64,000 bases of DNA from Solirubrobacteraceae bacterium (GTDB taxonomy: Bacteria; Actinomycetota; Thermoleophilia; Solirubrobacterales; Solirubrobacteraceae), in contig JADGPK010000008.1 of assembly GCA_017882445.1 (NCBI GenBank), forward strand, positions 1-64,000, in the 5' to 3' direction. Below the pieces are notes generated by a model. It worked only from the letters and a program-made list of their open reading frames with translations, was not told the origin of the DNA and did not search any database. The translations under genes and the position numbers were made by a program. Below are positions 1 through 64,000 of the stretch, in pieces (the first letter of the stretch is position 1; the number at the start of each line of letters is the position of its first letter).

Positions 1-125
1 TACACCTCGCCCCAACGCCGCTGGTCCTTCCGGCGCATCGAGTCGAACATCTCCCCGGCGAACTCCTCCAACCGCCCCCGCACACGCGCAAGCTCACCCA
101 GCGAAAGACCAGCCACAGCCTGCAT
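1..125 (-). CDS. IS701-like transposase, 5' end (cut by window edge)
   Basis: Only the first 41 codons are in the window, read leftward from an ATG at 125. A GGGGAGG ribosome binding site stands 5 nt before it, which favours this start over an in-frame ATG at 152. The peptide starts MQAVAGLSLGELARVRGRL and goes on to a KDQRRWGEVY stretch. I recognise this as the N-terminal region of IS701-family DDE transposases, where it precedes the conserved RGL-LDGRRKS segment. The rest of the element, its inverted repeats and the catalytic domain lie outside or are not visible, so intactness is unknown. The assignment rests on memory of the family and not on a search. Confidence 0.5.
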   Translation of the reverse strand, partial: MQAVAGLSLGELARVRGRLEEFAGEMFDSMRRKDQRRWGEV

Positions 126-319
126 CTTGACCTCCCCAATCGACAGCAGCATCGACGAGAGATTCGAGACCCCGACCCAGACACCTTCAACCTAACGGAG
201 CACTACTAGTGACCCGAGTCGTTAGTTCGCACGACTCCAAGCCGCTACGTCTCGCGTAGAACCGCACGAGAGATCTCCAATGGCCCCGCATCGCCCTGCC
301 AGCGGATCTCCACTCTGAT
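126..319. other. Intergenic region between transposase and Fic gene
   Basis: No gene seen. It holds an inverted repeat with arms GAGTCGT at 216-222 and ACGACTC at 231-237 around an 8-nt loop, close upstream of the transposase start. This could be the transposase promoter/operator or part of the element end. No terminal repeat pair can be proven because the other end is outside the window. Confidence 0.4.
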
Positions 320-1528
320 CTAGAGCGGTTCAGTGCCCTCGTTGAGGATCGTCAGGTACTCGTCGTATACGTAGAGCTTGCCTCTCTGCCGGCCGGTTGC
401 CTCGCGCAGGATCCCGGCCTGCTCGAGCCGTTGGATGGCGGCGTACACGGGGGGGCCGGTCAGGCTGAGGCGTTCGGCTGTGCTGCTGGCTCCGATGACG
501 ACTGAGCGGGTCGCGAGATCGTGGACACGGTGCGCTGTGGCGGCGCCACGCCCGAACGTGTGGATCTTCTGGCGGTCGTTCTCGACCATTGCGACGACCC
601 GCTGGGTGGTGAGTGTGGTGGACTCGGCGACCTCGATCACTCCTTCGAGGAAGAACCGCAGCCAGTCCTCCCAGGCGCCGTCAGTGCGGACGCGCTGTAG
701 GTGCTCGTAGTAGCTGTCGCGATTGCGCTTGAAATGCAGGCTCAGGTAGAGGAGCGGCCGGCTGAGTACACCCTCGGAGCACATCAACAGAGTGATGAGG
801 AGCCGCCCAACTCTTCCGTTTCCGTCGAGGAACGGGTGGATGGTCTCGAACTGGGCGTGCGCGAGCGCTGCCTTCACGAGCACAGGCGTTGGGCTTGGAT
901 CGTCGTGGATGAACTTCTCGAGGGCTCCCATCGCCGCCGTCACCTCCTGCCATGGTGGCGGCACGAACCGTGCGACCGAAGGGCGAGGCCCACCGAGCCA
1001 GTTCTGGTCGCGGCGGAACTCCCCGGGGTTCTTGTCGGCTCCTCTTCCGGTCCGTAGCAGTCTTCGATGGACTTCGCGTAGCAGCCGCGCGGACAGCGGC
1101 GGCGCGCCGGGTTTCGCGATCTGGTCGAGGCCGTAGTCGAGGGCGGCGATGTAGTTCGCGGTTTCTTGGGCGTCTTCGCGTAGCGCGCCGGGTGCGGCGT
1201 CGTGCTCGAACAGGAGCAGGTCTGAAAGGGAGGATTGGGTGCCCTCGATCTGGGAGGAGAGGACGGCCTCCTTGCGGACGAACGTATAGATGAATTGGTC
1301 GGGGTCAGGGAGCAGCAGCGTGATCCCGTCGAGGCGGCCGAGGGCCTGGTTGGTGCGGTCCAGCAGCGACTGCATCGCTGCGTCGATGCGTAGGGGCGGC
1401 TTGGGTGGGAGCCGGCTGGGGTGGAAGGCCCAGTACCACTCAGAGCCGCCGTCGGCGAGCCGGTACTCGCCTGTCCGAGGGCTTGATCTGGGAGGCGGGG
1501 GAGCCTTGCGTTCGCTTACCACACCCAA
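320..1528 (-). CDS. Fic family protein with C-terminal winged helix
   Basis: A 402-residue Fic enzyme of the Fic/DOC N-terminal-domain class. The active-site motif HPFLDGNGRVGR is at about residues 231-242, and Fic enzymes of this kind transfer AMP (or another nucleotide-derived group) to target hydroxyls. The inhibitory helix motif [ST]xxxE[GN] is present as SSQIEG at 91-96, so it should be a class II, self-inhibited Fic protein. Residues 330-400 look like a winged helix-turn-helix, so it may bind its own promoter. The start is TTG at 1528, just downstream of a perfect palindrome. It lies in an accessory patch next to a transposase end. Target unknown; role in stress or defence is inference. 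Confidence 0.85.
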   Translation of the reverse strand: MGVVSERKAPPPPRSSPRTGEYRLADGGSEWYWAFHPSRLPPKPPLRIDAAMQSLLDRTNQALGRLDGITLLLPDPDQFIYTFVRKEAVLSSQIEGTQSSLSDLLLFEHDAAPGALREDAQETANYIAALDYGLDQIAKPGAPPLSARLLREVHRRLLRTGRGADKNPGEFRRDQNWLGGPRPSVARFVPPPWQEVTAAMGALEKFIHDDPSPTPVLVKAALAHAQFETIHPFLDGNGRVGRLLITLLMCSEGVLSRPLLYLSLHFKRNRDSYYEHLQRVRTDGAWEDWLRFFLEGVIEVAESTTLTTQRVVAMVENDRQKIHTFGRGAATAHRVHDLATRSVVIGASSTAERLSLTGPPVYAAIQRLEQAGILREATGRQRGKLYVYDEYLTILNEGTEPL

Positions 1529-1536
1529 AGCTTACT

Positions 1537-1558
1537 AAACGATAAGCGCATATCGTTT
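1537..1558. promoter_or_regulatory. Palindromic operator overlapping the fic promoter
   Basis: Perfect 8-bp arms AAACGATA (1537-1544) and TATCGTTT (1551-1558) flank a 6-bp spacer, 8 bp upstream of the Fic start. On the minus strand the near arm contains TATCGT, a -10-like hexamer 10 nt before the TTG, so a bound protein would block this promoter. The winged-helix tail of the Fic protein makes autoregulation plausible (inference). Confidence 0.5.
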
Positions 1559-1679
1559 GCTTAGCATCCTGGGAGATAGCGATCGTTGATTAGTCGACAC
1601 GCCCCCGGCCTGAATCGCGACAGGTCTGCCGCCGGCGGTCCGGCATTGAGCGGGTCGAGCTCACTGACGCGTCCGCCGA

Positions 1680-1934
1680 CTACCAATCCACGTGCGGCTC
1701 ATCCTTGAGCAGATGTCTCCACTCGGGATGTCCTCGGATCTCCTCCGGCGGCGGCGAGGTCCCCTGATAACGCCAACCGACCAGATCTCCTAGCTCCCCT
1801 GCGATCCCGAAGACGATGCCGCCCTCAGTCGGGGCCCATGCGCGAAAGGATCGCCCGTCGGCCGAGTGCATCATCTGGATCCCGGGGATGCTTGAGAACT
1901 CATCGTTGGCCTCGAGCTCTCGAACGTCGCTCAC
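1680..1934 (-). CDS. Downstream part of an amber-interrupted gene (hypothetical)
   Basis: Annotated from the first usable start, GTG at 1934, giving 84 residues of no recognised family. The reading frame is open for a further 51 codons upstream, back to the TAG at 2088-2090 that ends the preceding gene, and those codons look protein-coding (for example RRGFHRVQRALETIELYQD). They contain no ATG, GTG or TTG. The whole 135-codon stretch therefore looks like the C-terminal portion of the upstream gene, separated by one in-frame stop. Whether the 84-residue piece is translated alone is unclear. The end is tryptophan-rich and acidic (HPEWRHLLKDEPHVDW). Confidence 0.5.
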   Translation of the reverse strand: MSDVRELEANDEFSSIPGIQMMHSADGRSFRAWAPTEGGIVFGIAGELGDLVGWRYQGTSPPPEEIRGHPEWRHLLKDEPHVDW

Positions 1935-2087
1935 GTATCCGCCTCGGGCGAACCTTGCATCCTGGTAGAGCTCGATTGTCTCGAGCGCTCGCTGGACACG
2001 GTGAAATCCTCGCCTATCAAGCCGGCGGCCTTCCTCGTCTGTCTCCTCGCTGCCGGCGTACCGTTCCTCTCGCTCTGACCGTAACCG

Positions 2088-2900
2088 CTACGTCTGGGCC
2101 GCGGCGATCGGACGAGCCCATTCGATCAGCGAGAACAGCGCCACGAATGTCTTGGTCGCGTTGCGCTTGGTGCCGTATTCGAGCTCTCGTCCGTGGATTA
2201 TCCCGTGACGTCTCAGCTCACCGTCGACGCTGGTCGACCGGCGGTCCTTGCTGAACAGCCGCGCTAGTACGGCTAGACCGCTGGGGTGCCCGGCGAGGGT
2301 GTCCTGATCTGTGAGGTGTGCCGTCTTGACACCCGAGGCGAAGAACGATCTGGCGTCCTTGCCTGTCATGTCGTAGACGATCCCGTCTATCTGGCTGAGC
2401 GTCAACATGACGGCGCTGGCATACCGCTCATCTTCGTAGTCGTTGATCGCCTCTCGCATAATCACGAGCCGGCCATGTCCGATCGCCCGCTGCGACTCGT
2501 CCTCGTATAGGAACTTCAGCGGCTGCAGTGCTAGCTCCAGCCGCTCCTGCCAGGCGCTGACGAGCAAACCCTCGGCCGCCTCATTGTTGCCGTCCTGAAC
2601 CAGCTGCGCCGCCCGCACGTACTCCTCTGTCGGCATCGCTCCGAACGCGATCCAGCCAAGTGGAGCCAGCGTGTCGGCCACAGTCTGCAGCCCACCGACG
2701 AGGTCCGCGAACTGCCTTTGTGCGGCTCGGGCGCTCTCGATAGCCTCGGCGTCGACCCCGAGCTTCCTCATCAGCCGTCCTCCAGACCCGCTCGCGAGCA
2801 GCGCCATCCCGTCCATGAGGCGCCGCTGGGAGCCGTCGGGATCCACCCGCGTCTCGTAGCCGCGGTCCTGCTTGGGCTCACTCATCCGCTCTTCGGACAT
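2088..2900 (-). CDS. HEPN-like hypothetical protein, stopped by in-frame TAG
   Basis: 270 residues, mainly helical, of no family I can name with certainty. Residues 230-250 (RRHGIIHGREL then YGTKRNATK) resemble the R-x4-6-H helix of HEPN-fold proteins, which often serve as RNases in toxin-antitoxin and phage-defence systems; this is a tentative fold guess only. The start ATG at 2900 has TAACCT 9 nt upstream (2910-2915), matching the leaderless promoters seen elsewhere here. Translation ends at TAG 2088-2090, but the same frame stays open and coding-like for 135 more codons. The true product may be about 405 residues, or the gene may be a recent pseudogene. Neighbours are a Fic gene and a peroxiredoxin remnant. 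Confidence 0.6.
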   Translation of the reverse strand: MSEERMSEPKQDRGYETRVDPDGSQRRLMDGMALLASGSGGRLMRKLGVDAEAIESARAAQRQFADLVGGLQTVADTLAPLGWIAFGAMPTEEYVRAAQLVQDGNNEAAEGLLVSAWQERLELALQPLKFLYEDESQRAIGHGRLVIMREAINDYEDERYASAVMLTLSQIDGIVYDMTGKDARSFFASGVKTAHLTDQDTLAGHPSGLAVLARLFSKDRRSTSVDGELRRHGIIHGRELEYGTKRNATKTFVALFSLIEWARPIAAAQT

Positions 2901-2909
2901 CGTCGACCC

Positions 2910-2915
2910 AGGTTA
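2910..2915 (-). promoter_or_regulatory. -10 hexamer TAACCT, leaderless start
   Basis: TAACCT on the minus strand, 9 nt before the ATG at 2900. Confidence 0.5.
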
Positions 2916-3026
2916 GGTCACGCGCCGCGCGATGTGCCTGGGCCCCGTAAACGCCTGGGGAGGAGTCATGTCGCGCGTACTTGCTCTCATGCTGGCCCCC
3001 GCTCGATGCCAGCCCCAGTTCCAACG

Positions 3027-3179
3027 ATGTACGGGCGCACCTACATGGGCAACGAGCGTACGACGTTCGTCATCGATCCCGACGGGAAAGTCTCCCACGT
3101 CGTGCACAAGGTCAAGCCCGGCGAGCACGACGCACTCGTCTTGGCCGCGCTTGCGGACATCAGTGCACCGACCATCTAG
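3027..3179 (+). pseudogene. 3' remnant of a BCP-type peroxiredoxin gene
   Basis: The last 50 codons read MYGRTYMGNERTTFVIDPDG and continue to a VHKVKPGEHDALVLAAL end. This matches the C-terminal part of bacterioferritin-comigratory (thioredoxin-dependent) peroxiredoxins, in which YGK-YMG-ERTTFLIDPDG is conserved. The frame upstream of 3027 is unlike a peroxiredoxin, and the catalytic cysteine half is missing, so this is a 5'-truncated relic. It lies at the right border of the accessory patch, so an insertion or deletion probably removed the front. The flanks 2901-3026 and 3180-3348 hold no other recognisable gene. Confidence 0.7.
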
Positions 3180-3348
3180 GCGAGGTCACGGTGGCGGACT
3201 ACGACGAGTGGTGGTGCAAAGACATAGCACCGATCGGTGCCTCTATATGGCACTCAGCCGTTGAATCAAGACGTCCGTCCCGCCTCGGCGAAACGTGCGG
3301 TGGGCCCAACCGCGTAAGGTCGGGGTGACCTGGGTGAGGCGTGGGGAG

Positions 3349-4251
3349 CTACGGCGCGGGCGGCGTGGGCCGCGTCATGCCGCCGACCAGCATGCCGGAA
3401 CCCAGGTGGGCGCCCAGCACGGGACCGACCTCGGAGCAGAACAACGGCTCGGTCCCGAACAGCGCTCTGCCCTCGGCCACCAGCTTCTCGGCGTCTGCAT
3501 GCGCCTGGGCATGCTGGACGATCCAGTCGGTGGCGCCACGGTCGTGCAGCTCGCCCAGGTAGGCGACCATCCGCTCGAACGCCCGGCCGTGTGTGCGCAC
3601 ACGGCCGACCGGCGCTATCTCGGTGCCGAACGTCAGGATGGGCTTGACCTTCAGCGCCGTTCCCACCATCGCCTGCGCCGCGCCGATCCGTCCGCCGCGG
3701 CGCAGGTACTCGAGCGTGTCCAGGCAGAACCAGATGTCCAGGCTCTCCCGACCTCGGCGCACGGCCTCGGCGACCGCCTCGAGTGACCCGCCCTGCTGGG
3801 CGACGCTCGCGGCGAGGAGCACGAGACAGCCGAGGCCGCCGGCGCCGGTCTGGCTGTCGAGCACCTCCACCACACCGGCGTGGCCTTCGCCTGAGACGAT
3901 CCTTGCCGCTTCGCGGGCGCTCTCGCACGTACCCGACAGGCCGCTGGCTATGTGGATGGAGAGGACATCGCGGCCCGCTCTGAGGAGCGGCTCATAGCAC
4001 GCAAGGAAGTCGCCCACCGATGGCTGCGAGGTCGTGGGCAGCTGCGGCGAGTCCCGCAGTCGCGCATAGAAGGCATCGAGGTCCTCGTACTCGTGCTCCG
4101 GGCGCAGGTCCCCCTCCCAGCCGACGTACAGGCTGACCTGGTGGATTCCCCAGTGCTCGATCAGGGACCGCGGAACGTATGGGGTGCTGTCGGTGACGAC
4201 GGCGACGTCGCGGCTCCCCGGCGGGTTCTCTATACGTTCATGCGTAGACAC
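3349..4251 (-). CDS. DegV family fatty-acid-binding protein
   Basis: 300 residues. The N-terminus carries the VVTDSTPYVPRSL core of DegV proteins. The TTSQPSVGDFLACYEPLL and SIHIASGLSGTCESA segments form the fatty-acid-binding pocket of the family; in FakB proteins such pockets present exogenous fatty acids to FakA kinase. No fakA homologue is in the window, so the partner is unknown. Start is GTG at 4251, and no clear ribosome binding site is seen. The gene runs in the same direction as, and just after, the epimerase gene, with a 33-bp gap. The C-terminus ends in a short Pro/Thr-rich tail. Confidence 0.85.
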   Translation of the reverse strand: MSTHERIENPPGSRDVAVVTDSTPYVPRSLIEHWGIHQVSLYVGWEGDLRPEHEYEDLDAFYARLRDSPQLPTTSQPSVGDFLACYEPLLRAGRDVLSIHIASGLSGTCESAREAARIVSGEGHAGVVEVLDSQTGAGGLGCLVLLAASVAQQGGSLEAVAEAVRRGRESLDIWFCLDTLEYLRRGGRIGAAQAMVGTALKVKPILTFGTEIAPVGRVRTHGRAFERMVAYLGELHDRGATDWIVQHAQAHADAEKLVAEGRALFGTEPLFCSEVGPVLGAHLGSGMLVGGMTRPTPPAP

Positions 4252-4284
4252 TCGTGTCAGCCTGCGGTGCGCGGACCGATCCGA

Positions 4285-5319
4285 CTAGCGGATCAGGCGG
4301 TCCATCCTGGTAGCGGTGATCGTTTCGCGCAGCGTGTGCAGTGCGTCGTGTTTGGGACGCCAGCCAAGCTCGCGCCGCGCCTTGCTCGTGCTCATGATCA
4401 CCGGCTCGCGGAAAGCCGCGATCCACTGCGCCTGCGCGGGCAGGAAGCCGAGCCGCCCGATCGTCTCAGCGATCACGTCCACGGCCAGCTCCGGGACCGG
4501 GATCGAATACCAGCCGAGCTCCTCAGCGAGCACCTTGACGGTCAGCTGACCCGCCCCGGCGAGGTTGTAGACCCCGGGCTCGCCGCGTCCCAGCACGCCC
4601 GCTCGCATCGCGCTAGCCACGTCGTCGTGGTGCACCAGCTGGAACGCGATGCCCGGGTCGGGCAGTACGGGCCGCAGGATGGGCACGCCGTCGAGCAGGC
4701 TGAGAACTGGCCCAGGCAACCGCTCGGAGATCTGCGTGTAGGGCAGGCTGTCGATCAGCAGCGGCGCATCGGGCCCGGCGACGATGCACGGGCGGAAGAC
4801 GAACGCGGCGGTGCTGCTGCCGTGGAGCGTGTCCGCGAGCAGCTCCTCGACCTCTGCCTTCTGGGCCGAGTAGTGGGAAGCGGCGGTCCCGCGTGCGGGG
4901 ACGTCCTCGGTGAGTGGCTGGGGGTTGTCGCGATGAAAGCCGTAGGCGGCCACCGAGGAGGCGTACACGATCCGCTCGACGCCGGCCACCATCGCCGCGT
5001 CGAACACGTTGCGCGAGCCGTCGAGGTTCACCCTACGGCTCTCCTTGGCCCCACCCATGATCATGAAGGCCAGGTGCACGACCACGTCGGCCTCCTCGAC
5101 CAGATCCGCCACGCCTCGGCGGTCGAGCACGTTCCCGCGCCGGTAGGTGACCTTCTTCCAGCCCATCGCGCGGGGGTCAAACGGCCGCCGCGCCATGCCA
5201 AGGATGCGTGTCACAGCGCTCGAGCGCTCGAGCGCGGCCACGACCGCCCGACCCATCTCTCCGGTCGGCCCGGTGATGGCCACGGTGAGGCCTTTGGGGG
5301 AGCTCGCGCGTGGCGCCAT
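4285..5319 (-). CDS. NAD-dependent epimerase/dehydratase (extended SDR)
   Basis: 344 residues with an N-terminal Rossmann fold (VAITGPTGEMGRAVVAAL; GxxGxxG at about 17-23), the NAG-like ribose region and a Y-x3-K active site in HYSAQKAEVEELL, so it is an extended short-chain dehydrogenase of the sugar-epimerase superfamily. The downstream substrate domain is present and the length is normal. The substrate is not apparent. It starts at ATG 5319, divergent from a membrane protein gene; the two start codons are 55 bp apart and must share a compact promoter region. Confidence 0.8.
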   Translation of the reverse strand: MAPRASSPKGLTVAITGPTGEMGRAVVAALERSSAVTRILGMARRPFDPRAMGWKKVTYRRGNVLDRRGVADLVEEADVVVHLAFMIMGGAKESRRVNLDGSRNVFDAAMVAGVERIVYASSVAAYGFHRDNPQPLTEDVPARGTAASHYSAQKAEVEELLADTLHGSSTAAFVFRPCIVAGPDAPLLIDSLPYTQISERLPGPVLSLLDGVPILRPVLPDPGIAFQLVHHDDVASAMRAGVLGRGEPGVYNLAGAGQLTVKVLAEELGWYSIPVPELAVDVIAETIGRLGFLPAQAQWIAAFREPVIMSTSKARRELGWRPKHDALHTLRETITATRMDRLIR

Positions 5320-5361
5320 GCATTCGTACTATCGCATCGTCGCTGCGCCGGTGGCGAGCGC

Positions 5362-5367
5362 TAGATT
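5362..5367 (+). promoter_or_regulatory. -10 hexamer TAGATT, leaderless start
   Basis: TAGATT lies 7 nt before the GTG at 5375, so transcription should start at or next to the start codon. Confidence 0.55.
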
Positions 5368-5374
5368 CTGGGGC

Positions 5375-6106
5375 GTGAGCGGAGCGGAGATCGGCCTTTC
5401 GATATCGGTGTTCCTGGCATCCGCCGTCGAGGCCGTCGAGGCCCTGACCATCGTCATGGCCGTCGGGCAGGCTCGCAGCTGGCGCTCGGCACTGGCCGGC
5501 GTGGGCGCCGCGACGCTCACGCTCGCTGTGATCGTGGTCGCCTTCGGCGCGGCTCTCACCTCGCTGCCGATCTCCGATCTGCGGTTGGTCATCGGCGCTC
5601 TGCTGCTCCTCTTCGGGCTCCAATGGCTGCGCAAGGCGATCCTGCGCGCCGCCGGCCTGAAGGCGCTGCACGACGAGCGCAGCGCCTACCAGCATGAGCT
5701 CGCTGCCGCCCGGGCGGCGGGGCGGCCCGGCGCCGACTGGGACCGCTACTCGTTCGCCGTCGCTCTCAAAGGCGTCCTGCTGGAGGGCCTCGAGGTGGCC
5801 GTGATCGTGGTCACCTTCGGCGCCAACCAACACCACACGGCTCTCGCCGCCGGCGCCGCCGGCCTCGCCGTGGCGGTCGTGGTCGGGGCGGGAATCGCGG
5901 TGCGCGCTCCGCTGGCCAGGGTGCCCGAGAACACGATGAAGTTCGCCGTAGGGGTGATGCTCAGCTCCTACGGGATCTTCTGGAGCGCCGAGGGCGCCGG
6001 GCTGCGATGGCCCGGCGGAGACGCGATGCTGCTGGCGATCGGCCCCATGATCCTGTGCGCCTCGCTGCTGGCCGTCACGTCCCTGCGCCGCCCCGCAGTG
6101 GGGTAA
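5375..6106 (+). CDS. Polytopic membrane protein, COG4280/FTR1-like
   Basis: 243 residues from GTG 5375, chosen because a -10 hexamer stands 7 nt upstream; an in-frame GTG at 5351 would add 8 residues. About six hydrophobic segments are visible. Two acidic membrane motifs recur, SAVEAVEALTIVMAVG near the N-terminus and LLEGLEVAVIVVTFG in the middle. They recall the glutamate-bearing helices (REGLE) of iron permease FTR1, and the same organisation occurs in the uncharacterised COG4280 group. A transport role for a metal cation is inference. A charged cytoplasmic stretch at about 95-125 separates the two halves. Confidence 0.7.
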   Translation: MSGAEIGLSISVFLASAVEAVEALTIVMAVGQARSWRSALAGVGAATLTLAVIVVAFGAALTSLPISDLRLVIGALLLLFGLQWLRKAILRAAGLKALHDERSAYQHELAAARAAGRPGADWDRYSFAVALKGVLLEGLEVAVIVVTFGANQHHTALAAGAAGLAVAVVVGAGIAVRAPLARVPENTMKFAVGVMLSSYGIFWSAEGAGLRWPGGDAMLLAIGPMILCASLLAVTSLRRPAVG

Positions 6107-6174
6107 GCGCCACCTCGCGGGCCGAGATCGCCGCTCGCGGGGGGCGATCGGCTGCCCGCGAGCTGACATCTCCG

Positions 6175-6180
6175 TACGCT
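6175..6180 (+). promoter_or_regulatory. -10 hexamer TACGCT, leaderless start
   Basis: TACGCT is 7 nt before the GTG at 6188. Confidence 0.55.
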
Positions 6181-6187
6181 TGGGGCT

Positions 6188-7294
6188 GTGCCAGCGCTCC
6201 CCGCGTCAGCCTCGGTCGGCCAGAGCATCAGCTCGTTCTTCGATGCTGTTGGCCAGTTCTTCGCCGATCTCGCGGCCGTCCACTGGCCCGCGCTCCTTCT
6301 CGCGCTGATCTTCTTCGGCTTCAACCTGACGCTGCGCTCGCGCGCGTTCTTCCACAGCCTGCGGGCCGCCTATCCCGCGGTCGCCTTTCAGTGGCGACGG
6401 GTGTGGGGCGCCTATTTCGCGGCGGTCGGCTTCAACAACGTCGTGCCGGCGCGAGGCGGGGACGTCATCAAGCTGTTCCTCACCCGCTCCTCGATCCCGG
6501 GCTCGCGCTATCCGACCGTGGCCGCCGCGTTCTTCGTGGAGTCGATCTTCGATGCGACCGTGGGCGTGCTCGTGTTGATCTTCGCGTTCACGCAGGGGAT
6601 CTTCCCCAAGCCTCCCGACTTCTCCAAACTGAGCTCCTTCGACATCTCCTATCTGGCCGAGCACTTCCGCCTCACGCTCTTCCTGATCACGGCCCTGGCC
6701 CTCGTCGGTCTCGTTGTCTTCGCCATGCTGTCCGTGCGCGCGCGGGCGTTCTGGTCGCGCGTGCGTCAGGGCGTGACCATCCTGAGCGATCGGCGCCGCT
6801 ACCTGCGCGAGGTCGCCGCCCTGCAGAGCGTGGCGTGGCTGTGCCGCTTCGCCGCCTTCTGGCTTCTGCTCGACGCCTTCCGCGTCGGCGGCTCGGTCAG
6901 GAACGTGCTGCTCGTCTTCGCCGTCAACCAGATCGCGGGCGCCGTGCCGTTCACGCCCGGTGGCGCCGGCGTGCAGCAGGCGCTGCTCGTGAAGGTCTTC
7001 GCATTCAGCGGCCCCACCGCGGTCGTTGCCGCCTACTCGGTGGGGCAGCAGATCGCCATCGCCGCGTTCACCGCATTGATGGGGCTGGGCGCGGTGGTGT
7101 TCATCTTCCGCTTCCGCTCCTTCAAGGAGGTGCTCCACGCCGGCCGCGCCTCGCGCGACGCTGAGCGGGCCGCCGAGCAGGCGGGGGTGCTGCTGGGTGA
7201 GGACGGCGCGCGCCTTTCGCCCAGACCGTTCGACGAGGACCCCCCGACGCCGCCGGGCGCGCAGCGCCGGCGCGGCGCGCGCGCCCGTTACTGA
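6188..7294 (+). CDS. Flippase-like / LPG synthase TM-domain family protein
   Basis: 368 residues with about eight membrane spans, belonging to the lysylphosphatidylglycerol synthase transmembrane/UPF0104 superfamily. Diagnostic stretches are YFAAVGFNNVVPARGGDVIK (the conserved N-x-x-P-x-R-x-G-D region) and NQIAGAVPFTPGGAGVQQALL (the P-G-G-x-G motif). Members act as lipid flippases or as the membrane half of aminoacyl-lipid synthases. No aminoacyl-transferase domain follows, so a lipid-linked flippase role is likelier (inference). The C-terminal 60 residues are basic, Arg/Pro-rich and probably cytoplasmic. Its end overlaps the end of the convergent small gene by 7 bp. Confidence 0.8.
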   Translation: MPALPASASVGQSISSFFDAVGQFFADLAAVHWPALLLALIFFGFNLTLRSRAFFHSLRAAYPAVAFQWRRVWGAYFAAVGFNNVVPARGGDVIKLFLTRSSIPGSRYPTVAAAFFVESIFDATVGVLVLIFAFTQGIFPKPPDFSKLSSFDISYLAEHFRLTLFLITALALVGLVVFAMLSVRARAFWSRVRQGVTILSDRRRYLREVAALQSVAWLCRFAAFWLLLDAFRVGGSVRNVLLVFAVNQIAGAVPFTPGGAGVQQALLVKVFAFSGPTAVVAAYSVGQQIAIAAFTALMGLGAVVFIFRFRSFKEVLHAGRASRDAERAAEQAGVLLGEDGARLSPRPFDEDPPTPPGAQRRRGARARY

Positions 7295-7560
7295 AGGCCC
7301 TCGCGAGCCTCGCGCACAAGAGCCACGGCCTCGGGGAACACGCGGGCGATCACCGTACGGATCTGCTCGGCCTGCGCCTCGGCGTTGCCCTGGACGTTGA
7401 CCCGCTGGACGGCCGCGACCGTCATGTCGACCGCGAGCTTGATCGCGTTGTCGGCCCAGGCCAGCCGCTGGTTGCCCTGCACCTGCTCTGCGAACTCGGC
7501 CAGCCGCCGCTGCAGCTCCTCCGGATCTCCGAACAGGTCTCCGAGGCCACCGCCTTCCAT
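7288..7560 (-). CDS. Small helical protein of unknown function
   Basis: 90 residues from ATG 7560, chosen because TATGAT lies 6 nt upstream on this strand; an upstream in-frame start at 7587 would run into the divergent gene. No family recognised. The body is amphipathic helix, with an EELQRRLAEFAEQVQ coiled-coil-like stretch at about 13-28, and it is rich in Ala, Val, Gln and Glu. No cysteines or membrane segments. Small size, acidity and conserved-looking phase suggest a cytosolic oligomeric protein, but no function can be assigned. It is divergent from a membrane protein gene, with overlapping promoters. Confidence 0.6.
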   Translation of the reverse strand: MEGGGLGDLFGDPEELQRRLAEFAEQVQGNQRLAWADNAIKLAVDMTVAAVQRVNVQGNAEAQAEQIRTVIARVFPEAVALVREAREGLQ

Positions 7561-7566
7561 GTCCGC

Positions 7567-7576
7567 ATCATAGACT
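7567..7576. promoter_or_regulatory. Overlapping divergent -10 hexamers
   Basis: TATGAT on the minus strand (7567-7572) lies 6 nt before the ATG at 7560. TAGACT on the plus strand (7571-7576) lies 9 nt before the ATG at 7586. The two hexamers overlap by 2 bp, so RNA polymerase cannot occupy both at once. Confidence 0.6.
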
Positions 7577-7585
7577 GCCCTGCTC

Positions 7586-8515
7586 ATGCCCAGCGCAGGC
7601 GAGATCCGTCAACAGGTCGAGAGGGAGTCCGAGCGTCGCGGCCGCCTGGCCGTGCCCGCCTTCGCCGGCGGAATGCTCTACCTGCTGAGCGCCATCATCA
7701 TCGCCCAGACGCTCAAAGGCGCACCGACGGTCGGCCTGCTGCAGGGCCTCTCGCCGGCGCTCTCCGGCACGGCGAACCCGACGGAGAGCCCGCGCGCGCC
7801 GGAGGTCAAATTCATCAGCCACAACGCGTTCGCTCTACTCGCCGGCAGCACGCTCGCGGCGATCGCCGTCGCGGCGCTCACGCTGATCCTGCTGCTGCTC
7901 CTCGACGCGACCCGCTTCAGGCGACCGGAGACCTGGCCTGCCGCCCGCCCGCTGGTTCTGTTCGGGGGCATCGCAGTGGCCGTCGTGAGCATCGGCCATC
8001 AGGTTGTCAGCGCGATCGAGACGCATGACTTCGCGGTTGGCCATGACTTCTCCAGCCACGCGGTGGACCAGGCGCTCACCAAGGGCACGGCGAACGTGAT
8101 CGTCGACTACATCGACCTGGTCGCCGGGCTGTCGCTCGCCGCGGGCATGATCGCCGTGATGGTCAACGTGCTGCGGGTCGGGCTCGTTCCCCGCTGGATG
8201 GGGATGCTCGGCATGTTCACCGGCCTGCTCATCTTCCTGCCGATAGGAGGCGCACAGCTGCAGGTGGTGCCCGCCTTCTGGATGGTCATGATCGGGATCC
8301 TGTTCGTCGGCAAATGGCCCAACGGCGAGCCGCCCGCGTGGTCGGCCGGCGAGGCCCGCCCGTGGCCGTCCCAGACCCGCCGCGGCGCGGCGGCGACCGC
8401 GGGAGGAAATGGCGCCTCCGCCCCCGTTCCCGCCGGCGACATCGCACCAGCTCCGGCCCGCCCGGCTGTCGGATCCTCCCGCAAGCGTCGGCGCAAGGGC
8501 TCCGCCCGCGGCTGA
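7586..8515 (+). CDS. Membrane protein of unknown function
   Basis: 309 residues with five to six membrane spans. A periplasmic loop lies between the first two spans (about 45-75), followed by further spans such as FALLAGSTLAAIAVAALTLI and MGMLGMFTGLLIFLPIGG. The last 85 residues are a disordered, Pro/Ala-rich tail that ends in a strongly basic SRKRRRKGSARG. I do not recognise a named family, though the layout resembles DUF4386-type integral membrane proteins. The start ATG 7586 is supported by its -10 hexamer. It is followed 84 bp later by acetyl-CoA synthetase. Confidence 0.65.
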   Translation: MPSAGEIRQQVERESERRGRLAVPAFAGGMLYLLSAIIIAQTLKGAPTVGLLQGLSPALSGTANPTESPRAPEVKFISHNAFALLAGSTLAAIAVAALTLILLLLLDATRFRRPETWPAARPLVLFGGIAVAVVSIGHQVVSAIETHDFAVGHDFSSHAVDQALTKGTANVIVDYIDLVAGLSLAAGMIAVMVNVLRVGLVPRWMGMLGMFTGLLIFLPIGGAQLQVVPAFWMVMIGILFVGKWPNGEPPAWSAGEARPWPSQTRRGAAATAGGNGASAPVPAGDIAPAPARPAVGSSRKRRRKGSARG

Positions 8516-8599
8516 GTGCTTCCAAGCCGGCGCGCAGCGGTCGCAGAATGGGCCGGTGGAAAGCCGGCGCCTTCGAGCAGCAGGGAGAGTGAGCTTGTG

Positions 8600-10603
8600 A
8601 TGAGTGATTCCGATGCGGCCACCGGTGGGGAGCTCGACGCTGAGCTGGCCGCGCTGCTCGACATCGAGCGTTTCGACCCACCCGCGAAGTTTCGCGAGCG
8701 CGCGCTGTTGAAAGACCCCGCGGTCTATGAGCGAGCCGCAAGCGACCCGCAGGCGTGGTGGGCGAGCCAGGCGGAGGAGCTGGACTGGTTTCAGCACTGG
8801 ACGAGGGTGCTCGACGACGACGATCCGCCCTTCTACAAGTGGTTCACGGGCGGAACCATCAACGTGTCCTACAACTGTCTGGACCGTCATGTGATCGCCG
8901 GCCACGGCGATCGCGTCGCCTTCCACTGGCGCGGCGAGGAGGGTCAGGAGCGCGACATCACCTACGCCGAGCTGCTCGGTGAGGTCGAACGCTTCGCCAG
9001 CGCGCTGAAGGGTCTCGGAGTGGGCAAGGGCGACGTGGTGGGGATCTACCTGCCGATGATCCCCGAGGTCGTCGTGGCGATGCTCGCGTGCGCACGCATC
9101 GGCGCGCCGCACAACGTGGTCTTCGGCGGCTTCTCCGCCGAGGCGGTGCGCGAGCGTATGGAGTTCTCCGAGGCGAAGGTGCTGATCACCGTCGACGGAG
9201 CCGCGCGCAAGGGCAAGACGGCGCCGGTCAAGGACCGCGTGGACGAGGTCATCGGAGATCTGGCCACGCTCGAGAAGATCGTGGTCGTCAGGAGCAAGGG
9301 CACCGCCTGCCAGATGCGGGAGGGCCGCGACGTCTACTACGAGGACATCCTCGCCGAGGCCGAGCCGACGTGTCCGGCCGAGCCCCTCGACGCGGAGCAC
9401 CCGCTGTTCATCCTCTACACCTCGGGGTCCACCGCCAAGCCGAAGGGCATCCTGCACACGACCGGCGGCTACCTGACGGGCGTCTCGGCGACACACCGCT
9501 ACGTCTTCGATCTCAGGGCCGGCGGGGATCCCGATCCGGATGTCTACTGGTGCGCCGCCGACGTCGGCTGGGTCACCGGGCACTCCTACATCGTCTACGG
9601 CCCACTGTGCAACGGCGCGACCTCGGTGATGTGGGAGGGCGCGCCCGACTATCCCCACAAGGGCATCTGGTGGGAGCTCATCGAGCGCTACGGAGTGACC
9701 ATCCTCTACTGCGCCCCAACAGCGATCCGTGCGTGCATCAAGTGGGGCGCGGAGTGGCCGAACAAGCACAACCTGGACAGCCTGCGCCTGCTCGGCTCCG
9801 TCGGAGAGCCGATCAACCCCAAGGCATGGCTGTGGTACCACAAGGTGATCGGCGCCGAACGCTGTCCGATCGTGGACACCTGGTGGCAGACCGAGACCGG
9901 CGCGATCATGATCACGCCCCTTCCCGGCATTACCGCCACCAAGCCCGGATCGGCCACCCGGGCCTTCCCGGGCGTCTCCGCGGACGTCCTCGACGAGTCA
10001 AGCGGCGAGCCCGTGCAGCAGGGACAGGGGCTGCTCGTGCTCACGCACCCGTGGCCGTCGATGCTGCGCACGCTCTACAAGGAGGAGGAGCGCTTCATCG
10101 AGACGTACTTCCAGCGTTTCGGCTCCGAGACGTATCTGGTCGGCGACGCCGCGCGCCGCGACGGCGACGGCTACCTGTGGGTGATCGGGCGAATCGACGA
10201 TGTCGTCAACGTCTCCGGGCACCGGCTCTCCACGGCCGAGGTCGAGTCCGCGATCGTGGCTCACGCAGAGGTCGCCGAGGCCGCCGTGATCGGACAGCAC
10301 GACGAGGACACCGGGCAGGCGATCGTCGCGTTCGTGACGCTGCAGGGCGACATCCAGGGCGACGAGAGCACCATCGAGGGCATCCGCGAGACCGTATCGG
10401 GGCGCATCGGCAAGTTTGCTCGCCCCAAGCGCGTCATCTGGACCGAGGATCTCCCCAAGACGCGGTCGGGCAAGATCATGCGACGCCTGCTCCGAGACAT
10501 CGCCGAGGGCCGCGCGCTGGGCGACGTCACCACGCTGCGCGACCCGGTGGTCATGCAGCAGCTGCAGGATCAGGTCAGCCAGGCGCGCGCCCAGGAGGAG
10601 TGA
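8600..10603 (+). CDS. acs: Acetyl-CoA synthetase (AMP-forming)
   Basis: 667 residues, the normal length. It activates acetate (or propionate) with ATP to acyl-AMP and then acyl-CoA. Visible elements are the FYKWFTGGTINVSYNCLDRH N-terminal region typical of Acs, the AMP-binding P-loop YTSGSTAKPKG at about 272, the TETGAIMITPLPG motif, and the C-terminal PKTRSGKIMRR at about 619-629, whose lysine is the acetylation-controlled catalytic residue. A GGGAGAG ribosome binding site precedes the ATG; an adjacent GTG at 8597 is an equal alternative. Downstream, separated by 57 bp, is a sensor kinase operon, but no regulatory link is shown. Confidence 0.95.
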   Translation: MSDSDAATGGELDAELAALLDIERFDPPAKFRERALLKDPAVYERAASDPQAWWASQAEELDWFQHWTRVLDDDDPPFYKWFTGGTINVSYNCLDRHVIAGHGDRVAFHWRGEEGQERDITYAELLGEVERFASALKGLGVGKGDVVGIYLPMIPEVVVAMLACARIGAPHNVVFGGFSAEAVRERMEFSEAKVLITVDGAARKGKTAPVKDRVDEVIGDLATLEKIVVVRSKGTACQMREGRDVYYEDILAEAEPTCPAEPLDAEHPLFILYTSGSTAKPKGILHTTGGYLTGVSATHRYVFDLRAGGDPDPDVYWCAADVGWVTGHSYIVYGPLCNGATSVMWEGAPDYPHKGIWWELIERYGVTILYCAPTAIRACIKWGAEWPNKHNLDSLRLLGSVGEPINPKAWLWYHKVIGAERCPIVDTWWQTETGAIMITPLPGITATKPGSATRAFPGVSADVLDESSGEPVQQGQGLLVLTHPWPSMLRTLYKEEERFIETYFQRFGSETYLVGDAARRDGDGYLWVIGRIDDVVNVSGHRLSTAEVESAIVAHAEVAEAAVIGQHDEDTGQAIVAFVTLQGDIQGDESTIEGIRETVSGRIGKFARPKRVIWTEDLPKTRSGKIMRRLLRDIAEGRALGDVTTLRDPVVMQQLQDQVSQARAQEE

Positions 10604-10650
10604 GCGGTTCCTTAGGGAACATCCCGTATGGGTATGTGACCCACCTGATG

Positions 10651-10667
10651 CCATCATTCGATGATGG
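10651..10667. promoter_or_regulatory. Inverted repeat over the sensor kinase start codon
   Basis: Arms CCATCAT (10651-10657) and ATGATGG (10661-10667) with a 3-nt spacer sit exactly on the double ATG start of the kinase gene. This could be an operator or a hairpin that hides the start. A second small repeat (TGGGT/ACCCA) lies about 15 bp upstream. Confidence 0.35.
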
Positions 10668-11893
10668 TCTCTGCCAAGGCGCCTCCTCGGCAGCCCCGAC
10701 ATACCCCGCCTCTGCGTCGCCACCCCGAGCGCGGACTGCTCGGCGGCGTGTGCGCCGGGCTGGCCGAGCATTTCCGCGTGGATGTGCGGCTCGTGCGCGT
10801 CGTCATCGCGATGGTGCTCGCCGTGGGCGGAATCGGCGTGGCCGTCTACGCGCTCGCCTGGGCTCTGATCCCCGTTGCGTCCGAGAGTGAGCATCTCGCG
10901 CGCCGGCCGGGCGCCTGGCGCGCGGCCGCGCTGACAGTGCTGGCGGCTGGCGGCCTGTCGGTCGGTCTGCGCCTATCGGGGCTGCGCTTCGACGACGCGG
11001 TCGTCTGGCCGCTCGTGCTCGGGGCCTGTGGCATGGCGCTCGTGTGGCGCCCGACCGTCGCCTCGGCCGGCGCGGCGTCCCTGCGCCGCCGCCGCTCGCT
11101 GCGCGAATACCTACGACGCTCGGGGAGGATCGATGCGCCCCGCCTGGTGATCGGCGCGCTGCTGGTGGCGTTCGCCTCCGCGTCGCTCTTGCACACCGTC
11201 GGGGTGCTGCACAGCCTCGGCAAGGCGATCGGAGCGGTCGCGATCATCGCCACGATGCTGAGCCTGCTGTTCGGGCCGTGGGTCGTGCGGCTCGGGCGCA
11301 GCCTGGCGTCCGAGCGCGCCGCTCGCATTCGCGAGCAGGAGCGCGCGGAGCTGGCCGCGCATCTGCACGACTCGGTCCTGCAGACCCTCGCCCTCATCCA
11401 GAAGCGCGCCGGGGACCCCCGCGAGGTGGCCGGCCTCGCGCGTCGGCAGGAGCGCGAGCTGCGCAGCTGGCTGCTCGAGCGACCGGGCCGCGGCGAACAG
11501 GACAGCGTCGCCGCCGCGCTCGAACGCGCGGCGGCCGAGGTGGAGGAGCTGCATCGCGTGCCGATCGAGGTGGTCACCGTCGGTGACGGGCCGCTCAACG
11601 GCCGGCTCGAGGCGGTGGTGCAGGCGGCTCGCGAGGCGATGACCAACGCCGCGAAGTTCGCCAGAAGCGAGCGCGTCGACCTCTACGCGGAGGTCGAGCC
11701 CGACCGCGTCGAGGTGTTCGTGCGCGATCGCGGCGTCGGCTTCGACCCGCTCACGATCCCCGCCGATCGGCGGGGAGTGCGCGACTCGATCATCGGGCGC
11801 ATGGAGCGCCACCGCGGCCACGCGGCCGTGCACAGCACGCTGGGCGCAGGCACCGAGGTGGAGCTGGTGATGGAGCGAGGATCGACCGCGTGA
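10661..11893 (+). CDS. Sensor histidine kinase with N-terminal PspC domain
   Basis: 410 residues. An N-terminal PspC domain (GLLGGVCAGLAEHFRVDVRLVRV then a hydrophobic hairpin) comes first, followed by two more membrane pairs to about residue 210. A HisKA_3 dimerisation domain follows, with its phospho-accepting histidine in AAHLHDSVLQTL (about 235). The HATPase domain has EAMTNAAKFA (N box), DRGVGFDP and a final GTEVELVMER. PspC-kinase fusions are common in actinobacteria and usually answer to envelope stress. It overlaps the response regulator gene by 4 bp (GTGA), so the two are translationally coupled and form a two-component pair. Confidence 0.9.
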   Translation: MMVSAKAPPRQPRHTPPLRRHPERGLLGGVCAGLAEHFRVDVRLVRVVIAMVLAVGGIGVAVYALAWALIPVASESEHLARRPGAWRAAALTVLAAGGLSVGLRLSGLRFDDAVVWPLVLGACGMALVWRPTVASAGAASLRRRRSLREYLRRSGRIDAPRLVIGALLVAFASASLLHTVGVLHSLGKAIGAVAIIATMLSLLFGPWVVRLGRSLASERAARIREQERAELAAHLHDSVLQTLALIQKRAGDPREVAGLARRQERELRSWLLERPGRGEQDSVAAALERAAAEVEELHRVPIEVVTVGDGPLNGRLEAVVQAAREAMTNAAKFARSERVDLYAEVEPDRVEVFVRDRGVGFDPLTIPADRRGVRDSIIGRMERHRGHAAVHSTLGAGTEVELVMERGSTA

Positions 11894-12561
11894 ACCGAGC
11901 GCCGCGTGTGGTGATCGTCGACGATCACCACCTGTTTCGCTCAGGCGTCCGTGCGGAGCTCGGCGAGGAGGTCGAGGTTGTCGGCGACGCGGGTGGCGTC
12001 GAAGAGGCGGTCGCGATCATCCGGGAAGAGCGACCGGATGTGGTCCTCCTGGACGTGCACATGCCCGACGGTGGAGGGGTCGAGGTGATCGCCCGCGTGA
12101 GCTCAGAGCAGCCGAGCGTGCGGTTCCTCGCGCTGTCGGTGTCCGACGCCGCCGAGGACGTCATCGCGGTCATCCGCGCGGGTGCGCGCGGGTATGTGAC
12201 CAAGACGATCTCGGGCGCGGAGCTGGTGGACGCCGTGCGTCGCGTCGCGGGCGGCGATGCGGTGTTCTCGCCGCGTCTCGCCGGCTTCGTTCTCGACGCG
12301 TTCGCGGCAGACCGGTCTCAGGTCGGCCAGCCTCCCACCGAGGACCCGGAGCTCGACCAGCTCACTCCGCGCGAGCGCGAGGTGCTCCGTCACATCGCCC
12401 GCGGGTACATGTACAAGGAGGTCGCCCAGCGCCTCGGCATCTCGGTCAAGACGGTCGAGGCACACGTCTCGGCCGTCCTGCGCAAGCTGCAGCTGTCAAG
12501 TCGCCACGAGCTCAGCCGCTGGGCCGTCCAGAGGCGGCTGGTGAGTCTCGACGGGCCCTGA
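11890..12561 (+). CDS. NarL/LuxR-family response regulator
   Basis: 223 residues. The receiver domain has the acidic pair DD at 11-12, the phosphorylation site Asp55 (VVLLDVHMPD) and a Lys in VTKTISGAEL. The output domain is LuxR-type: LTPREREVLRHIARG at about 158, then GISVKTVEAHVSAVLRKL as recognition helix. Its start GTG overlaps the kinase stop, so it is the cognate partner. Target genes are not known; the ABC exporter genes 73 bp downstream are candidates, because kinases of this type often control neighbouring transporters (inference). Confidence 0.92.
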   Translation: MNRAPRVVIVDDHHLFRSGVRAELGEEVEVVGDAGGVEEAVAIIREERPDVVLLDVHMPDGGGVEVIARVSSEQPSVRFLALSVSDAAEDVIAVIRAGARGYVTKTISGAELVDAVRRVAGGDAVFSPRLAGFVLDAFAADRSQVGQPPTEDPELDQLTPREREVLRHIARGYMYKEVAQRLGISVKTVEAHVSAVLRKLQLSSRHELSRWAVQRRLVSLDGP

Positions 12562-12573
12562 GCCGTGGGGCGA

Positions 12574-12586
12574 GCCCTGTAAGGGC
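12574..12586. terminator. Short hairpin after the response regulator gene
   Basis: GCCCT (12574-12578) and AGGGC (12582-12586) form a 5-bp stem with a 3-nt loop, 12 bp after the regulator stop. There is no U-tract, so this is a weak terminator candidate. Confidence 0.25.
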
Positions 12587-12633
12587 GATCCCTGATTGCG
12601 TGGGCCGCTCCGACCGACCACAATAAGCGGCTG

Positions 12634-13593
12634 ATGGATCCGAGCTCATCCCAACCGGCGATCGAGACCAGCGGCCTGACCAAGCGCTTCGGCGATCGCA
12701 CAGCCGTCGACGGCGTCGACCTGTGCGTGCCGCGCGGCTCGGCGTTCGGCTTCCTCGGTCCCAACGGCGCGGGCAAGACGACCATGATCCGGATGCTGCT
12801 CGGACTCACGCACGCAAGCGCCGGGCAGATGCTGGTGCTCGGGCACCCCGTGCCCGCCGAGCGCGGGACCGCTCTCCAGCGAGTCGGGGCGATCGTCGAG
12901 GATCCGCGCTTTCACCCCTATCTCTCCGGCCGGGAGAACCTGCGCATCGTCGCAGCCATCCGCGGGCCCGAGAGCACCGCGCGCATCGCCCCGGCGCTGG
13001 CGCGCGTGGGCCTGTCCGACCGTGCCGACGAGAAGGTCAAGCGCTACTCGCTCGGCATGCGCCAGCGACTGGGAGTGGCCCGCTGCCTGCTGGCCGACCC
13101 GCTGCTGCTGATTCTCGACGAGCCGACCAACGGCCTGGATCCCGGCGGCATCCAGGAGTTTCGCGAGATGATCCGAGCGATGGTCGAGCAGGAGGGCCGC
13201 ACGGTCTTTATCTCCTCGCACCTGCTGGACGAGGTCGAAAAGATCTGTGACGCGGCGGCGATAGTCGACCGCGGCAAGGTCGTCACGCAGGGGCCGATCG
13301 CCGAGTTGGCCGAAGGTGAAGCGCGCCACGAGCTGATCATCGGCGTGGATGACCCACGGCGAGCCATCACGCTGCTCGACGGCGCCGAGCAGGTGCGCGA
13401 GGCGCACCTTTCTGACGAGGGCCTGCGCGTCGTGCTCGCCGGCGGACCGGAGACCGCGGCCGCGGTCAACGCGCGACTGGTCTCCGCAGGGCTGGCCGTG
13501 ACACGTCTGGAGCCGGTGCGCCACAGCCTCGAGCAGCGCTTCCTCGAGATCACCTCGCGACTGGACGCTGCGCCGGATGAGGTGCGGGCATGA
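12634..13593 (+). CDS. ABC transporter ATP-binding protein
   Basis: 319 residues, the ATPase of a type 2 exporter. Walker A is LGPNGAGKTT (about 41-50), the signature is YSLGMRQRLG, Walker B is LLILDEPTNGLDPGG and the switch histidine is in VFISSHLLDEVEKI. The last 90 residues are the variable C-terminal domain of the DrrA/NatA/BcrA-like group, which often exports lipids, peptides or drugs. It overlaps the permease gene by 4 bp (ATGA). Substrate unknown; proximity to a PspC-type two-component system suggests export of an envelope-active compound (inference). Confidence 0.92.
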   Translation: MDPSSSQPAIETSGLTKRFGDRTAVDGVDLCVPRGSAFGFLGPNGAGKTTMIRMLLGLTHASAGQMLVLGHPVPAERGTALQRVGAIVEDPRFHPYLSGRENLRIVAAIRGPESTARIAPALARVGLSDRADEKVKRYSLGMRQRLGVARCLLADPLLLILDEPTNGLDPGGIQEFREMIRAMVEQEGRTVFISSHLLDEVEKICDAAAIVDRGKVVTQGPIAELAEGEARHELIIGVDDPRRAITLLDGAEQVREAHLSDEGLRVVLAGGPETAAAVNARLVSAGLAVTRLEPVRHSLEQRFLEITSRLDAAPDEVRA

Positions 13594-14369
13594 CCGCGAT
13601 CGCGCTGCGTATGTTCGACGCCGATCTGCTCAAGCTGCGCAAGAAGCGCGGCACGCTGGTCTGGGTGTGCGTGCTGGCCCTCGTTCCCGTGGTCATCCTG
13701 TACACCGTCAAGGCGCTCCAGCACTCCTCCGCTCCGCTGCAGCACGGGCCGGCCGGTGGAACCCCGGGCTTCACCGACGGCCTGAGGCTGCTGTGCCTGT
13801 TCTTCGGCCCACTGGGCGCCGTGCTCGTGGGCGTCGAGGCGGGCACGGGCGACGAGTCTGCCGGCGTCTTCAGGGATCTGGTTGTGACCGGGCGATCGCG
13901 TCTGGCGCTGTTCGCGTCACGCATCCCCGCCGCTCTGGCAGTGTGCTGGACGGTGATGATCGTCGGCTACGGGCTCGTACTGCTCGGGACCTTCGCGTTC
14001 GCCGCCAGTCTCCCCACGCCCGACGCCGCCCTCGTGCTCAACGGGCTCGCCTTCACGCTGCTGGCCACCGGCGTCATGTGCGTGGTCGCGGTCGGCTTCG
14101 CGTCGCTGACGAACTCCAAGCCGGCGTCCGTCACCGCGCTGATCGGGTGGCAGCTCGTGGCAAGTCCGCTGATAGCCAACATCAGCTCGCTGGGGAAAGC
14201 GCGCGACGCGGTGCTCAGCCAGGCGCTCGTGCACTTCACCCCCGTCCACGTCGGCGATCGCGGCGCCAGTGTGGTGATGTCGCAGGGCACCGCCCTGTTC
14301 GTGCTCGTGGCGTGGCTCGCCGTGTTCCTCGCCCTTGGTGCGTGGCGCACGCGCACGATGGACGCCTGA
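13590..14369 (+). CDS. ABC-2 type transporter permease
   Basis: 259 residues with six hydrophobic spans, beginning with a short cytoplasmic N-terminus (ADLLKLRKKRGTLVWVCVLAL). The large loop after span 1 and the EAGTGDESAGVFRDLVVTGRSRL cytoplasmic coupling region after span 2 are typical of ABC-2 permeases, where short-range gene rearrangement-like 'SGVFRDLV' text contacts the ATPase. It is translated with the upstream ATP-binding gene through an ATGA overlap. Two copies of each would form the exporter. The exported compound is not predictable. Confidence 0.85.
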   Translation: MTAIALRMFDADLLKLRKKRGTLVWVCVLALVPVVILYTVKALQHSSAPLQHGPAGGTPGFTDGLRLLCLFFGPLGAVLVGVEAGTGDESAGVFRDLVVTGRSRLALFASRIPAALAVCWTVMIVGYGLVLLGTFAFAASLPTPDAALVLNGLAFTLLATGVMCVVAVGFASLTNSKPASVTALIGWQLVASPLIANISSLGKARDAVLSQALVHFTPVHVGDRGASVVMSQGTALFVLVAWLAVFLALGAWRTRTMDA

Positions 14370-14436
14370 CCCGCATCCAGTCAGCGCACACGCCGTCACC
14401 CGCACGGCCCCCGCGCGACGCGAGGGCGGCTCGCCT

Positions 14437-16308
14437 TCAGACCTTGTGGTGCTCGGGCACCCAGGAGCCGTCGTCCTGACGGACGAAGTCCTGGAACAGC
14501 CCGGGCGCCTCGGCCTGCATGATCCGCGCGATCGTGTCGAAGACCATGCGCAGCTCCTCCTCGGCCCCCTCGGCGGTGCGCATCTCGATCACGTGACGCA
14601 GGGTCCGCGCGTTGGCGGTCCAAACGATGTCCGTGCTCAGGCCGATCGGCGCCAGCCGGCGCAGGGCGGAGGTGACCTCCTTCTTGACGTGGAACGGCAC
14701 GCCCTCCCCGTCGATCCCGAGCTCCTTGGCCGCGCTGACCTGGAACTCCTCGAGCTGCTCGACGATCGAGAGCACCTGCTCGCGCACCGGCTCGAGCGCT
14801 GGGGGGACGCGAAAGCCGATGTCCGTCAGGCGCACGTAGCGGAGGCTCTCCTGGCTGAAGGCCGAGCCGGCGCGATGCCTAATCAACTCATGGGTGTTGC
14901 CCGAGACAACGGGTTTGCCGTTACGGCGCACGAACAGCAAGCCGTTAGGGACCTTGACGCAATAGACCTTGCCCCTGTAGTGCTGCCACGAGTCGCTTCG
15001 TGCACCGCAGTGGTTGACAAGCGGATGGGTGCGCGTCTTGACGAGCGAGACGATGTAGCACGGGCGGGCGTTCTTGAAGGTCTGGCCGCTCGGCATGACG
15101 CGTTCGAGCCCCGTCCTGTCATCGACGCGGATGTTTGCCGACCAGCCCGCCTTGATGGCGAGCACCTGTAGGTCGTCGGCCATCCCAGGAGAGGTGGTGT
15201 AGATCACAGAGTGATTGCCGTCGCGACGACGACTCCCGTCCCCATCCACGTAGGCATCGAGAAACACACGCAAAATCGAGGGACCCCAGTCGTGGACATA
15301 CGCTGGAATCCGCTTCTCATGCGCCCGTCTGCCACAAGAAGCCAGAGAGTCGCGCAGCGCGACATTTTGTGTGCGGACGGTCCCGGGTCCGGTGGCGACC
15401 TCGTAGGCCGCGAGGCCCATCGCGCGAATGTTGTCGGCGATCTCTTTGAGTTGTTCCCCGCGGTTCTGCGCGATACAAATCTGATGGCCGTTGAGACTGC
15501 CCTCGGCCAGCCAATGGCCTAGAAATCGGGCGAACTCCTCTAGCGGGAACTTTGAGCCAACGTAATGGCGCGTTACGTTGGTCGCGCTGTCCTTGTGCTG
15601 CCAAACGCGCTTTGTGCCAGGGATCTCGACGGCGCCGGACTCTTGGCCTCGCCACAGCGCGGTCTTCTGGTAGGCGACGCGTTTGCCGAAGATCTCGCTC
15701 GCCAACCGCACGCGGTAAGGCTCTTCGCCGCGCTTGTTCGCTTGCGTGTCGTAGGCCTTTACCCACATCCGGTGATTGGGGGTCACCAGCAGATCGACCT
15801 GCTCTGAGCGGACGCGATACATCTCGCCGTCGTAGTCGCCGACGAAGTGCTCAGTAGCTTGCTGGTACTCCAAGCATCCGTCATCCGGGTTGACCGTCGC
15901 AAATGTCTCGGAGCCGTCTACATCGGGCCACCGCTTCCACCCCTCCGTGGTTAGCACCTCGGTATCGGCGTCGTAACAGAAGACACGGGAGACGTTCCGC
16001 AGCGCGAACGAGTAGCTGGCGTGCTCGAGTACGCTGCCGTGGGCCGAGCGCAGGATGTTGGCGAAGTACTCGCGCTGGTCGGTGCGGACCTTCGTCACGT
16101 TCGGGTTGAGACCGGGCTCCCAGCTGCGGTAGCAGGCGCGGCCACCGAACTCGACGATCAGCTCGCCGCCGTTGGGCGCGTCCTCAGCCTCGTTCAGGCG
16201 CCGCTCCAGCCACGACTCTCCGCCGACGGCTCGAAGGTATCCGCGCATCCCGCCGACGTCGATCGAGGGGCGGGCGATCAGGAACACCGTGGGAGTCGTC
16301 TCGTGCAT
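14437..16308 (-). CDS. thyX: Flavin-dependent thymidylate synthase with intein
   Basis: The precursor is 623 residues from ATG 16308; an upstream GTG at 16359 would add 17 residues, but the -10 hexamer TAGCAT 10 nt before 16308 supports the shorter form. The spliced enzyme (about 262 residues) makes dTMP from dUMP with FAD, NADPH and methylenetetrahydrofolate. The ThyX signature RHRAGSAFSQES is intact and directly follows the intein. After splicing the sequence NVSRVF joins THELIRHR, the conserved FAD/dUMP site. The intein uses Cys1 and Asn361, with Thr as the first C-extein residue. No thyA was seen in the window. Divergent from an M3 peptidase gene. Confidence 0.95.
   Translation of the reverse strand: MHETTPTVFLIARPSIDVGGMRGYLRAVGGESWLERRLNEAEDAPNGGELIVEFGGRACYRSWEPGLNPNVTKVRTDQREYFANILRSAHGSVLEHASYSFALRNVSRVFCYDADTEVLTTEGWKRWPDVDGSETFATVNPDDGCLEYQQATEHFVGDYDGEMYRVRSEQVDLLVTPNHRMWVKAYDTQANKRGEEPYRVRLASEIFGKRVAYQKTALWRGQESGAVEIPGTKRVWQHKDSATNVTRHYVGSKFPLEEFARFLGHWLAEGSLNGHQICIAQNRGEQLKEIADNIRAMGLAAYEVATGPGTVRTQNVALRDSLASCGRRAHEKRIPAYVHDWGPSILRVFLDAYVDGDGSRRRDGNHSVIYTTSPGMADDLQVLAIKAGWSANIRVDDRTGLERVMPSGQTFKNARPCYIVSLVKTRTHPLVNHCGARSDSWQHYRGKVYCVKVPNGLLFVRRNGKPVVSGNTHELIRHRAGSAFSQESLRYVRLTDIGFRVPPALEPVREQVLSIVEQLEEFQVSAAKELGIDGEGVPFHVKKEVTSALRRLAPIGLSTDIVWTANARTLRHVIEMRTAEGAEEELRMVFDTIARIMQAEAPGLFQDFVRQDDGSWVPEHHKV
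14896..15978 (-). mobile_element. ThyX intein with LAGLIDADG homing endonuclease
   Basis: 361 codons, from the Cys in RVF-CYDADTEVLT to the Asn in PVVSGN-THEL. Block A (CYDADTEVLTTEGWKRW), block B (LLVTPNHRMWV, with T-x-x-H) and block F/G (VYCVKVPNGLLFVRRNG then KPVVSGN) are present. The middle has two LAGLIDADG helices, FLGHWLAEGSL and FLDAYVDGDGSR, both with an acidic catalytic residue, so the endonuclease may be active. The usual penultimate histidine is replaced by Gly (SGN). The insertion is at the active-site RHR motif, a typical intein site because precise loss is hard. Confidence 0.93.
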
Positions 16309-16318
16309 CGGGCCGACG

Positions 16319-16324
16319 ATGCTA
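16319..16324 (-). promoter_or_regulatory. -10 hexamer TAGCAT for thyX
   Basis: TAGCAT on the minus strand, 10 nt before the ATG at 16308. Confidence 0.45.
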
Positions 16325-16408
16325 CATACCGAGCCGGGCGGTCCTGCGCAATCGTTCACATCGCGTGTGTACGCCTCACGTACGTTCCTGCCGATTCCCA
16401 GCGGCAGC

Positions 16409-16414
16409 TAAGCT
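16409..16414 (+). promoter_or_regulatory. -10 hexamer TAAGCT, leaderless start
   Basis: TAAGCT is 8 nt before the GTG at 16423. Confidence 0.55.
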
Positions 16415-16422
16415 GGCGGGCT

Positions 16423-18261
16423 GTGGCCGCCGTAGTTCCCTCCGAGTCGACCGATCCCGACCTTCGGGCCGCCGCCTGGGACCTCGAACCGCTCGTCGAC
16501 GGCGAGGGCGAGGGTGGCGTCGCGCGCCGCCTGAGCGATGCGCTCGAGCGTGCGCGGACGTTCTCCGCGCACCATGCGGGCAAGCTCGGCGAGCTCGACG
16601 GCGCGGGCCTGCGCGAGGCGATGAGCGAGCTGGCGGTCATCTACGAACTCGTCGGTCGCGCCGGCTACTACGCCGCCCTGCGCTTCTCGACCGACACCGC
16701 CGAGCCGGCCAACGGCGCGCTGCTGCAACGTGTCCAGGAGCAGGAGACAGCGATCCAGACGACGCTGCTGTTCTTCGAGCTGGAGTGGGCCGCGCTGCCC
16801 GACGAGCGCGCCGAGGAGCTGCTGGCGAGCGAGGGCCTGGAGTTCTGTGCCCATCACCTGCGCAACGTGCGCCGCTACCGCGACCATCTGCTCTCCGAGG
16901 CGGAGGAGAAGATCCTCGCCGAGAAGGCGTTGACCGGGGCGGGCGCGTGGTCGAGGCTGTTCGAGGAGCTCACCGCGGCGATCGAGGTGGAGCTGCCCGC
17001 TTCGGCCGCCCAGGCCGGACTGGGCACCGGGCGCGTCGCGCTGGATGTCGCGCTGAGCGGTCTCTCGCGGTCCGAGCGCGATCTGCGCCGCGATACCGCG
17101 GCGGCCGTCACCGCAGCACTGGCACCCGGGCTGCGCACGCGCGCGTTCGCGTTCAACACACTGCTAGCCGACAAGGCCGTGGACGACCGCCTGCGAAGCT
17201 ATCCGCACTGGCTGGCGGCGCGCAATCTCGCCAACGAGGCCAGCGATCAGTCCGTGCAGGCGCTGATCGAGGCCGTGCGCGGGCGCTATGAGATAGCCCG
17301 CCGGTGGTACCGGCTGAAGGCGAGGCTGCTCGGCGTGGAGCGGCTGTCCGATTACGACCGCATGGCCGCGGTCACCGAGGACGAGGTCACGTTTCCGTTC
17401 GCGCAGGCCCGCGAGGTCGTGCTCGACTGCTATTCCTCGTTCTCCGGAGAGCTGGGAGCGCTCGCCAAGCGTTTCTTCGACGAGCGCAGGATCGACGCGC
17501 CCGTGCGCCCGGCAAAGCGCGGAGGAGCGTTCTGCGCCTCGGCGGTGCCGGCGGTGTTCCCCTACGTGCTGCTCAACTACACCGCGCGCCGGCGCGACGT
17601 GCTCACGCTGGCGCACGAGCTGGGACACGGCGTCCACTTCGCCCTCGCCGCGCGCCAGGGGGTCTTCCATCAGCACACTCCGCTGACGCTCGCGGAGACC
17701 GCCTCGGTGTTCGGCGAGACGATCGTGTTCGGGCGCCTGTTGGAGCAGGACTCGGCGCCCGCGTCGCGCCTGGCGCTGCTCGCGGAGAACCTAGAGGACA
17801 CGATCGCCACGGTCTTCCGCCAGGTGGCCATGAACCGCTTCGAGGACCTCGTCCACACGGCCAGGCGCGAGCAGGGTGAGCTGTCGGTGGAGCGCTTCGG
17901 CGAGCTGTGGGCCGCGAGCCAGACCGAGCTGTTCGGCGACTCCGTTGAGCTCACCGACGGCTACCGCACGTGGTGGTCCTACGTACCGCACTTCATCGGC
18001 AGCCCCGGTTATGTCTATGCGTATGCCTACGGGCAGCTGCTCGCGCTGTCGATCTACGAGCGCTACGAGCAGACCGGCCCCGAGCTGGTGCCTCGCTACC
18101 TGGAACTGCTCGCAGCGGGCGGCTCGCGCAGCCCCGAGGAGCTGGGCGCCATGGTGGGCGTCGACCTGACCGACCCGGGCTTCTGGGAGGCCGGACTGGA
18201 CCTGGTCGAGCGCCAGCTGCGGGAAGCTGAAGAGGCCGCGCAGGCATCCGGGCGCCTGTAG
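16423..18261 (+). CDS. pepF: M3 family oligoendopeptidase F
   Basis: 612 residues from GTG 16423, placed by the -10 hexamer 8 nt upstream; the frame runs open further upstream only because it shadows thyX. The zinc site HELGH (in TLAHELGHGVHF, His about 398) and the downstream glutamate in LAETASVFGETIVF are intact. The protein has the M3B layout: long helical N-terminal region, catalytic domain, and a C-terminal YVYAYAYGQLLALSIYERYEQ stretch typical of PepF. It cleaves short oligopeptides in the cytosol; no signal peptide is visible. Confidence 0.93.
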   Translation: MAAVVPSESTDPDLRAAAWDLEPLVDGEGEGGVARRLSDALERARTFSAHHAGKLGELDGAGLREAMSELAVIYELVGRAGYYAALRFSTDTAEPANGALLQRVQEQETAIQTTLLFFELEWAALPDERAEELLASEGLEFCAHHLRNVRRYRDHLLSEAEEKILAEKALTGAGAWSRLFEELTAAIEVELPASAAQAGLGTGRVALDVALSGLSRSERDLRRDTAAAVTAALAPGLRTRAFAFNTLLADKAVDDRLRSYPHWLAARNLANEASDQSVQALIEAVRGRYEIARRWYRLKARLLGVERLSDYDRMAAVTEDEVTFPFAQAREVVLDCYSSFSGELGALAKRFFDERRIDAPVRPAKRGGAFCASAVPAVFPYVLLNYTARRRDVLTLAHELGHGVHFALAARQGVFHQHTPLTLAETASVFGETIVFGRLLEQDSAPASRLALLAENLEDTIATVFRQVAMNRFEDLVHTARREQGELSVERFGELWAASQTELFGDSVELTDGYRTWWSYVPHFIGSPGYVYAYAYGQLLALSIYERYEQTGPELVPRYLELLAAGGSRSPEELGAMVGVDLTDPGFWEAGLDLVERQLREAEEAAQASGRL

Positions 18262-18355
18262 GACGAGCCCGACGTAACGTCCTCTCGCGGCATCGACGAG
18301 GCGATCACCGAGCTGCTCCTGGAGGCGCTAGGCGCGCCAGCGAGCGCTGAATGAA
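18262..18355. other. Gap between pepF and nuoN
   Basis: 94 bp between convergent genes. One frame reads a 20-odd-residue peptide, SRGIDEAITELLLEALGAPA, with no start, too short to name. No strong hairpin with a U-tract was found. Confidence 0.3.
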
Positions 18356-19984
18356 TCAGAACAGGCCGAGCGCGCTGCCCGCGCCGTGCACCAGGTTGAA
18401 CAGCGGCTGGGGAATGACGCCGAAGAAGATCGTGGCCGCGCCGGCGAGCATCGCCACGAGAACCACCTCAGGCTGAGGGCCCGGGGCGGACAGGCCGAGC
18501 GCGTCGGTCGTTGCGTCGCCCTCGCTCGCCGCGTCGAGCTCGGGCGAGCCGCCCGCGAGCGCCGGCAGGCCGCCCGCCTCGGGCGAGGGAGCGCCGATGG
18601 GGAGCGACTGCACGCCCGTCTGAGCCTCGCCTGCAGGCGATTCGCGCATCCACATGGCCGCGACGACCGGCAGGTAGTAGCCGAGCGAGATCATCGAGCC
18701 GACCACGATGACCACGCCCAGCCAGGTGTAGCCACCCTGGACGGCGGCGTCGATCAGGTAGAACTTGCCGATGAAGCCGGCGGTCGCGGGTATGCCGGCG
18801 AGCGCGAGCATCGAGATCGTCATCGGCCAGGCCAGCAGTGGGCGATCGCGCCCCAGCCCGGCGACCGCCTGGATCGAGTCGCCGAGGCCGGTCTCGCGCT
18901 CGCGCGCCACGATCACGGCGAAGGAGGCCATGTTCATGGCCACGTAGACCGCGAGGTAGAAGACCGTGGCCTGCACGCCCAGCTGTGTGGCGACCACGAC
19001 GCCGGCCAGCATGTAGCCGGCCTGCGCGACCGACGAGTAGGCGAGCATCCGCTTCAGCGAGGACTGTCCGAGGGCTCCCACGTTGCCGACCAGGATCGTG
19101 ATCGTGGCGAGCACCGCTACCGCCGGACCCCAGCTCGCGTGCGCGCTGATCAGGGCCACGTCGAACAGGCGCAGGAACACACCCAGCGCCGCGACCTTGG
19201 TCGCCACGGCCATGAACGCCGTCACGGGCGTCGGCGCCCCCTCGTAGACGTCGGGCGTCCACTGGTGGAAGGGTGCCACCGAGGCCTTGAAGCACAGGCC
19301 GGCGACACACAGCGCGATCCCGGTCAGTGTCAGCGGGTCGCTCGCCAGGCTGCCGCTGGACAGGCTGGCGGCGATCGAGGCGAAGTCGGTGGCGCCCGTC
19401 GCGCCGTAGATCATCGCGAGGCCGTACAGCAGCGTCGCCGAGCCGACCGAGCCGACGATCAGGTACTTCAGGCCCGACTCGAGCGAGAGCTCGCTCCGCA
19501 GCTTGGTGGCGCAGAGCACATACAGCGGGATCGACAGGAGCTCGAGGCCCACGAACAGCGCCACCGTGTTCTGCGCGGCGGCGAGCAGCGACATCCCCGC
19601 GATCGAGGTGAGCAGCAGCGCGTGGAACTCCCCGTGCGCAGCTTCGCGCGCGGCCAGCGACCGCCACGCGAGCAGCACCGTGCAGGCGCCGCCCGCGATC
19701 AGCACGACGTTGAGCACCAGCGCCAGGCCATCGATCCGCAGGGCTCCCGACACGATCGACTTGTCGGCGTTCCACTGCCAGATCGTCAACCCGAGCGCCG
19801 TGGCCAGCGCGAGCAGGCTCAGCGTCGGCACCGCCTGCGAGCGGATCCAGCGCGCGCCGAGCAGCCCCAGCAGCAGCACGAGCACCGCTCCCCCGAGGAG
19901 CGCGATCAAAGGCGAGAGTCCCGCGAAGTCGACATGGGGGCCCTTCAGGTGGGCCGTTGCGAGAGGAATTGCCTGCGTGCTCAT
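18356..19984 (-). CDS. nuoN: NADH-quinone oxidoreductase subunit N
   Basis: 542 residues, antiporter-like proton-pumping subunit of complex I and last gene of the operon. The conserved membrane helices with the key lysine and glutamate are present (LELLSIPLYVL, LCFKASVAPFHQWTPDVYEGAPTPVTAFMAV, SSLKRMLAYSSVAQAGYM). An unusual insert of about 50 residues, rich in Gly, Pro, Ser and Ala, lies between the penultimate and last helices (about 455-510) and is probably a disordered cytoplasmic loop. Start ATG 19984 overlaps the nuoM stop (ATGA). No terminator is obvious after the gene. Confidence 0.95.
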   Translation of the reverse strand: MSTQAIPLATAHLKGPHVDFAGLSPLIALLGGAVLVLLLGLLGARWIRSQAVPTLSLLALATALGLTIWQWNADKSIVSGALRIDGLALVLNVVLIAGGACTVLLAWRSLAAREAAHGEFHALLLTSIAGMSLLAAAQNTVALFVGLELLSIPLYVLCATKLRSELSLESGLKYLIVGSVGSATLLYGLAMIYGATGATDFASIAASLSSGSLASDPLTLTGIALCVAGLCFKASVAPFHQWTPDVYEGAPTPVTAFMAVATKVAALGVFLRLFDVALISAHASWGPAVAVLATITILVGNVGALGQSSLKRMLAYSSVAQAGYMLAGVVVATQLGVQATVFYLAVYVAMNMASFAVIVARERETGLGDSIQAVAGLGRDRPLLAWPMTISMLALAGIPATAGFIGKFYLIDAAVQGGYTWLGVVIVVGSMISLGYYLPVVAAMWMRESPAGEAQTGVQSLPIGAPSPEAGGLPALAGGSPELDAASEGDATTDALGLSAPGPQPEVVLVAMLAGAATIFFGVIPQPLFNLVHGAGSALGLF

Positions 19985-21663
19985 TTGCCTGTATACCCCC
20001 GTGCTTCTCCTGCAATGGCTTCAAGCGGAGCGCATTCGGCCTGCGTCTGGCATTCCACCAGCCTCGAGGCGAGGTGGACGGACCGGGTTTGCATCTCGCT
20101 GGCGAGCACCGCCCCCTTCACCGACCGTTCGCTGCGGTGCAGCGCGAACTGCGGATACAGCGCCAGGAAGAGGATCACGGCGACGAGCGGCACGAGCACG
20201 GCGCCGTCGAGGATGCTGATCTCACGCGACTGCACCGACGGGCCGACGCGGTTGTGCATGGCGCGGATGAACAGGCGCAGCGCGTACACGCTCGCCATGA
20301 CCACGCCGGCGAAGGCGATGATCGCGATCGCGAGCTTGGCTTTGAAGACGCCCAGCAGGATCAGGAACTCGCCGACGAAGTTCGACGATCCCGGCATCGC
20401 GAGCGTGGCCAGCGCGACGATCAGAAACAGCGTCGCGAGCACCGGCGCGCGGACCGCGATGCCGCCCATCCTGCGGATGTCCTCCGAGCCGCCGGTGCGC
20501 TGGGCGAGCAGCGCGATGATGAACAGGATCGGAGCGACCACCAGCCCGTGGTTGACCATCTGCAGCAGCGCCCCCTGCGCGCCCTGTGGGTTCAACGCGA
20601 AGACGCCGAGCGTGATGAAGCCGAGCTGCGCCATCGATGAGTACCCGGCGATCAGGCGGGCGTCGCTCTGGCTGAAGGCCTGCGCGGAGCCGTACACGAT
20701 CGAGGCGAGGGCGATCAGCAGCATCAGCGTCTGGAAATGCGCCGCCGCCTGCGGGAACAGCGGCAGCACGATCGCCAGGAAGCCGTACGCACCGACCTTC
20801 GAGAGCACGCCCGAGAAGACCATCAGGACCTCGATCGGCATCGCCCGATAGCCGTCGGGCATCCAGCCGTGCAGCGGGAAGGCCGGCATCTTCACCAGGA
20901 AGGCGGCGGCGAAGAACAGGAAGATCCATTCTTGGGAGCCGGTGCTCAGCGGCGTCGCCTGCAGCGCGGAGAGCACGAACGTGATGTGCCCGCCGCCCTG
21001 CTGGGCCGCGAGCACGCCCGTGGCGATCGCCGCGGCGAGCATCAGCAGCGATCCGACGAGCGTGTAGATCACCAGCTTGATCGTCGCCTGGACCCGGGTG
21101 GCGGAGTCCAAGTCCCTGCCCCATCCGCCGATGAGGAAGTAGAACGGGATCAGCATGAGGTCGAAGAAGGACACGAACAGGGCGAGGTCCTGGGCGAGGA
21201 AGGCGCCGAGCACGGCCGACTCGGCGAGCATGAAGTGGAAGTAGAAGAGCCTCGGGCGCTCGAATGGGGGGGATCCGGATCTGAGGTTGGTCGCCAGCGT
21301 CGCCGCGGCGAACAGCAGCGTCGTCAGGCCGATCAGGAACACGTTCAGCCCGCTGATCCCGAGCTTGTAGTGGATCCCCAGCTCTGAGATCCACACGACA
21401 TCCGTGACGTGCTGAAGGCCTGCGCCCCCGACCCTGTAGTCGACGATGTAGCCGATCGCCAGACCGAGCGCGACCAGCGACCCCGCGAGCGCGACGATCC
21501 CCGGCACGCTCCACGACCGTCCCGCGGCCTCCGCGCCAGCGCCAGCGCCCGCGTTCGCGTCCGAGGCGCCCGACGGTCCGCCGCGAGCGGCGAAGGCGGA
21601 CAGCAGCGCGCCGAGCACGCCGAATGCCGCGGGAAGCCAGATGAGGATGGAGAGTGCGGGCAT
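19981..21663 (-). CDS. nuoM: NADH-quinone oxidoreductase subunit M
   Basis: 560 residues, about fourteen membrane helices, the second antiporter-like subunit. Key segments are MLAESAVLGAFLAQDLALFVSFFDLMLIPFYFLIGGWG (glutamate helix), FAAAFLVKMPAFPLHGWMPDGYRAMPIEVLMVFSGVLSKVGAYGF (lysine helix) and SDARLIAGYSSMAQLGFITLGVFA. The C-terminal 45 residues are a hydrophilic tail with two cysteines, longer than in most NuoM proteins. It starts 20 bp after the nuoL stop and overlaps nuoN by 4 bp. Confidence 0.95.
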   Translation of the reverse strand: MPALSILIWLPAAFGVLGALLSAFAARGGPSGASDANAGAGAGAEAAGRSWSVPGIVALAGSLVALGLAIGYIVDYRVGGAGLQHVTDVVWISELGIHYKLGISGLNVFLIGLTTLLFAAATLATNLRSGSPPFERPRLFYFHFMLAESAVLGAFLAQDLALFVSFFDLMLIPFYFLIGGWGRDLDSATRVQATIKLVIYTLVGSLLMLAAAIATGVLAAQQGGGHITFVLSALQATPLSTGSQEWIFLFFAAAFLVKMPAFPLHGWMPDGYRAMPIEVLMVFSGVLSKVGAYGFLAIVLPLFPQAAAHFQTLMLLIALASIVYGSAQAFSQSDARLIAGYSSMAQLGFITLGVFALNPQGAQGALLQMVNHGLVVAPILFIIALLAQRTGGSEDIRRMGGIAVRAPVLATLFLIVALATLAMPGSSNFVGEFLILLGVFKAKLAIAIIAFAGVVMASVYALRLFIRAMHNRVGPSVQSREISILDGAVLVPLVAVILFLALYPQFALHRSERSVKGAVLASEMQTRSVHLASRLVECQTQAECAPLEAIAGEARGYTGK

Positions 21664-21683
21664 TGACTGGTTTCAGCTCAGGG

Positions 21684-23723
21684 TCAGGACTGCAGCAGGA
21701 AGTAGAAGCCGACGCCGGTCACTCCGAGCACGAGCAGCGCCGCGTAGTAGCGGACGAATCCGCTCTGCGCCGCCCGCACCGCGGCCGACCCGGCCCGCAC
21801 GAGGCCCGTCGGGCCGCCGATCAGCGTCTCTTCGACGAACAGGCGCTCGAAGGTGTCGCGGGCGAAGCCGCCAGCCGCCACGCCGGGGCGGACGACCAGC
21901 AGCTCGATCAGCTCGTCGAAGTACCACTTGTTCACGAACAGCTCGTGCAGGGCGCGTCCGGCTCGCGTGCGCGTGCGGATCGCCGTGGCGGTACCCGGCC
22001 GGGCGACCCACACGCGGTGGGCGAGCGCGATGCCGATTAGGGCCAGCAGCGTGCCGAGCGCCAGCCCGAACACCAGCAGCCCGTTGCGCGTGTGCGGTTC
22101 GTAGAGCTTCGAGCCGGCGAACGACGGACGCAGGAAGTCGTCGATCACGAAGTCCACCTTGGGGATCTGCACGAGTCCCGCCCCGACCGCCCCGAGCGCC
22201 AGCACGCCCATCGCCACGCGCATCGGCAGCGCGCGCTCGGCGATCGCGTGTATCGGGCCGGGGAAGCCCACGTCTGAGTCCTCCTCCTCGCCCGTCGCCG
22301 GGTTGCGCCCCACCTCGGCGTGGTGAGGGTGTCCGGCTTCCAGCTCGCGCGCCTCGGCCACCGGCTCGCCGTGGAACGCCCGGAAGATCATGCGGAAGGT
22401 GTAGACGGCGGTCAGCAGCGCGCCCACGTAGCCCATCACGTAGAGCGCCCAGTGCCACCCGCCGCGCTCGGCGGTGACCAGCAGGATGTCGTCCTTGGAG
22501 AAGAAGCCCGAGAACGGCGGTACGCCAGAGAGCGCGAGGCCGCCGATGACGAAGCAGCCGTAGGTGAAAGGCATCGCCTTGCGAAAGCCGCCCATGCGGT
22601 CGAGCGACTGCTCGCCGGCCATCGCACCGATGATCGACCCGGCGGCCATGAACAGGAGCGCCTTGAAGAACGCGTGGGTCATCAGGTGGAACAGGCCGGC
22701 GGCGTAGGCGCCCACCGAGACGCCCATGATCATGTAGCCGATCTGGGACATCGTCGAGTAGGCGATCACGCGCTTGATGTCTGTCTGGGCGAGTCCGATC
22801 GTGCCCGCGATCAGGAGCGTCCCGGCACCCACGATCGCGCCCACGTCCTGCGCGGAGGGGACGAGCTCGAACAGGGGATGCATGCGCGCGATCAGATACA
22901 CGCCCGCCGTGACCATCGTTGCGGCGTGGATCAGCGCGCTGACGGGGGTCGGGCCCTCCATCGCGTCGGGCAGCCAGGTGTGCAGCGGGATCTGCGCCGA
23001 CTTCGCGAACGCGGCGACGAGCAGCAGCACGCAGCCCGCGACGAGGTCTCCGTTTTCGCCGCCGTGGCCGAAGGCGCCCGCGCCCGCCGCGTGGAAGCTC
23101 TTCAGGAAGTCGAGGGTGCCGGTGTGCTTGAAGATGAAATATGTCCCGAGCACGAGGCCAACGTCGCCGACGACGTTGATGACGAACGCCTTGATGCCCG
23201 CGCGCGTGGCGGTCGTGCGCCGGTACCAGAAGGAGATCAGCAGATACGACGCCGCGCCGACGAAGGCCCAGCCGACGATCAGCAGCAGGAAGTTGCCGGC
23301 GAGCACCAGCAGCAGCATCGAGAAGACGAAGAAGTTCAGGTAGGAGAAGTAGCGGGCGAAGCCGCGGTCTCCCTCCATGTAGGAGATCGAGTAGAGGTGG
23401 ATCAGCGTGGAGACGCCGGTGACGACGAGGATCATGAAGACCGACAGGGGGTCGACGAGGATCGACATCTGTGCGTCGAGGCCGACCGTGGCGGCGTAGT
23501 TCCACAGGGAGGACACCAGCTGGCGGTGCTCGGGCGGGTGCCCCTGGAGGCTGATCAACGCGCCGAGCGCGGCGAGGAACGCGAGGAAGATGGCGGCTGT
23601 GCCGATCCACCCGGCCGCACGATTTGAGGCCCGCCCGCCCAGCGGGCGGTAACCCAGGCCGACCGCGAGGGTGCCGAGCAACGGAAACAGCAGGACCAGC
23701 CAGCCGTAGGTGGTGGTGGCCAT
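21684..23723 (-). CDS. nuoL: NADH-quinone oxidoreductase subunit L
   Basis: 679 residues, the distal antiporter-like subunit with the long lateral helix. Conserved text includes WAFVGAASYLLISFWYRR, FAKSAQIPLHTWLPDAMEGPTPVSALIHAATMVTAGVYL and VIAYSTMSQIGYMIMGVSVG. The lateral helix and final membrane anchor occupy the last 120 residues. A hydrophilic insert near 455-490 (ARELEAGHPHHAEVG) is histidine-rich. Its ATG shares the A of the nuoK TGA stop, so the two are translationally coupled. Confidence 0.95.
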   Translation of the reverse strand: MATTTYGWLVLLFPLLGTLAVGLGYRPLGGRASNRAAGWIGTAAIFLAFLAALGALISLQGHPPEHRQLVSSLWNYAATVGLDAQMSILVDPLSVFMILVVTGVSTLIHLYSISYMEGDRGFARYFSYLNFFVFSMLLLVLAGNFLLLIVGWAFVGAASYLLISFWYRRTTATRAGIKAFVINVVGDVGLVLGTYFIFKHTGTLDFLKSFHAAGAGAFGHGGENGDLVAGCVLLLVAAFAKSAQIPLHTWLPDAMEGPTPVSALIHAATMVTAGVYLIARMHPLFELVPSAQDVGAIVGAGTLLIAGTIGLAQTDIKRVIAYSTMSQIGYMIMGVSVGAYAAGLFHLMTHAFFKALLFMAAGSIIGAMAGEQSLDRMGGFRKAMPFTYGCFVIGGLALSGVPPFSGFFSKDDILLVTAERGGWHWALYVMGYVGALLTAVYTFRMIFRAFHGEPVAEARELEAGHPHHAEVGRNPATGEEEDSDVGFPGPIHAIAERALPMRVAMGVLALGAVGAGLVQIPKVDFVIDDFLRPSFAGSKLYEPHTRNGLLVFGLALGTLLALIGIALAHRVWVARPGTATAIRTRTRAGRALHELFVNKWYFDELIELLVVRPGVAAGGFARDTFERLFVEETLIGGPTGLVRAGSAAVRAAQSGFVRYYAALLVLGVTGVGFYFLLQS

Positions 23724-24022
23724 CAGCCCTGGAGCTCCCGCAGCTCATCGACGTTGATCGGGAGCCTGCGGCGGTAGATCGCCACGATCATGCCGAGGCC
23801 TATGCAGACCTCGCAGGCCGCGACGGTCATCACCACGAGCGCAAGGATCTGCCCGTCGCCGTTGCCCCACATGCGCGAGAAGGCGATCAGCGCGAGATTC
23901 GCGCCGTTGAGCATCAGCTCGAGGCACAGGAGCACCACGAGGGGATTGCGGCGGGTCATCACGCCGAACGCGCCGAGCGAGAAGACGATGCCCGAGACGG
24001 CCAGGTACCAGGCGATGCTCAT
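23723..24022 (-). CDS. nuoK: NADH-quinone oxidoreductase subunit K
   Basis: 99 residues, three membrane helices, the usual size. The two conserved membrane glutamates of the proton path are in VVLLCLELMLNGANL and AACEVCIGLGMIV. Overlaps nuoJ by 4 bp upstream and nuoL by 1 bp downstream. Confidence 0.95.
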   Translation of the reverse strand: MSIAWYLAVSGIVFSLGAFGVMTRRNPLVVLLCLELMLNGANLALIAFSRMWGNGDGQILALVVMTVAACEVCIGLGMIVAIYRRRLPINVDELRELQG

Positions 24023-24663
24023 GGGGTGCGCCCTCCGACGCCCTCGGCCATCGTGCCCGTCTCGCGCGGGCGCATGAGGTCGAGCGGGGTCAGCAGGTCG
24101 CGCTCGTCCTCCTCGCCCAGGCCGCCGCGGCGGCGCGCCAGCACGACCCCTCCGACCGCTGCGATCAGCAGCAGGAAGGACGCCATCTCGAACGCGAGCA
24201 GGAAGCGGGTGAGCAGCAGCTTGCCGATGTAGGCGGGCGTGCCGAAGCTCTGCGGTCCAGGACTGTATGGCGCGCCATAGCCGCCGATCGCCTCCAGGCC
24301 CGTGCCGAGCAGCGCGATCAACAGCTCGACGAGCAGCGCGCCGGCGAGGATCGCGCCGCCGAGGCGCAGACTCGAGCCGGATGATCCGGTCCCACCCGCC
24401 CCGCGCAGGCGCTCTCCCACCGAGTCGCTCTCGCCGCCGACATAGGCGACCACGAACACGTACAGCACCATCACCGCCCCCGCATAGACCACGACCTGGA
24501 CAGCGGCCACGAACTCCGCTCGCAGCAGCAGGAACAGGACGGCGAGCGAGACGAGGTGCGCGACGAGCGCGAGCACGCTGTAGAACGGGTTGCGCAGCAC
24601 AACGACGCCGACGGCGCCCGAGATCACGCCGCTCGCGGCGAGGAAGAACAGGACGGTGCTCAC
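24019..24663 (-). CDS. nuoJ: NADH-quinone oxidoreductase subunit J
   Basis: 214 residues from GTG 24663, which overlaps the nuoI stop (GTGA); longer upstream readings run through nuoI in another frame. The membrane part has [19 protein letters not shown] and the conserved [16 protein letters not shown] helix 3 that forms the pi-bulge hinge in complex I. A hydrophilic C-terminal segment of about 45 residues, with [13 protein letters not shown], is extra compared with short NuoJ proteins. Confidence 0.93.
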
Positions 24664-25283
24664 TCGCCCTCGTTTCTGAGCGGCGTGCGCTCGAGCGGCT
24701 CGGCTAGGAGCATCTCCTTGGTGAAGATCAGGTCGCTGCGGTCGTAGTCGGAGAGCTCGTAGTCGTGTCCCATCGTGATCGCGTCGAACGGGCAGGCTAT
24801 CTCGCAGTAGCCGCAGAAGATGCAGCGAGACAGATTGATCTCGTACACCGCCGCGTAGCGCTCTCCCGCCGAGACACGGTTCTCGGGGGTGTTCTCGGCG
24901 GCGACGACGCGGATGCAGTCGGCGGGACAGGCGGCGGCGCACAGCGAGCAGCCCACGCACTTCTCCAGGCCCGCGCGTGCCGGATCGGAGCCCGTCCCCC
25001 CCGTGTCCTCGAAGCGGTGCAGCTTGTGGCGGCCGCGGAAGCGAGGATAGACCGGGACCTTCTCCTCGGGATACTGGATCGTCGAGGGGCCTTCGGCGAT
25101 GCGCGCCATGGTTGTCCTCAGGCCGCGAGCGGTCTCGCGGAAGGTGCGCCACGCCCCGTGCGCGGCGCCCGGAGCGGGGGAGCGCTGAACCTCGATCACG
25201 TCCTCGCCGGGGCTCCAGCCGGTGACCTTCAGGGTCGCCGAGCCCTCGGTGGGAGGGTCGTGTGGGCGAGGGGTGTCGCTCAT
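24660..25283 (-). CDS. nuoI: NADH-quinone oxidoreductase subunit I (two 4Fe-4S)
   Basis: 207 residues from ATG 25283, which overlaps the nuoH stop (ATGA). Two ferredoxin motifs, [12 protein letters not shown] and [12 protein letters not shown], bind clusters N6a and N6b that pass electrons toward quinone. The [18 protein letters not shown] segment just before them is typical. The first 50 residues (acidic and Pro-rich) are an N-terminal extension not needed for the fold. Confidence 0.95.
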
Positions 25284-26308
25284 CAGTGGGTGGCCACGAC
25301 GAGGATCGCGGTGACGAGGGTGTTGAGGGTGGCCAGGGGCAGGAGCACCTTCCAGCCGAAGCTCATCAGCTGGTCGTAGCGCAGGCGCGGGAGCGTCGCG
25401 CGGATCCAGATGAAGAGGAACGTGACCAGCGACATCTTGAACAGCACGACGATCGGATCGACCCAGCCCGGCGGGTCGATTCCGAACGGCAGCAGCCAGC
25501 CACCGAGGAACACGGTCGTGACGATGCCCGAGACGACGAGCACGTTGAGGTACTCGGCGAAGTAGTAGGAGGCGAACCGGCCGCCGCCGAACTCCGTGTT
25601 GTAGCCGCCGACCAGCTCGGCGTCGGCCTCGGTCAGGTCGAACGGCGCGCGGTTGGTCTCGGCGAATCCGGCGACCAGGAAGACGAGGAAGCCGAAGAAC
25701 TGTGGCACGACGTACCACATCCCGGCCTGCGCGTGGACGATGCCGGTCAGCGAGAGCGTCTGTGCGCTGATGATCACCCCGACGAGCGCGAGACCCTGGG
25801 AGACCTCGTAGGAGATCAGCTGCGCGGCGCCGCGCATGGCGCCCAGGAAGGAGTACTTCGAGCCCGAGGACCAGCCGCCGAGCATGATCCCGTAGAAGGC
25901 GATCGCGCCGAACGCGAACAGGTAGAGGGGGCCGATCGACACGTCGATCCCGTACAGGCCCACTTTCGTCCCGAAGATGTCCTGCGTGTCGCCGAAGGGG
26001 ATGATCGCGAACGCGGCGACCGCGGTGAGGATCGAGACCAGCGGCGCCACGGCGAACAGGAATCCGACTGAGGTGGTGGGCCGGAACTGCTCCTTGGTGA
26101 GCAGCTTGAGGATGTCCGCCAGCGGCTGAAACGCGCCGTAGGGACCGACGCGATTGGGCCCGTAGCGCCCCTGGAAGCGCCCGAGCAGCTTGCGCTCCAC
26201 GATCAGCACCACGGGGACGAGCTGGAGGCCTACAGCGAAGATCACGACCCCCTTGATGACCTGGACCCACCACGGTTCGAAGTAGCCCACGAGCGCCGGC
26301 GTGATCAC
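25283..26308 (-). CDS. nuoH: NADH-quinone oxidoreductase subunit H
   Basis: 341 residues from GTG 26308, overlapping the nuoG stop (GTGA). It is the membrane subunit that forms the quinone chamber. Signature text is [21 protein letters not shown] and [18 protein letters not shown], with the acidic loop [29 protein letters not shown] lining the E-channel. Eight helices are visible. Length is normal. Confidence 0.95.
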
Positions 26309-28614
26309 GCGAGCTCCCTGTGCGGGAACAGGAACCCGAGCGCCGGCGAGAACTCGACCTCGGGCGCGTCCCACACCGAGCGGAAGCCTGCGAGCTCCAG
26401 CGCGTCGGCGGGTGTGTCGGTGATCTCGAGCTTGCCGGCAGCCGATGTGACGCCTGCGGGCGTGGGAAAGCTCGCTGCAGCTTCGCGCTCCTGCCAGCGT
26501 ACGCCACGCCCGCCGATCTCCTCGAGTGTGAGGCCGGCATAGAAGGGGACCGACTCGAACAGCTGCCGAGATGCCATCGCGCCGCTGAGCAGGTCGAGGT
26601 CGAAGCCGACCCTGCCGGCCAGCTCGGCGAGCACCTGCCACTCCGAACGCACGGAGCCGGGGTGCGCGATCGCGGGGCGCAGGCGCTGGATGCGCCCGTC
26701 GGGGTGGACGATCGTGCCCTCCTTCTCGGCATAGACCTCGGCTGGGAAGACGACGGTCGCGTGCTCGCGAATGCCCTCGGTGAGGAACGCGGCGTGCGCG
26801 ACGACGGTGCCGGCGCTCGCCAGCGCTCGCCCCCACAGCTCGCTGTCGGGCAGATCGCGCAGCGGGTCGCAGTGGAGCAGGTACAGAGCCGCCAGCTCGC
26901 CATCGAGGAGGCCCTCCGCGATCGCACGCGTGTCGCGCCCGGCGCTCGCGGGCTCGCTCAGCCCAGGACCGGCGTTCGGCAGCGCCCCGGCCTCACGCAG
27001 CCCACGCCCGTTGCTCGTGGCCGGTACTTCCAGCAGCCCCGCGCCCTCGACGCCGCCCATGCCCAGCGCCTCGGCGATCTTCAGTAGCGCTCGTATGCCG
27101 GCCTCTCCGTTCGGTCCTGCGGCCAGACGCTCGCCCCACAGGATCACGACCTCGCGCGGCGGCGTCTCGCCCGTGTCGGGAACGTCGTCGACCGGCCCTC
27201 GCAGCAGCGCGGCGAGCTCGCGCACGGCCTCCGGCTCCGCGCCGGCGTCGCGGGCCAGACGCGCTGCGTCCTCATCGTCGGTGAGCGCAGCGCTCAGTGC
27301 CGCCGCGAAGATCGCGCCGGCGCCGGGCGCGTGGCGCACGGTCGTCGCCGCGTTCTCATCGAGCGAGCTGGGAGCGGGGGAGGCCACGGCAAGCGTCAGT
27401 CCGTGGCGGCGGACGCCCTTGCGCAGGCGCAGATCGAGGATCGGCGCGTCGTTGACGGGGTCGGCGGCGAGGATCAGCACCGCGTGGGCGAACTCCAGGT
27501 CACTGACCTTGGCCTGCAGGCCGGGCGCTCCGAGCGCGCGGTGCAGCTCCAGCGGCAGAGAGCTCGCGCGGCGGGAGTCGATGTGCGGCGAACCGAGCGC
27601 CTCGCGCATCAGCCGCGCGAGGATGAGGCCCTCCTCGTTGGTGCTGTGATCGCCGGCGATGGCGCCCGTGCTCGCACCGGCGCGCGCCAGGCCAGCTGCG
27701 GCCTGTTGAAGCGCGCGCTCCCAGGAGACGGGACGGAGCCGGCCGCCGTCTCTCAGCAGCGGCTCGGTGATGCGCTCGTCGACGTGGAAGGACTGGTAGG
27801 CGAATCGGCCCTTGTCGCAGAGCCAGCCGTCGTCGACCTCGCCGTTCTCGCGCGCCAGCACGCGCAGCGCGCGCTCGTCGCGCACCGTCACCGTGACGTT
27901 GCACTGCGCGGGGCACAGCGTGCAGACCGAGCCCGCGCCCTCGATGTCCCACGGGCGCGCCCTGAAGCGATAGGGACGCGAGGTGAGCGCGCCGACCGGG
28001 CACAGCTCGACGATGTTGCCGCTGAACGGCGCCACGTAGGGGTGGCCGTCGAAGGTCGCCACGTAGGAGTGCGCGCCACGCTCGAGCAGCACCAGCTGGT
28101 AGTCCTCGGAGATCTCCTGGGAGAAGCGCACGCAGCGGTAGCAGAGGATGCAGCGCTCGCGGTCGATGGCGATCAGTGGGGAGAGCTCGAGCGGCTTGAC
28201 GAAGTGGCGCTTGGGCTCGATGAAGCGCGAGATTCCGCCGCCCCAGCCGAAGGTGATGTCCTGCAACGGGCACTCCCCGCCCTTGTCGCACACGGGGCAG
28301 TCGAGCGGGTGGTTGAGCAGCAGGAACTCCACCACCGCCTGCTGCGCGCTCTTCACGCGCTCACCCTGGGTGTACACGACCATGCCGTCCTTCACCGGCG
28401 TCGAGCAGCCGGTCTGCAGCTTGGGAATCCCCTCGACTTCCACCAGGCACATGCGGCAGGCCCCGACCGGCTGACCGAGTTTGGGCTCGTAGCAGAACGC
28501 CGGTATCTCGACATCGCCCTGCCTGGCCGCGTCGATGAGCATCGTGTTCTCCGGCGCGCTGACGTCGCGGCCGTCGATCGTGAAGGTGATGGTTCTCGGC
28601 TGTGGCCGTGGCAT
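26305..28614 (-). CDS. nuoG: NADH-quinone oxidoreductase subunit G
   Basis: 769 residues. The N-terminal 2Fe-2S domain has [16 protein letters not shown]. The His-Cys ligated cluster has [17 protein letters not shown], then [10 protein letters not shown] and a further [12 protein letters not shown] motif of the N7-like cluster, so four iron-sulphur sites are likely. The rest is a degenerate molybdopterin-oxidoreductase domain without evident cofactor residues. The central region (about 380-560) is alanine-rich and poorly conserved. It begins 3 bp after nuoF. Confidence 0.95.
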
Positions 28615-28617
28615 CGG

Positions 28618-29940
28618 CTACGCGGCTCCCTGCGCAACCGGGACGAGCTCCGAGCCGGCGAGGCCTTCCAGACCCCTGCTGGCTCGCGCCGACTCGATGT
28701 GCGCTTCGAGCTCGTCGCGGAACTTGGCGATCATCGAGCTGATCGGCATCGCCATCGCGTCGCCGAGCACGCACAGGCAGTTGCCCATGATGTGCTCCTG
28801 CACCGAGGCCATGATCTCGAGGTCCATCGGCGTCGCCTCGCCGGAGGCGATGCGCTCGAGCATCTTCACCGTCCAGTTGGTCCCCTCGCGGCAGGGCGTG
28901 CACTTGCCGCAGGACTCGTGGCGGTAGAACCTGGCCACCTTCAACGCCACGTTGAGGATCGGCGTGGAGTCGTCGACGACGATGATCGCGCCCGAGCCGA
29001 GCATCGTGCGCGCTTTGGCCAGCGAGTCGAAGTCGTAGGGGATGTCGAGGTCAGCCGCGGTGAGCACCGGCGATGAGGATCCGCCGGGGAACCAGCACTT
29101 CACCTCCCGCCCCTCCGGGGGTCCGCCGGCGAGGCCGTAGATGATCTCGCGTGCCGGGATGCCCAGCTCGATCTCGTAGTTGCCGGGGCGAGTGACGTGG
29201 CCGGAGACCGACACGAGCTTGGTGCCCGTCGAGGTTTCCACACCGAGCTTTGCGTACTCCTCGCCGCCCATCCTGATGATCGACGGGACGGTCGATAGCG
29301 TCTCCACGTTGTTGATCAGCGTCGGTCCCTGGTAGAGGCCCTGGTTGGCGGGAAAGGGCGGCTTCAGGCGCGGGTTGCCGCGCTTGCCTTCCAGCGAGTC
29401 CAGCAGGCCGGTCTCCTCGCCGCAGATGTAGGCCCCCGCGCCGCGGTGCACGAGGAGCGACAGCGAATGTCCGGATCCGAGGATGTTCTCGCCGAGGAAG
29501 CCGGCCGCGCGTGCTTCGCTCAGCGCCGCGTCGAGCGCGTCGGCCTGCAGCCGGTACTCGCCACGGATGTAGATGAACGAACAGTTGACGCCCGCGGCGT
29601 AGGAGGCGATGACGAGCCCCTCGATCAGCGTGTGGGGCGTCTTCTGCATCAGTTCGCGATCCTTGAAGGTGCCCGGCTCGGACTCGTCGGCGTTGCAGAC
29701 CAGGTACTTGTCCATCGAACCCCTGGGAAGGAACGAGACCTTCTTGCCCATCGCGAATCCGGCGCCTCCGCGTCCGCGCAGGCCCGAGGCTTCGAGCTGC
29801 CCCAGGACCTCCTGCGGTGTCATCTCAAGCGCCCTGCGCAGCGACTCATAGCCGCCGCGGCGCTCGTAGACCTCCAGCGTGCGGAGCCCCGGCTCGTCGA
29901 TGTCGGTGAACAGCAGCAGCGGAGCGCCGGTCGCGGCCAT
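28618..29940 (-). CDS. nuoF: NADH-quinone oxidoreductase subunit F
   Basis: 440 residues from ATG 29940. It oxidises NADH on FMN. The NADH/FMN glycine loop is GLRGRGGAGFAMGKK, followed by VCNADESEPGTFKDRELM and GAGAYICGEETGLLDSLEGKRGNPR. The N3 4Fe-4S motif is SCGKCTPCREG with a later cysteine in NCLCVLGD. Ends in TAG. It starts 2 bp after nuoE, so it is read from the same mRNA. Confidence 0.96.
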   Translation of the reverse strand: MAATGAPLLLFTDIDEPGLRTLEVYERRGGYESLRRALEMTPQEVLGQLEASGLRGRGGAGFAMGKKVSFLPRGSMDKYLVCNADESEPGTFKDRELMQKTPHTLIEGLVIASYAAGVNCSFIYIRGEYRLQADALDAALSEARAAGFLGENILGSGHSLSLLVHRGAGAYICGEETGLLDSLEGKRGNPRLKPPFPANQGLYQGPTLINNVETLSTVPSIIRMGGEEYAKLGVETSTGTKLVSVSGHVTRPGNYEIELGIPAREIIYGLAGGPPEGREVKCWFPGGSSSPVLTAADLDIPYDFDSLAKARTMLGSGAIIVVDDSTPILNVALKVARFYRHESCGKCTPCREGTNWTVKMLERIASGEATPMDLEIMASVQEHIMGNCLCVLGDAMAMPISSMIAKFRDELEAHIESARASRGLEGLAGSELVPVAQGAA

Positions 29941-29942
29941 CG

Positions 29943-30617
29943 TCAGTCGCCTTCCCGCTCGCGCTCGATCGGGTGGGGCGGGAACTCGCGCGTGTTGGCG
30001 CGCGGGTCGGCCACCCTCCGGCGTGCGAGCTGCTTCTCCGCCAGCACCGGGCGTCCGGCACGAACATCCTCGAGCAGTCGGGGCACGTCGCTCTCGGTGA
30101 GCGGGCCGACGTACACGCCGTCGACAGAGGCCATCGGGGCGATGTCGCACGCGCCCAGGCACTCGAATGAGCGCACGTTGATGTCCGAGCCCCCACCCGC
30201 TCCGTCTTCTGCGGCCTGCCTGATCGCCTCGTACAGAGCGTCCGCTCCGCGCAGCGAGCAGGAGATGTTGGTGCAGACGTACACGCTGTGGCGGGCGACG
30301 GGCGTCGTCTCGAGCATGTCGTAGAAGCTCGCCACGGACTCCAGATAGGCGGGCGTCACTCCCATCACGCACGCCACCTGCTCGAGCGCCTCCGGCGAGC
30401 ACCAGCCGTGCACGCGCTGAGCCGCAGCCAGCGCGGGCAGCGTCGCCGAGCGGCTCTCGGGGTAGTTGGCCATGTGCGCCTCGATCTCCTGACGCAGGCT
30501 GTCGGGCACCTCGGTGGTGGCTGGGTCGGGGATCCCCGCGGGATCCTTGTCGAGGTCGGCCGGCCTGTCCCAGCCGGGTACGCGCGAGCCGTGGTCGTAG
30601 CGTGGAACGGTGCTCAT
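29943..30617 (-). CDS. nuoE: NADH-quinone oxidoreductase subunit E
   Basis: 224 residues from ATG 30617, overlapping the nuoD stop (ATGA). A thioredoxin-like 2Fe-2S subunit: the four ligands are in VCTNISCSL (two) and FECLGACDIAP (two). The helical N-terminal bundle with VHGWCSPEALEQVACVMGV is normal. The C-terminal 35 residues are a basic extension (LARRRVADPRANTREFPP). Confidence 0.94.
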   Translation of the reverse strand: MSTVPRYDHGSRVPGWDRPADLDKDPAGIPDPATTEVPDSLRQEIEAHMANYPESRSATLPALAAAQRVHGWCSPEALEQVACVMGVTPAYLESVASFYDMLETTPVARHSVYVCTNISCSLRGADALYEAIRQAAEDGAGGGSDINVRSFECLGACDIAPMASVDGVYVGPLTESDVPRLLEDVRAGRPVLAEKQLARRRVADPRANTREFPPHPIEREREGD

Positions 30618-31933
30618 CGGTCGATTCCGCCGAGGATCGGGTCGAGCATCGCCAGCGTGGCGATCAGGTCGGCGATGTAGGCGCCCTTGGCCATGTGCGA
30701 GAAGGCCTGGAGGTTGACGAAGGAGGGGTCGCGCATGTGTACGCGCGCGGGCTTGGAGGAGCCGTCGGAGCGCACGAAGCAGCCGAGCTCGCCGCGGGGA
30801 GACTCGATCGGGAAGTACAGCTCGCCCGGCGGCACCCTGAAGCCCTCGGTGACGAGCTTGAAGTGGTGGATCAGCGCCTCCATCGAGGTCGCCAGCTCGT
30901 GGCGGGGCGGCAGCGCGACCTTGCGGTCCTCGGTGATGTATGGCCCCTCCGGCAGGCCCTCGAGCGCCTGCTCGACGATCTTCACAGACTCGTATATCTC
31001 GGCCAGCCGCACCGCGAAGCGGTCGTAGTTGTCGCCGACGGTGCCGACGGGGATCTTGAAGTCGAAGTCCTCGTATGAGCTGTAGGGGTCCGCCTTGCGC
31101 AGGTCCCACGGGTTGCCGGCGGCGCGCAGGAGCGGTCCGGTGACGCCGAGCGACAGGAGCGTGTCGGCGTCCAGCGGACAGGTCCCGCGCAGGCGTTGCA
31201 GGACGATCTCGTTGGCGCTCAGGATCGCGCCGTACTGATCCACGCGCCCGGGCATTTCCTCGAGGAAGCCGCGCAGCTTCTCGGCGAACCCCGGCGGGAT
31301 GTCCTCGATCACGCCGCCTACCTGGAAGTAGCGGGTGTGCATCCGCTGACCGGAGGACATCTCGAACAGGTCGAGGATCGTCTCGCGCTCGCGGAAGCAG
31401 TACCAGAACATCGACATCGCCCCCAGGTCGAGCGCGCTCGTCCCGAGCCACACCAGGTGCGACATGATGCGATTGAGCTCCAGGTGGATCACGCGCAGGT
31501 ACTGCGCGCGCTTGGGCACCTCCACCTCTACAAGCGTCTCCACCGCGCCGCAGAAGGCCATCGCGTTGAAGTAGTAGGAGAGGTAGTCCATCCGTTCGAT
31601 CACCGGGATGACCTTCCAGTAGGACTTGTCCTCGGCCGTCTTTTCGATCCCGGTGTGCACGTAGCCGATGATCGGCTTGATGTCGCGCACGACCTCGCCC
31701 TGGAGCGTGACCAGCAGACGCAGGACGCCGTGGGTGGCCGGGTGGTGGGGCCCGAAGTTGAGCGTCAACAGCTCCGCGGTCGTGTCGCCGTCGTGCCCGC
31801 CGGAGCCGTCCTCGAGCTGCTCGTCGAAGGGCGCGAGCGTGATGCTCTGCTCGCGCCTGCGGTACTCCGACATCGCCGCCGACTCCCCCGTCGCAGGAGC
31901 CGACCCGCCCGTGGGCTGCCCAGCGGGGCTCAC
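30614..31933 (-). CDS. nuoD: NADH-quinone oxidoreductase subunit D
   Basis: 439 residues. With NuoB it forms the quinone-reducing site. NFGPHHPATHGVLRLL carries the quinone-binding histidine, and GYVHTGIEKTAEDKSYWKVIP and the C-terminal YIADLIATLAMLDPILGGIDR are conserved. The first 45 residues ([16 protein letters not shown] and on) are an unconserved extension. GTG start overlaps the nuoC stop. Confidence 0.95.
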   Translation of the reverse strand: MSPAGQPTGGSAPATGESAAMSEYRRREQSITLAPFDEQLEDGSGGHDGDTTAELLTLNFGPHHPATHGVLRLLVTLQGEVVRDIKPIIGYVHTGIEKTAEDKSYWKVIPVIERMDYLSYYFNAMAFCGAVETLVEVEVPKRAQYLRVIHLELNRIMSHLVWLGTSALDLGAMSMFWYCFRERETILDLFEMSSGQRMHTRYFQVGGVIEDIPPGFAEKLRGFLEEMPGRVDQYGAILSANEIVLQRLRGTCPLDADTLLSLGVTGPLLRAAGNPWDLRKADPYSSYEDFDFKIPVGTVGDNYDRFAVRLAEIYESVKIVEQALEGLPEGPYITEDRKVALPPRHELATSMEALIHHFKLVTEGFRVPPGELYFPIESPRGELGCFVRSDGSSKPARVHMRDPSFVNLQAFSHMAKGAYIADLIATLAMLDPILGGIDR

Positions 31934-32481
31934 CCGGCGTCCCCCATGGCCTGGCGCTCGTTGTAGGTGAAGATCACCGGTTCGCCGCCGATCGGGAAGT
32001 CGCGCCGCTGCGGATGGCCCTCGTAGTCCTCGGGCATGAGGATCCGCCGCAGGTCGGGATGCCCGCGGAAGACCACGCCGAACATGTCATACACCTCGCG
32101 CTCCTGGTGGTCGGCGGTGGGCCAGCCTGCGCCCTCGGGGGTGTCGGGCGTCACCGACTCGAGCACCGGGGCGTCGCTTCCCAGCAGCACCTTGACCGTG
32201 ATGCGGTCCACGCGTGCCATGTCGAGCAGCTCGTAGACCACGCCCAGGCGCGGCTCGTGCGGGTAGTGGTCCACGCCGTGCAGGCTCGACATGAAGGAGT
32301 AGCCGCGCTCGCGCAGATGGGCGAGCACCGCGCGGATGCGCTCCGGCTCGACGACGAGCGTGCCGCGTCCACGGAAGAACCGGGTCTCGAGGATCGGGCT
32401 GTGAGAGGTGGCGCCCTCTGGTGCGCCGTCGGCCGCACGCAGCTCCTGGGCGATCAGCTCGAGGCCGGTCGCGTCAGGCAC
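31930..32481 (-). CDS. nuoC: NADH-quinone oxidoreductase subunit C
   Basis: 183 residues, the 30-kDa-type peripheral arm subunit. Conserved text is [10 protein letters not shown] in the core and [38 protein letters not shown] at the C-terminal end. It is separate from nuoD, unlike the fused form of Escherichia coli. GTG start overlaps nuoB by 8 bp. Confidence 0.94.
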
Positions 32482-33208
32482 CGGCCGCGTCCCCGGCCAG
32501 GGCCACGTTCACCGCCTCTGCCTGCGGGGAGGTGGTGAGGATCTCCTCGGTGCCGCGTGCGCCGTAGCGCTCCCGCCAGCCCATGTCGGGGTCGTCCTGG
32601 ACCATCTTGCGCAGCTTCAACACGCCGTGCATCAAAGCCTCAGGGCGTGGCGGGCAGCCGGGCACGTGCACGTCGATCGGCATGAACTTGTCGGCGGGGA
32701 CGAGCGCGTAGTTGTTGAAGACCCCCGTCGAGCTGCAGCACGCGCCCATCGAGATCGCCCACTTCGGCTCGAGCATCTGGTCATAGATGCGGCGCACGAT
32801 CGGGGCCATCTTGATCGAGACGCGGCCGGAGAGGATCAGCAGGTCGGCTTGGCGCGGCGAGGCGCGGAACGCCTCGAAGCCGAACCGCGCCACGTCCACC
32901 CGGGCGGCCACGATCGACATCATCTCGATGGCGCAACAGGCCAGGCCGAAGGTCGCGGGGAAGAAGGAGTTCGAGCGCGCCCACGCGACAGCCTTCTCGA
33001 GCGTCGTGGTCATCACGCTTTCTTCGACGTGGCGTTCGAAGTCGGCGCCCTCCAGGTGCGCCGAGCGGTTCGGGCCTTCGAGGTCTCCGCCCCGAAGCAG
33101 CTGCCGAGCGTTCAGGTTGCGCACGCGCAGCGTCTGTGGATCGACCCGGTCGCCCGGCTCGGCTCCAGGCCGACCGAACGACCGATCGGAGATCGGCTCG
33201 CGCTTCAT
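32474..33208 (-). CDS. nuoB: NADH-quinone oxidoreductase subunit B
   Basis: 244 residues from ATG 33208, chosen because it overlaps the nuoA stop (ATGA) as at most junctions in this operon; an in-frame GTG at 33235 is possible. It binds cluster N2, the last before quinone: [11 protein letters not shown] (tandem cysteines), [10 protein letters not shown] and [11 protein letters not shown]. About 65 residues precede the [13 protein letters not shown] start of the conserved fold, so an N-terminal extension is likely, although initiation at that later methionine cannot be excluded. Confidence 0.94.
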
Positions 33209-33561
33209 CTCCACTCGAGCGCGCCCCTGCGCCACACGTAGGCGAAGGCCACGAGCAGCAGCACGATGAACACGATCGTCTCGGCCAGCGCGTAGCTGCC
33301 GTAGGCGCGCAGCTCGACGGCGATCGGGTAGAGGAAGACCACCTCGATGTCGAACAGGATGAACAGCATCGCGATCAGGTAGAAGCTGATCCCGAAGCGC
33401 ATCCCGCGCTTGACCTCAGAGGGCAGGCCGCACTCGTACGGGTCCTGCTTGTGGGGGGTCGTGCGGTGTGGGCCGATGACCGAGTTCAGCACCGTGAAGG
33501 CCCCACCCACGGCGCCGCCGAGAATGAGGAAGACGATCGCCGGGAGGTAGCTGCGAAGCAC
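33205..33561 (-). CDS. nuoA: NADH-quinone oxidoreductase subunit A
   Basis: 118 residues, three membrane helices, first gene of the complex I operon. [39 protein letters not shown] carries the conserved quinone-site cysteine loop and the membrane acidic residues. GTG start at 33561, 8 nt after a TATAAC hexamer, so the operon mRNA is probably leaderless. Confidence 0.95.
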
Positions 33562-33569
33562 GTCGCGCT

Positions 33570-33575
33570 GTTATA
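33570..33575 (-). promoter_or_regulatory. nuo operon -10 hexamer TATAAC
   Basis: TATAAC on the minus strand, 8 nt before the nuoA GTG. It is the only promoter seen for the 15.2-kb operon. Confidence 0.5.
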
Positions 33576-33628
33576 TCACTGCTTGTGGCAGAGTGTTACA
33601 TAGTGGCAATCGGCTCGAAATCAGGGGC

Positions 33629-34096
33629 ATGACGCAGGCGATCGTGGCGGGCGCGCTCGCGGTCGCGGCGCTCAATGCGGTTTCGGGAGGGCTCGGAGCG
33701 TGGATCTGGTATCGAGGTGATCCGAGCGCTCGCCGATCGGCGAGCGCCTTCTGGGTGATGCTGCGGGTGGGGCAGGGCTCGGCGCTCACGCTCGCGGTGG
33801 CCGTCGGCTCGCTGGCGGCGGCGGGCTTCTATCCGAAGGAACAGCTGTTCTTCCTGTACGCGCTGCTGCCGCTCGCGGTCGCCTTCATAGCCGAGCAGCT
33901 GCGTGTGACCTCGGCCCAGACGATCCTCGACCAGCAGCGTCTAAAGGACGCTCAGGCCGTGGGGCGATTGCCCGAGCCCGAGCAACAGGCGCTCGCCGCG
34001 GCGGTCATGCGCCGCGAGATGGGCGTGATGACGCTGTCGGCGCTCGTGGTGGTCTTCCTCGTCCTGCGCGCCGCGTCCACGGCCAACGGGTTCTGA
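33629..34096 (+). CDS. Small membrane protein of unknown function
   Basis: 155 residues from ATG 33629; a GTG at 33593 in the same frame would add 12 residues. Four hydrophobic helices are visible (IVAGALAVAALNAVSGGLGAW, SALTLAVAVGSLAAAGF, LFFLYALLPLAVAFIAEQL and the C-terminal MTLSALVVVFLVLRAAS). A soluble loop between helices 3 and 4 contains EPEQQALAAAVMRREMG. No family recognised. It is divergent from the complex I operon and stands before a cytochrome c gene, which hints at the respiratory membrane but proves nothing. Confidence 0.6.
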   Translation: MTQAIVAGALAVAALNAVSGGLGAWIWYRGDPSARRSASAFWVMLRVGQGSALTLAVAVGSLAAAGFYPKEQLFFLYALLPLAVAFIAEQLRVTSAQTILDQQRLKDAQAVGRLPEPEQQALAAAVMRREMGVMTLSALVVVFLVLRAASTANGF

Positions 34097-34122
34097 GCGG
34101 GCGCACATTCTGAGCGGGCCTA

Positions 34123-34128
34123 TATATT
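34123..34128 (+). promoter_or_regulatory. -10 hexamer TATATT, leaderless start
   Basis: TATATT is 9 nt before the ATG at 34138. Confidence 0.6.
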
Positions 34129-34137
34129 CCTCACCGC

Positions 34138-34545
34138 ATGAAGGTCGCCGCCACGACCATCCTCCTGCTCGCCTGCACCGCCATCCTTGGCGCGTGCGGA
34201 TCGCAGGGGATCCAGATCGCCAAGACCAGCCCGTACCATCGGGGCGCGGTCCTGTTCCGCGATCACTGCTCTGGCTGTCACACGCTCGCTTCGGTCGGGG
34301 CGCAGGGCTCGGCCACGAGCATCCAGAACCGCCTCAAGACCAGCGGGCCGAACTTCAACATCCGCAAGGAGAACGTCGAACAGGTGCTCTATGCGATCCG
34401 CAACGGGGGCTTCTCGGGCGCGATCATGCCGGAGAACATCGTGGTCGGTCCCGACGCGCAGGCCCTCGCAACCTTCCTGGCGGCGTATTCAGGACGCCAG
34501 GCGCAGAAGGTGCCGTCCGTGAACATCACGCTCTCCACCAAATAG
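34138..34545 (+). CDS. Lipoprotein cytochrome c
   Basis: 135 residues. A lipoprotein signal peptide (LLLACTAILGAC, lipobox LGAC with Cys20) is followed by one class I haem c domain: the haem-binding CSGCH motif is at about 44-48 and a distal methionine is in SGAIMPENIV. It would sit on the outer face of the cytoplasmic membrane and carry single electrons. Length and architecture fit a small mono-haem cytochrome, such as those that donate to a terminal oxidase. serS follows after 25 bp and could be on the same mRNA. Confidence 0.85.
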   Translation: MKVAATTILLLACTAILGACGSQGIQIAKTSPYHRGAVLFRDHCSGCHTLASVGAQGSATSIQNRLKTSGPNFNIRKENVEQVLYAIRNGGFSGAIMPENIVVGPDAQALATFLAAYSGRQAQKVPSVNITLSTK

Positions 34546-34570
34546 GCGACCCGCCGGGCGGGGTGGAGGG

Positions 34571-35833
34571 GTGCTCGACCTCAAGCGCATTCGGGAGGAC
34601 CCCGACGGCGTTCGCGCGGCGCTCGAGCGGCGTGGGGCGGGCGTGGCGGCAGGACTCGACCGTGTGATCGAGCTCGACGAGCGTCGCCGGGCGCTGCTGC
34701 CCGAGCTCGAGGGCCTGCGGGCCGAGCAGAACGACGCGAATGCGCGAATCCGCGCGAGCGCCGACGCGGCGCGGCGCGCGAGCGAGATCGAGGCGATGCG
34801 CGCAGTCGCCGCGCGGGCGAAGGGACTCGAGCAGGAGCTCGTCACCGTTGAGCTGAGCCTCCAGGAGGTGCTCGCGCCGCTGCCGAACCTGCCTGATGAG
34901 TCCGCGGCGGCGGGCCCCGAGGATGAGCTCGTGCACGCGGCGGGCACGGTCTCAGACCTCGGATTCGAGCCTCGCGATCACCTCGAGCTCGCGGGTGAGA
35001 TGATCGACATGGACCGCGCGGCCGGCCTGTCGGGATCGCGCTTCTCCTACCTGAAGGGCGACCTCGTGATGCTCGAGCTGGCGCTCGTGCGCTGGGCGCT
35101 GGAGAAGGTGCGCGGACGCGGGTTCGAGCCCGTCATCCCGCCGGTGCTGGTGCGTGAGCGGGCGCTCTTCGGCACGGGAATGCTGCCCGACACCGAGCAG
35201 CAGATCTACCGGCTGACCGACGACGAGCTGTTCCTCGTCGGCACCTCCGAGGTCGCGCTCGCCTCACTGCACGACGGCGAGATCATCGAGGCTGACCGGC
35301 TGCCGCTGCGCTACGCGGGGTTCTCGCCCTGCTTCCGTCGCGAGGCCGGAGCAGCGGGCAGGGATACGCGCGGGATCTTCCGCGTGCACCAGTTCGACAA
35401 GGTCGAGATGTTCAGCTTCGTCGCCCCCGAGGAGTCGACAGCGGAGCATGAGCGGATACTGGCGATCGAGGAGGAGATCCTCTCAGAGCTCGAGCTGCCC
35501 TACCGCGTGATGAACATCGCGGTGAACGACCTGGGCAACTCGGCGGCCAAGAAGTACGACTGCGAGGCGTGGCTTCCAAGCCAGGGCCTCTATCGCGAGC
35601 TGACCTCGTGCTCGAACACCACCGACTACCAGGCGCGGCGCCTGGGCATCCGCGTCCGCCAGGGCAAGCGCACGCGGGTGCTGCACACGCTCAACGGCAC
35701 CGCCGTGGCCGTCGGGCGCACGATCGTCGCGCTGCTGGAGAACGGTCAGCGTGAGGACGCAAGCGTGGAGCTGCCCGAGTGCCTGCGGTCCTACGGCGCT
35801 CCCGCGGAGCTGCCCTCAGCGATGGGTCGATAG
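34571..35833 (+). CDS. serS: Seryl-tRNA synthetase
   Basis: 420 residues, normal length, class II synthetase. The N-terminal coiled-coil arm that holds the long variable arm of tRNA-Ser spans about 30-105. Motif 2 is FSPCFRREAGAAGRDTRGIFRVHQFDKVEMF, and motif 3 is NGTAVAVGRTIVALLENGQ. The start is GTG at 34571 (VLDLKRIREDPD), immediately after a GGAGGG run. The only aminoacyl-tRNA synthetase in the window. Confidence 0.96.
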   Translation: MLDLKRIREDPDGVRAALERRGAGVAAGLDRVIELDERRRALLPELEGLRAEQNDANARIRASADAARRASEIEAMRAVAARAKGLEQELVTVELSLQEVLAPLPNLPDESAAAGPEDELVHAAGTVSDLGFEPRDHLELAGEMIDMDRAAGLSGSRFSYLKGDLVMLELALVRWALEKVRGRGFEPVIPPVLVRERALFGTGMLPDTEQQIYRLTDDELFLVGTSEVALASLHDGEIIEADRLPLRYAGFSPCFRREAGAAGRDTRGIFRVHQFDKVEMFSFVAPEESTAEHERILAIEEEILSELELPYRVMNIAVNDLGNSAAKKYDCEAWLPSQGLYRELTSCSNTTDYQARRLGIRVRQGKRTRVLHTLNGTAVAVGRTIVALLENGQREDASVELPECLRSYGAPAELPSAMGR

Positions 35834-35910
35834 CGCGCATACCGCGGCAGGGCTGATGGCCGCTGGAGCATGGCCCACCGTCCCGCGCGCACTCGTCAAC
35901 CCCTCCGCTA

Positions 35911-35943
35911 GACAGTAAGCAGATAGGCTCCGCGACCACTGTC
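35911..35943. promoter_or_regulatory. Inverted repeat upstream of the TetR-like gene
   Basis: Arms GACAGT (35911-35916) and ACTGTC (35938-35943), 21 bp apart, lie 27 bp before the start. TAGGCT at 35924-35929 between them could be a -10. A possible autoregulatory operator; weak evidence. Confidence 0.3.
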
Positions 35944-35969
35944 AACCGGGTGGGGGGGGGCTGCACGGC

Positions 35970-36902
35970 GTGGACGAAGCTCAGCGAACGAGGCTCCTCG
36001 AGGTGATGGCCGAGGTGATGGCCGAGCGGGGCGCCGAGGCCGGCTCGGCGACGGTCACCGATGTGATCGAGCGAGCGGGCGTGTCGAGCGCGGCGTTTCG
36101 CCAGCTGTTCGCCGATCGCGAAGCCGCGCTGCTCGCCGCATTCGATCTGGGCGTGGCGCACGCGCGGGAGAGGATGGTCGCCGCGTATGAGTCCGAGACG
36201 CGCTGGCTGGACGCGATCAAGTTTGCCCTGGCGGCCTTTCTGATGTTCCTCGAAGAGGAGCCCGCGCTCGGGCGTCTGATCGTCGTCTACGCGATGGGTG
36301 GCGGAGCACAGGTGCTGCACCGCCGCGCTGTGGTCCTGGACGAGGTCGCGTCGGCCCTCCGGCGCGGATGCCCGGAGGGTGCCGCCGGGGGCCAGCCGCC
36401 GTCGGCGGTGATCGCAGAGGGTGTCATCGGCGGGGTCCTGGCGATCCTCCACAGTCGCCTGGTGGCCGACGAGCAGCAGTCCCTCTGGGAGCTGTTCGGA
36501 TCGTTGACCAGCATGATCGTGCTGCCGTACCTCGGGCCCGGGGTCGCACGACGCGAGCTCACACGCCCCGCGCCGAGGCCGCGCTTGCTGGGCGACTCCG
36601 CGCCGCAGGAGCGCGAGAGGCTTGCCGGCCAGGAGTTCGACACCCGCCTCACATATCGAACGGCGCGGGCGCTGAGCGCGATCGGCGACTACCCGGGAGC
36701 GAGCAATCGCGAGGTCGCTGAACGGGCGGGTGTGGTCGACCAGGGCCAGATCTCCAAGCTGCTCAGCCGTCTGGAGCAGCGTGAGCTGATCGAGAAGATC
36801 CGCGAGGGGCGATCGCGTGGAGCACCCAATTCGTGGCGCCTGACCGAGCGAGGCGAGTTGCTGACGAGGAGCGCGAGCGTGCGCGCCGCGATCGGCAGCT
36901 AG
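35970..36902 (+). CDS. TetR-like regulator fused to a winged-helix domain
   Basis: 310 residues. The first 60 residues are a TetR-type DNA-binding domain (AERGAEAGSATVTDVIERAGVSSAAFRQLFADREAALLAAF), followed by a helical ligand domain to about 195. The last 95 residues form a second DNA-binding unit of MarR-like winged-helix type: SNREVAERAGVVDQGQISKLLSRLEQRELIEKI, then a wing (RGAPNSWRLTERG). Two DNA-binding domains in one chain are unusual for this class. Start is GTG 35970. Ligand and targets unknown. Its stop codon overlaps that of the convergent sedolisin gene in a shared hairpin. Confidence 0.8.
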   Translation: MDEAQRTRLLEVMAEVMAERGAEAGSATVTDVIERAGVSSAAFRQLFADREAALLAAFDLGVAHARERMVAAYESETRWLDAIKFALAAFLMFLEEEPALGRLIVVYAMGGGAQVLHRRAVVLDEVASALRRGCPEGAAGGQPPSAVIAEGVIGGVLAILHSRLVADEQQSLWELFGSLTSMIVLPYLGPGVARRELTRPAPRPRLLGDSAPQERERLAGQEFDTRLTYRTARALSAIGDYPGASNREVAERAGVVDQGQISKLLSRLEQRELIEKIREGRSRGAPNSWRLTERGELLTRSASVRAAIGS

Positions 36903-36908
36903 CCGATC
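36890..36908. terminator. Hairpin containing both convergent stop codons
   Basis: Arms GATCGGC (36890-36896) and GCCGATC (36902-36908) with loop AGCTA. The TetR-like gene stops at TAG 36900-36902, and the sedolisin gene stops at 36899-36901 on the other strand, both at the loop. Candidate bidirectional terminator. Confidence 0.5.
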
Positions 36909-38949
36909 CGGAACACGATCGAACGCGGGACGCCGTTGCTCGGAGAGAGCGTCAGACGGTAGACCCCCGCGGTGAGCGCCCCACGGCCCCTCAGGCGCCG
37001 CCTGTTGTGTCCTTGTGCCGCCGCGACGGTGAGCGAGTGCCGCAGCGTCTGCCAGCGGCCGCGTTTGCGCGTGCGGACACGCTTGGCGAGCGTGACTCGA
37101 ACCTGGGCGACGGCCGAGAGCGTGAAGGAGAAGGCGACCTGGGCGATCTTCGCCCGGCTGTGGTTCAGTGCCAGGACGGCCGTGGGCGTGAGGGCGAGCG
37201 CAGACAGCACGATGGTCGCCGGCGGAGCCGTTCCGGTTGAGCCGCCGGACGTGCCGCTAGTCGAGCCCGTCGGTGCAGGGTTCGGCGCAGGAGCAGCTGC
37301 TGTGGTGGTCGCGGGTTCAGAGCCTTTTGTTTCGCCGCCGCCTTCTTCTTTTGGCGCGGGGACTTTTTCACTTTCGCTTTTGCCTTCGCCGGGCGGCCGG
37401 AAGGCGTTGATCCCGTTGGGCGTGCCGACCCCGGTCGGCCCGTCATAGCCCGTCCCTGCCCAGCAGATCCTCTTCGAGGGGCAGGCCGTAGCCTCTTGCG
37501 CTTCTGTGCAGCCGGAGGTGCCGGTCAGTTCATTGAAGGGCTGCAGGCAGGGGCCGTTGGAGCCCGCGATGACGTCGTGAAGCGAGGGGTGTTCGGGGGG
37601 CGCGGCGAGTTCGCGCGCCTCGTTTTCATACAGCGTTTGCGCCGGATATTCGACGCCGTGCGCTCCCCCCGCGAGCGCGAACACCGCGGCGACGAGCGGG
37701 GAGGACAGGCTGGTGCCGCCGATCGTGCACCAGTGGAGCACGACGCCCCCTTCTTTGTATTCACATTCCGGGCTCGTGTCGTAGACCGCGAGTCCCGTGT
37801 ATGGGTCGGCGACGGCGGCGACATCCGCGACGGCGCGGGTGGATTCAGATCCAGATTCGCACCCGACGCCGGTCCAGTTCGCGAGGTTCTGCTGCCAGGC
37901 GGGAGCGGTGAAGATCAGGCTGCAACCGCCGCCGCCCGCGCCATAGCCTTCCCTCACTTCTCCCGTCGCGCCGCTGTCGTTCCAGACAGTCTCGCTCTGC
38001 CAGGTGTTGCCGGTCGGGTTGAGCTGCAGATTCGTGCCGCCCACCGCCACGACGTGGGGAGAGGTCGCGGGGAACTCGGCTTCCTTGCGTTCGCGTTCTT
38101 CCGTGCTCAACGAGGCCAGGCCCAGGTAGCCGTTGTCGCCGGCTGACGCCGTGATCACGATCCCGGGCTGGTTGAACGGGCTTGCGCTCTCTTCCGTCGG
38201 CGTCACGCCTTCCTCGGGGCCGCCCCAGGAGTTGGAGATCTCGCCGGCTTTGAGGCCCGCGGCGTGCTCGGCGGCTTCGAGGTCTTTGTATTCCGCGGAG
38301 TTGGCCTCGACCAGCAGGATGTGGCAGTTCTGGCACGTGGCTCGCGCGGCCTCGATGTCCAGGGAGATCTCGAGCGCCCATCCTGTCGCTTCGGCGGCCC
38401 TGTTGCGTTCCTGGCTCGAGCCTTTGCGTGCTTTTTCAAGTTCCGATGTGGTTTTGGGAAACGGGAGGGGGGCGGATTCCCCTTTCTGGTTGACCTTGGC
38501 GAAGCAGCCATTTGCCACCGTGCATTCGGGCAGGCCAAATTCTTCGTCGTACTTTTTCAGGTCCGTTTCGGCGCTGAGATCGTTGTAGGCGTCGACCAGG
38601 GCGATCGTCTGTGTGGAGGACGCGGTCGTCGGCAGCGCGTAGCCGCTGTGCAGGTCCTGGGGCCTCAGCCCGAAGGCGCCTTCTCTGGGCGAGGGCGCTG
38701 CAAGCGGCTTGGCGACGGTGAGCCCGATCGGTCGGGTGCGCGCGGCGGCCTGCGCGGTCCGGGGCACGAGCTGCAGCGACAGGCAGCCGGCGTGTCGCGC
38801 GCCGGGCGCCGCGCACACCGCGCTGACGGAGTAGTTCGAGCGGGGCAGCGGGGAGATGGGGCTGGCGGCGGCCTGCGCGCACAGCAGAGCCAGCCCCGTC
38901 GCGAGCGCGACCGGGCCGAGAGCTGCCTTGTGGCGCATGCGTGTGGTCA
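36899..38949 (-). CDS. Secreted S53 family peptidase (sedolisin)
   Basis: 683 residues from ATG 38949; ATG 38937 is also possible. A Sec signal peptide (LATGLALLCAQAAAS) comes first. The catalytic Glu and Asp are in WALEISLDIEAARA, the oxyanion Asp in ITASAGDNGYLG, and the nucleophile in CTIGGTSLSSPLVAAV, where GGTS replaces the usual SGTS. Sedolisins are acid-acting endopeptidases. A charged linker (about 545-600, EKVPAPKEEGGGETKGSEP) leads to a C-terminal beta module with the AGVYRLTLSPSNG cap common in Thermoleophilia secreted proteins. The linker uses more A/T-rich codons than its neighbours. No classical pro-domain of 200 residues is seen, only a short propeptide. Confidence 0.85.
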
Positions 38950-39162
38950 TCCGTTGCAGTGGCTCTCCCCGAATATGGTCGGATGAAGCACCTTCCAGCT
39001 TAAGCATCGGGCGATGATGCGGGCGCATCTCGCCGTGAAGGGAGGATCGGAGGGGGGTCGCGACGAACACCTCGTTGCGGTCACCCCCGGCTCAGCGCGT
39101 AGAAACTCCCCATTGCGCTCCCTGCCGGCGAGAGCGCCGCGCAAAGCCACTACCATCGCGCA
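38950..39162. other. Intergenic region between divergent secreted-protein genes
   Basis: 213 bp. It holds the sedolisin leader (GGGGAGAG 12 nt before ATG 38949) and the TACCAT -10 at 39151-39156 for the glycosidase-like gene. Nothing else recognised. Confidence 0.4.
39151..39156 (+). promoter_or_regulatory. -10 hexamer TACCAT, leaderless start
   Basis: TACCAT is 6 nt before the ATG at 39163. Confidence 0.55.
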
Positions 39163-40197
39163 ATGCCCTTTTCGCTCCTGTTCGGAAGCGTCAACGTGAA
39201 GCCGTCCCGCACATCGACCCGTGTAGCGCTCGCCATCTCGCTGGCGCTGCTGGCTGGCGCGCTCCCGGTGTCCAGCGCCGCCGGCCGGGCGCAGAGTCCC
39301 CGCGCGCACGCGGCCGCCTCCTATCTGACGGGCATCGGCGACGAGCACTCCGCGATGTTCCGCAGTCCGCTGTGGCAGAAGCTGCACATGAAGATCGTGC
39401 GCTACATCGCGCCCTACGACGCCGTCTCGCACCGGTCCTCGCTCAACCAGGCGATCACCTTCATCCAGGCAGCCGAAATACAGCACGTGCAGGTGCTGGT
39501 CTCCTTCTACCACTCCGAGTACACGCCCACGAAGCTGCCCAGCGTCGCGACCTACCAACGCGACGTGCAGAAGTTCGTGAGGCTGTTCCCCCACGTGCGG
39601 CAGTACCAGTCGTGGGACGAGGCCAACCGAGGCAACGTCCCCGGCGCGTTCTCGAGCCCGTCGGCGGCCGCCTCGGCCCGCTACTACCAGGCGCTGATCC
39701 GTGTCTGCCACGGCTGCACGGCGATCGGCCTCGACGTGCTCGATGCGGCCAACATCGGCCCCACGCTGAGCTACATCTCGGAATTCAAACACGAGATCGG
39801 CCGCCTGCGGACGGTCATGCCGAAGATCTGGGGGCTGCACAACTACTCGGACATCAACCGCCTGGAAAGCTGGCGCACCCGTGAACTCGTGCGCGCGCTC
39901 GGCGGTCAGGTGTGGCTCACGGAGACCGGCGGCCTGGTGCAGTTCGGCGGCGCGTTCCCGAACCGCAGCGGCTCGGGGCTGACGCGGGCGGCGAGGGTGC
40001 TCAAGTACATGTTCGCCGTGGCCGCCTCGGAGCCGCAGATCAAGCGCCTGTACATCTACAACTGGACCGGCGGGACGAGCAGGACCCGCTTCGACGCGGG
40101 ACTCTTGAGCGCCCACGACCAGCCGCGCGCGGGCTACATCGTCGTTTGCCGCCAGCTGCACGCGGCGAAATGCAGCGCCAAGCTCAGCCGGAACTAG
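39163..40197 (+). CDS. Secreted glycoside-hydrolase-like TIM-barrel protein
   Basis: 344 residues. The signal sequence is preceded by a long, Arg-bearing N-region and has the core VALAISLALLAGALPVSSAAG. The mature part looks like a clan-A glycosidase barrel: the acid/base candidate Glu153 is in YQSWDEANRGN (the usual W-N-E-P-N site, changed) and the nucleophile candidate Glu254 is in VWLTETGG. The end, with YNWTGG and a paired Cys, fits an extracellular enzyme. The exact family and substrate are not clear. Ends in TAG inside a hairpin shared with the convergent gene. Confidence 0.7.
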   Translation: MPFSLLFGSVNVKPSRTSTRVALAISLALLAGALPVSSAAGRAQSPRAHAAASYLTGIGDEHSAMFRSPLWQKLHMKIVRYIAPYDAVSHRSSLNQAITFIQAAEIQHVQVLVSFYHSEYTPTKLPSVATYQRDVQKFVRLFPHVRQYQSWDEANRGNVPGAFSSPSAAASARYYQALIRVCHGCTAIGLDVLDAANIGPTLSYISEFKHEIGRLRTVMPKIWGLHNYSDINRLESWRTRELVRALGGQVWLTETGGLVQFGGAFPNRSGSGLTRAARVLKYMFAVAASEPQIKRLYIYNWTGGTSRTRFDAGLLSAHDQPRAGYIVVCRQLHAAKCSAKLSRN

Positions 40198-40215
40198 TGT
40201 CCTTTAGGACACTAG
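40194..40215. terminator. Perfect hairpin with both convergent stop codons in its arms
   Basis: Arms CTAGTGTCC (40194-40202) and GGACACTAG (40207-40215) with loop TTTA. TAG 40195-40197 ends the plus gene, and TAG (40214-40212) ends the minus gene; each lies in its own arm. Strong bidirectional terminator candidate. Confidence 0.7.
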
Positions 40216-41867
40216 GCGCTCAGCGTCGGCTGCGAGGCTGACTCGGCCCGCCTGGGGCGCGACTCGGGCGGCGGGCGGCGCTCGTTGCGGAGCAGTCCCA
40301 TGACGCACAGCGCGAGCAGTCCGGCGAAGGCCGCGATCGGCGCCAGCGTCCGCAACGGATATCGGCTGCCGTCGTGGAGCGTGAGGTTGAGGGCCGTGTG
40401 ATCGCCCGCTTTGACGATGCTCTGCAGGCCGCGGTGATCGATCCCGAGCACGGTCGGCGCGAGCCACGCGAACAGCGCCCACGTCACCAGCGCCAGCACG
40501 CCCGCGCCGAGAGCGGCGCCGGAGAGGCGCAGACGCGGGGTGGCCCAAGCAGCCAGCAGCACGCCGCCGCCGGCTGCCAGGAAGAAGGGCCAGATGCCGC
40601 CCCAGCCACGCCCGAGGCCGAACGCCGAGGCGATCGTGGGCTGGAAGGAGCCGTTGCCGAGCAGACGCGTCCAGATGATCGTCTCGGTCTCATAGCCGGT
40701 CAGCGGATGGGTGATCGTCGCGATCACGGTCGTCGCGATCGAGATGGCCGCCAGTGCGATCGTGGGTCCCGGGAAGCGCTTGAGCGCGAGACCGAGCGGG
40801 CAGGCGAGGAACGGGAGCATCGTCGTCAGGAAGCGCGGTCCCATGAAGCCGCCGCCGAACGGCAGGTAGTAGCCCGAGTTGTAGCCGACGTAGCACGCGC
40901 AGACGCCCGCGATCGTCAGTGCCTCCGCGCGCTTCCCGCGCCGGTACAGCAGCACGGTTCCGATCGCTCCCATCAGCATCACGGGGGAGATGGTCAGCAG
41001 GCCGCGGGAGTCGAACAGCAGGGTGGCGAGCACCTTCAGGCTCGGCGCGCCGATCCCGAAGAAGCCTTTGTGCTGGCGGGGGACGTCGGAGTAGGCGAGG
41101 TGCGTCCAGGAGCGGAAGGCGTAGTGGTTGTAGAGCAGCAGCGGCACGATGCCGATCACGCCACCGGCGATGTAGGCGCCGGCGCGGCGCGCCACGCCGA
41201 GCGGCGTGAACGAGTCCCGGCGCGAGAGCAGATACAGGCCGAGCACCACGGCGACGAAGAACAGCGGGTACTCCGAGGCGACCGCGTAGCCCATCGCCAG
41301 GCCGGCGAGGAGGAGCAGCTTCGCCCTGGGCGGGCCGTCGCGCTCGCCAAGCATCAACGCAAACGCGGCAAAGCCCAGGAGGGCGGCGAACACGTGTGAG
41401 AACAGGAGCGTGGAGAGCGGCAGCACCATCGTGCCGAGACCGAGCACGACGGCCGCCGCGACGCCGTAGCCGGGCTCGAAGCGCTCGGCCACCTGCCAGG
41501 TGAGCAGGAGCAGCAACAGACCCGGGAGCACGTTGGCCCACAGGCCCACCATGTAGATCATCTCGTCGTCGTTGCGCTGCGCCTGCGATTCGCGCGCCAG
41601 GGCGTCGGCGTTCACCAGGTTCAGGGTGTCGTAGAACGGCAGCGCGAACAGGGCCAGGCCGGGTGCGCGCGCCGAGTACCAGTGTCCCTTGTAGAAGACC
41701 TTGTCGCCCGTGTTGTGCTGGTTTGAGTCGATCGTGGTGCCGTCTTTGTCCAGCGAGCGGATCAGGTCGAAGTGAGAGGTCTGGTTCCAGGAGAAGCTCT
41801 GGATCATCGTGGCGTACGCCACGCCGATCAGCAGGATCGCGAGGAGCGTTCTGCGTCTGCTCATCAA
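40212..41867 (-). CDS. Polytopic GT-C-like membrane protein
   Basis: 551 residues with 11-12 membrane spans. The first external loop holds a DKDGTTIDSNQHN and YSARAPGLALFALP region, typical of the acidic external loop after TM1 in GT-C glycosyltransferases that use polyprenyl-linked sugars; the Asp pair needed for metal is only partly recognisable. The C-terminal quarter is soluble-like with several aromatic residues. Likely a mannosyl- or arabinosyl-type transferase acting outside the membrane (inference). ATG overlaps the upstream gene stop by 4 bp, so both work together. Confidence 0.65.
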   Translation of the reverse strand: MMSRRRTLLAILLIGVAYATMIQSFSWNQTSHFDLIRSLDKDGTTIDSNQHNTGDKVFYKGHWYSARAPGLALFALPFYDTLNLVNADALARESQAQRNDDEMIYMVGLWANVLPGLLLLLLTWQVAERFEPGYGVAAAVVLGLGTMVLPLSTLLFSHVFAALLGFAAFALMLGERDGPPRAKLLLLAGLAMGYAVASEYPLFFVAVVLGLYLLSRRDSFTPLGVARRAGAYIAGGVIGIVPLLLYNHYAFRSWTHLAYSDVPRQHKGFFGIGAPSLKVLATLLFDSRGLLTISPVMLMGAIGTVLLYRRGKRAEALTIAGVCACYVGYNSGYYLPFGGGFMGPRFLTTMLPFLACPLGLALKRFPGPTIALAAISIATTVIATITHPLTGYETETIIWTRLLGNGSFQPTIASAFGLGRGWGGIWPFFLAAGGGVLLAAWATPRLRLSGAALGAGVLALVTWALFAWLAPTVLGIDHRGLQSIVKAGDHTALNLTLHDGSRYPLRTLAPIAAFAGLLALCVMGLLRNERRPPPESRPRRAESASQPTLSA

Positions 41868-43822
41868 TCGGTTCCGTGCAGCGCGCTCGGCCCGGGGCCG
41901 ATCTCATAGATGACGAGCGAGCCGACCCGGCGTCGCGTGACGCCCAGCCCCGCGACCGGTTTCCCGGCCGCCGCGGGCAGGTTCGGCGGCTCGGCGGTCG
42001 CGTAGCCGTGGATCCCGGGCAGCCGGGGCATCCTGAGGTGAAGGACGACGGTGCGGATGCCGTAGAAGCGGAGCTTCTCGATGCTGGCACGGTCCGGGAA
42101 GCCGCTCATGCCGCCGCGCAGGTCATCGACGGAGGGGATGTCGAACGTGCTGTTGCCGGTCGGGATCTTGTAGAAGCCGTCGGTCGAGAAGTACTGCCAC
42201 AGCCGGTCTGCGGCGCCGTCGGTCGGGAGGTCCATGAGCGGCCCGGGAAGCCCGACCTCCGCCTTCGCGGGCTGCGGTACGACGGGGTGGGCGAGATGGC
42301 CCGCGCCTTCGCCCAGGAGCCCGATCAGCAGCGTGACGCCGAGCAGCGCGGGCAGGCGGCGGAGCGAGCGCCGCTCTCCCCACGGCCGCGCTCTCAGGAC
42401 GAGCAGCTGCGCGCCCGCGCCGGCGAGCAGCGCGTAGAACAGCGTGCCCAACGTGAACACCCTCCCGGGCACGCGCACTCCGTCCCAGCCGGGGGCATAG
42501 TCGTACATCAGGCGGTACGGGTAGCCTGCGCCGGTGAGGCCGAGGCCGAGCGCGAGGATCGAGCAGGTCAGCACGCCGATCGCCAGCCCAAGTCGCAGGC
42601 GGCGCGTGTACAGCGGAGCGGCGAGGCCGACGAGCGCGAGCAGCAGGATGAGGCCACCGGGGAAGAACACGTCCTCGTTCTGGGAGTGGACCCTCGCTCG
42701 CATCCCGGCGGTGGCCGCACCCCAAACGCGGTTCTCCGAGGATGCCGCCAGGAACGCGGCGGGCCCCGAGGAGTAGTTCTTCACTTCCTTGATCGTGCGT
42801 TTCGCGGTGGGATAGTCGTTGGCCACCTGCAGATAGGGGCTCGCCTGATAGATCGCGATGGCGCCCAGCACGGCGACTCCGATGACCGTCACGACCAGCA
42901 GGCGGCGGGGAATCAACGGTCCGCGCGAGCCGGCGCCCCCCTGGCCGGCAGAGGGCGAGGCGGGCGCCCCACTCGAGTCGGTCCCCGGTTGCGGCGGTGC
43001 GACGCCGCCCCGCCAGGCCGGGCCAGGGGTCAGCCGGCCACGCCACCAGTGCACGAGCACGAGCAGTCCGAGGACGCCCAGCAGATAGCAGTACTGCAGC
43101 CCGAGCGTGAATCCCAGGCTGACCTGCCAGGCGGAGACGAGCCAGCCGGCGAGCACCAGCTTGGGCGAGGTGTGTCGGTAGCCGCGCAGGAGCAGGAACA
43201 GCGCCAGCGGCAGGCCGCCGGAGGAGATCACGTGCAGATGCCCGGCCTCGGTGACCCGGTACGGCGCGTACGCGAAGGCGACGCCCGCAGCGGCCCCGCC
43301 GAGCCGGCCGAGGCCGAGCTCGCGGGCGAGCAGGTAGGCCCCGAGGAAGCACAGCGACCACGCGAACAGGAAGAGCAGGTTGTAACGGACCAGCGCGGCG
43401 ACGGTTCCCGAGCCGAAGAACGCCGCGGGCCCGTAGCCGAGCAGTGAATCGGAGAAGGCCAGGCTGAGTCGGTGCGGATAGAAGGTGTTCGCGTCGAACA
43501 GATGCAGCGGGTTGTGCAGCATCGCGTGCCCCACCCAGGCGACCTCCCACGCCGTACGCACGGGGTCCCCGAGATCGGGCGCGATCCGGCTGGGCAGATG
43601 TGCCACCAGCGGCCAGGTCGTGAGCACGGCCAGCAGCACGCCCGTCAGCGCCGCCAGCACCAGCTCGTGGCGGGCAAACGTCGGGGAAGCAGCCCAGCGG
43701 CCGGGGTGCGGCTCCTCCCGGGCGTCGAGCCCGCGTCGCTCCGAGCGCGTCCCGCCGCCGGTGCCGGGACCCTCCGAGGAACCCGATGACATTCGTGGCG
43801 GACTCGGAAGACCGGTGCTCAT
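41864..43822 (-). CDS. Polytopic GT-C-like membrane protein
   Basis: 652 residues. After a 50-residue Ser/Gly/Pro-rich cytoplasmic start come about eleven spans. The first external loop reads SRIAPDLGDPVRTAWEVAWVGHAM then PLHLFDANTFYPHRLSLAFSD, with the D-x-x-D and aromatic pattern of YfhO/GT-C proteins. The last 130 residues form an external domain with a DIPSVDDLRGGMSGF loop and YGIRTVVLHLRMP. Probably adds sugars to a cell-surface glycan together with the coupled downstream gene; the sugar is unknown. ATG 43822 is used here; a second ATG at 43792 is possible. Confidence 0.65.
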   Translation of the reverse strand: MSTGLPSPPRMSSGSSEGPGTGGGTRSERRGLDAREEPHPGRWAASPTFARHELVLAALTGVLLAVLTTWPLVAHLPSRIAPDLGDPVRTAWEVAWVGHAMLHNPLHLFDANTFYPHRLSLAFSDSLLGYGPAAFFGSGTVAALVRYNLLFLFAWSLCFLGAYLLARELGLGRLGGAAAGVAFAYAPYRVTEAGHLHVISSGGLPLALFLLLRGYRHTSPKLVLAGWLVSAWQVSLGFTLGLQYCYLLGVLGLLVLVHWWRGRLTPGPAWRGGVAPPQPGTDSSGAPASPSAGQGGAGSRGPLIPRRLLVVTVIGVAVLGAIAIYQASPYLQVANDYPTAKRTIKEVKNYSSGPAAFLAASSENRVWGAATAGMRARVHSQNEDVFFPGGLILLLALVGLAAPLYTRRLRLGLAIGVLTCSILALGLGLTGAGYPYRLMYDYAPGWDGVRVPGRVFTLGTLFYALLAGAGAQLLVLRARPWGERRSLRRLPALLGVTLLIGLLGEGAGHLAHPVVPQPAKAEVGLPGPLMDLPTDGAADRLWQYFSTDGFYKIPTGNSTFDIPSVDDLRGGMSGFPDRASIEKLRFYGIRTVVLHLRMPRLPGIHGYATAEPPNLPAAAGKPVAGLGVTRRRVGSLVIYEIGPGPSALHGTD

Positions 43823-43946
43823 GGGCTACAGCTGTTCGGGGCCGCGCGGATCGGCGCAGCATACGGGAGCCGCCCCGGACACAGCGGCGCATGGCCTTTG
43901 CGCCGGTCTCACGTTCGAGACTGGGATTTGCGGCACACTCCTGCGC

Positions 43947-45161
43947 ATGAAGGTTCTCGTGGTGGGAGCAGGAGGCGTCGGGGCCGCATTCGCCGCGATC
44001 GCGCAGCGCCGGTCTGCGTTCGAGGAGGTCGTATTGGCCGATGTCGTGCTCGGGCGCGCGCAGGCGGTGGTCGATCGGCTGGGCGAGCCCGATCGCTTCA
44101 GCGCCGAGCGGGTCGATGCGTCCAGCCGCGAGGAGCTCGTGGGGCTGATCGGGCGTGTGCGGCCCGACGCGGTCCTCAACGCGTGCGACCCGCGCTTCAA
44201 CGAGCCGATCTTCGGGGCGTCCTTCGATGCGAGGGTCACCTATCTCGACATGGCGATGACGCTGTCCCATCCACATCCCGAACGTCCTCATGAGCTGCCC
44301 GGGGAGATGCTCGGCGAGCACCAGCTGGCCCGGCACGGGGAGTGGGAGCGCGCTGGCGTGCTCGCGTTGGTGGGCATCGGCGTCGAGCCGGGCCTCTCGG
44401 ACGTGTTCGCCCGCTACGCCGCCGAGGAGCTGTTCTCGAGCATCAGGGAGATCGGAGTGCGCGACGGCGCCGATCTCGTCGTGGAGGGATATGACTTCGC
44501 GCCCACGTTCTCGATCTGGACGACGATCGAGGAGTGCCTGAACCCGCCGCTGATCTGGGAGCGCGAGCGGGGCTTCTACACGACCGCGCCGTTCTCCGAA
44601 CCCGAGCTGTTCGAGTTCCCCGAGGGAATCGGGCCCGTTGAGTGCGTGAACGTCGAGCACGAGGAGGTCGTGCTGATCCCCCGGTGGGTGCAGTGCGAGC
44701 GGGTCACGTTCAAGTACGGGCTCGGGCAGGAGTTCATCGACGTGCTCCGCACCCTGCACAAGCTCGGTCTGGACTCGACCGAGCCGGTGTCGGTGCGAGG
44801 CGTGCAGGTGGCCCCCCGCGACTTGGTCGCCGCGGCGTTGCCCGATCCGGCGACGCTCGGCGAGCGCATGAGCGGACGCACGTGCGCCGGCACCTGGGTG
44901 ACGGGAACCGGCACCGATGGCCGGCCTCGCTCGACCTACCTCTACCACGTCGTCGACAACGAGACCACCATGCGCGAGTACTCGAGCCAGGCGGTCGTGT
45001 GGCAGACGGCGATCAACCCCGTGGTCGCGCTCGAGCTGCTGGACCGCGGCGACTGGCGGGGAGTGGGCGTGCTCGGCCCCGAGGCGTTCCCGCCCGCGCC
45101 GTTCCTCGAGCTCCTGGGCGAGATGGGCGCGCCTCACAAGCAGCAGGAGCGCCACGCGTAG
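43947..45161 (+). CDS. Saccharopine dehydrogenase-like oxidoreductase
   Basis: 404 residues. The Rossmann domain has VLVVGAGGVGAAFAAIA (GxGxxG) at the N-terminus, and the rest fits the saccharopine dehydrogenase/LYS9 family: NACDPRFNEPIFGASFDARVTYLDMAM, then GIGVEPGLSDVFARYAAEELF and a substrate domain with TFKYGLGQEFIDVL. Members reduce or cleave amino acid imines; some make carboxynorspermidine or nicotianamine-like products. The substrate here is not determinable. Start is ATG 43947, with a weak CACACT hexamer 7 nt upstream. Confidence 0.8.
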   Translation: MKVLVVGAGGVGAAFAAIAQRRSAFEEVVLADVVLGRAQAVVDRLGEPDRFSAERVDASSREELVGLIGRVRPDAVLNACDPRFNEPIFGASFDARVTYLDMAMTLSHPHPERPHELPGEMLGEHQLARHGEWERAGVLALVGIGVEPGLSDVFARYAAEELFSSIREIGVRDGADLVVEGYDFAPTFSIWTTIEECLNPPLIWERERGFYTTAPFSEPELFEFPEGIGPVECVNVEHEEVVLIPRWVQCERVTFKYGLGQEFIDVLRTLHKLGLDSTEPVSVRGVQVAPRDLVAAALPDPATLGERMSGRTCAGTWVTGTGTDGRPRSTYLYHVVDNETTMREYSSQAVVWQTAINPVVALELLDRGDWRGVGVLGPEAFPPAPFLELLGEMGAPHKQQERHA

Positions 45162-45224
45162 TCCGCCGGGCGCCCGGGCTCTGCCCGTCGCGGCTGTGCC
45201 GACTCGCGACCGGCGGCGAGGTTG

Positions 45225-45230
45225 TAGGCT
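45225..45230 (+). promoter_or_regulatory. -10 hexamer TAGGCT, leaderless start
   Basis: TAGGCT is 6 nt before the second ATG (45237) of the small zinc-motif gene and only 3 nt before the first, so the second is preferred. Confidence 0.5.
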
Positions 45231-45236
45231 CGCATG

Positions 45237-45431
45237 ATGGCCCAGAGCGACAGGCAGATCCCCGACAACGCCCGCTGTCCGCATTGCGCCGGGGCGGGGT
45301 GGAGCTGGTGGTCACCGTCCGTGACGCCCCCGCAGGAGGGCAGGTGGGTCGTGTGCCGGGAATGCCTCGGCACGGGACGCGCCGATCAGAAGGGTCGTAA
45401 GCGCAACAAGCCGAACGAGCCGCCGGGCTGA
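45237..45431 (+). CDS. Small protein with two DnaJ-type CxxCxGxG motifs
   Basis: 64 residues from ATG 45237 (an ATG at 45234 is 3 nt earlier). Two motifs, CPHCAGAG (Cys14, Cys17) and CRECLGTG (Cys40, Cys43), match the CxxCxGxG repeats of the DnaJ cysteine-rich region and together could bind one zinc ion. The tail is basic (KGRKRNKPNEPPG). No J-domain. It could be a stand-alone zinc-ribbon or redox protein; function unknown. Ends inside a hairpin shared with the convergent permease gene. Confidence 0.6.
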   Translation: MAQSDRQIPDNARCPHCAGAGWSWWSPSVTPPQEGRWVVCRECLGTGRADQKGRKRNKPNEPPG

Positions 45432-45463
45432 GACCCGCCGACGGCTCTGCTCAGCCCGGCGGC
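45419..45463. terminator. 14-bp hairpin with both convergent stop codons
   Basis: Arms GCCGCCGGGCTGAG (45419-45432) and CTCAGCCCGGCGGC (45450-45463) with a 17-nt loop. TGA 45429-45431 ends the plus gene and TGA (45453-45451) ends the permease gene; each lies in its own arm. Strong bidirectional terminator candidate. Confidence 0.7.
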
Positions 45464-47064
45464 GGGGGCGTGTCCTCGTCCGCCTCGGGCTCGAGGACGT
45501 GTATGCCGTGGGTCACGTGTTCGGGACCCATCAGGTGGGCGGGCGCCTGCTCGACGCGCGCATCGAGCAGGCCCGCCGGTGCGATTTCCGTCCGCCGCGA
45601 GAAGAACGGGCGGAAGTAGAACCGCGAGACCGCCATCAACAGCACGCCGACGAGCATCCCGACCCCGCCGAACCACAGCGGGAGCGTGAGGCCCAGATAC
45701 TCTTTGCCTTCGGCGTTCGCCTTGTGGCCGTAATATTTGATCGCGTAGATCCCGATGCCGTACATGATCAGGCCGCCGACGAACGGGGCGAGCCCGACCA
45801 GCAGGAACTTGCGCGTGCTCGTGAACAGCTCTCGCCGGTAGTACCAGGCGCACGCGAAGCCCGTCGAGCCGTAGTAGAAGCACACCGGGATCCCTAGCGC
45901 CACGACGGCGAGTTCGAGCACGGTTTCCGAGATCAGGATCAGCGGGACCGCGACGAGGATCGAGAGCAGCCCGAACCCCCACGTGGAGACCGTCGGCGTG
46001 AGGAAGCGCGGGTGGATCCTGCCGATCACGGAGGGGATCGATCCCCACTTCGCCATCGAGAGCGTCGTGCGCGCGGTGGGCAGGATCGTCGTCTGCGTCG
46101 AGGCGGCGGCCGAGGTGAGCACGGCGGCGATCAGGAACTTCACGCCGACGGAGCCGAGGACCCCCTTGCCGAGCACGTTCAGCACATCGCCGGCGTTTTC
46201 TTCGTTGGAGATGAAGCCGGTCCCGTGATAGGCCTGAGCGCCCGCGGACACGACCAGGTAGATGACCAGGAGCAGGAGCGTCGAGACGATCGCCGCCCGC
46301 CCGGGGCCCTCGTTCGGGTCCTCGGACTCCTCGTTGACCGCGACGCCGGAGTCCCAGCCCCAGTAGATGAAGATGCCGAGCAGCATCGCCACGACCAGGT
46401 CGTGGAACGGCATCGCGAACGGGTTGAACCAGGAGGCGTGCGGTTGGATCGAGCCGGCCGGGTTGCCGGTATAGACGTCGAGGAGCGCGACGACCGAGAA
46501 GACCGCCAGCATCACGACCTCGAAGCTCAGCAGCAGTTGCTGTATGCGCGCGGAGAGCTCAATCCCGCGGTAGCAGATCCAAGTCATCAGCAGGATCCAC
46601 AGGACCGATCCCCCGAGCGCTGCGCCTTTGTGCACTTCCGCCCAGTGCCAGTCGAAGAGCTTGAACGTGTAGGTCGCCGCCACGTACGCCAGCGAGGCCA
46701 TCACGAGGATGTCGGCGAGGAAGATCGCCCATCCGTTGATCCACCCCATCCCGGGGCCGAAGGCGCGTGTCGTCCATGCGAACGTCGTGCCCGCATCGGG
46801 ATCGGCCCTGTTCAGGTAGCGGTAGCCGGCTGCGATCAGAAGCATCGGGACGAACGAGGCGAGCAGCACGGCCGGCGCGTGCGTCGCCACGCCGGGGTCT
46901 GCGACGATGAACCCGAGTGTGGCCGCGATCGAGTACGCGGGCGCGGTCGAGGCCACCCCGATGACGACGTTCGAGAGGTAGCCGATCGCGTTGCTCTTCA
47001 GGCCCTTGTTCTCGACCCTCCCCGTCGCGGGTGCTCCTGCTATCGCGGCGCTTTCGGTGGCCAT
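45451..47064 (-). CDS. APC-superfamily amino acid/polyamine permease
   Basis: 537 residues from ATG 47064, chosen by the ribosome binding site GGGAGAGGAG; a longer reading starts in the regulatory region. Twelve membrane spans; the first holds SNVVIGVASTAPAYSIAATLGF, the glycine/alanine substrate region of APC transporters. Downstream are WDSGVAVNEESEDPNEGPGRAAIVS and TSAAASTQTTILPTARTTLSMA, both typical of amino acid-polyamine-organocation carriers. The C-terminal tail is hydrophilic and Pro/Glu-rich. It is divergent from the aminotransferase gene and very probably imports its amine substrate. Confidence 0.85.
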   Translation of the reverse strand: MATESAAIAGAPATGRVENKGLKSNAIGYLSNVVIGVASTAPAYSIAATLGFIVADPGVATHAPAVLLASFVPMLLIAAGYRYLNRADPDAGTTFAWTTRAFGPGMGWINGWAIFLADILVMASLAYVAATYTFKLFDWHWAEVHKGAALGGSVLWILLMTWICYRGIELSARIQQLLLSFEVVMLAVFSVVALLDVYTGNPAGSIQPHASWFNPFAMPFHDLVVAMLLGIFIYWGWDSGVAVNEESEDPNEGPGRAAIVSTLLLLVIYLVVSAGAQAYHGTGFISNEENAGDVLNVLGKGVLGSVGVKFLIAAVLTSAAASTQTTILPTARTTLSMAKWGSIPSVIGRIHPRFLTPTVSTWGFGLLSILVAVPLILISETVLELAVVALGIPVCFYYGSTGFACAWYYRRELFTSTRKFLLVGLAPFVGGLIMYGIGIYAIKYYGHKANAEGKEYLGLTLPLWFGGVGMLVGVLLMAVSRFYFRPFFSRRTEIAPAGLLDARVEQAPAHLMGPEHVTHGIHVLEPEADEDTPPPPG

Positions 47065-47092
47065 CGAGGCTCCTCTCCCTAGGTTGTGCCAG

Positions 47093-47098
47093 ACGCTA
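47093..47098 (-). promoter_or_regulatory. Permease -10 hexamer TAGCGT
   Basis: TAGCGT on the minus strand lies 28 nt before the permease ATG. The expected -35 position falls on the first GTAC-N5-GTAC palindrome. Confidence 0.4.
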
Positions 47099-47114
47099 CA
47101 TCGCCGAGCAAAAA

Positions 47115-47129
47115 GGTACGGCCTGTACC
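47115..47129. promoter_or_regulatory. Operator candidate, GTAC-N5-GTAC, copy 1
   Basis: GGTAC-GGCCT-GTACC, perfect 5-bp arms around a 5-bp spacer, next to the expected permease -35. Confidence 0.45.
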
Positions 47130-47174
47130 GGCGGACACGCAAGTGTCGCGATCCCCAAAACGAACCCATGTCGC

Positions 47175-47189
47175 TGTACATTCCGTACA
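47175..47189. promoter_or_regulatory. Operator candidate, GTAC-N5-GTAC, copy 2
   Basis: TGTAC-ATTCC-GTACA, the same GTAC-N5-GTAC pattern, centred exactly 60 bp from copy 1. A further CATGT/ACATG pair flanks it. Confidence 0.45.
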
Positions 47190-47227
47190 ACACATGTCCA
47201 AGTCGTTGAACGGAGGCGTGATTGAGG

Positions 47228-47282
47228 TCGGCTAGAAGGCGCGGTATTGTTGTCCCTAGTGTCTAGCCGAGTTCATTCGGCT
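47228..47282 (+). promoter_or_regulatory. Leader hairpins before the aminotransferase gene
   Basis: TCGGCTAGA (47228-47236) pairs perfectly with TCTAGCCGA (47262-47270) across 25 nt. An alternative small stem, AGCCGA (47265-47270) with TCGGCT (47277-47282), uses the same bases, so the two stems are mutually exclusive. This fits an attenuator-like switch, or chance. Confidence 0.35.
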
Positions 47283-47310
47283 CGCAAAGCACGCACGGGG
47301 AGAAGATGCC

Positions 47311-48798
47311 ATGGGTAGTCCCGCCGACGTAAACCGGCCCTCCCAGGAGAGCGGCGCCGAGGAGGGGTCGACCTCAACGCCGTGGGCGCCGGGTCCCTCG
47401 GGCGTGGCGTTGCTCGAGGACCACCCCGACCGGCTGCAGCGGCTGGCAAGGCGCCACCTCTGGATGCACTTCACGCGCATGGGCTCCTATGACGAGCACC
47501 ACGCGGTGCCGGTGATCGTCCGGGGAGAGGGGTGCTACGTGTACGACGAGCACGGCAAGCGCTACCTCGACGGGCTCTCGGCCCTCTACTGCGTCAACGT
47601 CGGTCACGGCCGCTCCGAGCTCGCGGCGGCGGCGGCGGCGCAGATGAACGAGCTCGCCTTCTACACCAACTGGAGCTACGCGCACCCGCCCTCGATCGAA
47701 CTGGCCGCGCGCATCGCGGGTCTCGCGCCGGGCAACCTGAACAGGGTGTTCTTCACCTCGGGCGGCTCGGAGGCGGTCGAGTCGGCGTGGAAGCTGGCGA
47801 AGGCCTACCACCACGCGCAGGGCGATCACAACCGGCACAAGCTGATCTCGCGCAACCTGTCCTACCACGGCACGTCCATGGGAGCGCTGAGCGCCACCGG
47901 GCTGACCGCGCTGCGCACGCCGTTCGAGCCGATGACGCCCGGGGGGATCCACGTGCCCAACACCAACTCCTACCGCTGGCGGGAGGATCGCGACCCGCTG
48001 TGGGCGGCCGACGCGATCGAGGAGGCGATCCTGTTCGAGGGGCCCGAGACCGTTGCCGCTGTGATCCTCGAGCCGGTGCAGAACGGGGGCGGCTGCTTCG
48101 TGCCCCAGGACGGCTACTTCCAGCGGGTGCGCGAGATCTGCGACCGCCACGGGGTGCTGCTGATCTCCGACGAGGTCATCTGCTCGTGGGGGCGCATCGG
48201 GCACTGGTTCGGCTGCGAACGCTACGACTACGTGCCCGACATGATCACGACCGCCAAGGGCATCAGCTCGGCCTACGCGCCGCTCGGAGCGGTGATCGCC
48301 TCCGACCACATCGCCGAGCCGTTCCTGCACGGCACGGCCGCCTTCACCCACGGGTTTACCTTCGGCGGGCATCCGGTGTCCTGCGCGGTGGCGATGGCCA
48401 ACATCGATGTGATGCAGCGCGAGGAGCTGTGCGCGAACGTCCGCGCCAACGAGGGCCCCTTCCGCGAGATGCTCGACAGCCTGCGCGACCTGCCGATCGT
48501 GGGCGACGTCCGCGGCGCGGGCTACTTCCAGGCGATCGAGCTGGTCAAGGACAAAGAGACGAAGGAGACGTTCGACGCGCGCGAGTCCGAGGAGCTGCTG
48601 CGCGGCTACCTCTCCGGCGAGCTCTACCGTCGTGGCCTGATCTGCCGGACCGACGACCGCGGCGATCCGATCGTCCAGCTCTCCCCGCCGCTGATCGCCG
48701 GCGCGGAGCAGTTCGAGGAGATCGAGGCGATCCTGCGCCCCGTGCTGAGCGAGGCATCAGAGCGGATGGAGCGGTGGAGCTCACCCTCGAAAGCCTGA
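47311..48798 (+). CDS. Class III aminotransferase, probably putrescine/GABA-pyruvate type
   Basis: 495 residues, fold-type I PLP enzyme of the omega-amino acid transaminase group. The N-terminal HTRMGSY-like text is HFTRMGSYDEHHAVPVI. The phosphate site FFTSGGSEAVESAWKLA, the aspartate in LLISDEVICSWGRIG and the PLP-lysine in MITTAKGISSAYAPLGA are intact. Paralogues with this N-terminus transfer amino groups from putrescine, beta-alanine or GABA to pyruvate, giving alanine, and an alanine dehydrogenase gene is nearby. An SD (GGGGAGA) precedes the ATG by 7 nt. Substrate is inferred from neighbours, not from sequence alone. Confidence 0.85.
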   Translation: MGSPADVNRPSQESGAEEGSTSTPWAPGPSGVALLEDHPDRLQRLARRHLWMHFTRMGSYDEHHAVPVIVRGEGCYVYDEHGKRYLDGLSALYCVNVGHGRSELAAAAAAQMNELAFYTNWSYAHPPSIELAARIAGLAPGNLNRVFFTSGGSEAVESAWKLAKAYHHAQGDHNRHKLISRNLSYHGTSMGALSATGLTALRTPFEPMTPGGIHVPNTNSYRWREDRDPLWAADAIEEAILFEGPETVAAVILEPVQNGGGCFVPQDGYFQRVREICDRHGVLLISDEVICSWGRIGHWFGCERYDYVPDMITTAKGISSAYAPLGAVIASDHIAEPFLHGTAAFTHGFTFGGHPVSCAVAMANIDVMQREELCANVRANEGPFREMLDSLRDLPIVGDVRGAGYFQAIELVKDKETKETFDARESEELLRGYLSGELYRRGLICRTDDRGDPIVQLSPPLIAGAEQFEEIEAILRPVLSEASERMERWSSPSKA

Positions 48799-49916
48799 TC
48801 GGCGAGCTCGGGCTGAGCCTTGTCAGCGGCGAGGAGGCGGCGCGGGCGCACGTGCGCTGGGTTCACAGCACCGAGCTGCTCGACCCCACGCCGTGGCTGA
48901 AAGGCGGCGAGCTGCTGCTGAGCACCGGGATCCAGCTGACGAGCCCCAAGCTGCAGCGCGAGCTGATCGGCCGGCTCGCAGATCACGAGATCGCGGGCCT
49001 CGGGTTCGGGACAGGCTTCACCCACCGGTCCCTGCCGGCGGCGCTCGTGACGGCGGCTCGCAAGCGCCGCTTTCCGCTGTTCGAGGTGCCCTACGACCTC
49101 CCGTTCATCGCGATCACCGAGCGATTCTTCGCGCAGCTCGTGAACGAGCGCTACGAAATGCTCCAGCGCAACATGGTCGGCGACGTGCTCGCCGAGGCGC
49201 TGACCGGGCGCCTCTACCCGGAGGATCTGCAGGCGCGGCTACGACCGTTCGGGATCGGCGAGCAGGTGGCCGTGCTGGCTTTCCAGACGTCCGACCCGAG
49301 CGCTGCGGCGGCGGCGGTGGAAAAGATCCTCGAACGCGCACAGGTGCCCAATCTCGTGGCGATCCGCGCTGGACTGGTGTGCGCCGTGGTGGACGCCGGG
49401 GGAGCGACAGCGTCGGCGCCGTTCGAGCCGATCGAGCTCGCGCGCAAGATCCGCGGGGAGCTGATCGACCGGTTCGGTGAGGTTCGCGCGGCGGCCAGCC
49501 GCGTCGCCGCGACACATTCGCTGCGGATGAGCTTCCACGAGGCGCGGTGCGCCCTGGAGGCGGTTCGCCTGCGCGACGGTGACGCACCTGAGGTCGCCTC
49601 GCATGAGGATCTGGGCGCCTTCCAGCTGCTGCTGTCACTGCAGGACGACGATGCGCTGGTCTCGTACTGCTCCAGCGTGCTCGGTCCGATCGAGGAGGGG
49701 GAGGGCGAGTACGGCGGCGAGCTGGTCCGCTCGCTGGATGTGTTCATCGAGAACAACGGCCACTGGGAGAAGGCCGCCAACGCGCTGTACTGCCACCGGC
49801 ACACGCTGCGCTACCGCATCCGCCGCATCGAGCAGCTCACGGGACGCGACTGCTCCAGCGCGCGCGACCGCATCGAGTTCTGGCTGGCTCTGCGTGGACG
49901 GGAGCTCGCGCGATGA
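48774..49916 (+). CDS. PucR family transcriptional regulator
   Basis: 380 residues from GTG 48774, overlapping the end of the aminotransferase gene by 25 bp. The N-terminal PucR domain (about 1-110, with WLKGGELLLSTGIQL) is followed by a degenerate GGDEF-like domain (about 140-240). The C-terminal helix-turn-helix, SLDVFIENNGHWEKAANALYCHRHTLRYRIRRIEQLTGRD, is the HTH_30 of CdaR/PucR activators. Such proteins activate purine, GABA or amine catabolic genes when their substrate accumulates. It probably controls this cluster through the GTAC palindromes or the ALDH-gene repeats (inference). Confidence 0.9.
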   Translation: MELTLESLIGELGLSLVSGEEAARAHVRWVHSTELLDPTPWLKGGELLLSTGIQLTSPKLQRELIGRLADHEIAGLGFGTGFTHRSLPAALVTAARKRRFPLFEVPYDLPFIAITERFFAQLVNERYEMLQRNMVGDVLAEALTGRLYPEDLQARLRPFGIGEQVAVLAFQTSDPSAAAAAVEKILERAQVPNLVAIRAGLVCAVVDAGGATASAPFEPIELARKIRGELIDRFGEVRAAASRVAATHSLRMSFHEARCALEAVRLRDGDAPEVASHEDLGAFQLLLSLQDDDALVSYCSSVLGPIEEGEGEYGGELVRSLDVFIENNGHWEKAANALYCHRHTLRYRIRRIEQLTGRDCSSARDRIEFWLALRGRELAR

Positions 49917-49934
49917 TCAGGCCTTCTCGTCAAA

Positions 49935-49949
49935 GCTCCCCGCGGGAGC
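49935..49949. terminator. Short hairpin between pucR-like gene and ald
   Basis: GCTCCC (49935-49940) and GGGAGC (49944-49949) with loop CGC. No U-tract. It may reduce readthrough into ald, which has its own AAGGAG ribosome binding site at 49974-49979. Confidence 0.3.
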
Positions 49950-49989
49950 GTCGTCATGGTGATGTATCACTGCAAGGAGCGCCCAGCGG

Positions 49990-51090
49990 ATGAAGATCGG
50001 GGTTCCCAGCGAGATCAAGACCGACGAGTACCGCGTCGCGATAACTCCTGCGGGAGTGCGAGAGCTGACCACGCACGGGCACGAGGTGCTCGTGCAGGCG
50101 GGCGGAGGCGAGGGCAGCGCGATGAGCGACGAGCAGTTCAGCGCGCAGGGCGCGCGCATCGTGGGAGACGCCGAGGCCGTGTTCGGCGAGGCGGAGCTCG
50201 TGCTGAAGGTCAAGGAGCCCCAGGCCGAGGAGGTCGCGCTGCTGCGCGAGGGCCAGACATTGTTCACCTATTTTCATCTCGCCGCCGTGCCCGAGCTCGC
50301 CAAGGGTCTGATGGCTTCAGGCGCCACGTGCATCGCGTATGAGACCGTCGTGGACTCCGACGGGCACCTGCCGCTGCTCGCGCCGATGAGCGAGGTGGCC
50401 GGCAAGATCGCCACGCAGGCGGGCGCGTTCATGCTGGAGAAGCCGCTCGGGGGACGGGGGATCCTGCTGGGCGGCGTGCCGGGCGTGGCCGCGGCGACGG
50501 TGCTCGTGATCGGCGGCGGCGTGGTGGGGATGAACGCCGCGTTCATCGCCATCGGCATGCAGGCCGACGTGTTCGTGTTCGACCGCTCGATCGACCGGCT
50601 GCGCGATCTCGACGTCGCGTTCGCCGGGCGTGCCTCCACGGTCTACTCCTCGACGCTTGCGATCGAGGAGATGCTGCCGCTGGCCGACCTCGTGATCGGG
50701 GCCGTCCTCGTGCAGGGCGGTCGCGCGCCGCATGTGGTCACGCGCGAGCAGCTGAAGCTGATGAAGTCCCACGCGGTGCTCGTGGACGTCTCGATCGATC
50801 AGGGCGGCTGCTTTGAGACCTCGCGGCCGACCACGCACTCCGATCCGACGTTCGAAGTGGAGGGGATCACCCATTACTGCGTCACCAACATGCCCGGCGC
50901 CGTGCCGATCACCTCTACGTATGCGCTCACCAACGCGACGTTGCCGTACGTGCTCGAACTCGCCGATCACGGCGTGCAGGAGTCCCTGGAGCGCAGCCCC
51001 GGCCTGCGGATGGGGTTGAACGTGCAGGGCGGCGCGATCACCCATCCGGCCGTCGCTGCGGCGCTCGACATGGGGGCGAGCCCCGTATGA
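49990..51090 (+). CDS. ald: Alanine dehydrogenase
   Basis: 366 residues. NAD-dependent conversion of L-alanine to pyruvate and ammonia. The N-terminal MKIGVPSEIKTDEYRVAITP and KVKEPQAEE carry the substrate-binding arginine and lysine; the NAD site is VPGVAAATVLVIGGGVVGMNAA. The DVSIDQGGCFETSRPTTHSDP segment has the catalytic aspartate. Its place between a pyruvate-dependent transaminase and an aldehyde dehydrogenase suggests it regenerates pyruvate from the alanine that the transaminase makes. An SD AAGGAG lies 10 nt before the ATG. Confidence 0.95.
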   Translation: MKIGVPSEIKTDEYRVAITPAGVRELTTHGHEVLVQAGGGEGSAMSDEQFSAQGARIVGDAEAVFGEAELVLKVKEPQAEEVALLREGQTLFTYFHLAAVPELAKGLMASGATCIAYETVVDSDGHLPLLAPMSEVAGKIATQAGAFMLEKPLGGRGILLGGVPGVAAATVLVIGGGVVGMNAAFIAIGMQADVFVFDRSIDRLRDLDVAFAGRASTVYSSTLAIEEMLPLADLVIGAVLVQGGRAPHVVTREQLKLMKSHAVLVDVSIDQGGCFETSRPTTHSDPTFEVEGITHYCVTNMPGAVPITSTYALTNATLPYVLELADHGVQESLERSPGLRMGLNVQGGAITHPAVAAALDMGASPV

Positions 51091-51108
51091 CGATCGCGAT
51101 ACGCGCTC

Positions 51109-51150
51109 CAGAGCTTCGATAACACCCCGGCAGAGCTTCGACAACACCTC
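51109..51150 (+). promoter_or_regulatory. Tandem 20-bp direct repeat before the aldehyde dehydrogenase gene
   Basis: Two 20-bp units, at 51109-51128 and 51131-51150, share 18 of 20 bases (both begin CAGAGCTTCGA and have AACACC). They start 22 bp apart, about two helical turns, and end 19 bp before the start codon. Probable binding sites for a regulator. Confidence 0.5.
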
Positions 51151-51168
51151 AGCGGACGGGAGATCCAG

Positions 51169-52605
51169 ATGGCGAGCACAACAGAGATCCTCGGCAACTT
51201 CATCGACGGGGAGCGCGTAGCGTGCCAGGGTGAGACCGAACCGATCGTCAACCCCGCGACCGGAGAGGAGCTCGCACGCGCGCCGAAGTCGAGCGCCGAG
51301 GACGTGGACCGCGCCGTGCAGGCCGCGCGTGGAGCCTTCGAGGGCTGGTCGAGCACGACACCGGCGCAGCGCGCGCACGCGCTGCTGGCGCTCGCGGACC
51401 TCATCGAGGAGCACGGCGCCGAGATCGCCCGCCTGGAGGCCCTGAACGCGGGCAAGCCGATCGAAGCCGTCACCAACGACGAGATCCCCGTGATGGCCGA
51501 CAACCTGCGCTTCTTCGCCGGCGCCGCCCGCTGCCTGGAGGGCAGGGCGGCGGGCGAGTACATGGAGGGCTACACCTCGTTCACCCGGCGTGAGGCGGTC
51601 GGCGTCATCGGGCAGATCACCCCTTGGAACTACCCGCTGATGATGGCCATCTGGAAGGTCGCACCGGCGCTGGCGGGCGGAAACACGGTGGTGCTGAAGC
51701 CGGCGGAGACGACGCCGATCACGACCATCCGGCTCGCCGAGCTGGCCTCGGAGGTTCTGCCCAAGGGCGTGCTGAACGTCGTCACCGGTCCCGGCCTGCC
51801 GACCGGGCAGGCGCTCATCAGCCATCCCGACGTGGACATGGTCTCGCTGACCGGATCGGTGGACACCGGCAGGCACGTCGCGCGCACGGCCGCGGACACC
51901 CTCAAACGCGTGCACCTCGAGCTCGGCGGCAAGGCTCCGGTCGTGGTGTTCGACGACGTGAGCCTGCAGAGCGCGCTGGAGACGATCGCGGGAACCGGCT
52001 ATTACAACGCTGGACAGGACTGCACGGCGGCCACGCGGGTGCTGGCGGGCGCCAACGTCTACGACGACGTCGTCAGCGGCCTCGCCGAGCAGGCGAAGGG
52101 GCTCGTCATCGGCGACACGCTCGCGCCCGGGACGACCCTGGGCCCGGTCAACTCGGCCCGGCAGCGCGAGCGGGTGGCGGGCTTCCTCGCGCGCAGGCCT
52201 GAGCACGCGGAGATCGTGACCGGAGGTGGCGAGCCCGACAGGCCCGGCTTCTACCTGGAGCCGACGGTGGTCGCAGGTCTGCGGCAGGACGACGAGATGA
52301 TCCAGCGCGAGATCTTCGGCCCGGTCATCACCGTCCAGCGTTTCTCTGACGAGGAGCAGGCGATCTCGTGGGCGAACGCGACGCGCTACGGGCTGGCCTC
52401 GTCGGTGTGGACGCGCGACGTGGGCCGTGCCCTGCGCGTGTCCAGGGCGCTGCGCTTCGGGTGTGTGTGGATCAACGATCACATTCCGCTCGTGTCCGAG
52501 ATGCCCCACGGCGGCTTCAAGGAGTCCGGCTACGGCAAGGACCTGAGCGTCTACTCGCTGGAGGACTACACGGTCGTCAAGCACGTGATGGCCAGCCTGC
52601 AGTAG
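51169..52605 (+). CDS. Aldehyde dehydrogenase, gamma-aminobutyraldehyde type
   Basis: 478 residues, NAD(P)-dependent ALDH superfamily. The nucleotide site is [31 protein letters not shown], the general base Glu is in [14 protein letters not shown], and the nucleophilic Cys is in [14 protein letters not shown]. The C-terminal [20 protein letters not shown] then [20 protein letters not shown] is characteristic of gamma-aminobutyraldehyde dehydrogenases (PatD-like), which turn 4-aminobutanal into GABA. It completes a putrescine route with the transaminase, the PucR regulator, Ald and the permease. Ends in TAG, followed after 2 bp by the palindrome array. Confidence 0.88.
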
Positions 52606-52607
52606 AT

Positions 52608-52679
52608 CCGGTCGGCGCATGCGCCGACCGGCCGAGCGGTGCATGCACCGCTCGGTGGACCCGCACATGTGCGGGTCCA
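52608..52679. repeat. Three abutting 24-bp perfect palindromes with CATG centres
   Basis: Units 52608-52631, 52632-52655 and 52656-52679 touch without a spacer. Each is two 10-base perfect arms around CATG: arms start CCGGTCGGCG, CCGAGCGGTG and TGGACCCGCA. The arm sequences differ but length (24) and loop are identical, so as RNA or as DNA they make three 10-bp stems with the same tetraloop. No U-tract follows. Confidence 0.85.
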
Positions 52680-52702
52680 GGCCCACGCGGCCGGCGGCCT
52701 CA

Positions 52703-52758
52703 GAAACCCGCTCTGTGACGCCCTTGGTAGGACGTTTAGGTGCTCAGGAGCGGGTTTC
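52703..52758. terminator. Long inverted repeat downstream of the hairpin array
   Basis: GAAACCCGCTC (52703-52713) pairs perfectly with GAGCGGGTTTC (52748-52758) across a 34-nt loop. Possible terminator or a fourth, larger member of the structured region. Confidence 0.4.
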
Positions 52759-52863
52759 GTGGCGCCCGGGTTGCAGACAGCTGACCGCGAGCCTGCTACG
52801 GTCCTCCTACGGGCGGCGAAGTCGTCCGTGAGGTTCTTTATGTCTTTGTTGGCGCTGAAGGGC

Positions 52864-52893
52864 GCGGATGGGGTCAGTCGAATCTCCATCCGC
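52864..52893 (+). promoter_or_regulatory. Hairpin in the helicase 5' leader
   Basis: GCGGATGG (52864-52871) pairs with CCATCCGC (52886-52893), 14-nt loop, about 38 nt before the start codon. Helicase and cold-shock leaders often carry such structures. Confidence 0.4.
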
Positions 52894-52931
52894 AGCGGCG
52901 GCCACGGGTCGCCAGAAGGAGCACCAACAAC

Positions 52932-54221
52932 ATGCAGCATGAAACTTTCGCCGACCTCGGCGTGTCCGAGGTCGTCGTGAATGAGCTCGCCAAGGCCGGG
53001 GTCACGACGCCGTTCGCAGTTCAGAACATGGTCGTCCCCGATGTCCTCGCGGGACATGACGTGCTCGCGCAGTCGCCGACAGGCTCGGGCAAGACGCTCG
53101 CCTTCGGCGTGCCGCTCGTCGAGCTCCTGAAGGACTCCGACGCCCGCCCTTCGGCGCTGATCCTCGCTCCCACCAGGGAGCTCGCGATCCAGATCGTCGA
53201 CGATCTGCGCCCCATCGCGCATGCCCGCGCGCTGTCCATCGCCGCCGTTTACGGTGGCGCCGGCATCATCAAGCAGGCGCGTCTCGCCGGGCGCGCGCAC
53301 ATCCTCGTCGCTACGCCGGGCCGCCTGCTCGACCTGATCAACCGCAGGGACGTGTCGCTCGCCCGCATCCGCATCCTCGTGCTCGACGAGGCCGACAGGA
53401 TGCTGGACATGGGCTTCCGGCCGGTGGTCGACAGGATCGTGAAGATGACTCAGGCCAAGCGCCAGACGCTCCTGTTCTCGGCCACGTTGGAGGGCGAGGT
53501 GGGACGGATCGCCAAGGCCTACACCACCACTCCGCGCCGCCACGAGCATTCCCACCCGGTCGAGCGCAAGGCCGACGTGGCCCACCGCTTCGTCATGGTC
53601 ACCCACGAGGGCAAGGTGGAGCGCCTGGTTTCAGAACTGGGCAAGCCCGAGCGCGGGTTGACGCTCGTGTTCGTGCGCACCAAGCGCGGGGCGGACAGGC
53701 TCGTCAAGCGCCTCGCCTCCAGCAGCGTGCAGGCCGTCGCGATGCACGGCGACAAGTCCCAGGGGCAGCGCCAGCGCGCCCTGGCCAACTTCGAGGCCGG
53801 AGTCGTAGACACGCTCGTCGCCACCGACGTCGCCGCTCGCGGGATCGACGTGGCGGGGATCACGCACGTCATCAACTACGACATTCCCGCCAGTCGCGAG
53901 GACTATGTGCACCGCATCGGGCGGACCGCCCGCGCGGGAGCCAGCGGCGTGGGCGTGACACTCGTGGCGCACGACCAGGCACGCGAACTCGCGGGCATGG
54001 TCAGCGAGCTCGGCTTGCATCAGGAGCTCGAGCTGGCCGGCATGAGCCCCGGCCGCGGTGCGCGAAACGGCGCTCCTCGCTCGAGGACAGCCTCCGACGG
54101 GAACAGCTCCAGGCACGGCGATCGTCGACCCAGCGCAGCCAAGGGCCAGGGGGAGCGTTCGGGCGGCGCCTCGCGCAACGGGTCCTCCCGGCGCGCAAGG
54201 GCATCCGGCCGAGCCAGGTAG
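52932..54221 (+). CDS. DEAD-box ATP-dependent RNA helicase
   Basis: 429 residues. All family motifs are visible: Q motif (VTTPFAVQNMVVPDVLAG), motif I AQSPTGSGKT, Ia PTRELA, TPGR, II VLDEADRM, III SAT, then FVRTKRGADRLVKRL, TDVAARGIDV and HRIGRTARAG. The last 50 residues are a basic, Ser/Arg-rich RNA-binding tail of RhlE type. It unwinds RNA, probably in ribosome assembly or cold adaptation. AAGGAG lies 11 nt upstream of the ATG, and the leader is long and structured, unlike the leaderless genes here. Confidence 0.92.
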   Translation: MQHETFADLGVSEVVVNELAKAGVTTPFAVQNMVVPDVLAGHDVLAQSPTGSGKTLAFGVPLVELLKDSDARPSALILAPTRELAIQIVDDLRPIAHARALSIAAVYGGAGIIKQARLAGRAHILVATPGRLLDLINRRDVSLARIRILVLDEADRMLDMGFRPVVDRIVKMTQAKRQTLLFSATLEGEVGRIAKAYTTTPRRHEHSHPVERKADVAHRFVMVTHEGKVERLVSELGKPERGLTLVFVRTKRGADRLVKRLASSSVQAVAMHGDKSQGQRQRALANFEAGVVDTLVATDVAARGIDVAGITHVINYDIPASREDYVHRIGRTARAGASGVGVTLVAHDQARELAGMVSELGLHQELELAGMSPGRGARNGAPRSRTASDGNSSRHGDRRPSAAKGQGERSGGASRNGSSRRARASGRAR

Positions 54222-54280
54222 CGAGCGTGGTAGCGAGCGGGGTAGGTCTCGTGGGCAGTCATCTCGCCGACGCTGTCAGC

Positions 54281-54286
54281 TAACGT
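54281..54286 (+). promoter_or_regulatory. -10 hexamer TAACGT, leaderless start
   Basis: TAACGT is 7 nt before the ATG at 54294. Two GTAGCGAGCG direct repeats lie about 50 bp upstream. Confidence 0.55.
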
Positions 54287-54293
54287 CGCGCGC

Positions 54294-55148
54294 ATGAGCA
54301 AGGCGTATTCGCCTGATCGCGACGCGGGGGCCGATGCCGGCGGCGAGGTGACGCAGGCCCGGTCTGAGGCCGACCTGCTGATGAGCCACGACGTGCTGTG
54401 CGTGCGTGCGCCCAACCCGGGGCCGTTGACGCTGTCTGGCACCAACACCTGGGTGGTCGGCCGCCGGCCGGCCTGGGTGGTGGATCCCGGGCCGCTGCTG
54501 GAGGTGCATCTGGACAGCCTGTCCGCCGCGATCGACGAGCGCGGCGGCCTGGGTGGAGTGGCGCTCACGCACGATCATCACGATCACTGCGAAGCCGCCC
54601 GTTCTCTGCTCGACCGTTATCCAGCGCCGCTCGCCGCCGGACGTGGCGCGGTCGACGTGCTGCTCGGCGAGAACATGCGCTTCGGGCCATTCCAGGCCGT
54701 CGCCACGCCCGGGCACGCGGTGGACCACTTCGCGTTCGTGGCCGCCGGAGCGTGTTTCACCGGCGACGCGGTGCTCGGCGTCGGCAGCGTGTTCATCAGC
54801 CCCTACCCCGGCGCCATGTCCGGATACCTGCAGGCGCTCACCCGCCTGCGCCTGCGGGATGACTTCAGCGTGCTGTGTCCCGGACACGGTCCGCCGGTCC
54901 GCGATGCGCGCAGGAAGCTCGCGGAGTATGTCGCCCATCGCATCGACCGCGAGAACCGCCTGATCGCGGCGCTGGGCGAAGGCCGGCGCACCACCGCAGA
55001 GCTGCTCGACGCCGTCTGGTCCGACGCGCCCGAGCTGTTGCGCCCGCTCGCCACGGTGACGCTCGCGGCCCACCTCGACAAGCTCGAGGAAGAGCAGATC
55101 CTGCCCGCCGGCGTCGAGCGCCCGAAGTTCGAGGGGACCGAGTGGTGA
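54294..55148 (+). CDS. Metallo-beta-lactamase-fold hydrolase
   Basis: 284 residues. The zinc motif HxHxDH appears as THDHHDHCEA at about 91-96, with a further histidine in TPGHAVDHFAF, an aspartate in CFTGDAVLG and a final histidine in PGHGPPV. It therefore binds two metal ions. The layout, with a C-terminal winged-helix-like region (RTTAELLDAVWSDAPELLRPLA), matches LACTB2-like hydrolases, some of which are ribonucleases. It is coupled to a GH15 gene by a GTGA overlap, which is an odd functional pairing. Substrate unknown. Confidence 0.85.
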   Translation: MSKAYSPDRDAGADAGGEVTQARSEADLLMSHDVLCVRAPNPGPLTLSGTNTWVVGRRPAWVVDPGPLLEVHLDSLSAAIDERGGLGGVALTHDHHDHCEAARSLLDRYPAPLAAGRGAVDVLLGENMRFGPFQAVATPGHAVDHFAFVAAGACFTGDAVLGVGSVFISPYPGAMSGYLQALTRLRLRDDFSVLCPGHGPPVRDARRKLAEYVAHRIDRENRLIAALGEGRRTTAELLDAVWSDAPELLRPLATVTLAAHLDKLEEEQILPAGVERPKFEGTEW

Positions 55149-57079
55149 AGCCGCCTGCCTCCGCAGCGGCCTCGAAGGCGGGCGCCGACGGCTCGGCGCC
55201 GGCCACCGTGCGCCCATCGGCCACGACGCTCGACTCTCCATTCCCGCCGATCGGCGACTACGGCTTCCTGTCGGACTGCCACACCGGCGCGCTGGTCGCC
55301 TCCGACGGGTCGATCGAGTGGATGTGCCTGCCGTACTTCGACTCGCCGTCGGTGTTCGGCGCGCTGCTGGATCGCGGCGCCGGGACCTGGCGGGTGGGCC
55401 CGTACGGGGTGTATGTGCCGGTCGGCCGGCGCTACATCCCGGGCACCAACGTGATCGAGACCACCTGGATGACCCCTCAGGGGTGGTTGCGCGTGGTGGA
55501 CGCCCTGACGATCGGTCCGTGGCACGAGCACGAGCAGGGCTCGACTCACACGCGCCCGCCGACGGACTACGACGCCGATCACCTGCTGGTGCGCATGATC
55601 GAATGCATCCAGGGTGAGGTCCAGGTTGAGATCGTGTGCGAGCCGATGCTCGACTACGGTGCGACGCCCGCGCGTTGGAGCGTCGTACAGAACGACGAGG
55701 ACGGGGCCTGCATGCTCGACGCGACCGACGGCACGACCGCCTTCAGGCTGTTCAGCGACGTCCGCGTGGGCATCGAGGGCAACCGCGCTCACGGCCGCCA
55801 CACGATGAGCGAGGGTGAGCAGCGCTTCTGCGCGCTGTCCTGGACCGAGGGGCTGGGCGGCCCGCACACCGTCGAGCAGGCCGAAGGGCACATTCAGCGG
55901 ACCAGTCACTTCTGGCGCACGTGGCTCGATGAAGGCACCTATCCCGACCATCCCTGGCGCTCCCGTCTGCAGCGCTCGGCGCTCGTGCTGAAGGGCCTGA
56001 CGTTCATGCCCACCGGCGCGCTCGTCGCCGCGCCGACGACCTCGCTGCCGGAGACGCCCGGCGGCGAACGCAACTGGGACTACCGCTTCTGCTGGATGCG
56101 CGACGCCGCCTTCACGCTGTGGGGGCTCCACGCGCTCGGCCTGAACTGGGAGGCGGACGATTTCGTTCAGTACCTCGCCGACATGGAGCGCAACGAGGAT
56201 GGCTCGCTCCAGATCATGTACGGGATCAAAGGTGAGAAGGAGCTGGTGGAGTCGACGCTCGACCATCTCAAGGGCTACGAAGGTGCACTTCCGGTCAGGA
56301 TCGGCAACGGCGCATACAACCAGCGCCAGAACGACGTGTTCGGGGCGGTGCTCGACTCCGTCTACCTGCACTCCAAGAAGCGCGACCACATACCTGAGCG
56401 CCTGTGGCCACTGCTGGCCGACCAGGTTCGGTGCGCCGCCGAGGCCTGGAAGGAGCCCGACCAGGGGATCTGGGAGGCGCGCGGCGAGCCTCGCCACTAC
56501 GTCTCATCCAAGCTGATGTGCTGGGTGGCGATGGATCGCGGCGCTCGGCTGGCCGAACGCCGCGGACTGAAGGAGAACGCCGAGGAGTGGCAGGCGATCG
56601 CCGACGAGATCCACAAGGACATCCTCGACCGCGGCGTCGATGAGCGCGGCGTCTTTCGCCAGCACTACGACACGGACGCGCTCGACGCCTCCAGCCTGCT
56701 GGTGGGGCTCCTGCGCTTCCTCGGCCCCGAGGACGAGCGCGTGCGCGCGACCGTGAAGGCGATCCGCGAGGAGCTGACGGTGGGCGGGCTGGTCCTGCGC
56801 TATCGCACCGATGCCACAGATGACGGCCTGCACGGCGAGGAGGGCACGTTCTTGATCTGCTCCTTCTGGCTCGTCTCGGCGCTGTCAGAGATAGGCGAGC
56901 AGCGCGAGGCCGAGCACCTGTGCGAGCGCCTGCTCTCCTACTCCTCCCCGCTGGACCTCTACGCCGAGGAGCTGGAGGCGTCCTCCGGCCGCCACCTCGG
57001 CAACTACCCCCAGGCGTTCACGCACCTCGCGCTGATCAACGCGGTCACGCACGTGATCGACGCCCAGCAGCAGATCTGA
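55145..57079 (+). CDS. GH15 family glucoamylase/trehalase-like enzyme
   Basis: 644 residues from GTG 55145, overlapping the upstream stop. The first 40 residues are a Pro/Ala linker. The N-terminal beta-sandwich has [41 protein letters not shown], and the (alpha/alpha)6 barrel has [43 protein letters not shown] and the acid residues in [23 protein letters not shown]. Members of this type hydrolyse trehalose or alpha-glucans; no signal peptide, so it works in the cytosol. Trehalase activity is a reasonable guess for actinobacterial members. Confidence 0.85.
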
Positions 57080-57086
57080 CGGCGGC

Positions 57087-57100
57087 GAGCGGCGCCGCTC
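57087..57100. terminator. Loopless palindrome between convergent GH15 and Nudix genes
   Basis: GAGCGGC-GCCGCTC perfect palindrome. Its right end includes two bases of the Nudix stop (57101-57099). Possible bidirectional terminator; no T-tract. Confidence 0.4.
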
Positions 57101-57734
57101 AGTAGCCGGGCTCGCCGGGCAGCACGATGCGGGCGACCTCGCCTTCGAGAACCACCTTCGGCTCGATCGGCTGCACCTCGCGTCCGCGCGAGTGATCCAG
57201 GAGGTCTCCCACGGACGCGAAGTCGCCCAGCTGCTCCAGGTGCTTGATCGTCGGGAAGACGAGCACGATCTCCCCGGCGCGGTGGGCCTCGAGCGCGGAG
57301 GCGGGGGTGAACCAGCCGAGATCAACACACTCCTCGCCGTCGATCCGCGGCTCCTGTCCCTCGGGCAGCTGCGCGAGGAAGAAGTGGGTGTCAAAGCGGA
57401 TCTGCACCTCCGCGGGCGTTATCCAGCGCGAGAACTTCACGAGCGCGCCCGGGTCCCCGAGGGTGATCGCCGCCTCCTCGCTCAGCTCGCGGATGGCCGC
57501 TGCGCGATGGGCCTCGTCCCCGTCGCCCTCCGCTGCGTCCACAGCGCCGCCGGGGAACACCCACACGCCTCCCATGAAGCGCGCCTGCGGAGTGCGCCTG
57601 ACCAGCAGCACCTCGAGCGCATCCGCACCGCCTCTGAGCAGGATCACGCTCGCGGCCTGACGGGGCCGAGCCGGTGGGCCGGGGTTGTAGGCCTCTCCCG
57701 GCCCGGGACGCTCGCTCTCCTGCCGTGCCCGCAT
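57099..57734 (-). CDS. Nudix hydrolase
   Basis: 211 residues. The Nudix box reads [29 protein letters not shown], containing the REL-EEA metal-binding core, at about 62-90. An N-terminal stretch of 25 residues is Pro-rich. Nudix enzymes cleave nucleoside diphosphates linked to another group; the subfamily looks like the NUDT7/YfcD-type CoA or ADP-sugar pyrophosphatases, but the substrate cannot be stated. Start ATG 57734, with TAGGGT 6 nt before it. Confidence 0.88.
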
Positions 57735-57740
57735 CGGCTG

Positions 57741-57760
57741 ACCCTACCGGTCGGTAGTCT
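57741..57760. promoter_or_regulatory. Compact divergent promoters of Nudix and rubredoxin genes
   Basis: TAGGGT (minus, 57741-57746) lies 6 nt before the Nudix ATG, and TAGTCT (plus, 57755-57760) lies 7 nt before the rubredoxin ATG. Between them is CTACCG-GT-CGGTAG (57744-57757), an inverted repeat that overlaps both hexamers, so one bound protein could silence both genes. Confidence 0.55.
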
Positions 57761-57767
57761 TTCGCGC

Positions 57768-57953
57768 ATGAGCACCACCACAGAGACCCTCCAGCGCTGG
57801 ATCTGCGAATCCTGCGGCTACATCTATGACCCCGAGGAGGGTGACCCGGACGGAGGGATTCCCGCGGGTACTCCGTTCGGCGAGGTCCCAGACACCTGGT
57901 TCTGCCCGGTGTGCGGGGCGCGCAAGCGCGATTTCGTCCTCTACGAGGACTAG
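57768..57953 (+). CDS. rubA: Rubredoxin
   Basis: 61 residues. Four iron ligands: Cys13 and Cys16 (CESCGYIYD) and Cys46 and Cys49 ([11 protein letters not shown]). Typical rubredoxin with [13 protein letters not shown] and [11 protein letters not shown]. One-electron carrier, cytosolic. TAGTCT lies 7 nt before the ATG. It ends with TAG at 57951-57953; the bioA reading frame is the same frame and resumes at once. The partner is not obvious; linkage to a biotin gene may be chance or may reflect supply of electrons to a biosynthetic oxidase. Confidence 0.95.
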
Positions 57954-57959
57954 GACTTC

Positions 57960-59252
57960 CTGACCGACTGGGACCGACTGCTCGCGCTCGACTCCGAGCG
58001 CGTCTGGCACCCATATGCGGCGCTGCCCGCGGCGCTGCCCGCGCTGGCGGTGATTTCGGCCGAGGGGGTGCGCCTGCGACTCCCCGACGGGCGCGAGCTG
58101 ATCGACGGCATGGCGTCGTGGTGGTGCGCCATCCACGGCTACCGACACCCCGCGCTCGATCAGGCGGTCACGAGCCAGCTCGGCCGCATGGCGCACGTGA
58201 TGTTCGGCGGCCTGACCAACGAGCCGGCCGTGCGCCTCTCAGAGCGCCTCACCGATATCGCTCCCCAGGGCCTCGAGCGGGTCTTCCTCGCCGACTCGGG
58301 CTCCGTGGCGGTCGAGGTGGCGATCAAGATGTGCCTGCAGTTCCAGCGCGCGCGCGGTCGCGGCGGGCGCACCAGGATGCTCACCGTCAGGGGCGGCTAC
58401 CACGGCGACACGGCGGGCGCGATGGCCGTCTGCGACCCCGTCAGCGGGATGCACAGCCTGTTCGCTGGCGTGCTGGCGGAGCACGTCTTCGCCGAGCGAC
58501 CGCCCGACGGGTTCCATTCGGGGCTAAACGACGCCTGGGCACGGCAGGTCAGCGAGCTGGCGGGGAAGCACTCCGAAGAGCTGGCAGCCGTGATCGTCGA
58601 GCCCGTCGTGCAGGGCGCCGGCGGCATGCGCTTTTACTCGCCGGAGTGCGTCGCGCACCTACGGGCGGTGTGCGACGAGCACGACATGCTGCTGGTGCTC
58701 GACGAGATAGCCACCGGCTTCGGCCGCACGGGCGCTATGTTCGCGTGCGAACACGCGGGCGTCGCCCCCGACGTGATGTGCGTAGGCAAGGCGCTCACCG
58801 GTGGATACATGACGCTCGCGGCCACCCTTTGCACGGCGGCCGTCGCCGACGGGGTGTCCTCGGGCGAGGGCGGCGGCCTGATGCACGGGCCGACCTTCAT
58901 GGGCAACCCGCTGGCATGCGCCGTGGCGCTCGCCTCGCTCGAGCTGCTCGCCGACGGAGGCTGGCGAGAGCGCGTCGCCGCGATCGAACACGGGCTGCGC
59001 GCTGGGCTCGAGCCGGCACGCGGGCTGCCGGGCGTCAAGGACGTGCGCGTGCTGGGAGCCATCGGCGTGGTGCAGCTCGACCACGACGTGGACATCGCAT
59101 CCGCCACCGCTCAAGCGGTTGGCCAGGGGGTATGGCTGCGTCCATTTCGGGATCTGATCTACGCGATGCCGCCCTATGTCATCGACGAGGAGGACCTCGC
59201 GAAGGTCACGACCGCGATGGTCGAGGCGGCGCGGCGCGGGCCGGGAGCCTGA
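57960..59252 (+). CDS. bioA: Adenosylmethionine-8-amino-7-oxononanoate aminotransferase (CTG start)
   Basis: 430 residues with CTG 57960 as the assumed start. The conserved [13 protein letters not shown] (W-H-P-Y substrate site) lies within the first 20 residues, so the gene cannot begin at the first standard start, GTG 58050. The open frame upstream of it has no ATG, GTG or TTG before the rubredoxin stop. The rest is a complete Bio[61 protein letters not shown] with the PLP-lysine, and [18 protein letters not shown]. Makes 7,8-diaminopelargonate in biotin synthesis. An in-frame amber readthrough from rubredoxin is a less likely alternative. Confidence 0.85.
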
Positions 59253-59303
59253 GAGGCACGCGGCGTCTGTGGCGCCGGCGGCGACGCGCCGGGTGCCTCT
59301 CAG
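59249..59303. terminator. Hairpin with both convergent stop codons in its arms
   Basis: Arms CTGAGAGGCAC (59249-59259) and GTGCCTCTCAG (59293-59303), loop of 33 nt with further GC pairing. The bioA TGA (59250-59252) and the minus gene TGA (59302-59300) each lie in their own arm. Strong bidirectional terminator candidate. Confidence 0.65.
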
Positions 59304-62071
59304 CCTTTGCGGCCGTGAGTCTTGGCCGCGCGGATGGTGACGACGGTCTGCGTGGTGTGGGTGGCGCCCGCGGGGTCGTGCGCGACGATGGTCGCTCGTG
59401 CGCGCAGCATGTGCGTGCGTGCAAGCAGCTTGCGCGCAGTGGCCGACAGATGCAGCGTGACCGTCGTGGAGTGTCCCGCGGCGACCGTGAAGGAGCCGCT
59501 TGAGAGCGCCAGGATCGCCTTTCGCCTGCTGGACTGGTGACCGGTTGCGCCTGCGCTGACGGCGGTCAGCGTCCGCAGCGTGAGGGTGCCTGTGCAGGTG
59601 CTCTCCGCGGCGGGGCAGCTCACCTTCACGCCCACCACGCCGGACGCGCTCGCCGTCAGCGATGTGCCCACGAGCTCGACGTCCGGGACCGGCGCTGTCT
59701 TGTGTTCCTGGGAGGACAGCACCGCTTGGCCGGGCGGGGTTTCCTGCTGGGCGGGAGCCGGCGACGCGGGCGTCGGGACCGCTTGCGTGGTGAGCGTTTG
59801 GTCTGACCCGTAGCTCGTTCCACCTGTGTTCTTGGCCTTGATCCTGTAGTGGTAGGCGGTGTTGGGGCTCAGGCTTCCCAGCGTCGCGGACACGGCGATC
59901 CCCGGCAGGGAGGAGCAGGACACGCTGGCGCCATAGGATGTGGAGGTTCCGTATTCAAACGTGCATTCGGTGACTTTCCCACCTTCTGGGTTCACGGTGG
60001 CTTCGAGAGTCGCCGAGGTCTGCCCGACAGACGAGGCGGACCCCGTGACTACCGTTGGCGGGTTCGGCAGCGTGGTGAGCGTTTGGTCTGACCCTTCGCG
60101 CGTACCTTCGGTGTTTGTGGCAACGATGCGGAAGTGGTAGGTGGTGTTCGGGCTCAGGCCCGTGACCGGCGCGGAGACTTCGACGGGGTTTTTGTCCGAT
60201 CCAGGGAGCGAGCCACATGGCACGCTGGAGCCGTAGGACGTCGTCGTGCCGTACACGAAGTGGCATTCGCTGACTTCCACGCTGTTGGGGTTCACGGTCG
60301 CTTTCAAACTCGCCGAGGTCTGCGTGACCGCCGAGGCCGCTTCGGTGGCGACCGTCGGAGGACCGCTGACGAGCACCGTGCGCGTCGTCGTGAGCGTCGG
60401 AGTGGTGAAAGCGCCGGCGCTGAAGACGACCTGCGCGGGCGCCGCCAGATCGTCGCTGTAGATCGTCTCGGTGACCGTGTATTCGCCGGGGCTCGCGAAC
60501 GCATGGGGGCGGCTCGTCGTCGTCTGGTACTGGTCGGTGGACACCGTTTCTTCGCTTCCGTCACCGAAGCTCCACCTCACCGCCAACGCGTCGGCCTGGG
60601 CCACGTGTGAGGAGAAGGTCACGCTCGTTCCGGCCGCCACCAGTTCTCCTTCTTCGAGCAGGCCTTCGGCTTCGGCAGCGATAGCGCTCGCGCTGGCCTG
60701 TGGACATCCCGTGCCGCCCGGGCCGAGCTCGATGACTGCCTTGGTGACTTCGGTCGATGGCTGAGCGAGGAATTCGGGGGAGAGCACGAACAGCTTGCCG
60801 CCGGACCCGGCCGCCACCAGCGGGGGCGATTCGGTTCCACTGATGGGAGCGAGCACGCACTTGTCTTCTTCATTGTGTTCCAGGCTCACCGCGGCGGCCT
60901 GACCGCCCGTCCATCCGATCTCCGAGCCGGTGGATCCCGACCGCATGACCACGCCAGACTCGGGTTCGCTTACCGTTTCGTTTTCGATGTGCGCCATGCC
61001 GAAGATCACGCCTTCGGGCGAGGCCGACAGCGCACCGCCGTGCGGCATCGAAGCCCCGCTCACGACTTCTTCACCGTGAGGTTCTACAAACAGAGCTCTT
61101 GGCGCTTCTTTGGACGTGAAGTTGGCCGGCATCTGAACCAGACCGTCGTAATTGACGACGACTCGCTCAGAAGCTTTGGGGCCGAGGACGATCGGAGAGT
61201 CAGGGCGGTAGCTGACGCCGGTCACGGGGGTTTTCAGGAAGTTCGTGGCGTCGACATATCGTTCCGCGAGAGCGCCGTTGGATTTGACTGCCTGCAGGAC
61301 GTAGTGGTCTTCTGTGTTTTCGACGGTGTCGGTCGCCGCGCCCTGATGATCTTCGTGGGCCAGGATGATGATGTTGCCGGTGGCCGGATCGACCGTGATG
61401 CCGGCGGGTTCCAGGAGCGCTTTCCCCTTCGTGTCGGACTGGGCACCGAGCGCCGTGGGCCCAGCCAGCACTTCTTTGTGTTCGCCTTCCTTGCCCGCTC
61501 CCGTGAGCGTGCCCGCTGAGGGCACGGTCGAGAATGCGTACAGCGTCGAGGCGACCGGTGCGTTCGCGTCGTGCGTCAGCGATTCCTTGCGAAGATCGAC
61601 GGCGAGCAGGTACACGCGTTTGAGCGCGGGATCGACCGCGATGCCCTCGATCGCTCGTTCTTCCGAGGGTTCACCCGGGGCGGTATCCGTGAACGTGGCG
61701 CTCGCAAGCAGGGTGCCCGTTTCGCTGAACTTCTGCAGGCGGAAGTGGCGCACCACTTCGGGTGTCAGGCTTTCGCCGGGTTCTTCGGGTTCGGGTTCGT
61801 CGAGCACATACACGCTGTTGTCGGTGGGATCGACGCCCAGCACGCGGGCGGGTGCGATCAGCGCACCCACACCGGTCGCGCCGGCGAAGCGGGTCAGCTC
61901 GCCGTAGCCCGTGACCGTCGTCGCTCGCGCCGTGCTCGTCAGGAGGGCGGCGAACAGGAACAGGCAGCTGCCGGCTACGAGCAGCGATGCGCGCCAGACG
62001 CTCGGCGTGCGTCGCGATCCCGCTCTCGCGCCCCGCTCGCGGTCAATCCATGACCCTCCCAGTCGATCCAT
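59300..62071 (-). CDS. Large secreted PKD/fibronectin-repeat protein
   Basis: 923 residues. An N-terminal transmembrane/signal segment (VAGSCLFLFAALLTSTARATT) is followed by a long beta-propeller-like region (about 50-480; VDPTDNSVYVLDEPE, VDPALKRVYLLAVD and VDPATGNIIILAHED recur as blade motifs). A PKD domain is near 490-560 (WSFGDGSEETVSTDQYQTTTSR and PGEYTVTETIYSD). Two fibronectin-type repeats follow at about 570-665 and 669-760, both with TSA-L-ATVNP, CxFxYGTTTSYG and LSPNT-YHFRI. A C-terminal beta module rich in Thr and His ends the protein. Probably a surface or matrix protein; no enzyme motif. TACAAT lies 9 nt before the ATG at 62071. Codon use is more A/T-rich than in neighbours. Confidence 0.8.
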   Translation of the reverse strand: MDRLGGSWIDRERGARAGSRRTPSVWRASLLVAGSCLFLFAALLTSTARATTVTGYGELTRFAGATGVGALIAPARVLGVDPTDNSVYVLDEPEPEEPGESLTPEVVRHFRLQKFSETGTLLASATFTDTAPGEPSEERAIEGIAVDPALKRVYLLAVDLRKESLTHDANAPVASTLYAFSTVPSAGTLTGAGKEGEHKEVLAGPTALGAQSDTKGKALLEPAGITVDPATGNIIILAHEDHQGAATDTVENTEDHYVLQAVKSNGALAERYVDATNFLKTPVTGVSYRPDSPIVLGPKASERVVVNYDGLVQMPANFTSKEAPRALFVEPHGEEVVSGASMPHGGALSASPEGVIFGMAHIENETVSEPESGVVMRSGSTGSEIGWTGGQAAAVSLEHNEEDKCVLAPISGTESPPLVAAGSGGKLFVLSPEFLAQPSTEVTKAVIELGPGGTGCPQASASAIAAEAEGLLEEGELVAAGTSVTFSSHVAQADALAVRWSFGDGSEETVSTDQYQTTTSRPHAFASPGEYTVTETIYSDDLAAPAQVVFSAGAFTTPTLTTTRTVLVSGPPTVATEAASAVTQTSASLKATVNPNSVEVSECHFVYGTTTSYGSSVPCGSLPGSDKNPVEVSAPVTGLSPNTTYHFRIVATNTEGTREGSDQTLTTLPNPPTVVTGSASSVGQTSATLEATVNPEGGKVTECTFEYGTSTSYGASVSCSSLPGIAVSATLGSLSPNTAYHYRIKAKNTGGTSYGSDQTLTTQAVPTPASPAPAQQETPPGQAVLSSQEHKTAPVPDVELVGTSLTASASGVVGVKVSCPAAESTCTGTLTLRTLTAVSAGATGHQSSRRKAILALSSGSFTVAAGHSTTVTLHLSATARKLLARTHMLRARATIVAHDPAGATHTTQTVVTIRAAKTHGRKG
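60040..60360 (-). repeat. Repeated fibronectin module of the secreted protein, copy 1
   Basis: Region coding the first 'PPTV-T-ASAVTQTSASLKATVNPN' module. The DNA string GTGGTGAGCGTTTGGTCTGA recurs exactly at the ends of both modules (near 59788 and 60072), so the module arose by duplication. Confidence 0.5.
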
Positions 62072-62080
62072 GAGCGCCGA

Positions 62081-62086
62081 ATTGTA
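62081..62086 (-). promoter_or_regulatory. -10 hexamer TACAAT, leaderless start
   Basis: TACAAT on the minus strand, 9 nt before the ATG at 62071. Confidence 0.55.
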
Positions 62087-62165
62087 GACGGTGCGTGCCC
62101 TATCTCGTGACCGTTAGCGGGACGGGGCGAGTCGCAGCCGCTCGGCGTGGAGCCGAGGTGCCTCT

Positions 62166-62891
62166 TCAGCGCGAGCGCGCGTCCGTGAGCCAGCGCCTCC
62201 ACGGCAGCGCACCGCCCGCCCGTGCGAGCTCGCTCTCCTCGCGGCCTGCTACGACCGCGAGCGTCTGCACCTCGACCTCGCCCAGCCGCGCGATCGTCTC
62301 GCGGTTCGACCGTTCGAGCGTCGTGGGCTGCGCAGGCCACGGCGTGAGCACCACAGCGAGCACCTCCAGCCCAGCCGCGCGGGCCGCATCGATCGTCAAC
62401 AGCGTGTGATTGATCGTGCCCAGTCCCGCCCTCGCAGCGATCAGCAGGGGCAGCCCGAGCGCCGCTGCGAGGTCGCGCACCAGGTAGTTCGGCGCCAGCG
62501 GCACGAGCAGGCCGCCGACGCCCTCCACGACGAGCGTCTCACGCTGGGTGTCGGGGCCCGACGCGCCGCGGGCCGCGACGAGCAGCCGATCGGGGGCGAT
62601 CGGCTCGCCTGCGAGCTCCGCGGCGAGGTGGGGCGACGTCGCGGGCCCGTAGCGGAAAGGCGCGACGTCCCGCGGGCTCATGCCGGCCGCTGCTGCGAGC
62701 AGCTCGTGGTCCGCCGGCCAGCGGTCTGCCTCGCCGCCGCCGCCGCCCTGCGCTCGATCTTCAAGGCCGGTGACCACGGGCTTGAAGGCGCGCACGCGCT
62801 CGCCGTCGGCGACCATCGCGGCGAGCAGGCACGCGCTCAGGATCGTCTTGCCGACGCCCGTGTCGGTCGCGGTGACGAACAGCCCGCGCAC
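62166..62891 (-). CDS. bioD: ATP-dependent dethiobiotin synthetase
   Basis: 241 residues from GTG 62891. The P-loop is TATDTGVGKTILSACL, and FKPVVTGL binds diaminopelargonate. VVEGVGGLLVPLAPNYLVRDLAAALGLPLLIAARAGLGTINHTLLTIDAARAAGLEVLAVVLT is the conserved BioD core. It closes the ureido ring from CO2 and diaminopelargonate. Start is 19 bp after the bioF stop, so both are on one mRNA; longer upstream readings overlap bioF. The C-terminus is slightly longer than usual. Confidence 0.93.
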   Translation of the reverse strand: MRGLFVTATDTGVGKTILSACLLAAMVADGERVRAFKPVVTGLEDRAQGGGGGEADRWPADHELLAAAAGMSPRDVAPFRYGPATSPHLAAELAGEPIAPDRLLVAARGASGPDTQRETLVVEGVGGLLVPLAPNYLVRDLAAALGLPLLIAARAGLGTINHTLLTIDAARAAGLEVLAVVLTPWPAQPTTLERSNRETIARLGEVEVQTLAVVAGREESELARAGGALPWRRWLTDARSR

Positions 62892-62910
62892 CCGCGCCCG
62901 CCGTGAGACG

Positions 62911-64000
62911 CTAGGCCGCGCGGGCGCTTGAGATCTCGCGCTCGAGGTCGAACGGGGCGCTCGACCCTGCCATCGCTGTAACCGGCTCCCGCGATCGCCC
63001 GCCGTCGCGCTCGAGGTCGAAGGGCACCGCCGCCGCAGCCTCGGCGGCCTCGTATGACGTCCCGCGTGCAAACGCCGCGAACTCGTCGGGCGCCGTCTCG
63101 GTCGCGATCCTGCGCTCGATCGGAGGTGCTGTCATCGAGGCCGGGTCCAGGCCCAGCTTGCGAGCAAGGTTGCCGAACACGCCCGCCGCCATCCGCAGCT
63201 CGGCGGGGGTGTGCGAGGCCATCGTGGTGAGACGCAGCCTGGAGGTTCCACTCGGCACCGTCGGTGGCCGGATCGCCTGGGCGAAGACCCCGCGCTCGAT
63301 CGCCTCCTGGCAGAGGCGCATCGCCGCGCGCTCCTCGCCGATGATCAGCGGCACGATGTGCATGTCGGACTCAGCGACCGGGAAGCCCTCCGCGGCGAGC
63401 GCCGCGCGCAGCACCCGCGCGTTGGATCGCAGCCGCTGCACCCGGTGCGGGCGCTCCTGAAGCAGGTCGAGCGCCGCCAGCGCTCCCGCCACGGCGGGGG
63501 GCGCCGGCGCAGTCGAGAAGATCAACGAGCGGGCGGTGTTGACGAGGTAGCGGACGATCTCGGTGCTCGCACACGCGTAGGCTCCGTAGGAGCCGAGCGC
63601 CTTGCCGAGCGTGCCGATCACAACGTCGATCTCATCCTCGAGCCCCGCCTCCGCGACCGCCCCGCGGCCGTCAGGGCCGAGGTTGCCGATCGCGTGGGCC
63701 TCGTCGATCACCGTGCGCGCTCCGTAGTCCCTCGCCACCTCCGCGATCTCGCTCAGCGGCGCGACGTCCCCATCCATCGAGAACACCGAGTCGCTCACGA
63801 TCAGGCGCCTGGCCTGACCGTCGCGGCCGCCGGCGTGCCGGTGCAGGCTCCATTCGAGATGCTCGACGTCGCGGTGGCGGTAGACGACCACCTCGGCACG
63901 CGACAGCCGGCAGCCGTCCACGATCGAGGCGTGGTTGAGCTCGTCGGAGAAGATCGTGTCGCCGCGCCCCGCGAGCGCACCGATGACGCCGAGGTTGGCC
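62911..64000 (-). CDS. bioF: 8-amino-7-oxononanoate synthase (5' part beyond window)
   Basis: The last 363 codons; the front extends past the right edge. PLP enzyme that joins pimeloyl thioester and alanine. Visible motifs are FSDELNHASIVDGCRLS, SDSVFSMDGDVAPL, VIDEAHAIG with the PLP aspartate and VIGTLGKALGSYGAY with the PLP lysine. C-terminal end differs from the family: after about residue 300 of this segment comes a 60-residue Ala-rich tail with two copies of PFDLER. DNA carries a 17-bp exact repeat (62936-62952 and 63005-63021) in this tail. Confidence 0.93.
   Translation of the reverse strand, partial: ANLGVIGALAGRGDTIFSDELNHASIVDGCRLSRAEVVVYRHRDVEHLEWSLHRHAGGRDGQARRLIVSDSVFSMDGDVAPLSEIAEVARDYGARTVIDEAHAIGNLGPDGRGAVAEAGLEDEIDVVIGTLGKALGSYGAYACASTEIVRYLVNTARSLIFSTAPAPPAVAGALAALDLLQERPHRVQRLRSNARVLRAALAAEGFPVAESDMHIVPLIIGEERAAMRLCQEAIERGVFAQAIRPPTVPSGTSRLRLTTMASHTPAELRMAAGVFGNLARKLGLDPASMTAPPIERRIATETAPDEFAAFARGTSYEAAEAAAAVPFDLERDGGRSREPVTAMAGSSAPFDLEREISSARAA
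62936..63021 (-). repeat. 17-bp direct repeat in the bioF tail
   Basis: TCGCGCTCGAGGTCGAA occurs at 62936-62952 and at 63005-63021, 69 bp apart, which keeps the frame and codes PFDLER twice. Confidence 0.6.

What the first reader, a model, noticed from the sequence alone, without database searches (positions are those of the whole stretch)
52608..52679. Three abutting 24-bp perfect palindromes, each a 10-bp stem with a CATG loop
Seen directly: three units of exactly 24 bp touch end to end. Each has 10-base perfectly complementary arms and the loop CATG, yet the three arm sequences differ strongly. Identical geometry with divergent stems implies selection for structure, not recent duplication. 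The array is in the 3' region of the aminobutyraldehyde dehydrogenase gene and before a helicase gene. No T-tract follows, so a plain intrinsic terminator is unlikely. It could be a structured 3' end, a protein- or RNase-processing site, a replication/recombination element or a REP-like family. I know no named family with this geometry.
Basis: seen in the sequence. Interest (0 to 1): 0.85.

Follow-up and report, generated by a model that had tools for sequence, protein, structure and literature searches.

The report
Three-hairpin repeats with free-changing stems
Some soil actinobacteria carry scattered DNA repeats made of three or more hairpins in a row, in which the four-letter hairpin tip stays CATG while the stems change freely but always in matching pairs, even inside essential genes, so what is conserved is the folded shape and its tip rather than the sequence.

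Summary
They belong to a dispersed family. I collected 93 arrays (305 units) from Solirubrobacterales genomes. Arrays have three to six units and normally contain three different stem classes. One end carries the tag GCTGTT (37 ends against about 1 expected). Stems are almost strictly Watson-Crick (2531 of 2580 cells; G.T 6, A.C 8). At orthologous sites 142 stem pairs changed on both sides and 4 on one side. CATG is nearly invariant. Arrays are found only in four genera of one family, patchily, and in none of about 290 other genomes of the class. They sit close behind stop codons, between convergent genes, within tight gene pairs (pheS/pheT), and in frame inside an ABC-F ATPase, leucyl-tRNA synthetase and a PLP decarboxylase. 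Empty sites exist. No Rfam family, viral contig or shared REP-type transposase was found. Best reading: a mobile REP/RPE-like element recognised as folded strands through tip and tag, with stems kept perfect by paired change. The factor, and whether DNA or RNA is read, are unknown. It passes no membership test for a named family.

The parts
52608..52631 (.). Unit 1 (class alpha): 24-bp perfect palindrome CCGGTCGGCG-CATG-CGCCGACCGG
52632..52655 (.). Unit 2 (alpha-like): CCGAGCGGTG-CATG-CACCGCTCGG
52656..52679 (.). Unit 3 (class beta): TGGACCCGCA-CATG-TGCGGGTCCA; in the orthologous array of G005 it is GGGAACCGCG-CATG-CGCGGTTCCC, changed on both arms
52602..52607 (+). Position of the end tag (consensus GCTGTT before the alpha unit). 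Degenerate here (GTAGAT, overlapping the TAG stop codon); GTAGTT in the G005 ortholog
51169..52605 (+). Host gene upstream: aldehyde dehydrogenase family protein (aminobutyraldehyde-dehydrogenase-like); stop codon 2 bp before the array
   Evidence: PF00171
52932..54221 (+). Host gene downstream: DEAD-box helicase; same gene pair in G002, G003, G004, G013, G015 and G019 without an array, in G005 with one

Best explanation
This is one copy of a dispersed, probably mobile, non-autonomous hairpin-array element of Solirubrobacterales. The full element is about 80-90 bp: GCTGTT - hairpin alpha - hairpin beta - hairpin gamma - TTCC, each hairpin having a 10-bp stem and a CATG tip flanked by Y-R / Y-R. 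Shown here: geometry, three stem classes, end tag, presence/absence at orthologous sites, insertion between genes and in frame in genes, paired stem changes, restriction to one family. Inferred: a protein (or RNA) factor recognises the folded strand, most likely single-stranded DNA as REP transposases do, by reading the CATG tip, the closing Y-R pairs and the tag but not the stem letters, so stems may drift if they stay paired. Each mismatch is removed or copied to the other arm, by selection and/or hairpin-templated template-switch repair. The adjacent stems differ so that each folds on itself. Whether standing copies do something useful in the cell is not settled.
For: 93 arrays, 305 units, 279 perfect over the inner 9 bp. 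Three stem classes per genus, commonest order alpha-beta-gamma in g1. Units within an array are less alike than units of different arrays of the same genome (Hamming 5.43 against 4.38). Tag GCTGTT in exact register at 37 ends against a mean of 1 at other offsets, present in several genera whose stems differ. Empty orthologous sites and in-frame insertions in ABC-F (6 of 17 genomes) and LeuRS (4 of 20), absent in the others. Both orders relative to the gene (5 against 9). No G.T excess over A.C (6 against 8 of 2580) and paired changes with ts/tv 54/88, like the flanks 204/433 and rich in C-G swaps that cannot pass through G.U: this speaks for DNA-level structure or templated copying. CATG tip kept (3 CACG variants next to 305 CATG units). 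Published group-3 REP transposases read loop and tag of perfect hairpins and lose activity with stem mismatches (PMC8266576).
Against: No shared candidate enzyme: Y1_Tnp is absent from 23 of 24 genomes of the genus and Y2_Tnp is in only 1 of 24. No target-site duplication or transposition event was seen. Copy number is low (at least 10 arrays found in G000, roughly 18 per genome extrapolated from the G002 sample). Some sites are kept across genera (G186, G179, G048), which suggests a use for the standing copy. Mobility alone would not keep old copies perfect.
Confidence: 0.5

Rival explanations
1. RNA element: the three hairpins in the mRNA protect 3' ends, process transcripts or end transcription (clustered-hairpin terminator without U-tract), with the CAUG tip read by an RNA-binding protein or RNase.
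For: 43 co-directional arrays: median 14 bp from the stop codon, 35 of 43 nearer the stop than the next start. 27 convergent arrays, median 10.5 bp from the stops. Convergent gaps over-represented (27 of 79 intergenic arrays with both neighbours called, against 10% of gaps of 72 bp or more). Stable fold of three hairpins, -59.9 kcal/mol. Clustered hairpins are reported as terminators (PMC8355165).
Against: Ten arrays lie inside open reading frames in the gene-caller scan (the LeuRS, decarboxylase and ABC-F hosts confirmed by Pfam). In 16 of 43 co-directional pairs the next gene starts within 30 bp, including pheS/pheT and lepA, which leaves no room for a new promoter. No U-tract at either end. 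G.U pairs are not favoured over A.C. Nine arrays lie between divergent genes.
Confidence: 0.25
2. No function: an old palindromic repeat kept perfect only by hairpin-templated template switching during replication.
For: Template switching is known to create and repair perfect stems (PMC8794818). Paired changes mirror the ambient substitution spectrum with no wobble intermediates.
Against: It does not protect the unpaired tip, yet CATG and its Y-R neighbours are the most conserved part (YR partly imposed by the later search patterns). Other palindromes in the same genomes show only a modest excess over simulation and no arrays. The tag and the minimum of three units are unexplained.
Confidence: 0.13
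3. Double-stranded DNA site: a dimeric nucleoid or regulatory protein binds the palindromic core YRCATGYR in clustered copies.
For: Strict core, palindromic symmetry, clustering, no dependence on gene orientation.
Against: A dsDNA dimer site does not need arms 3-10 to stay complementary while changing sequence freely; 99% of stem cells stay paired.
Confidence: 0.1
4. Chance or assembly artefact.
For: None.
Against: Zero hits for the reversed-pattern control; arrays found in MAGs of several projects; orthologous sites with covariation.
Confidence: 0.01

Closest known systems
REP / BIME elements (repetitive extragenic palindromes, RAYT-associated)
   Same: Short hairpins in intergenic 3' positions, mosaics of a few hairpin types, an unpaired tag at one end, occasional insertion in ORFs; group-3 REPs are perfect palindromes whose loop is read (PMC3733652, PMC8266576, PMC2817692)
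   Different: No GTAG/CGTC tag, no RAYT in 23 of 24 genomes, stem sequence not conserved, no G.T excess (GT pairs are common in GTAG REPs), obligate abutting arrays of at least three different stems, low copy number
Rickettsia palindromic elements (RPE)
   Same: Palindromic elements between genes and in frame in protein genes (own knowledge; R. conorii RPE tag CGTC from PMC3733652)
   Different: RPE families are defined by conserved sequence of one palindrome; here there are three to six short hairpins with free stems
Double-hairpin / repetitive hairpin elements of mitochondria (Allomyces, sponges)
   Same: Dispersed multi-hairpin elements, patchy among close relatives, inserted in genes (PMC2800124)
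   Different: Organellar; in sponges the stems are conserved and the loops vary, the opposite of this case
Clustered-hairpin (U-tract-free) intrinsic terminators
   Same: Adjacent hairpins just after stop codons (PMC8355165)
   Different: Those have no constant loop, period, tag or three-class order and are not inserted in reading frames
ANTAR-target RNAs
   Same: Tandem hairpins read through the loop with variable stems (own knowledge)
   Different: ANTAR targets have hexanucleotide loops with A1 and G4; here a CATG tetraloop

Membership tests
REP/BIME | RAYT / Y1 transposase in the genome | tested here: not met
   PF01797 absent in 23 of 24 genomes of the genus, including G000
REP/BIME | GTAG or CGTC tag beside the hairpin | tested here: not met
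   The conserved tag is GCTGTT
REP/BIME | Conserved stem sequence within a genome, high copy number | tested here: not met
   204 distinct 9-mer arms among 302 units; about 2 arrays in 372 kb of G002
REP/BIME | Extragenic, mostly behind genes | tested here: met
   but 10 of 93 arrays lie in ORFs
Rickettsia palindromic element | In-frame insertion in protein genes plus intergenic copies | tested here: met
Rickettsia palindromic element | Family-wide sequence conservation of the palindrome | tested here: not met
   Only tip, tag and weak class consensus are shared
Intrinsic terminator | U-tract after the hairpin | tested here: not met
   Outward flanks are AACAGC and TTCC
Intrinsic terminator | Transcript ends at the hairpin | not testable with these tools
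   No RNA data
Any Rfam family | Score above gathering threshold | tested here: not met
   Best 24.7 bits, all below threshold
ANTAR-target RNA | Hexaloop with A1 and G4 | tested here: not met
   Read as a six-base loop the tip is R-CATG-Y: position 1 is mostly G and position 4 is T
Phage-borne element | Presence in viral contigs | tested here: not met
   23 IMG/VR pattern hits, none palindromic

The most novel reading that the evidence does not exclude
A class of genetic element defined by shape instead of sequence: an ordered set of at least three different hairpins with a constant CATG tip, spread through a bacterial family, kept by strict Watson-Crick pair co-evolution (also inside essential genes) and recognised by an unknown factor that ignores stem sequence.
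Probability: 0.4. Interest if true: 0.9.

Novelty: new variant of a known kind. Interest (0 to 1): 0.8.

Why it matters
The family gives an unusually clean natural record of paired stem evolution: about one third of stem pairs differ between orthologous copies while almost none are broken. That makes two open questions directly testable: how compensated changes arise (point mutations with selection, or hairpin-templated copying in one step), and what factor can recognise hairpins by tip and fold regardless of stem. It also shows in-frame invasion of core genes by structured DNA in free-living actinobacteria, known mainly from Rickettsia, and it would be missed by repeat finders because the stems do not align.

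Tried and rejected
Chance or artefact: rejected. Simple tandem duplication: rejected, units within an array are less alike than between arrays. Known RNA family: none. Phage origin: no palindromic array in the viral contigs. RAYT or IS91-type partner: not shared. Obligate terminator: rejected as sole function because of ORF insertions and tight gene pairs. Other loops in tandem: none apart from CACG variants inside CATG arrays. Single or double units: none in the unbiased sample; pair-pattern hits outside arrays were non-palindromic in the regions read. Literature searches found no description of this geometry. The ALDH DNA search against plasmids gave only ordinary dehydrogenase homologues.

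Full report
Observation. The three 24-bp palindromes are at 52608-52679 exactly as described, starting two bases after the stop codon (52603-52605) of an aldehyde dehydrogenase (PF00171) and 252 bp before a DEAD-box helicase gene. They are the only CATG palindromes of arm 7 or more in the window. In 828 kb from the window genome (G000) and a congener (G002), palindromes with arm 9 or more and a CATG centre number 26 against 0 in order-3 Markov simulations, while other centres show 47 against 21.5. A scan for tandem hairpins with any loop of 3-8 nt returns only CATG arrays (plus one CACG unit within an array and one spurious overlapping pair). Part of the G000 sample was chosen because it was known to hold arrays.

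A family. The spacing pattern CATG-N20-CATG-N20-CATG occurs at 7 places in G000 (0 for the reversed-pattern control), and every one is a set of perfect or near-perfect palindromes with different arms. In the genus most genomes have such arrays. In the family 26 of 146 genomes and 4 of 25 genera match (g1 18/24, g2 2/4, g14 1, g25 6), with 0 control matches in every genome. In a class-wide sample of 399 genomes all 16 positives lie in this one family. None of 23 viral-contig pattern hits is palindromic.

Anatomy. I assembled 93 distinct arrays with 305 units: 75 of three units, 12 of four, 4 of five, 2 of six. No one- or two-unit array was seen in the unbiased sample. Units are spaced 24 bp, sometimes 23, 25 or 26. 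279 of 305 units are perfect over the inner nine pairs. Within each genus the arms fall into three classes; in g1 the order alpha-beta-gamma (or its reverse) is the commonest, and class consensus differs between genera. Neighbouring units are less alike than units of different arrays in the same genome (mean Hamming 5.43 against 4.38). Beside the tip, position -1 is R and -2 is Y in essentially all units; part of the set was found with a YRCATGYR pattern, so this is biased, but arrays found with the CATG-only pattern show it with few exceptions. Outside the alpha unit is a tag GCTGTT: 37 ends match at 5 of 6 or better in exact register against a mean of 1 at other offsets, in several genera. 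Outside the gamma unit TTCC is preferred. No U-tract follows in either direction.

Paired evolution. On 36 aligned 72-bp arrays 99.1% of cells pair against 69.6% shuffled, all 30 pairs have changes on both sides, and the covariation score is 0.767 against 0.199 shuffled and at most 0.128 slid. Many arrays occupy orthologous sites in different species and even genera. Comparing these, 142 stem pairs changed on both sides and 4 on one side (species pairs within a group are not independent). The window array has an ortholog in G005 with units 1 and 2 identical, unit 3 changed at both arms, and a fourth unit; in six congeners the same gene pair has no array. The tip hardly changes: three CACG units found next to 305 CATG units. 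Of 2580 stem cells 2531 are Watson-Crick, 6 are G.T and 8 are A.C. Paired changes have ts/tv 54/88, like the flanks (204/433), with C-G swaps commonest. An RNA-level constraint would be expected to leave G.U intermediates, as reported for many GTAG REPs (PMC3733652); their absence points to DNA-level structure, a need on both strands, or one-step copying of one arm onto the other as in template switching (PMC8794818).

Where arrays sit. Using a codon-usage gene caller made for this purpose, 43 arrays lie between co-directional genes, 27 between convergent, 9 between divergent genes, 10 inside ORFs and 4 at contig edges. Convergent sites are over-represented. Co-directional arrays have a median of 14 bp to the stop codon, yet in 16 of 43 the next gene begins within 30 bp, for instance between pheS and pheT (24 bp) and before lepA (25 bp). 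Neighbours include ftsZ, a primary-type sigma factor and lysyl-tRNA synthetase. Inside ORFs arrays are in frame: behind the ATPase domain of an ABC-F protein in six species, between the catalytic and anticodon-binding domains of leucyl-tRNA synthetase in four, and in the PLP-binding domain of a diaminopimelate-type decarboxylase in one; other congeners lack the ABC-F and LeuRS insertions at those places, and one LeuRS copy (G008) is visibly decaying (9, 8 and 6 of 9 pairs). The encoded peptide is not conserved beyond the residues forced by CATG; the fold is.

Interpretation. Dispersal, empty sites, in-frame insertions, both orders relative to genes and a one-ended tag say the element has moved. 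Free stems with a constant tip and tag say that something reads the tip, the tag and the fold. This is how group-3 REP transposases read their perfect REP hairpins: loop and tag matter, several stem positions can be swapped, and stem mismatches hurt (PMC8266576). But the Y1 transposase family is absent from 23 of 24 genomes of the genus, the IS91-type Y2 family is in only one, the tag differs and the stems are not conserved, so it is not a REP by the tests made. Long-lived copies kept perfect at orthologous sites need more than mobility: a local use, or hairpin-templated correction. Correction alone does not protect the tip, so a sequence-reading factor is still required. Which factor, and whether it reads DNA or RNA, is not known.

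Limits. Most genomes are incomplete MAGs; the census of G000 is partial; gene calls are my own; no expression or binding data exist here.

Noticed in passing
L004:1360-1385 (G000 contig 156, 38650-38675): Perfect 26-bp palindrome CGCTGTATCACCATGGTGATACAGCG between a gcvT-like gene and ftsZ; richer in AT and unlike array units, looks like a regulator operator.
   Followed up: no
L004:1441-1462, L264 near 1426, L002 near 1576: Array-flanking units with intact or nearly intact stems but CACG instead of CATG at the tip: the only loop variants seen, possibly units losing recognition.
   Followed up: partly
L385 (G008 LeuRS gene), near 896-944: In-frame array in decay: 6, 8 and 9 of 9 inner pairs left in its three units.
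   Followed up: partly
window 5216-5235, 11757-11776, 11908-11931, 33726-33747: Single perfect palindromes of arm 10-12 with other centres; modest genome-wide excess over simulation.
   Followed up: no
G000 contigs C10 (2541-3080) and C118 (531-1034): Two IS91-type Y2 transposase genes found in this genome only among 24 congeners.
   Followed up: no
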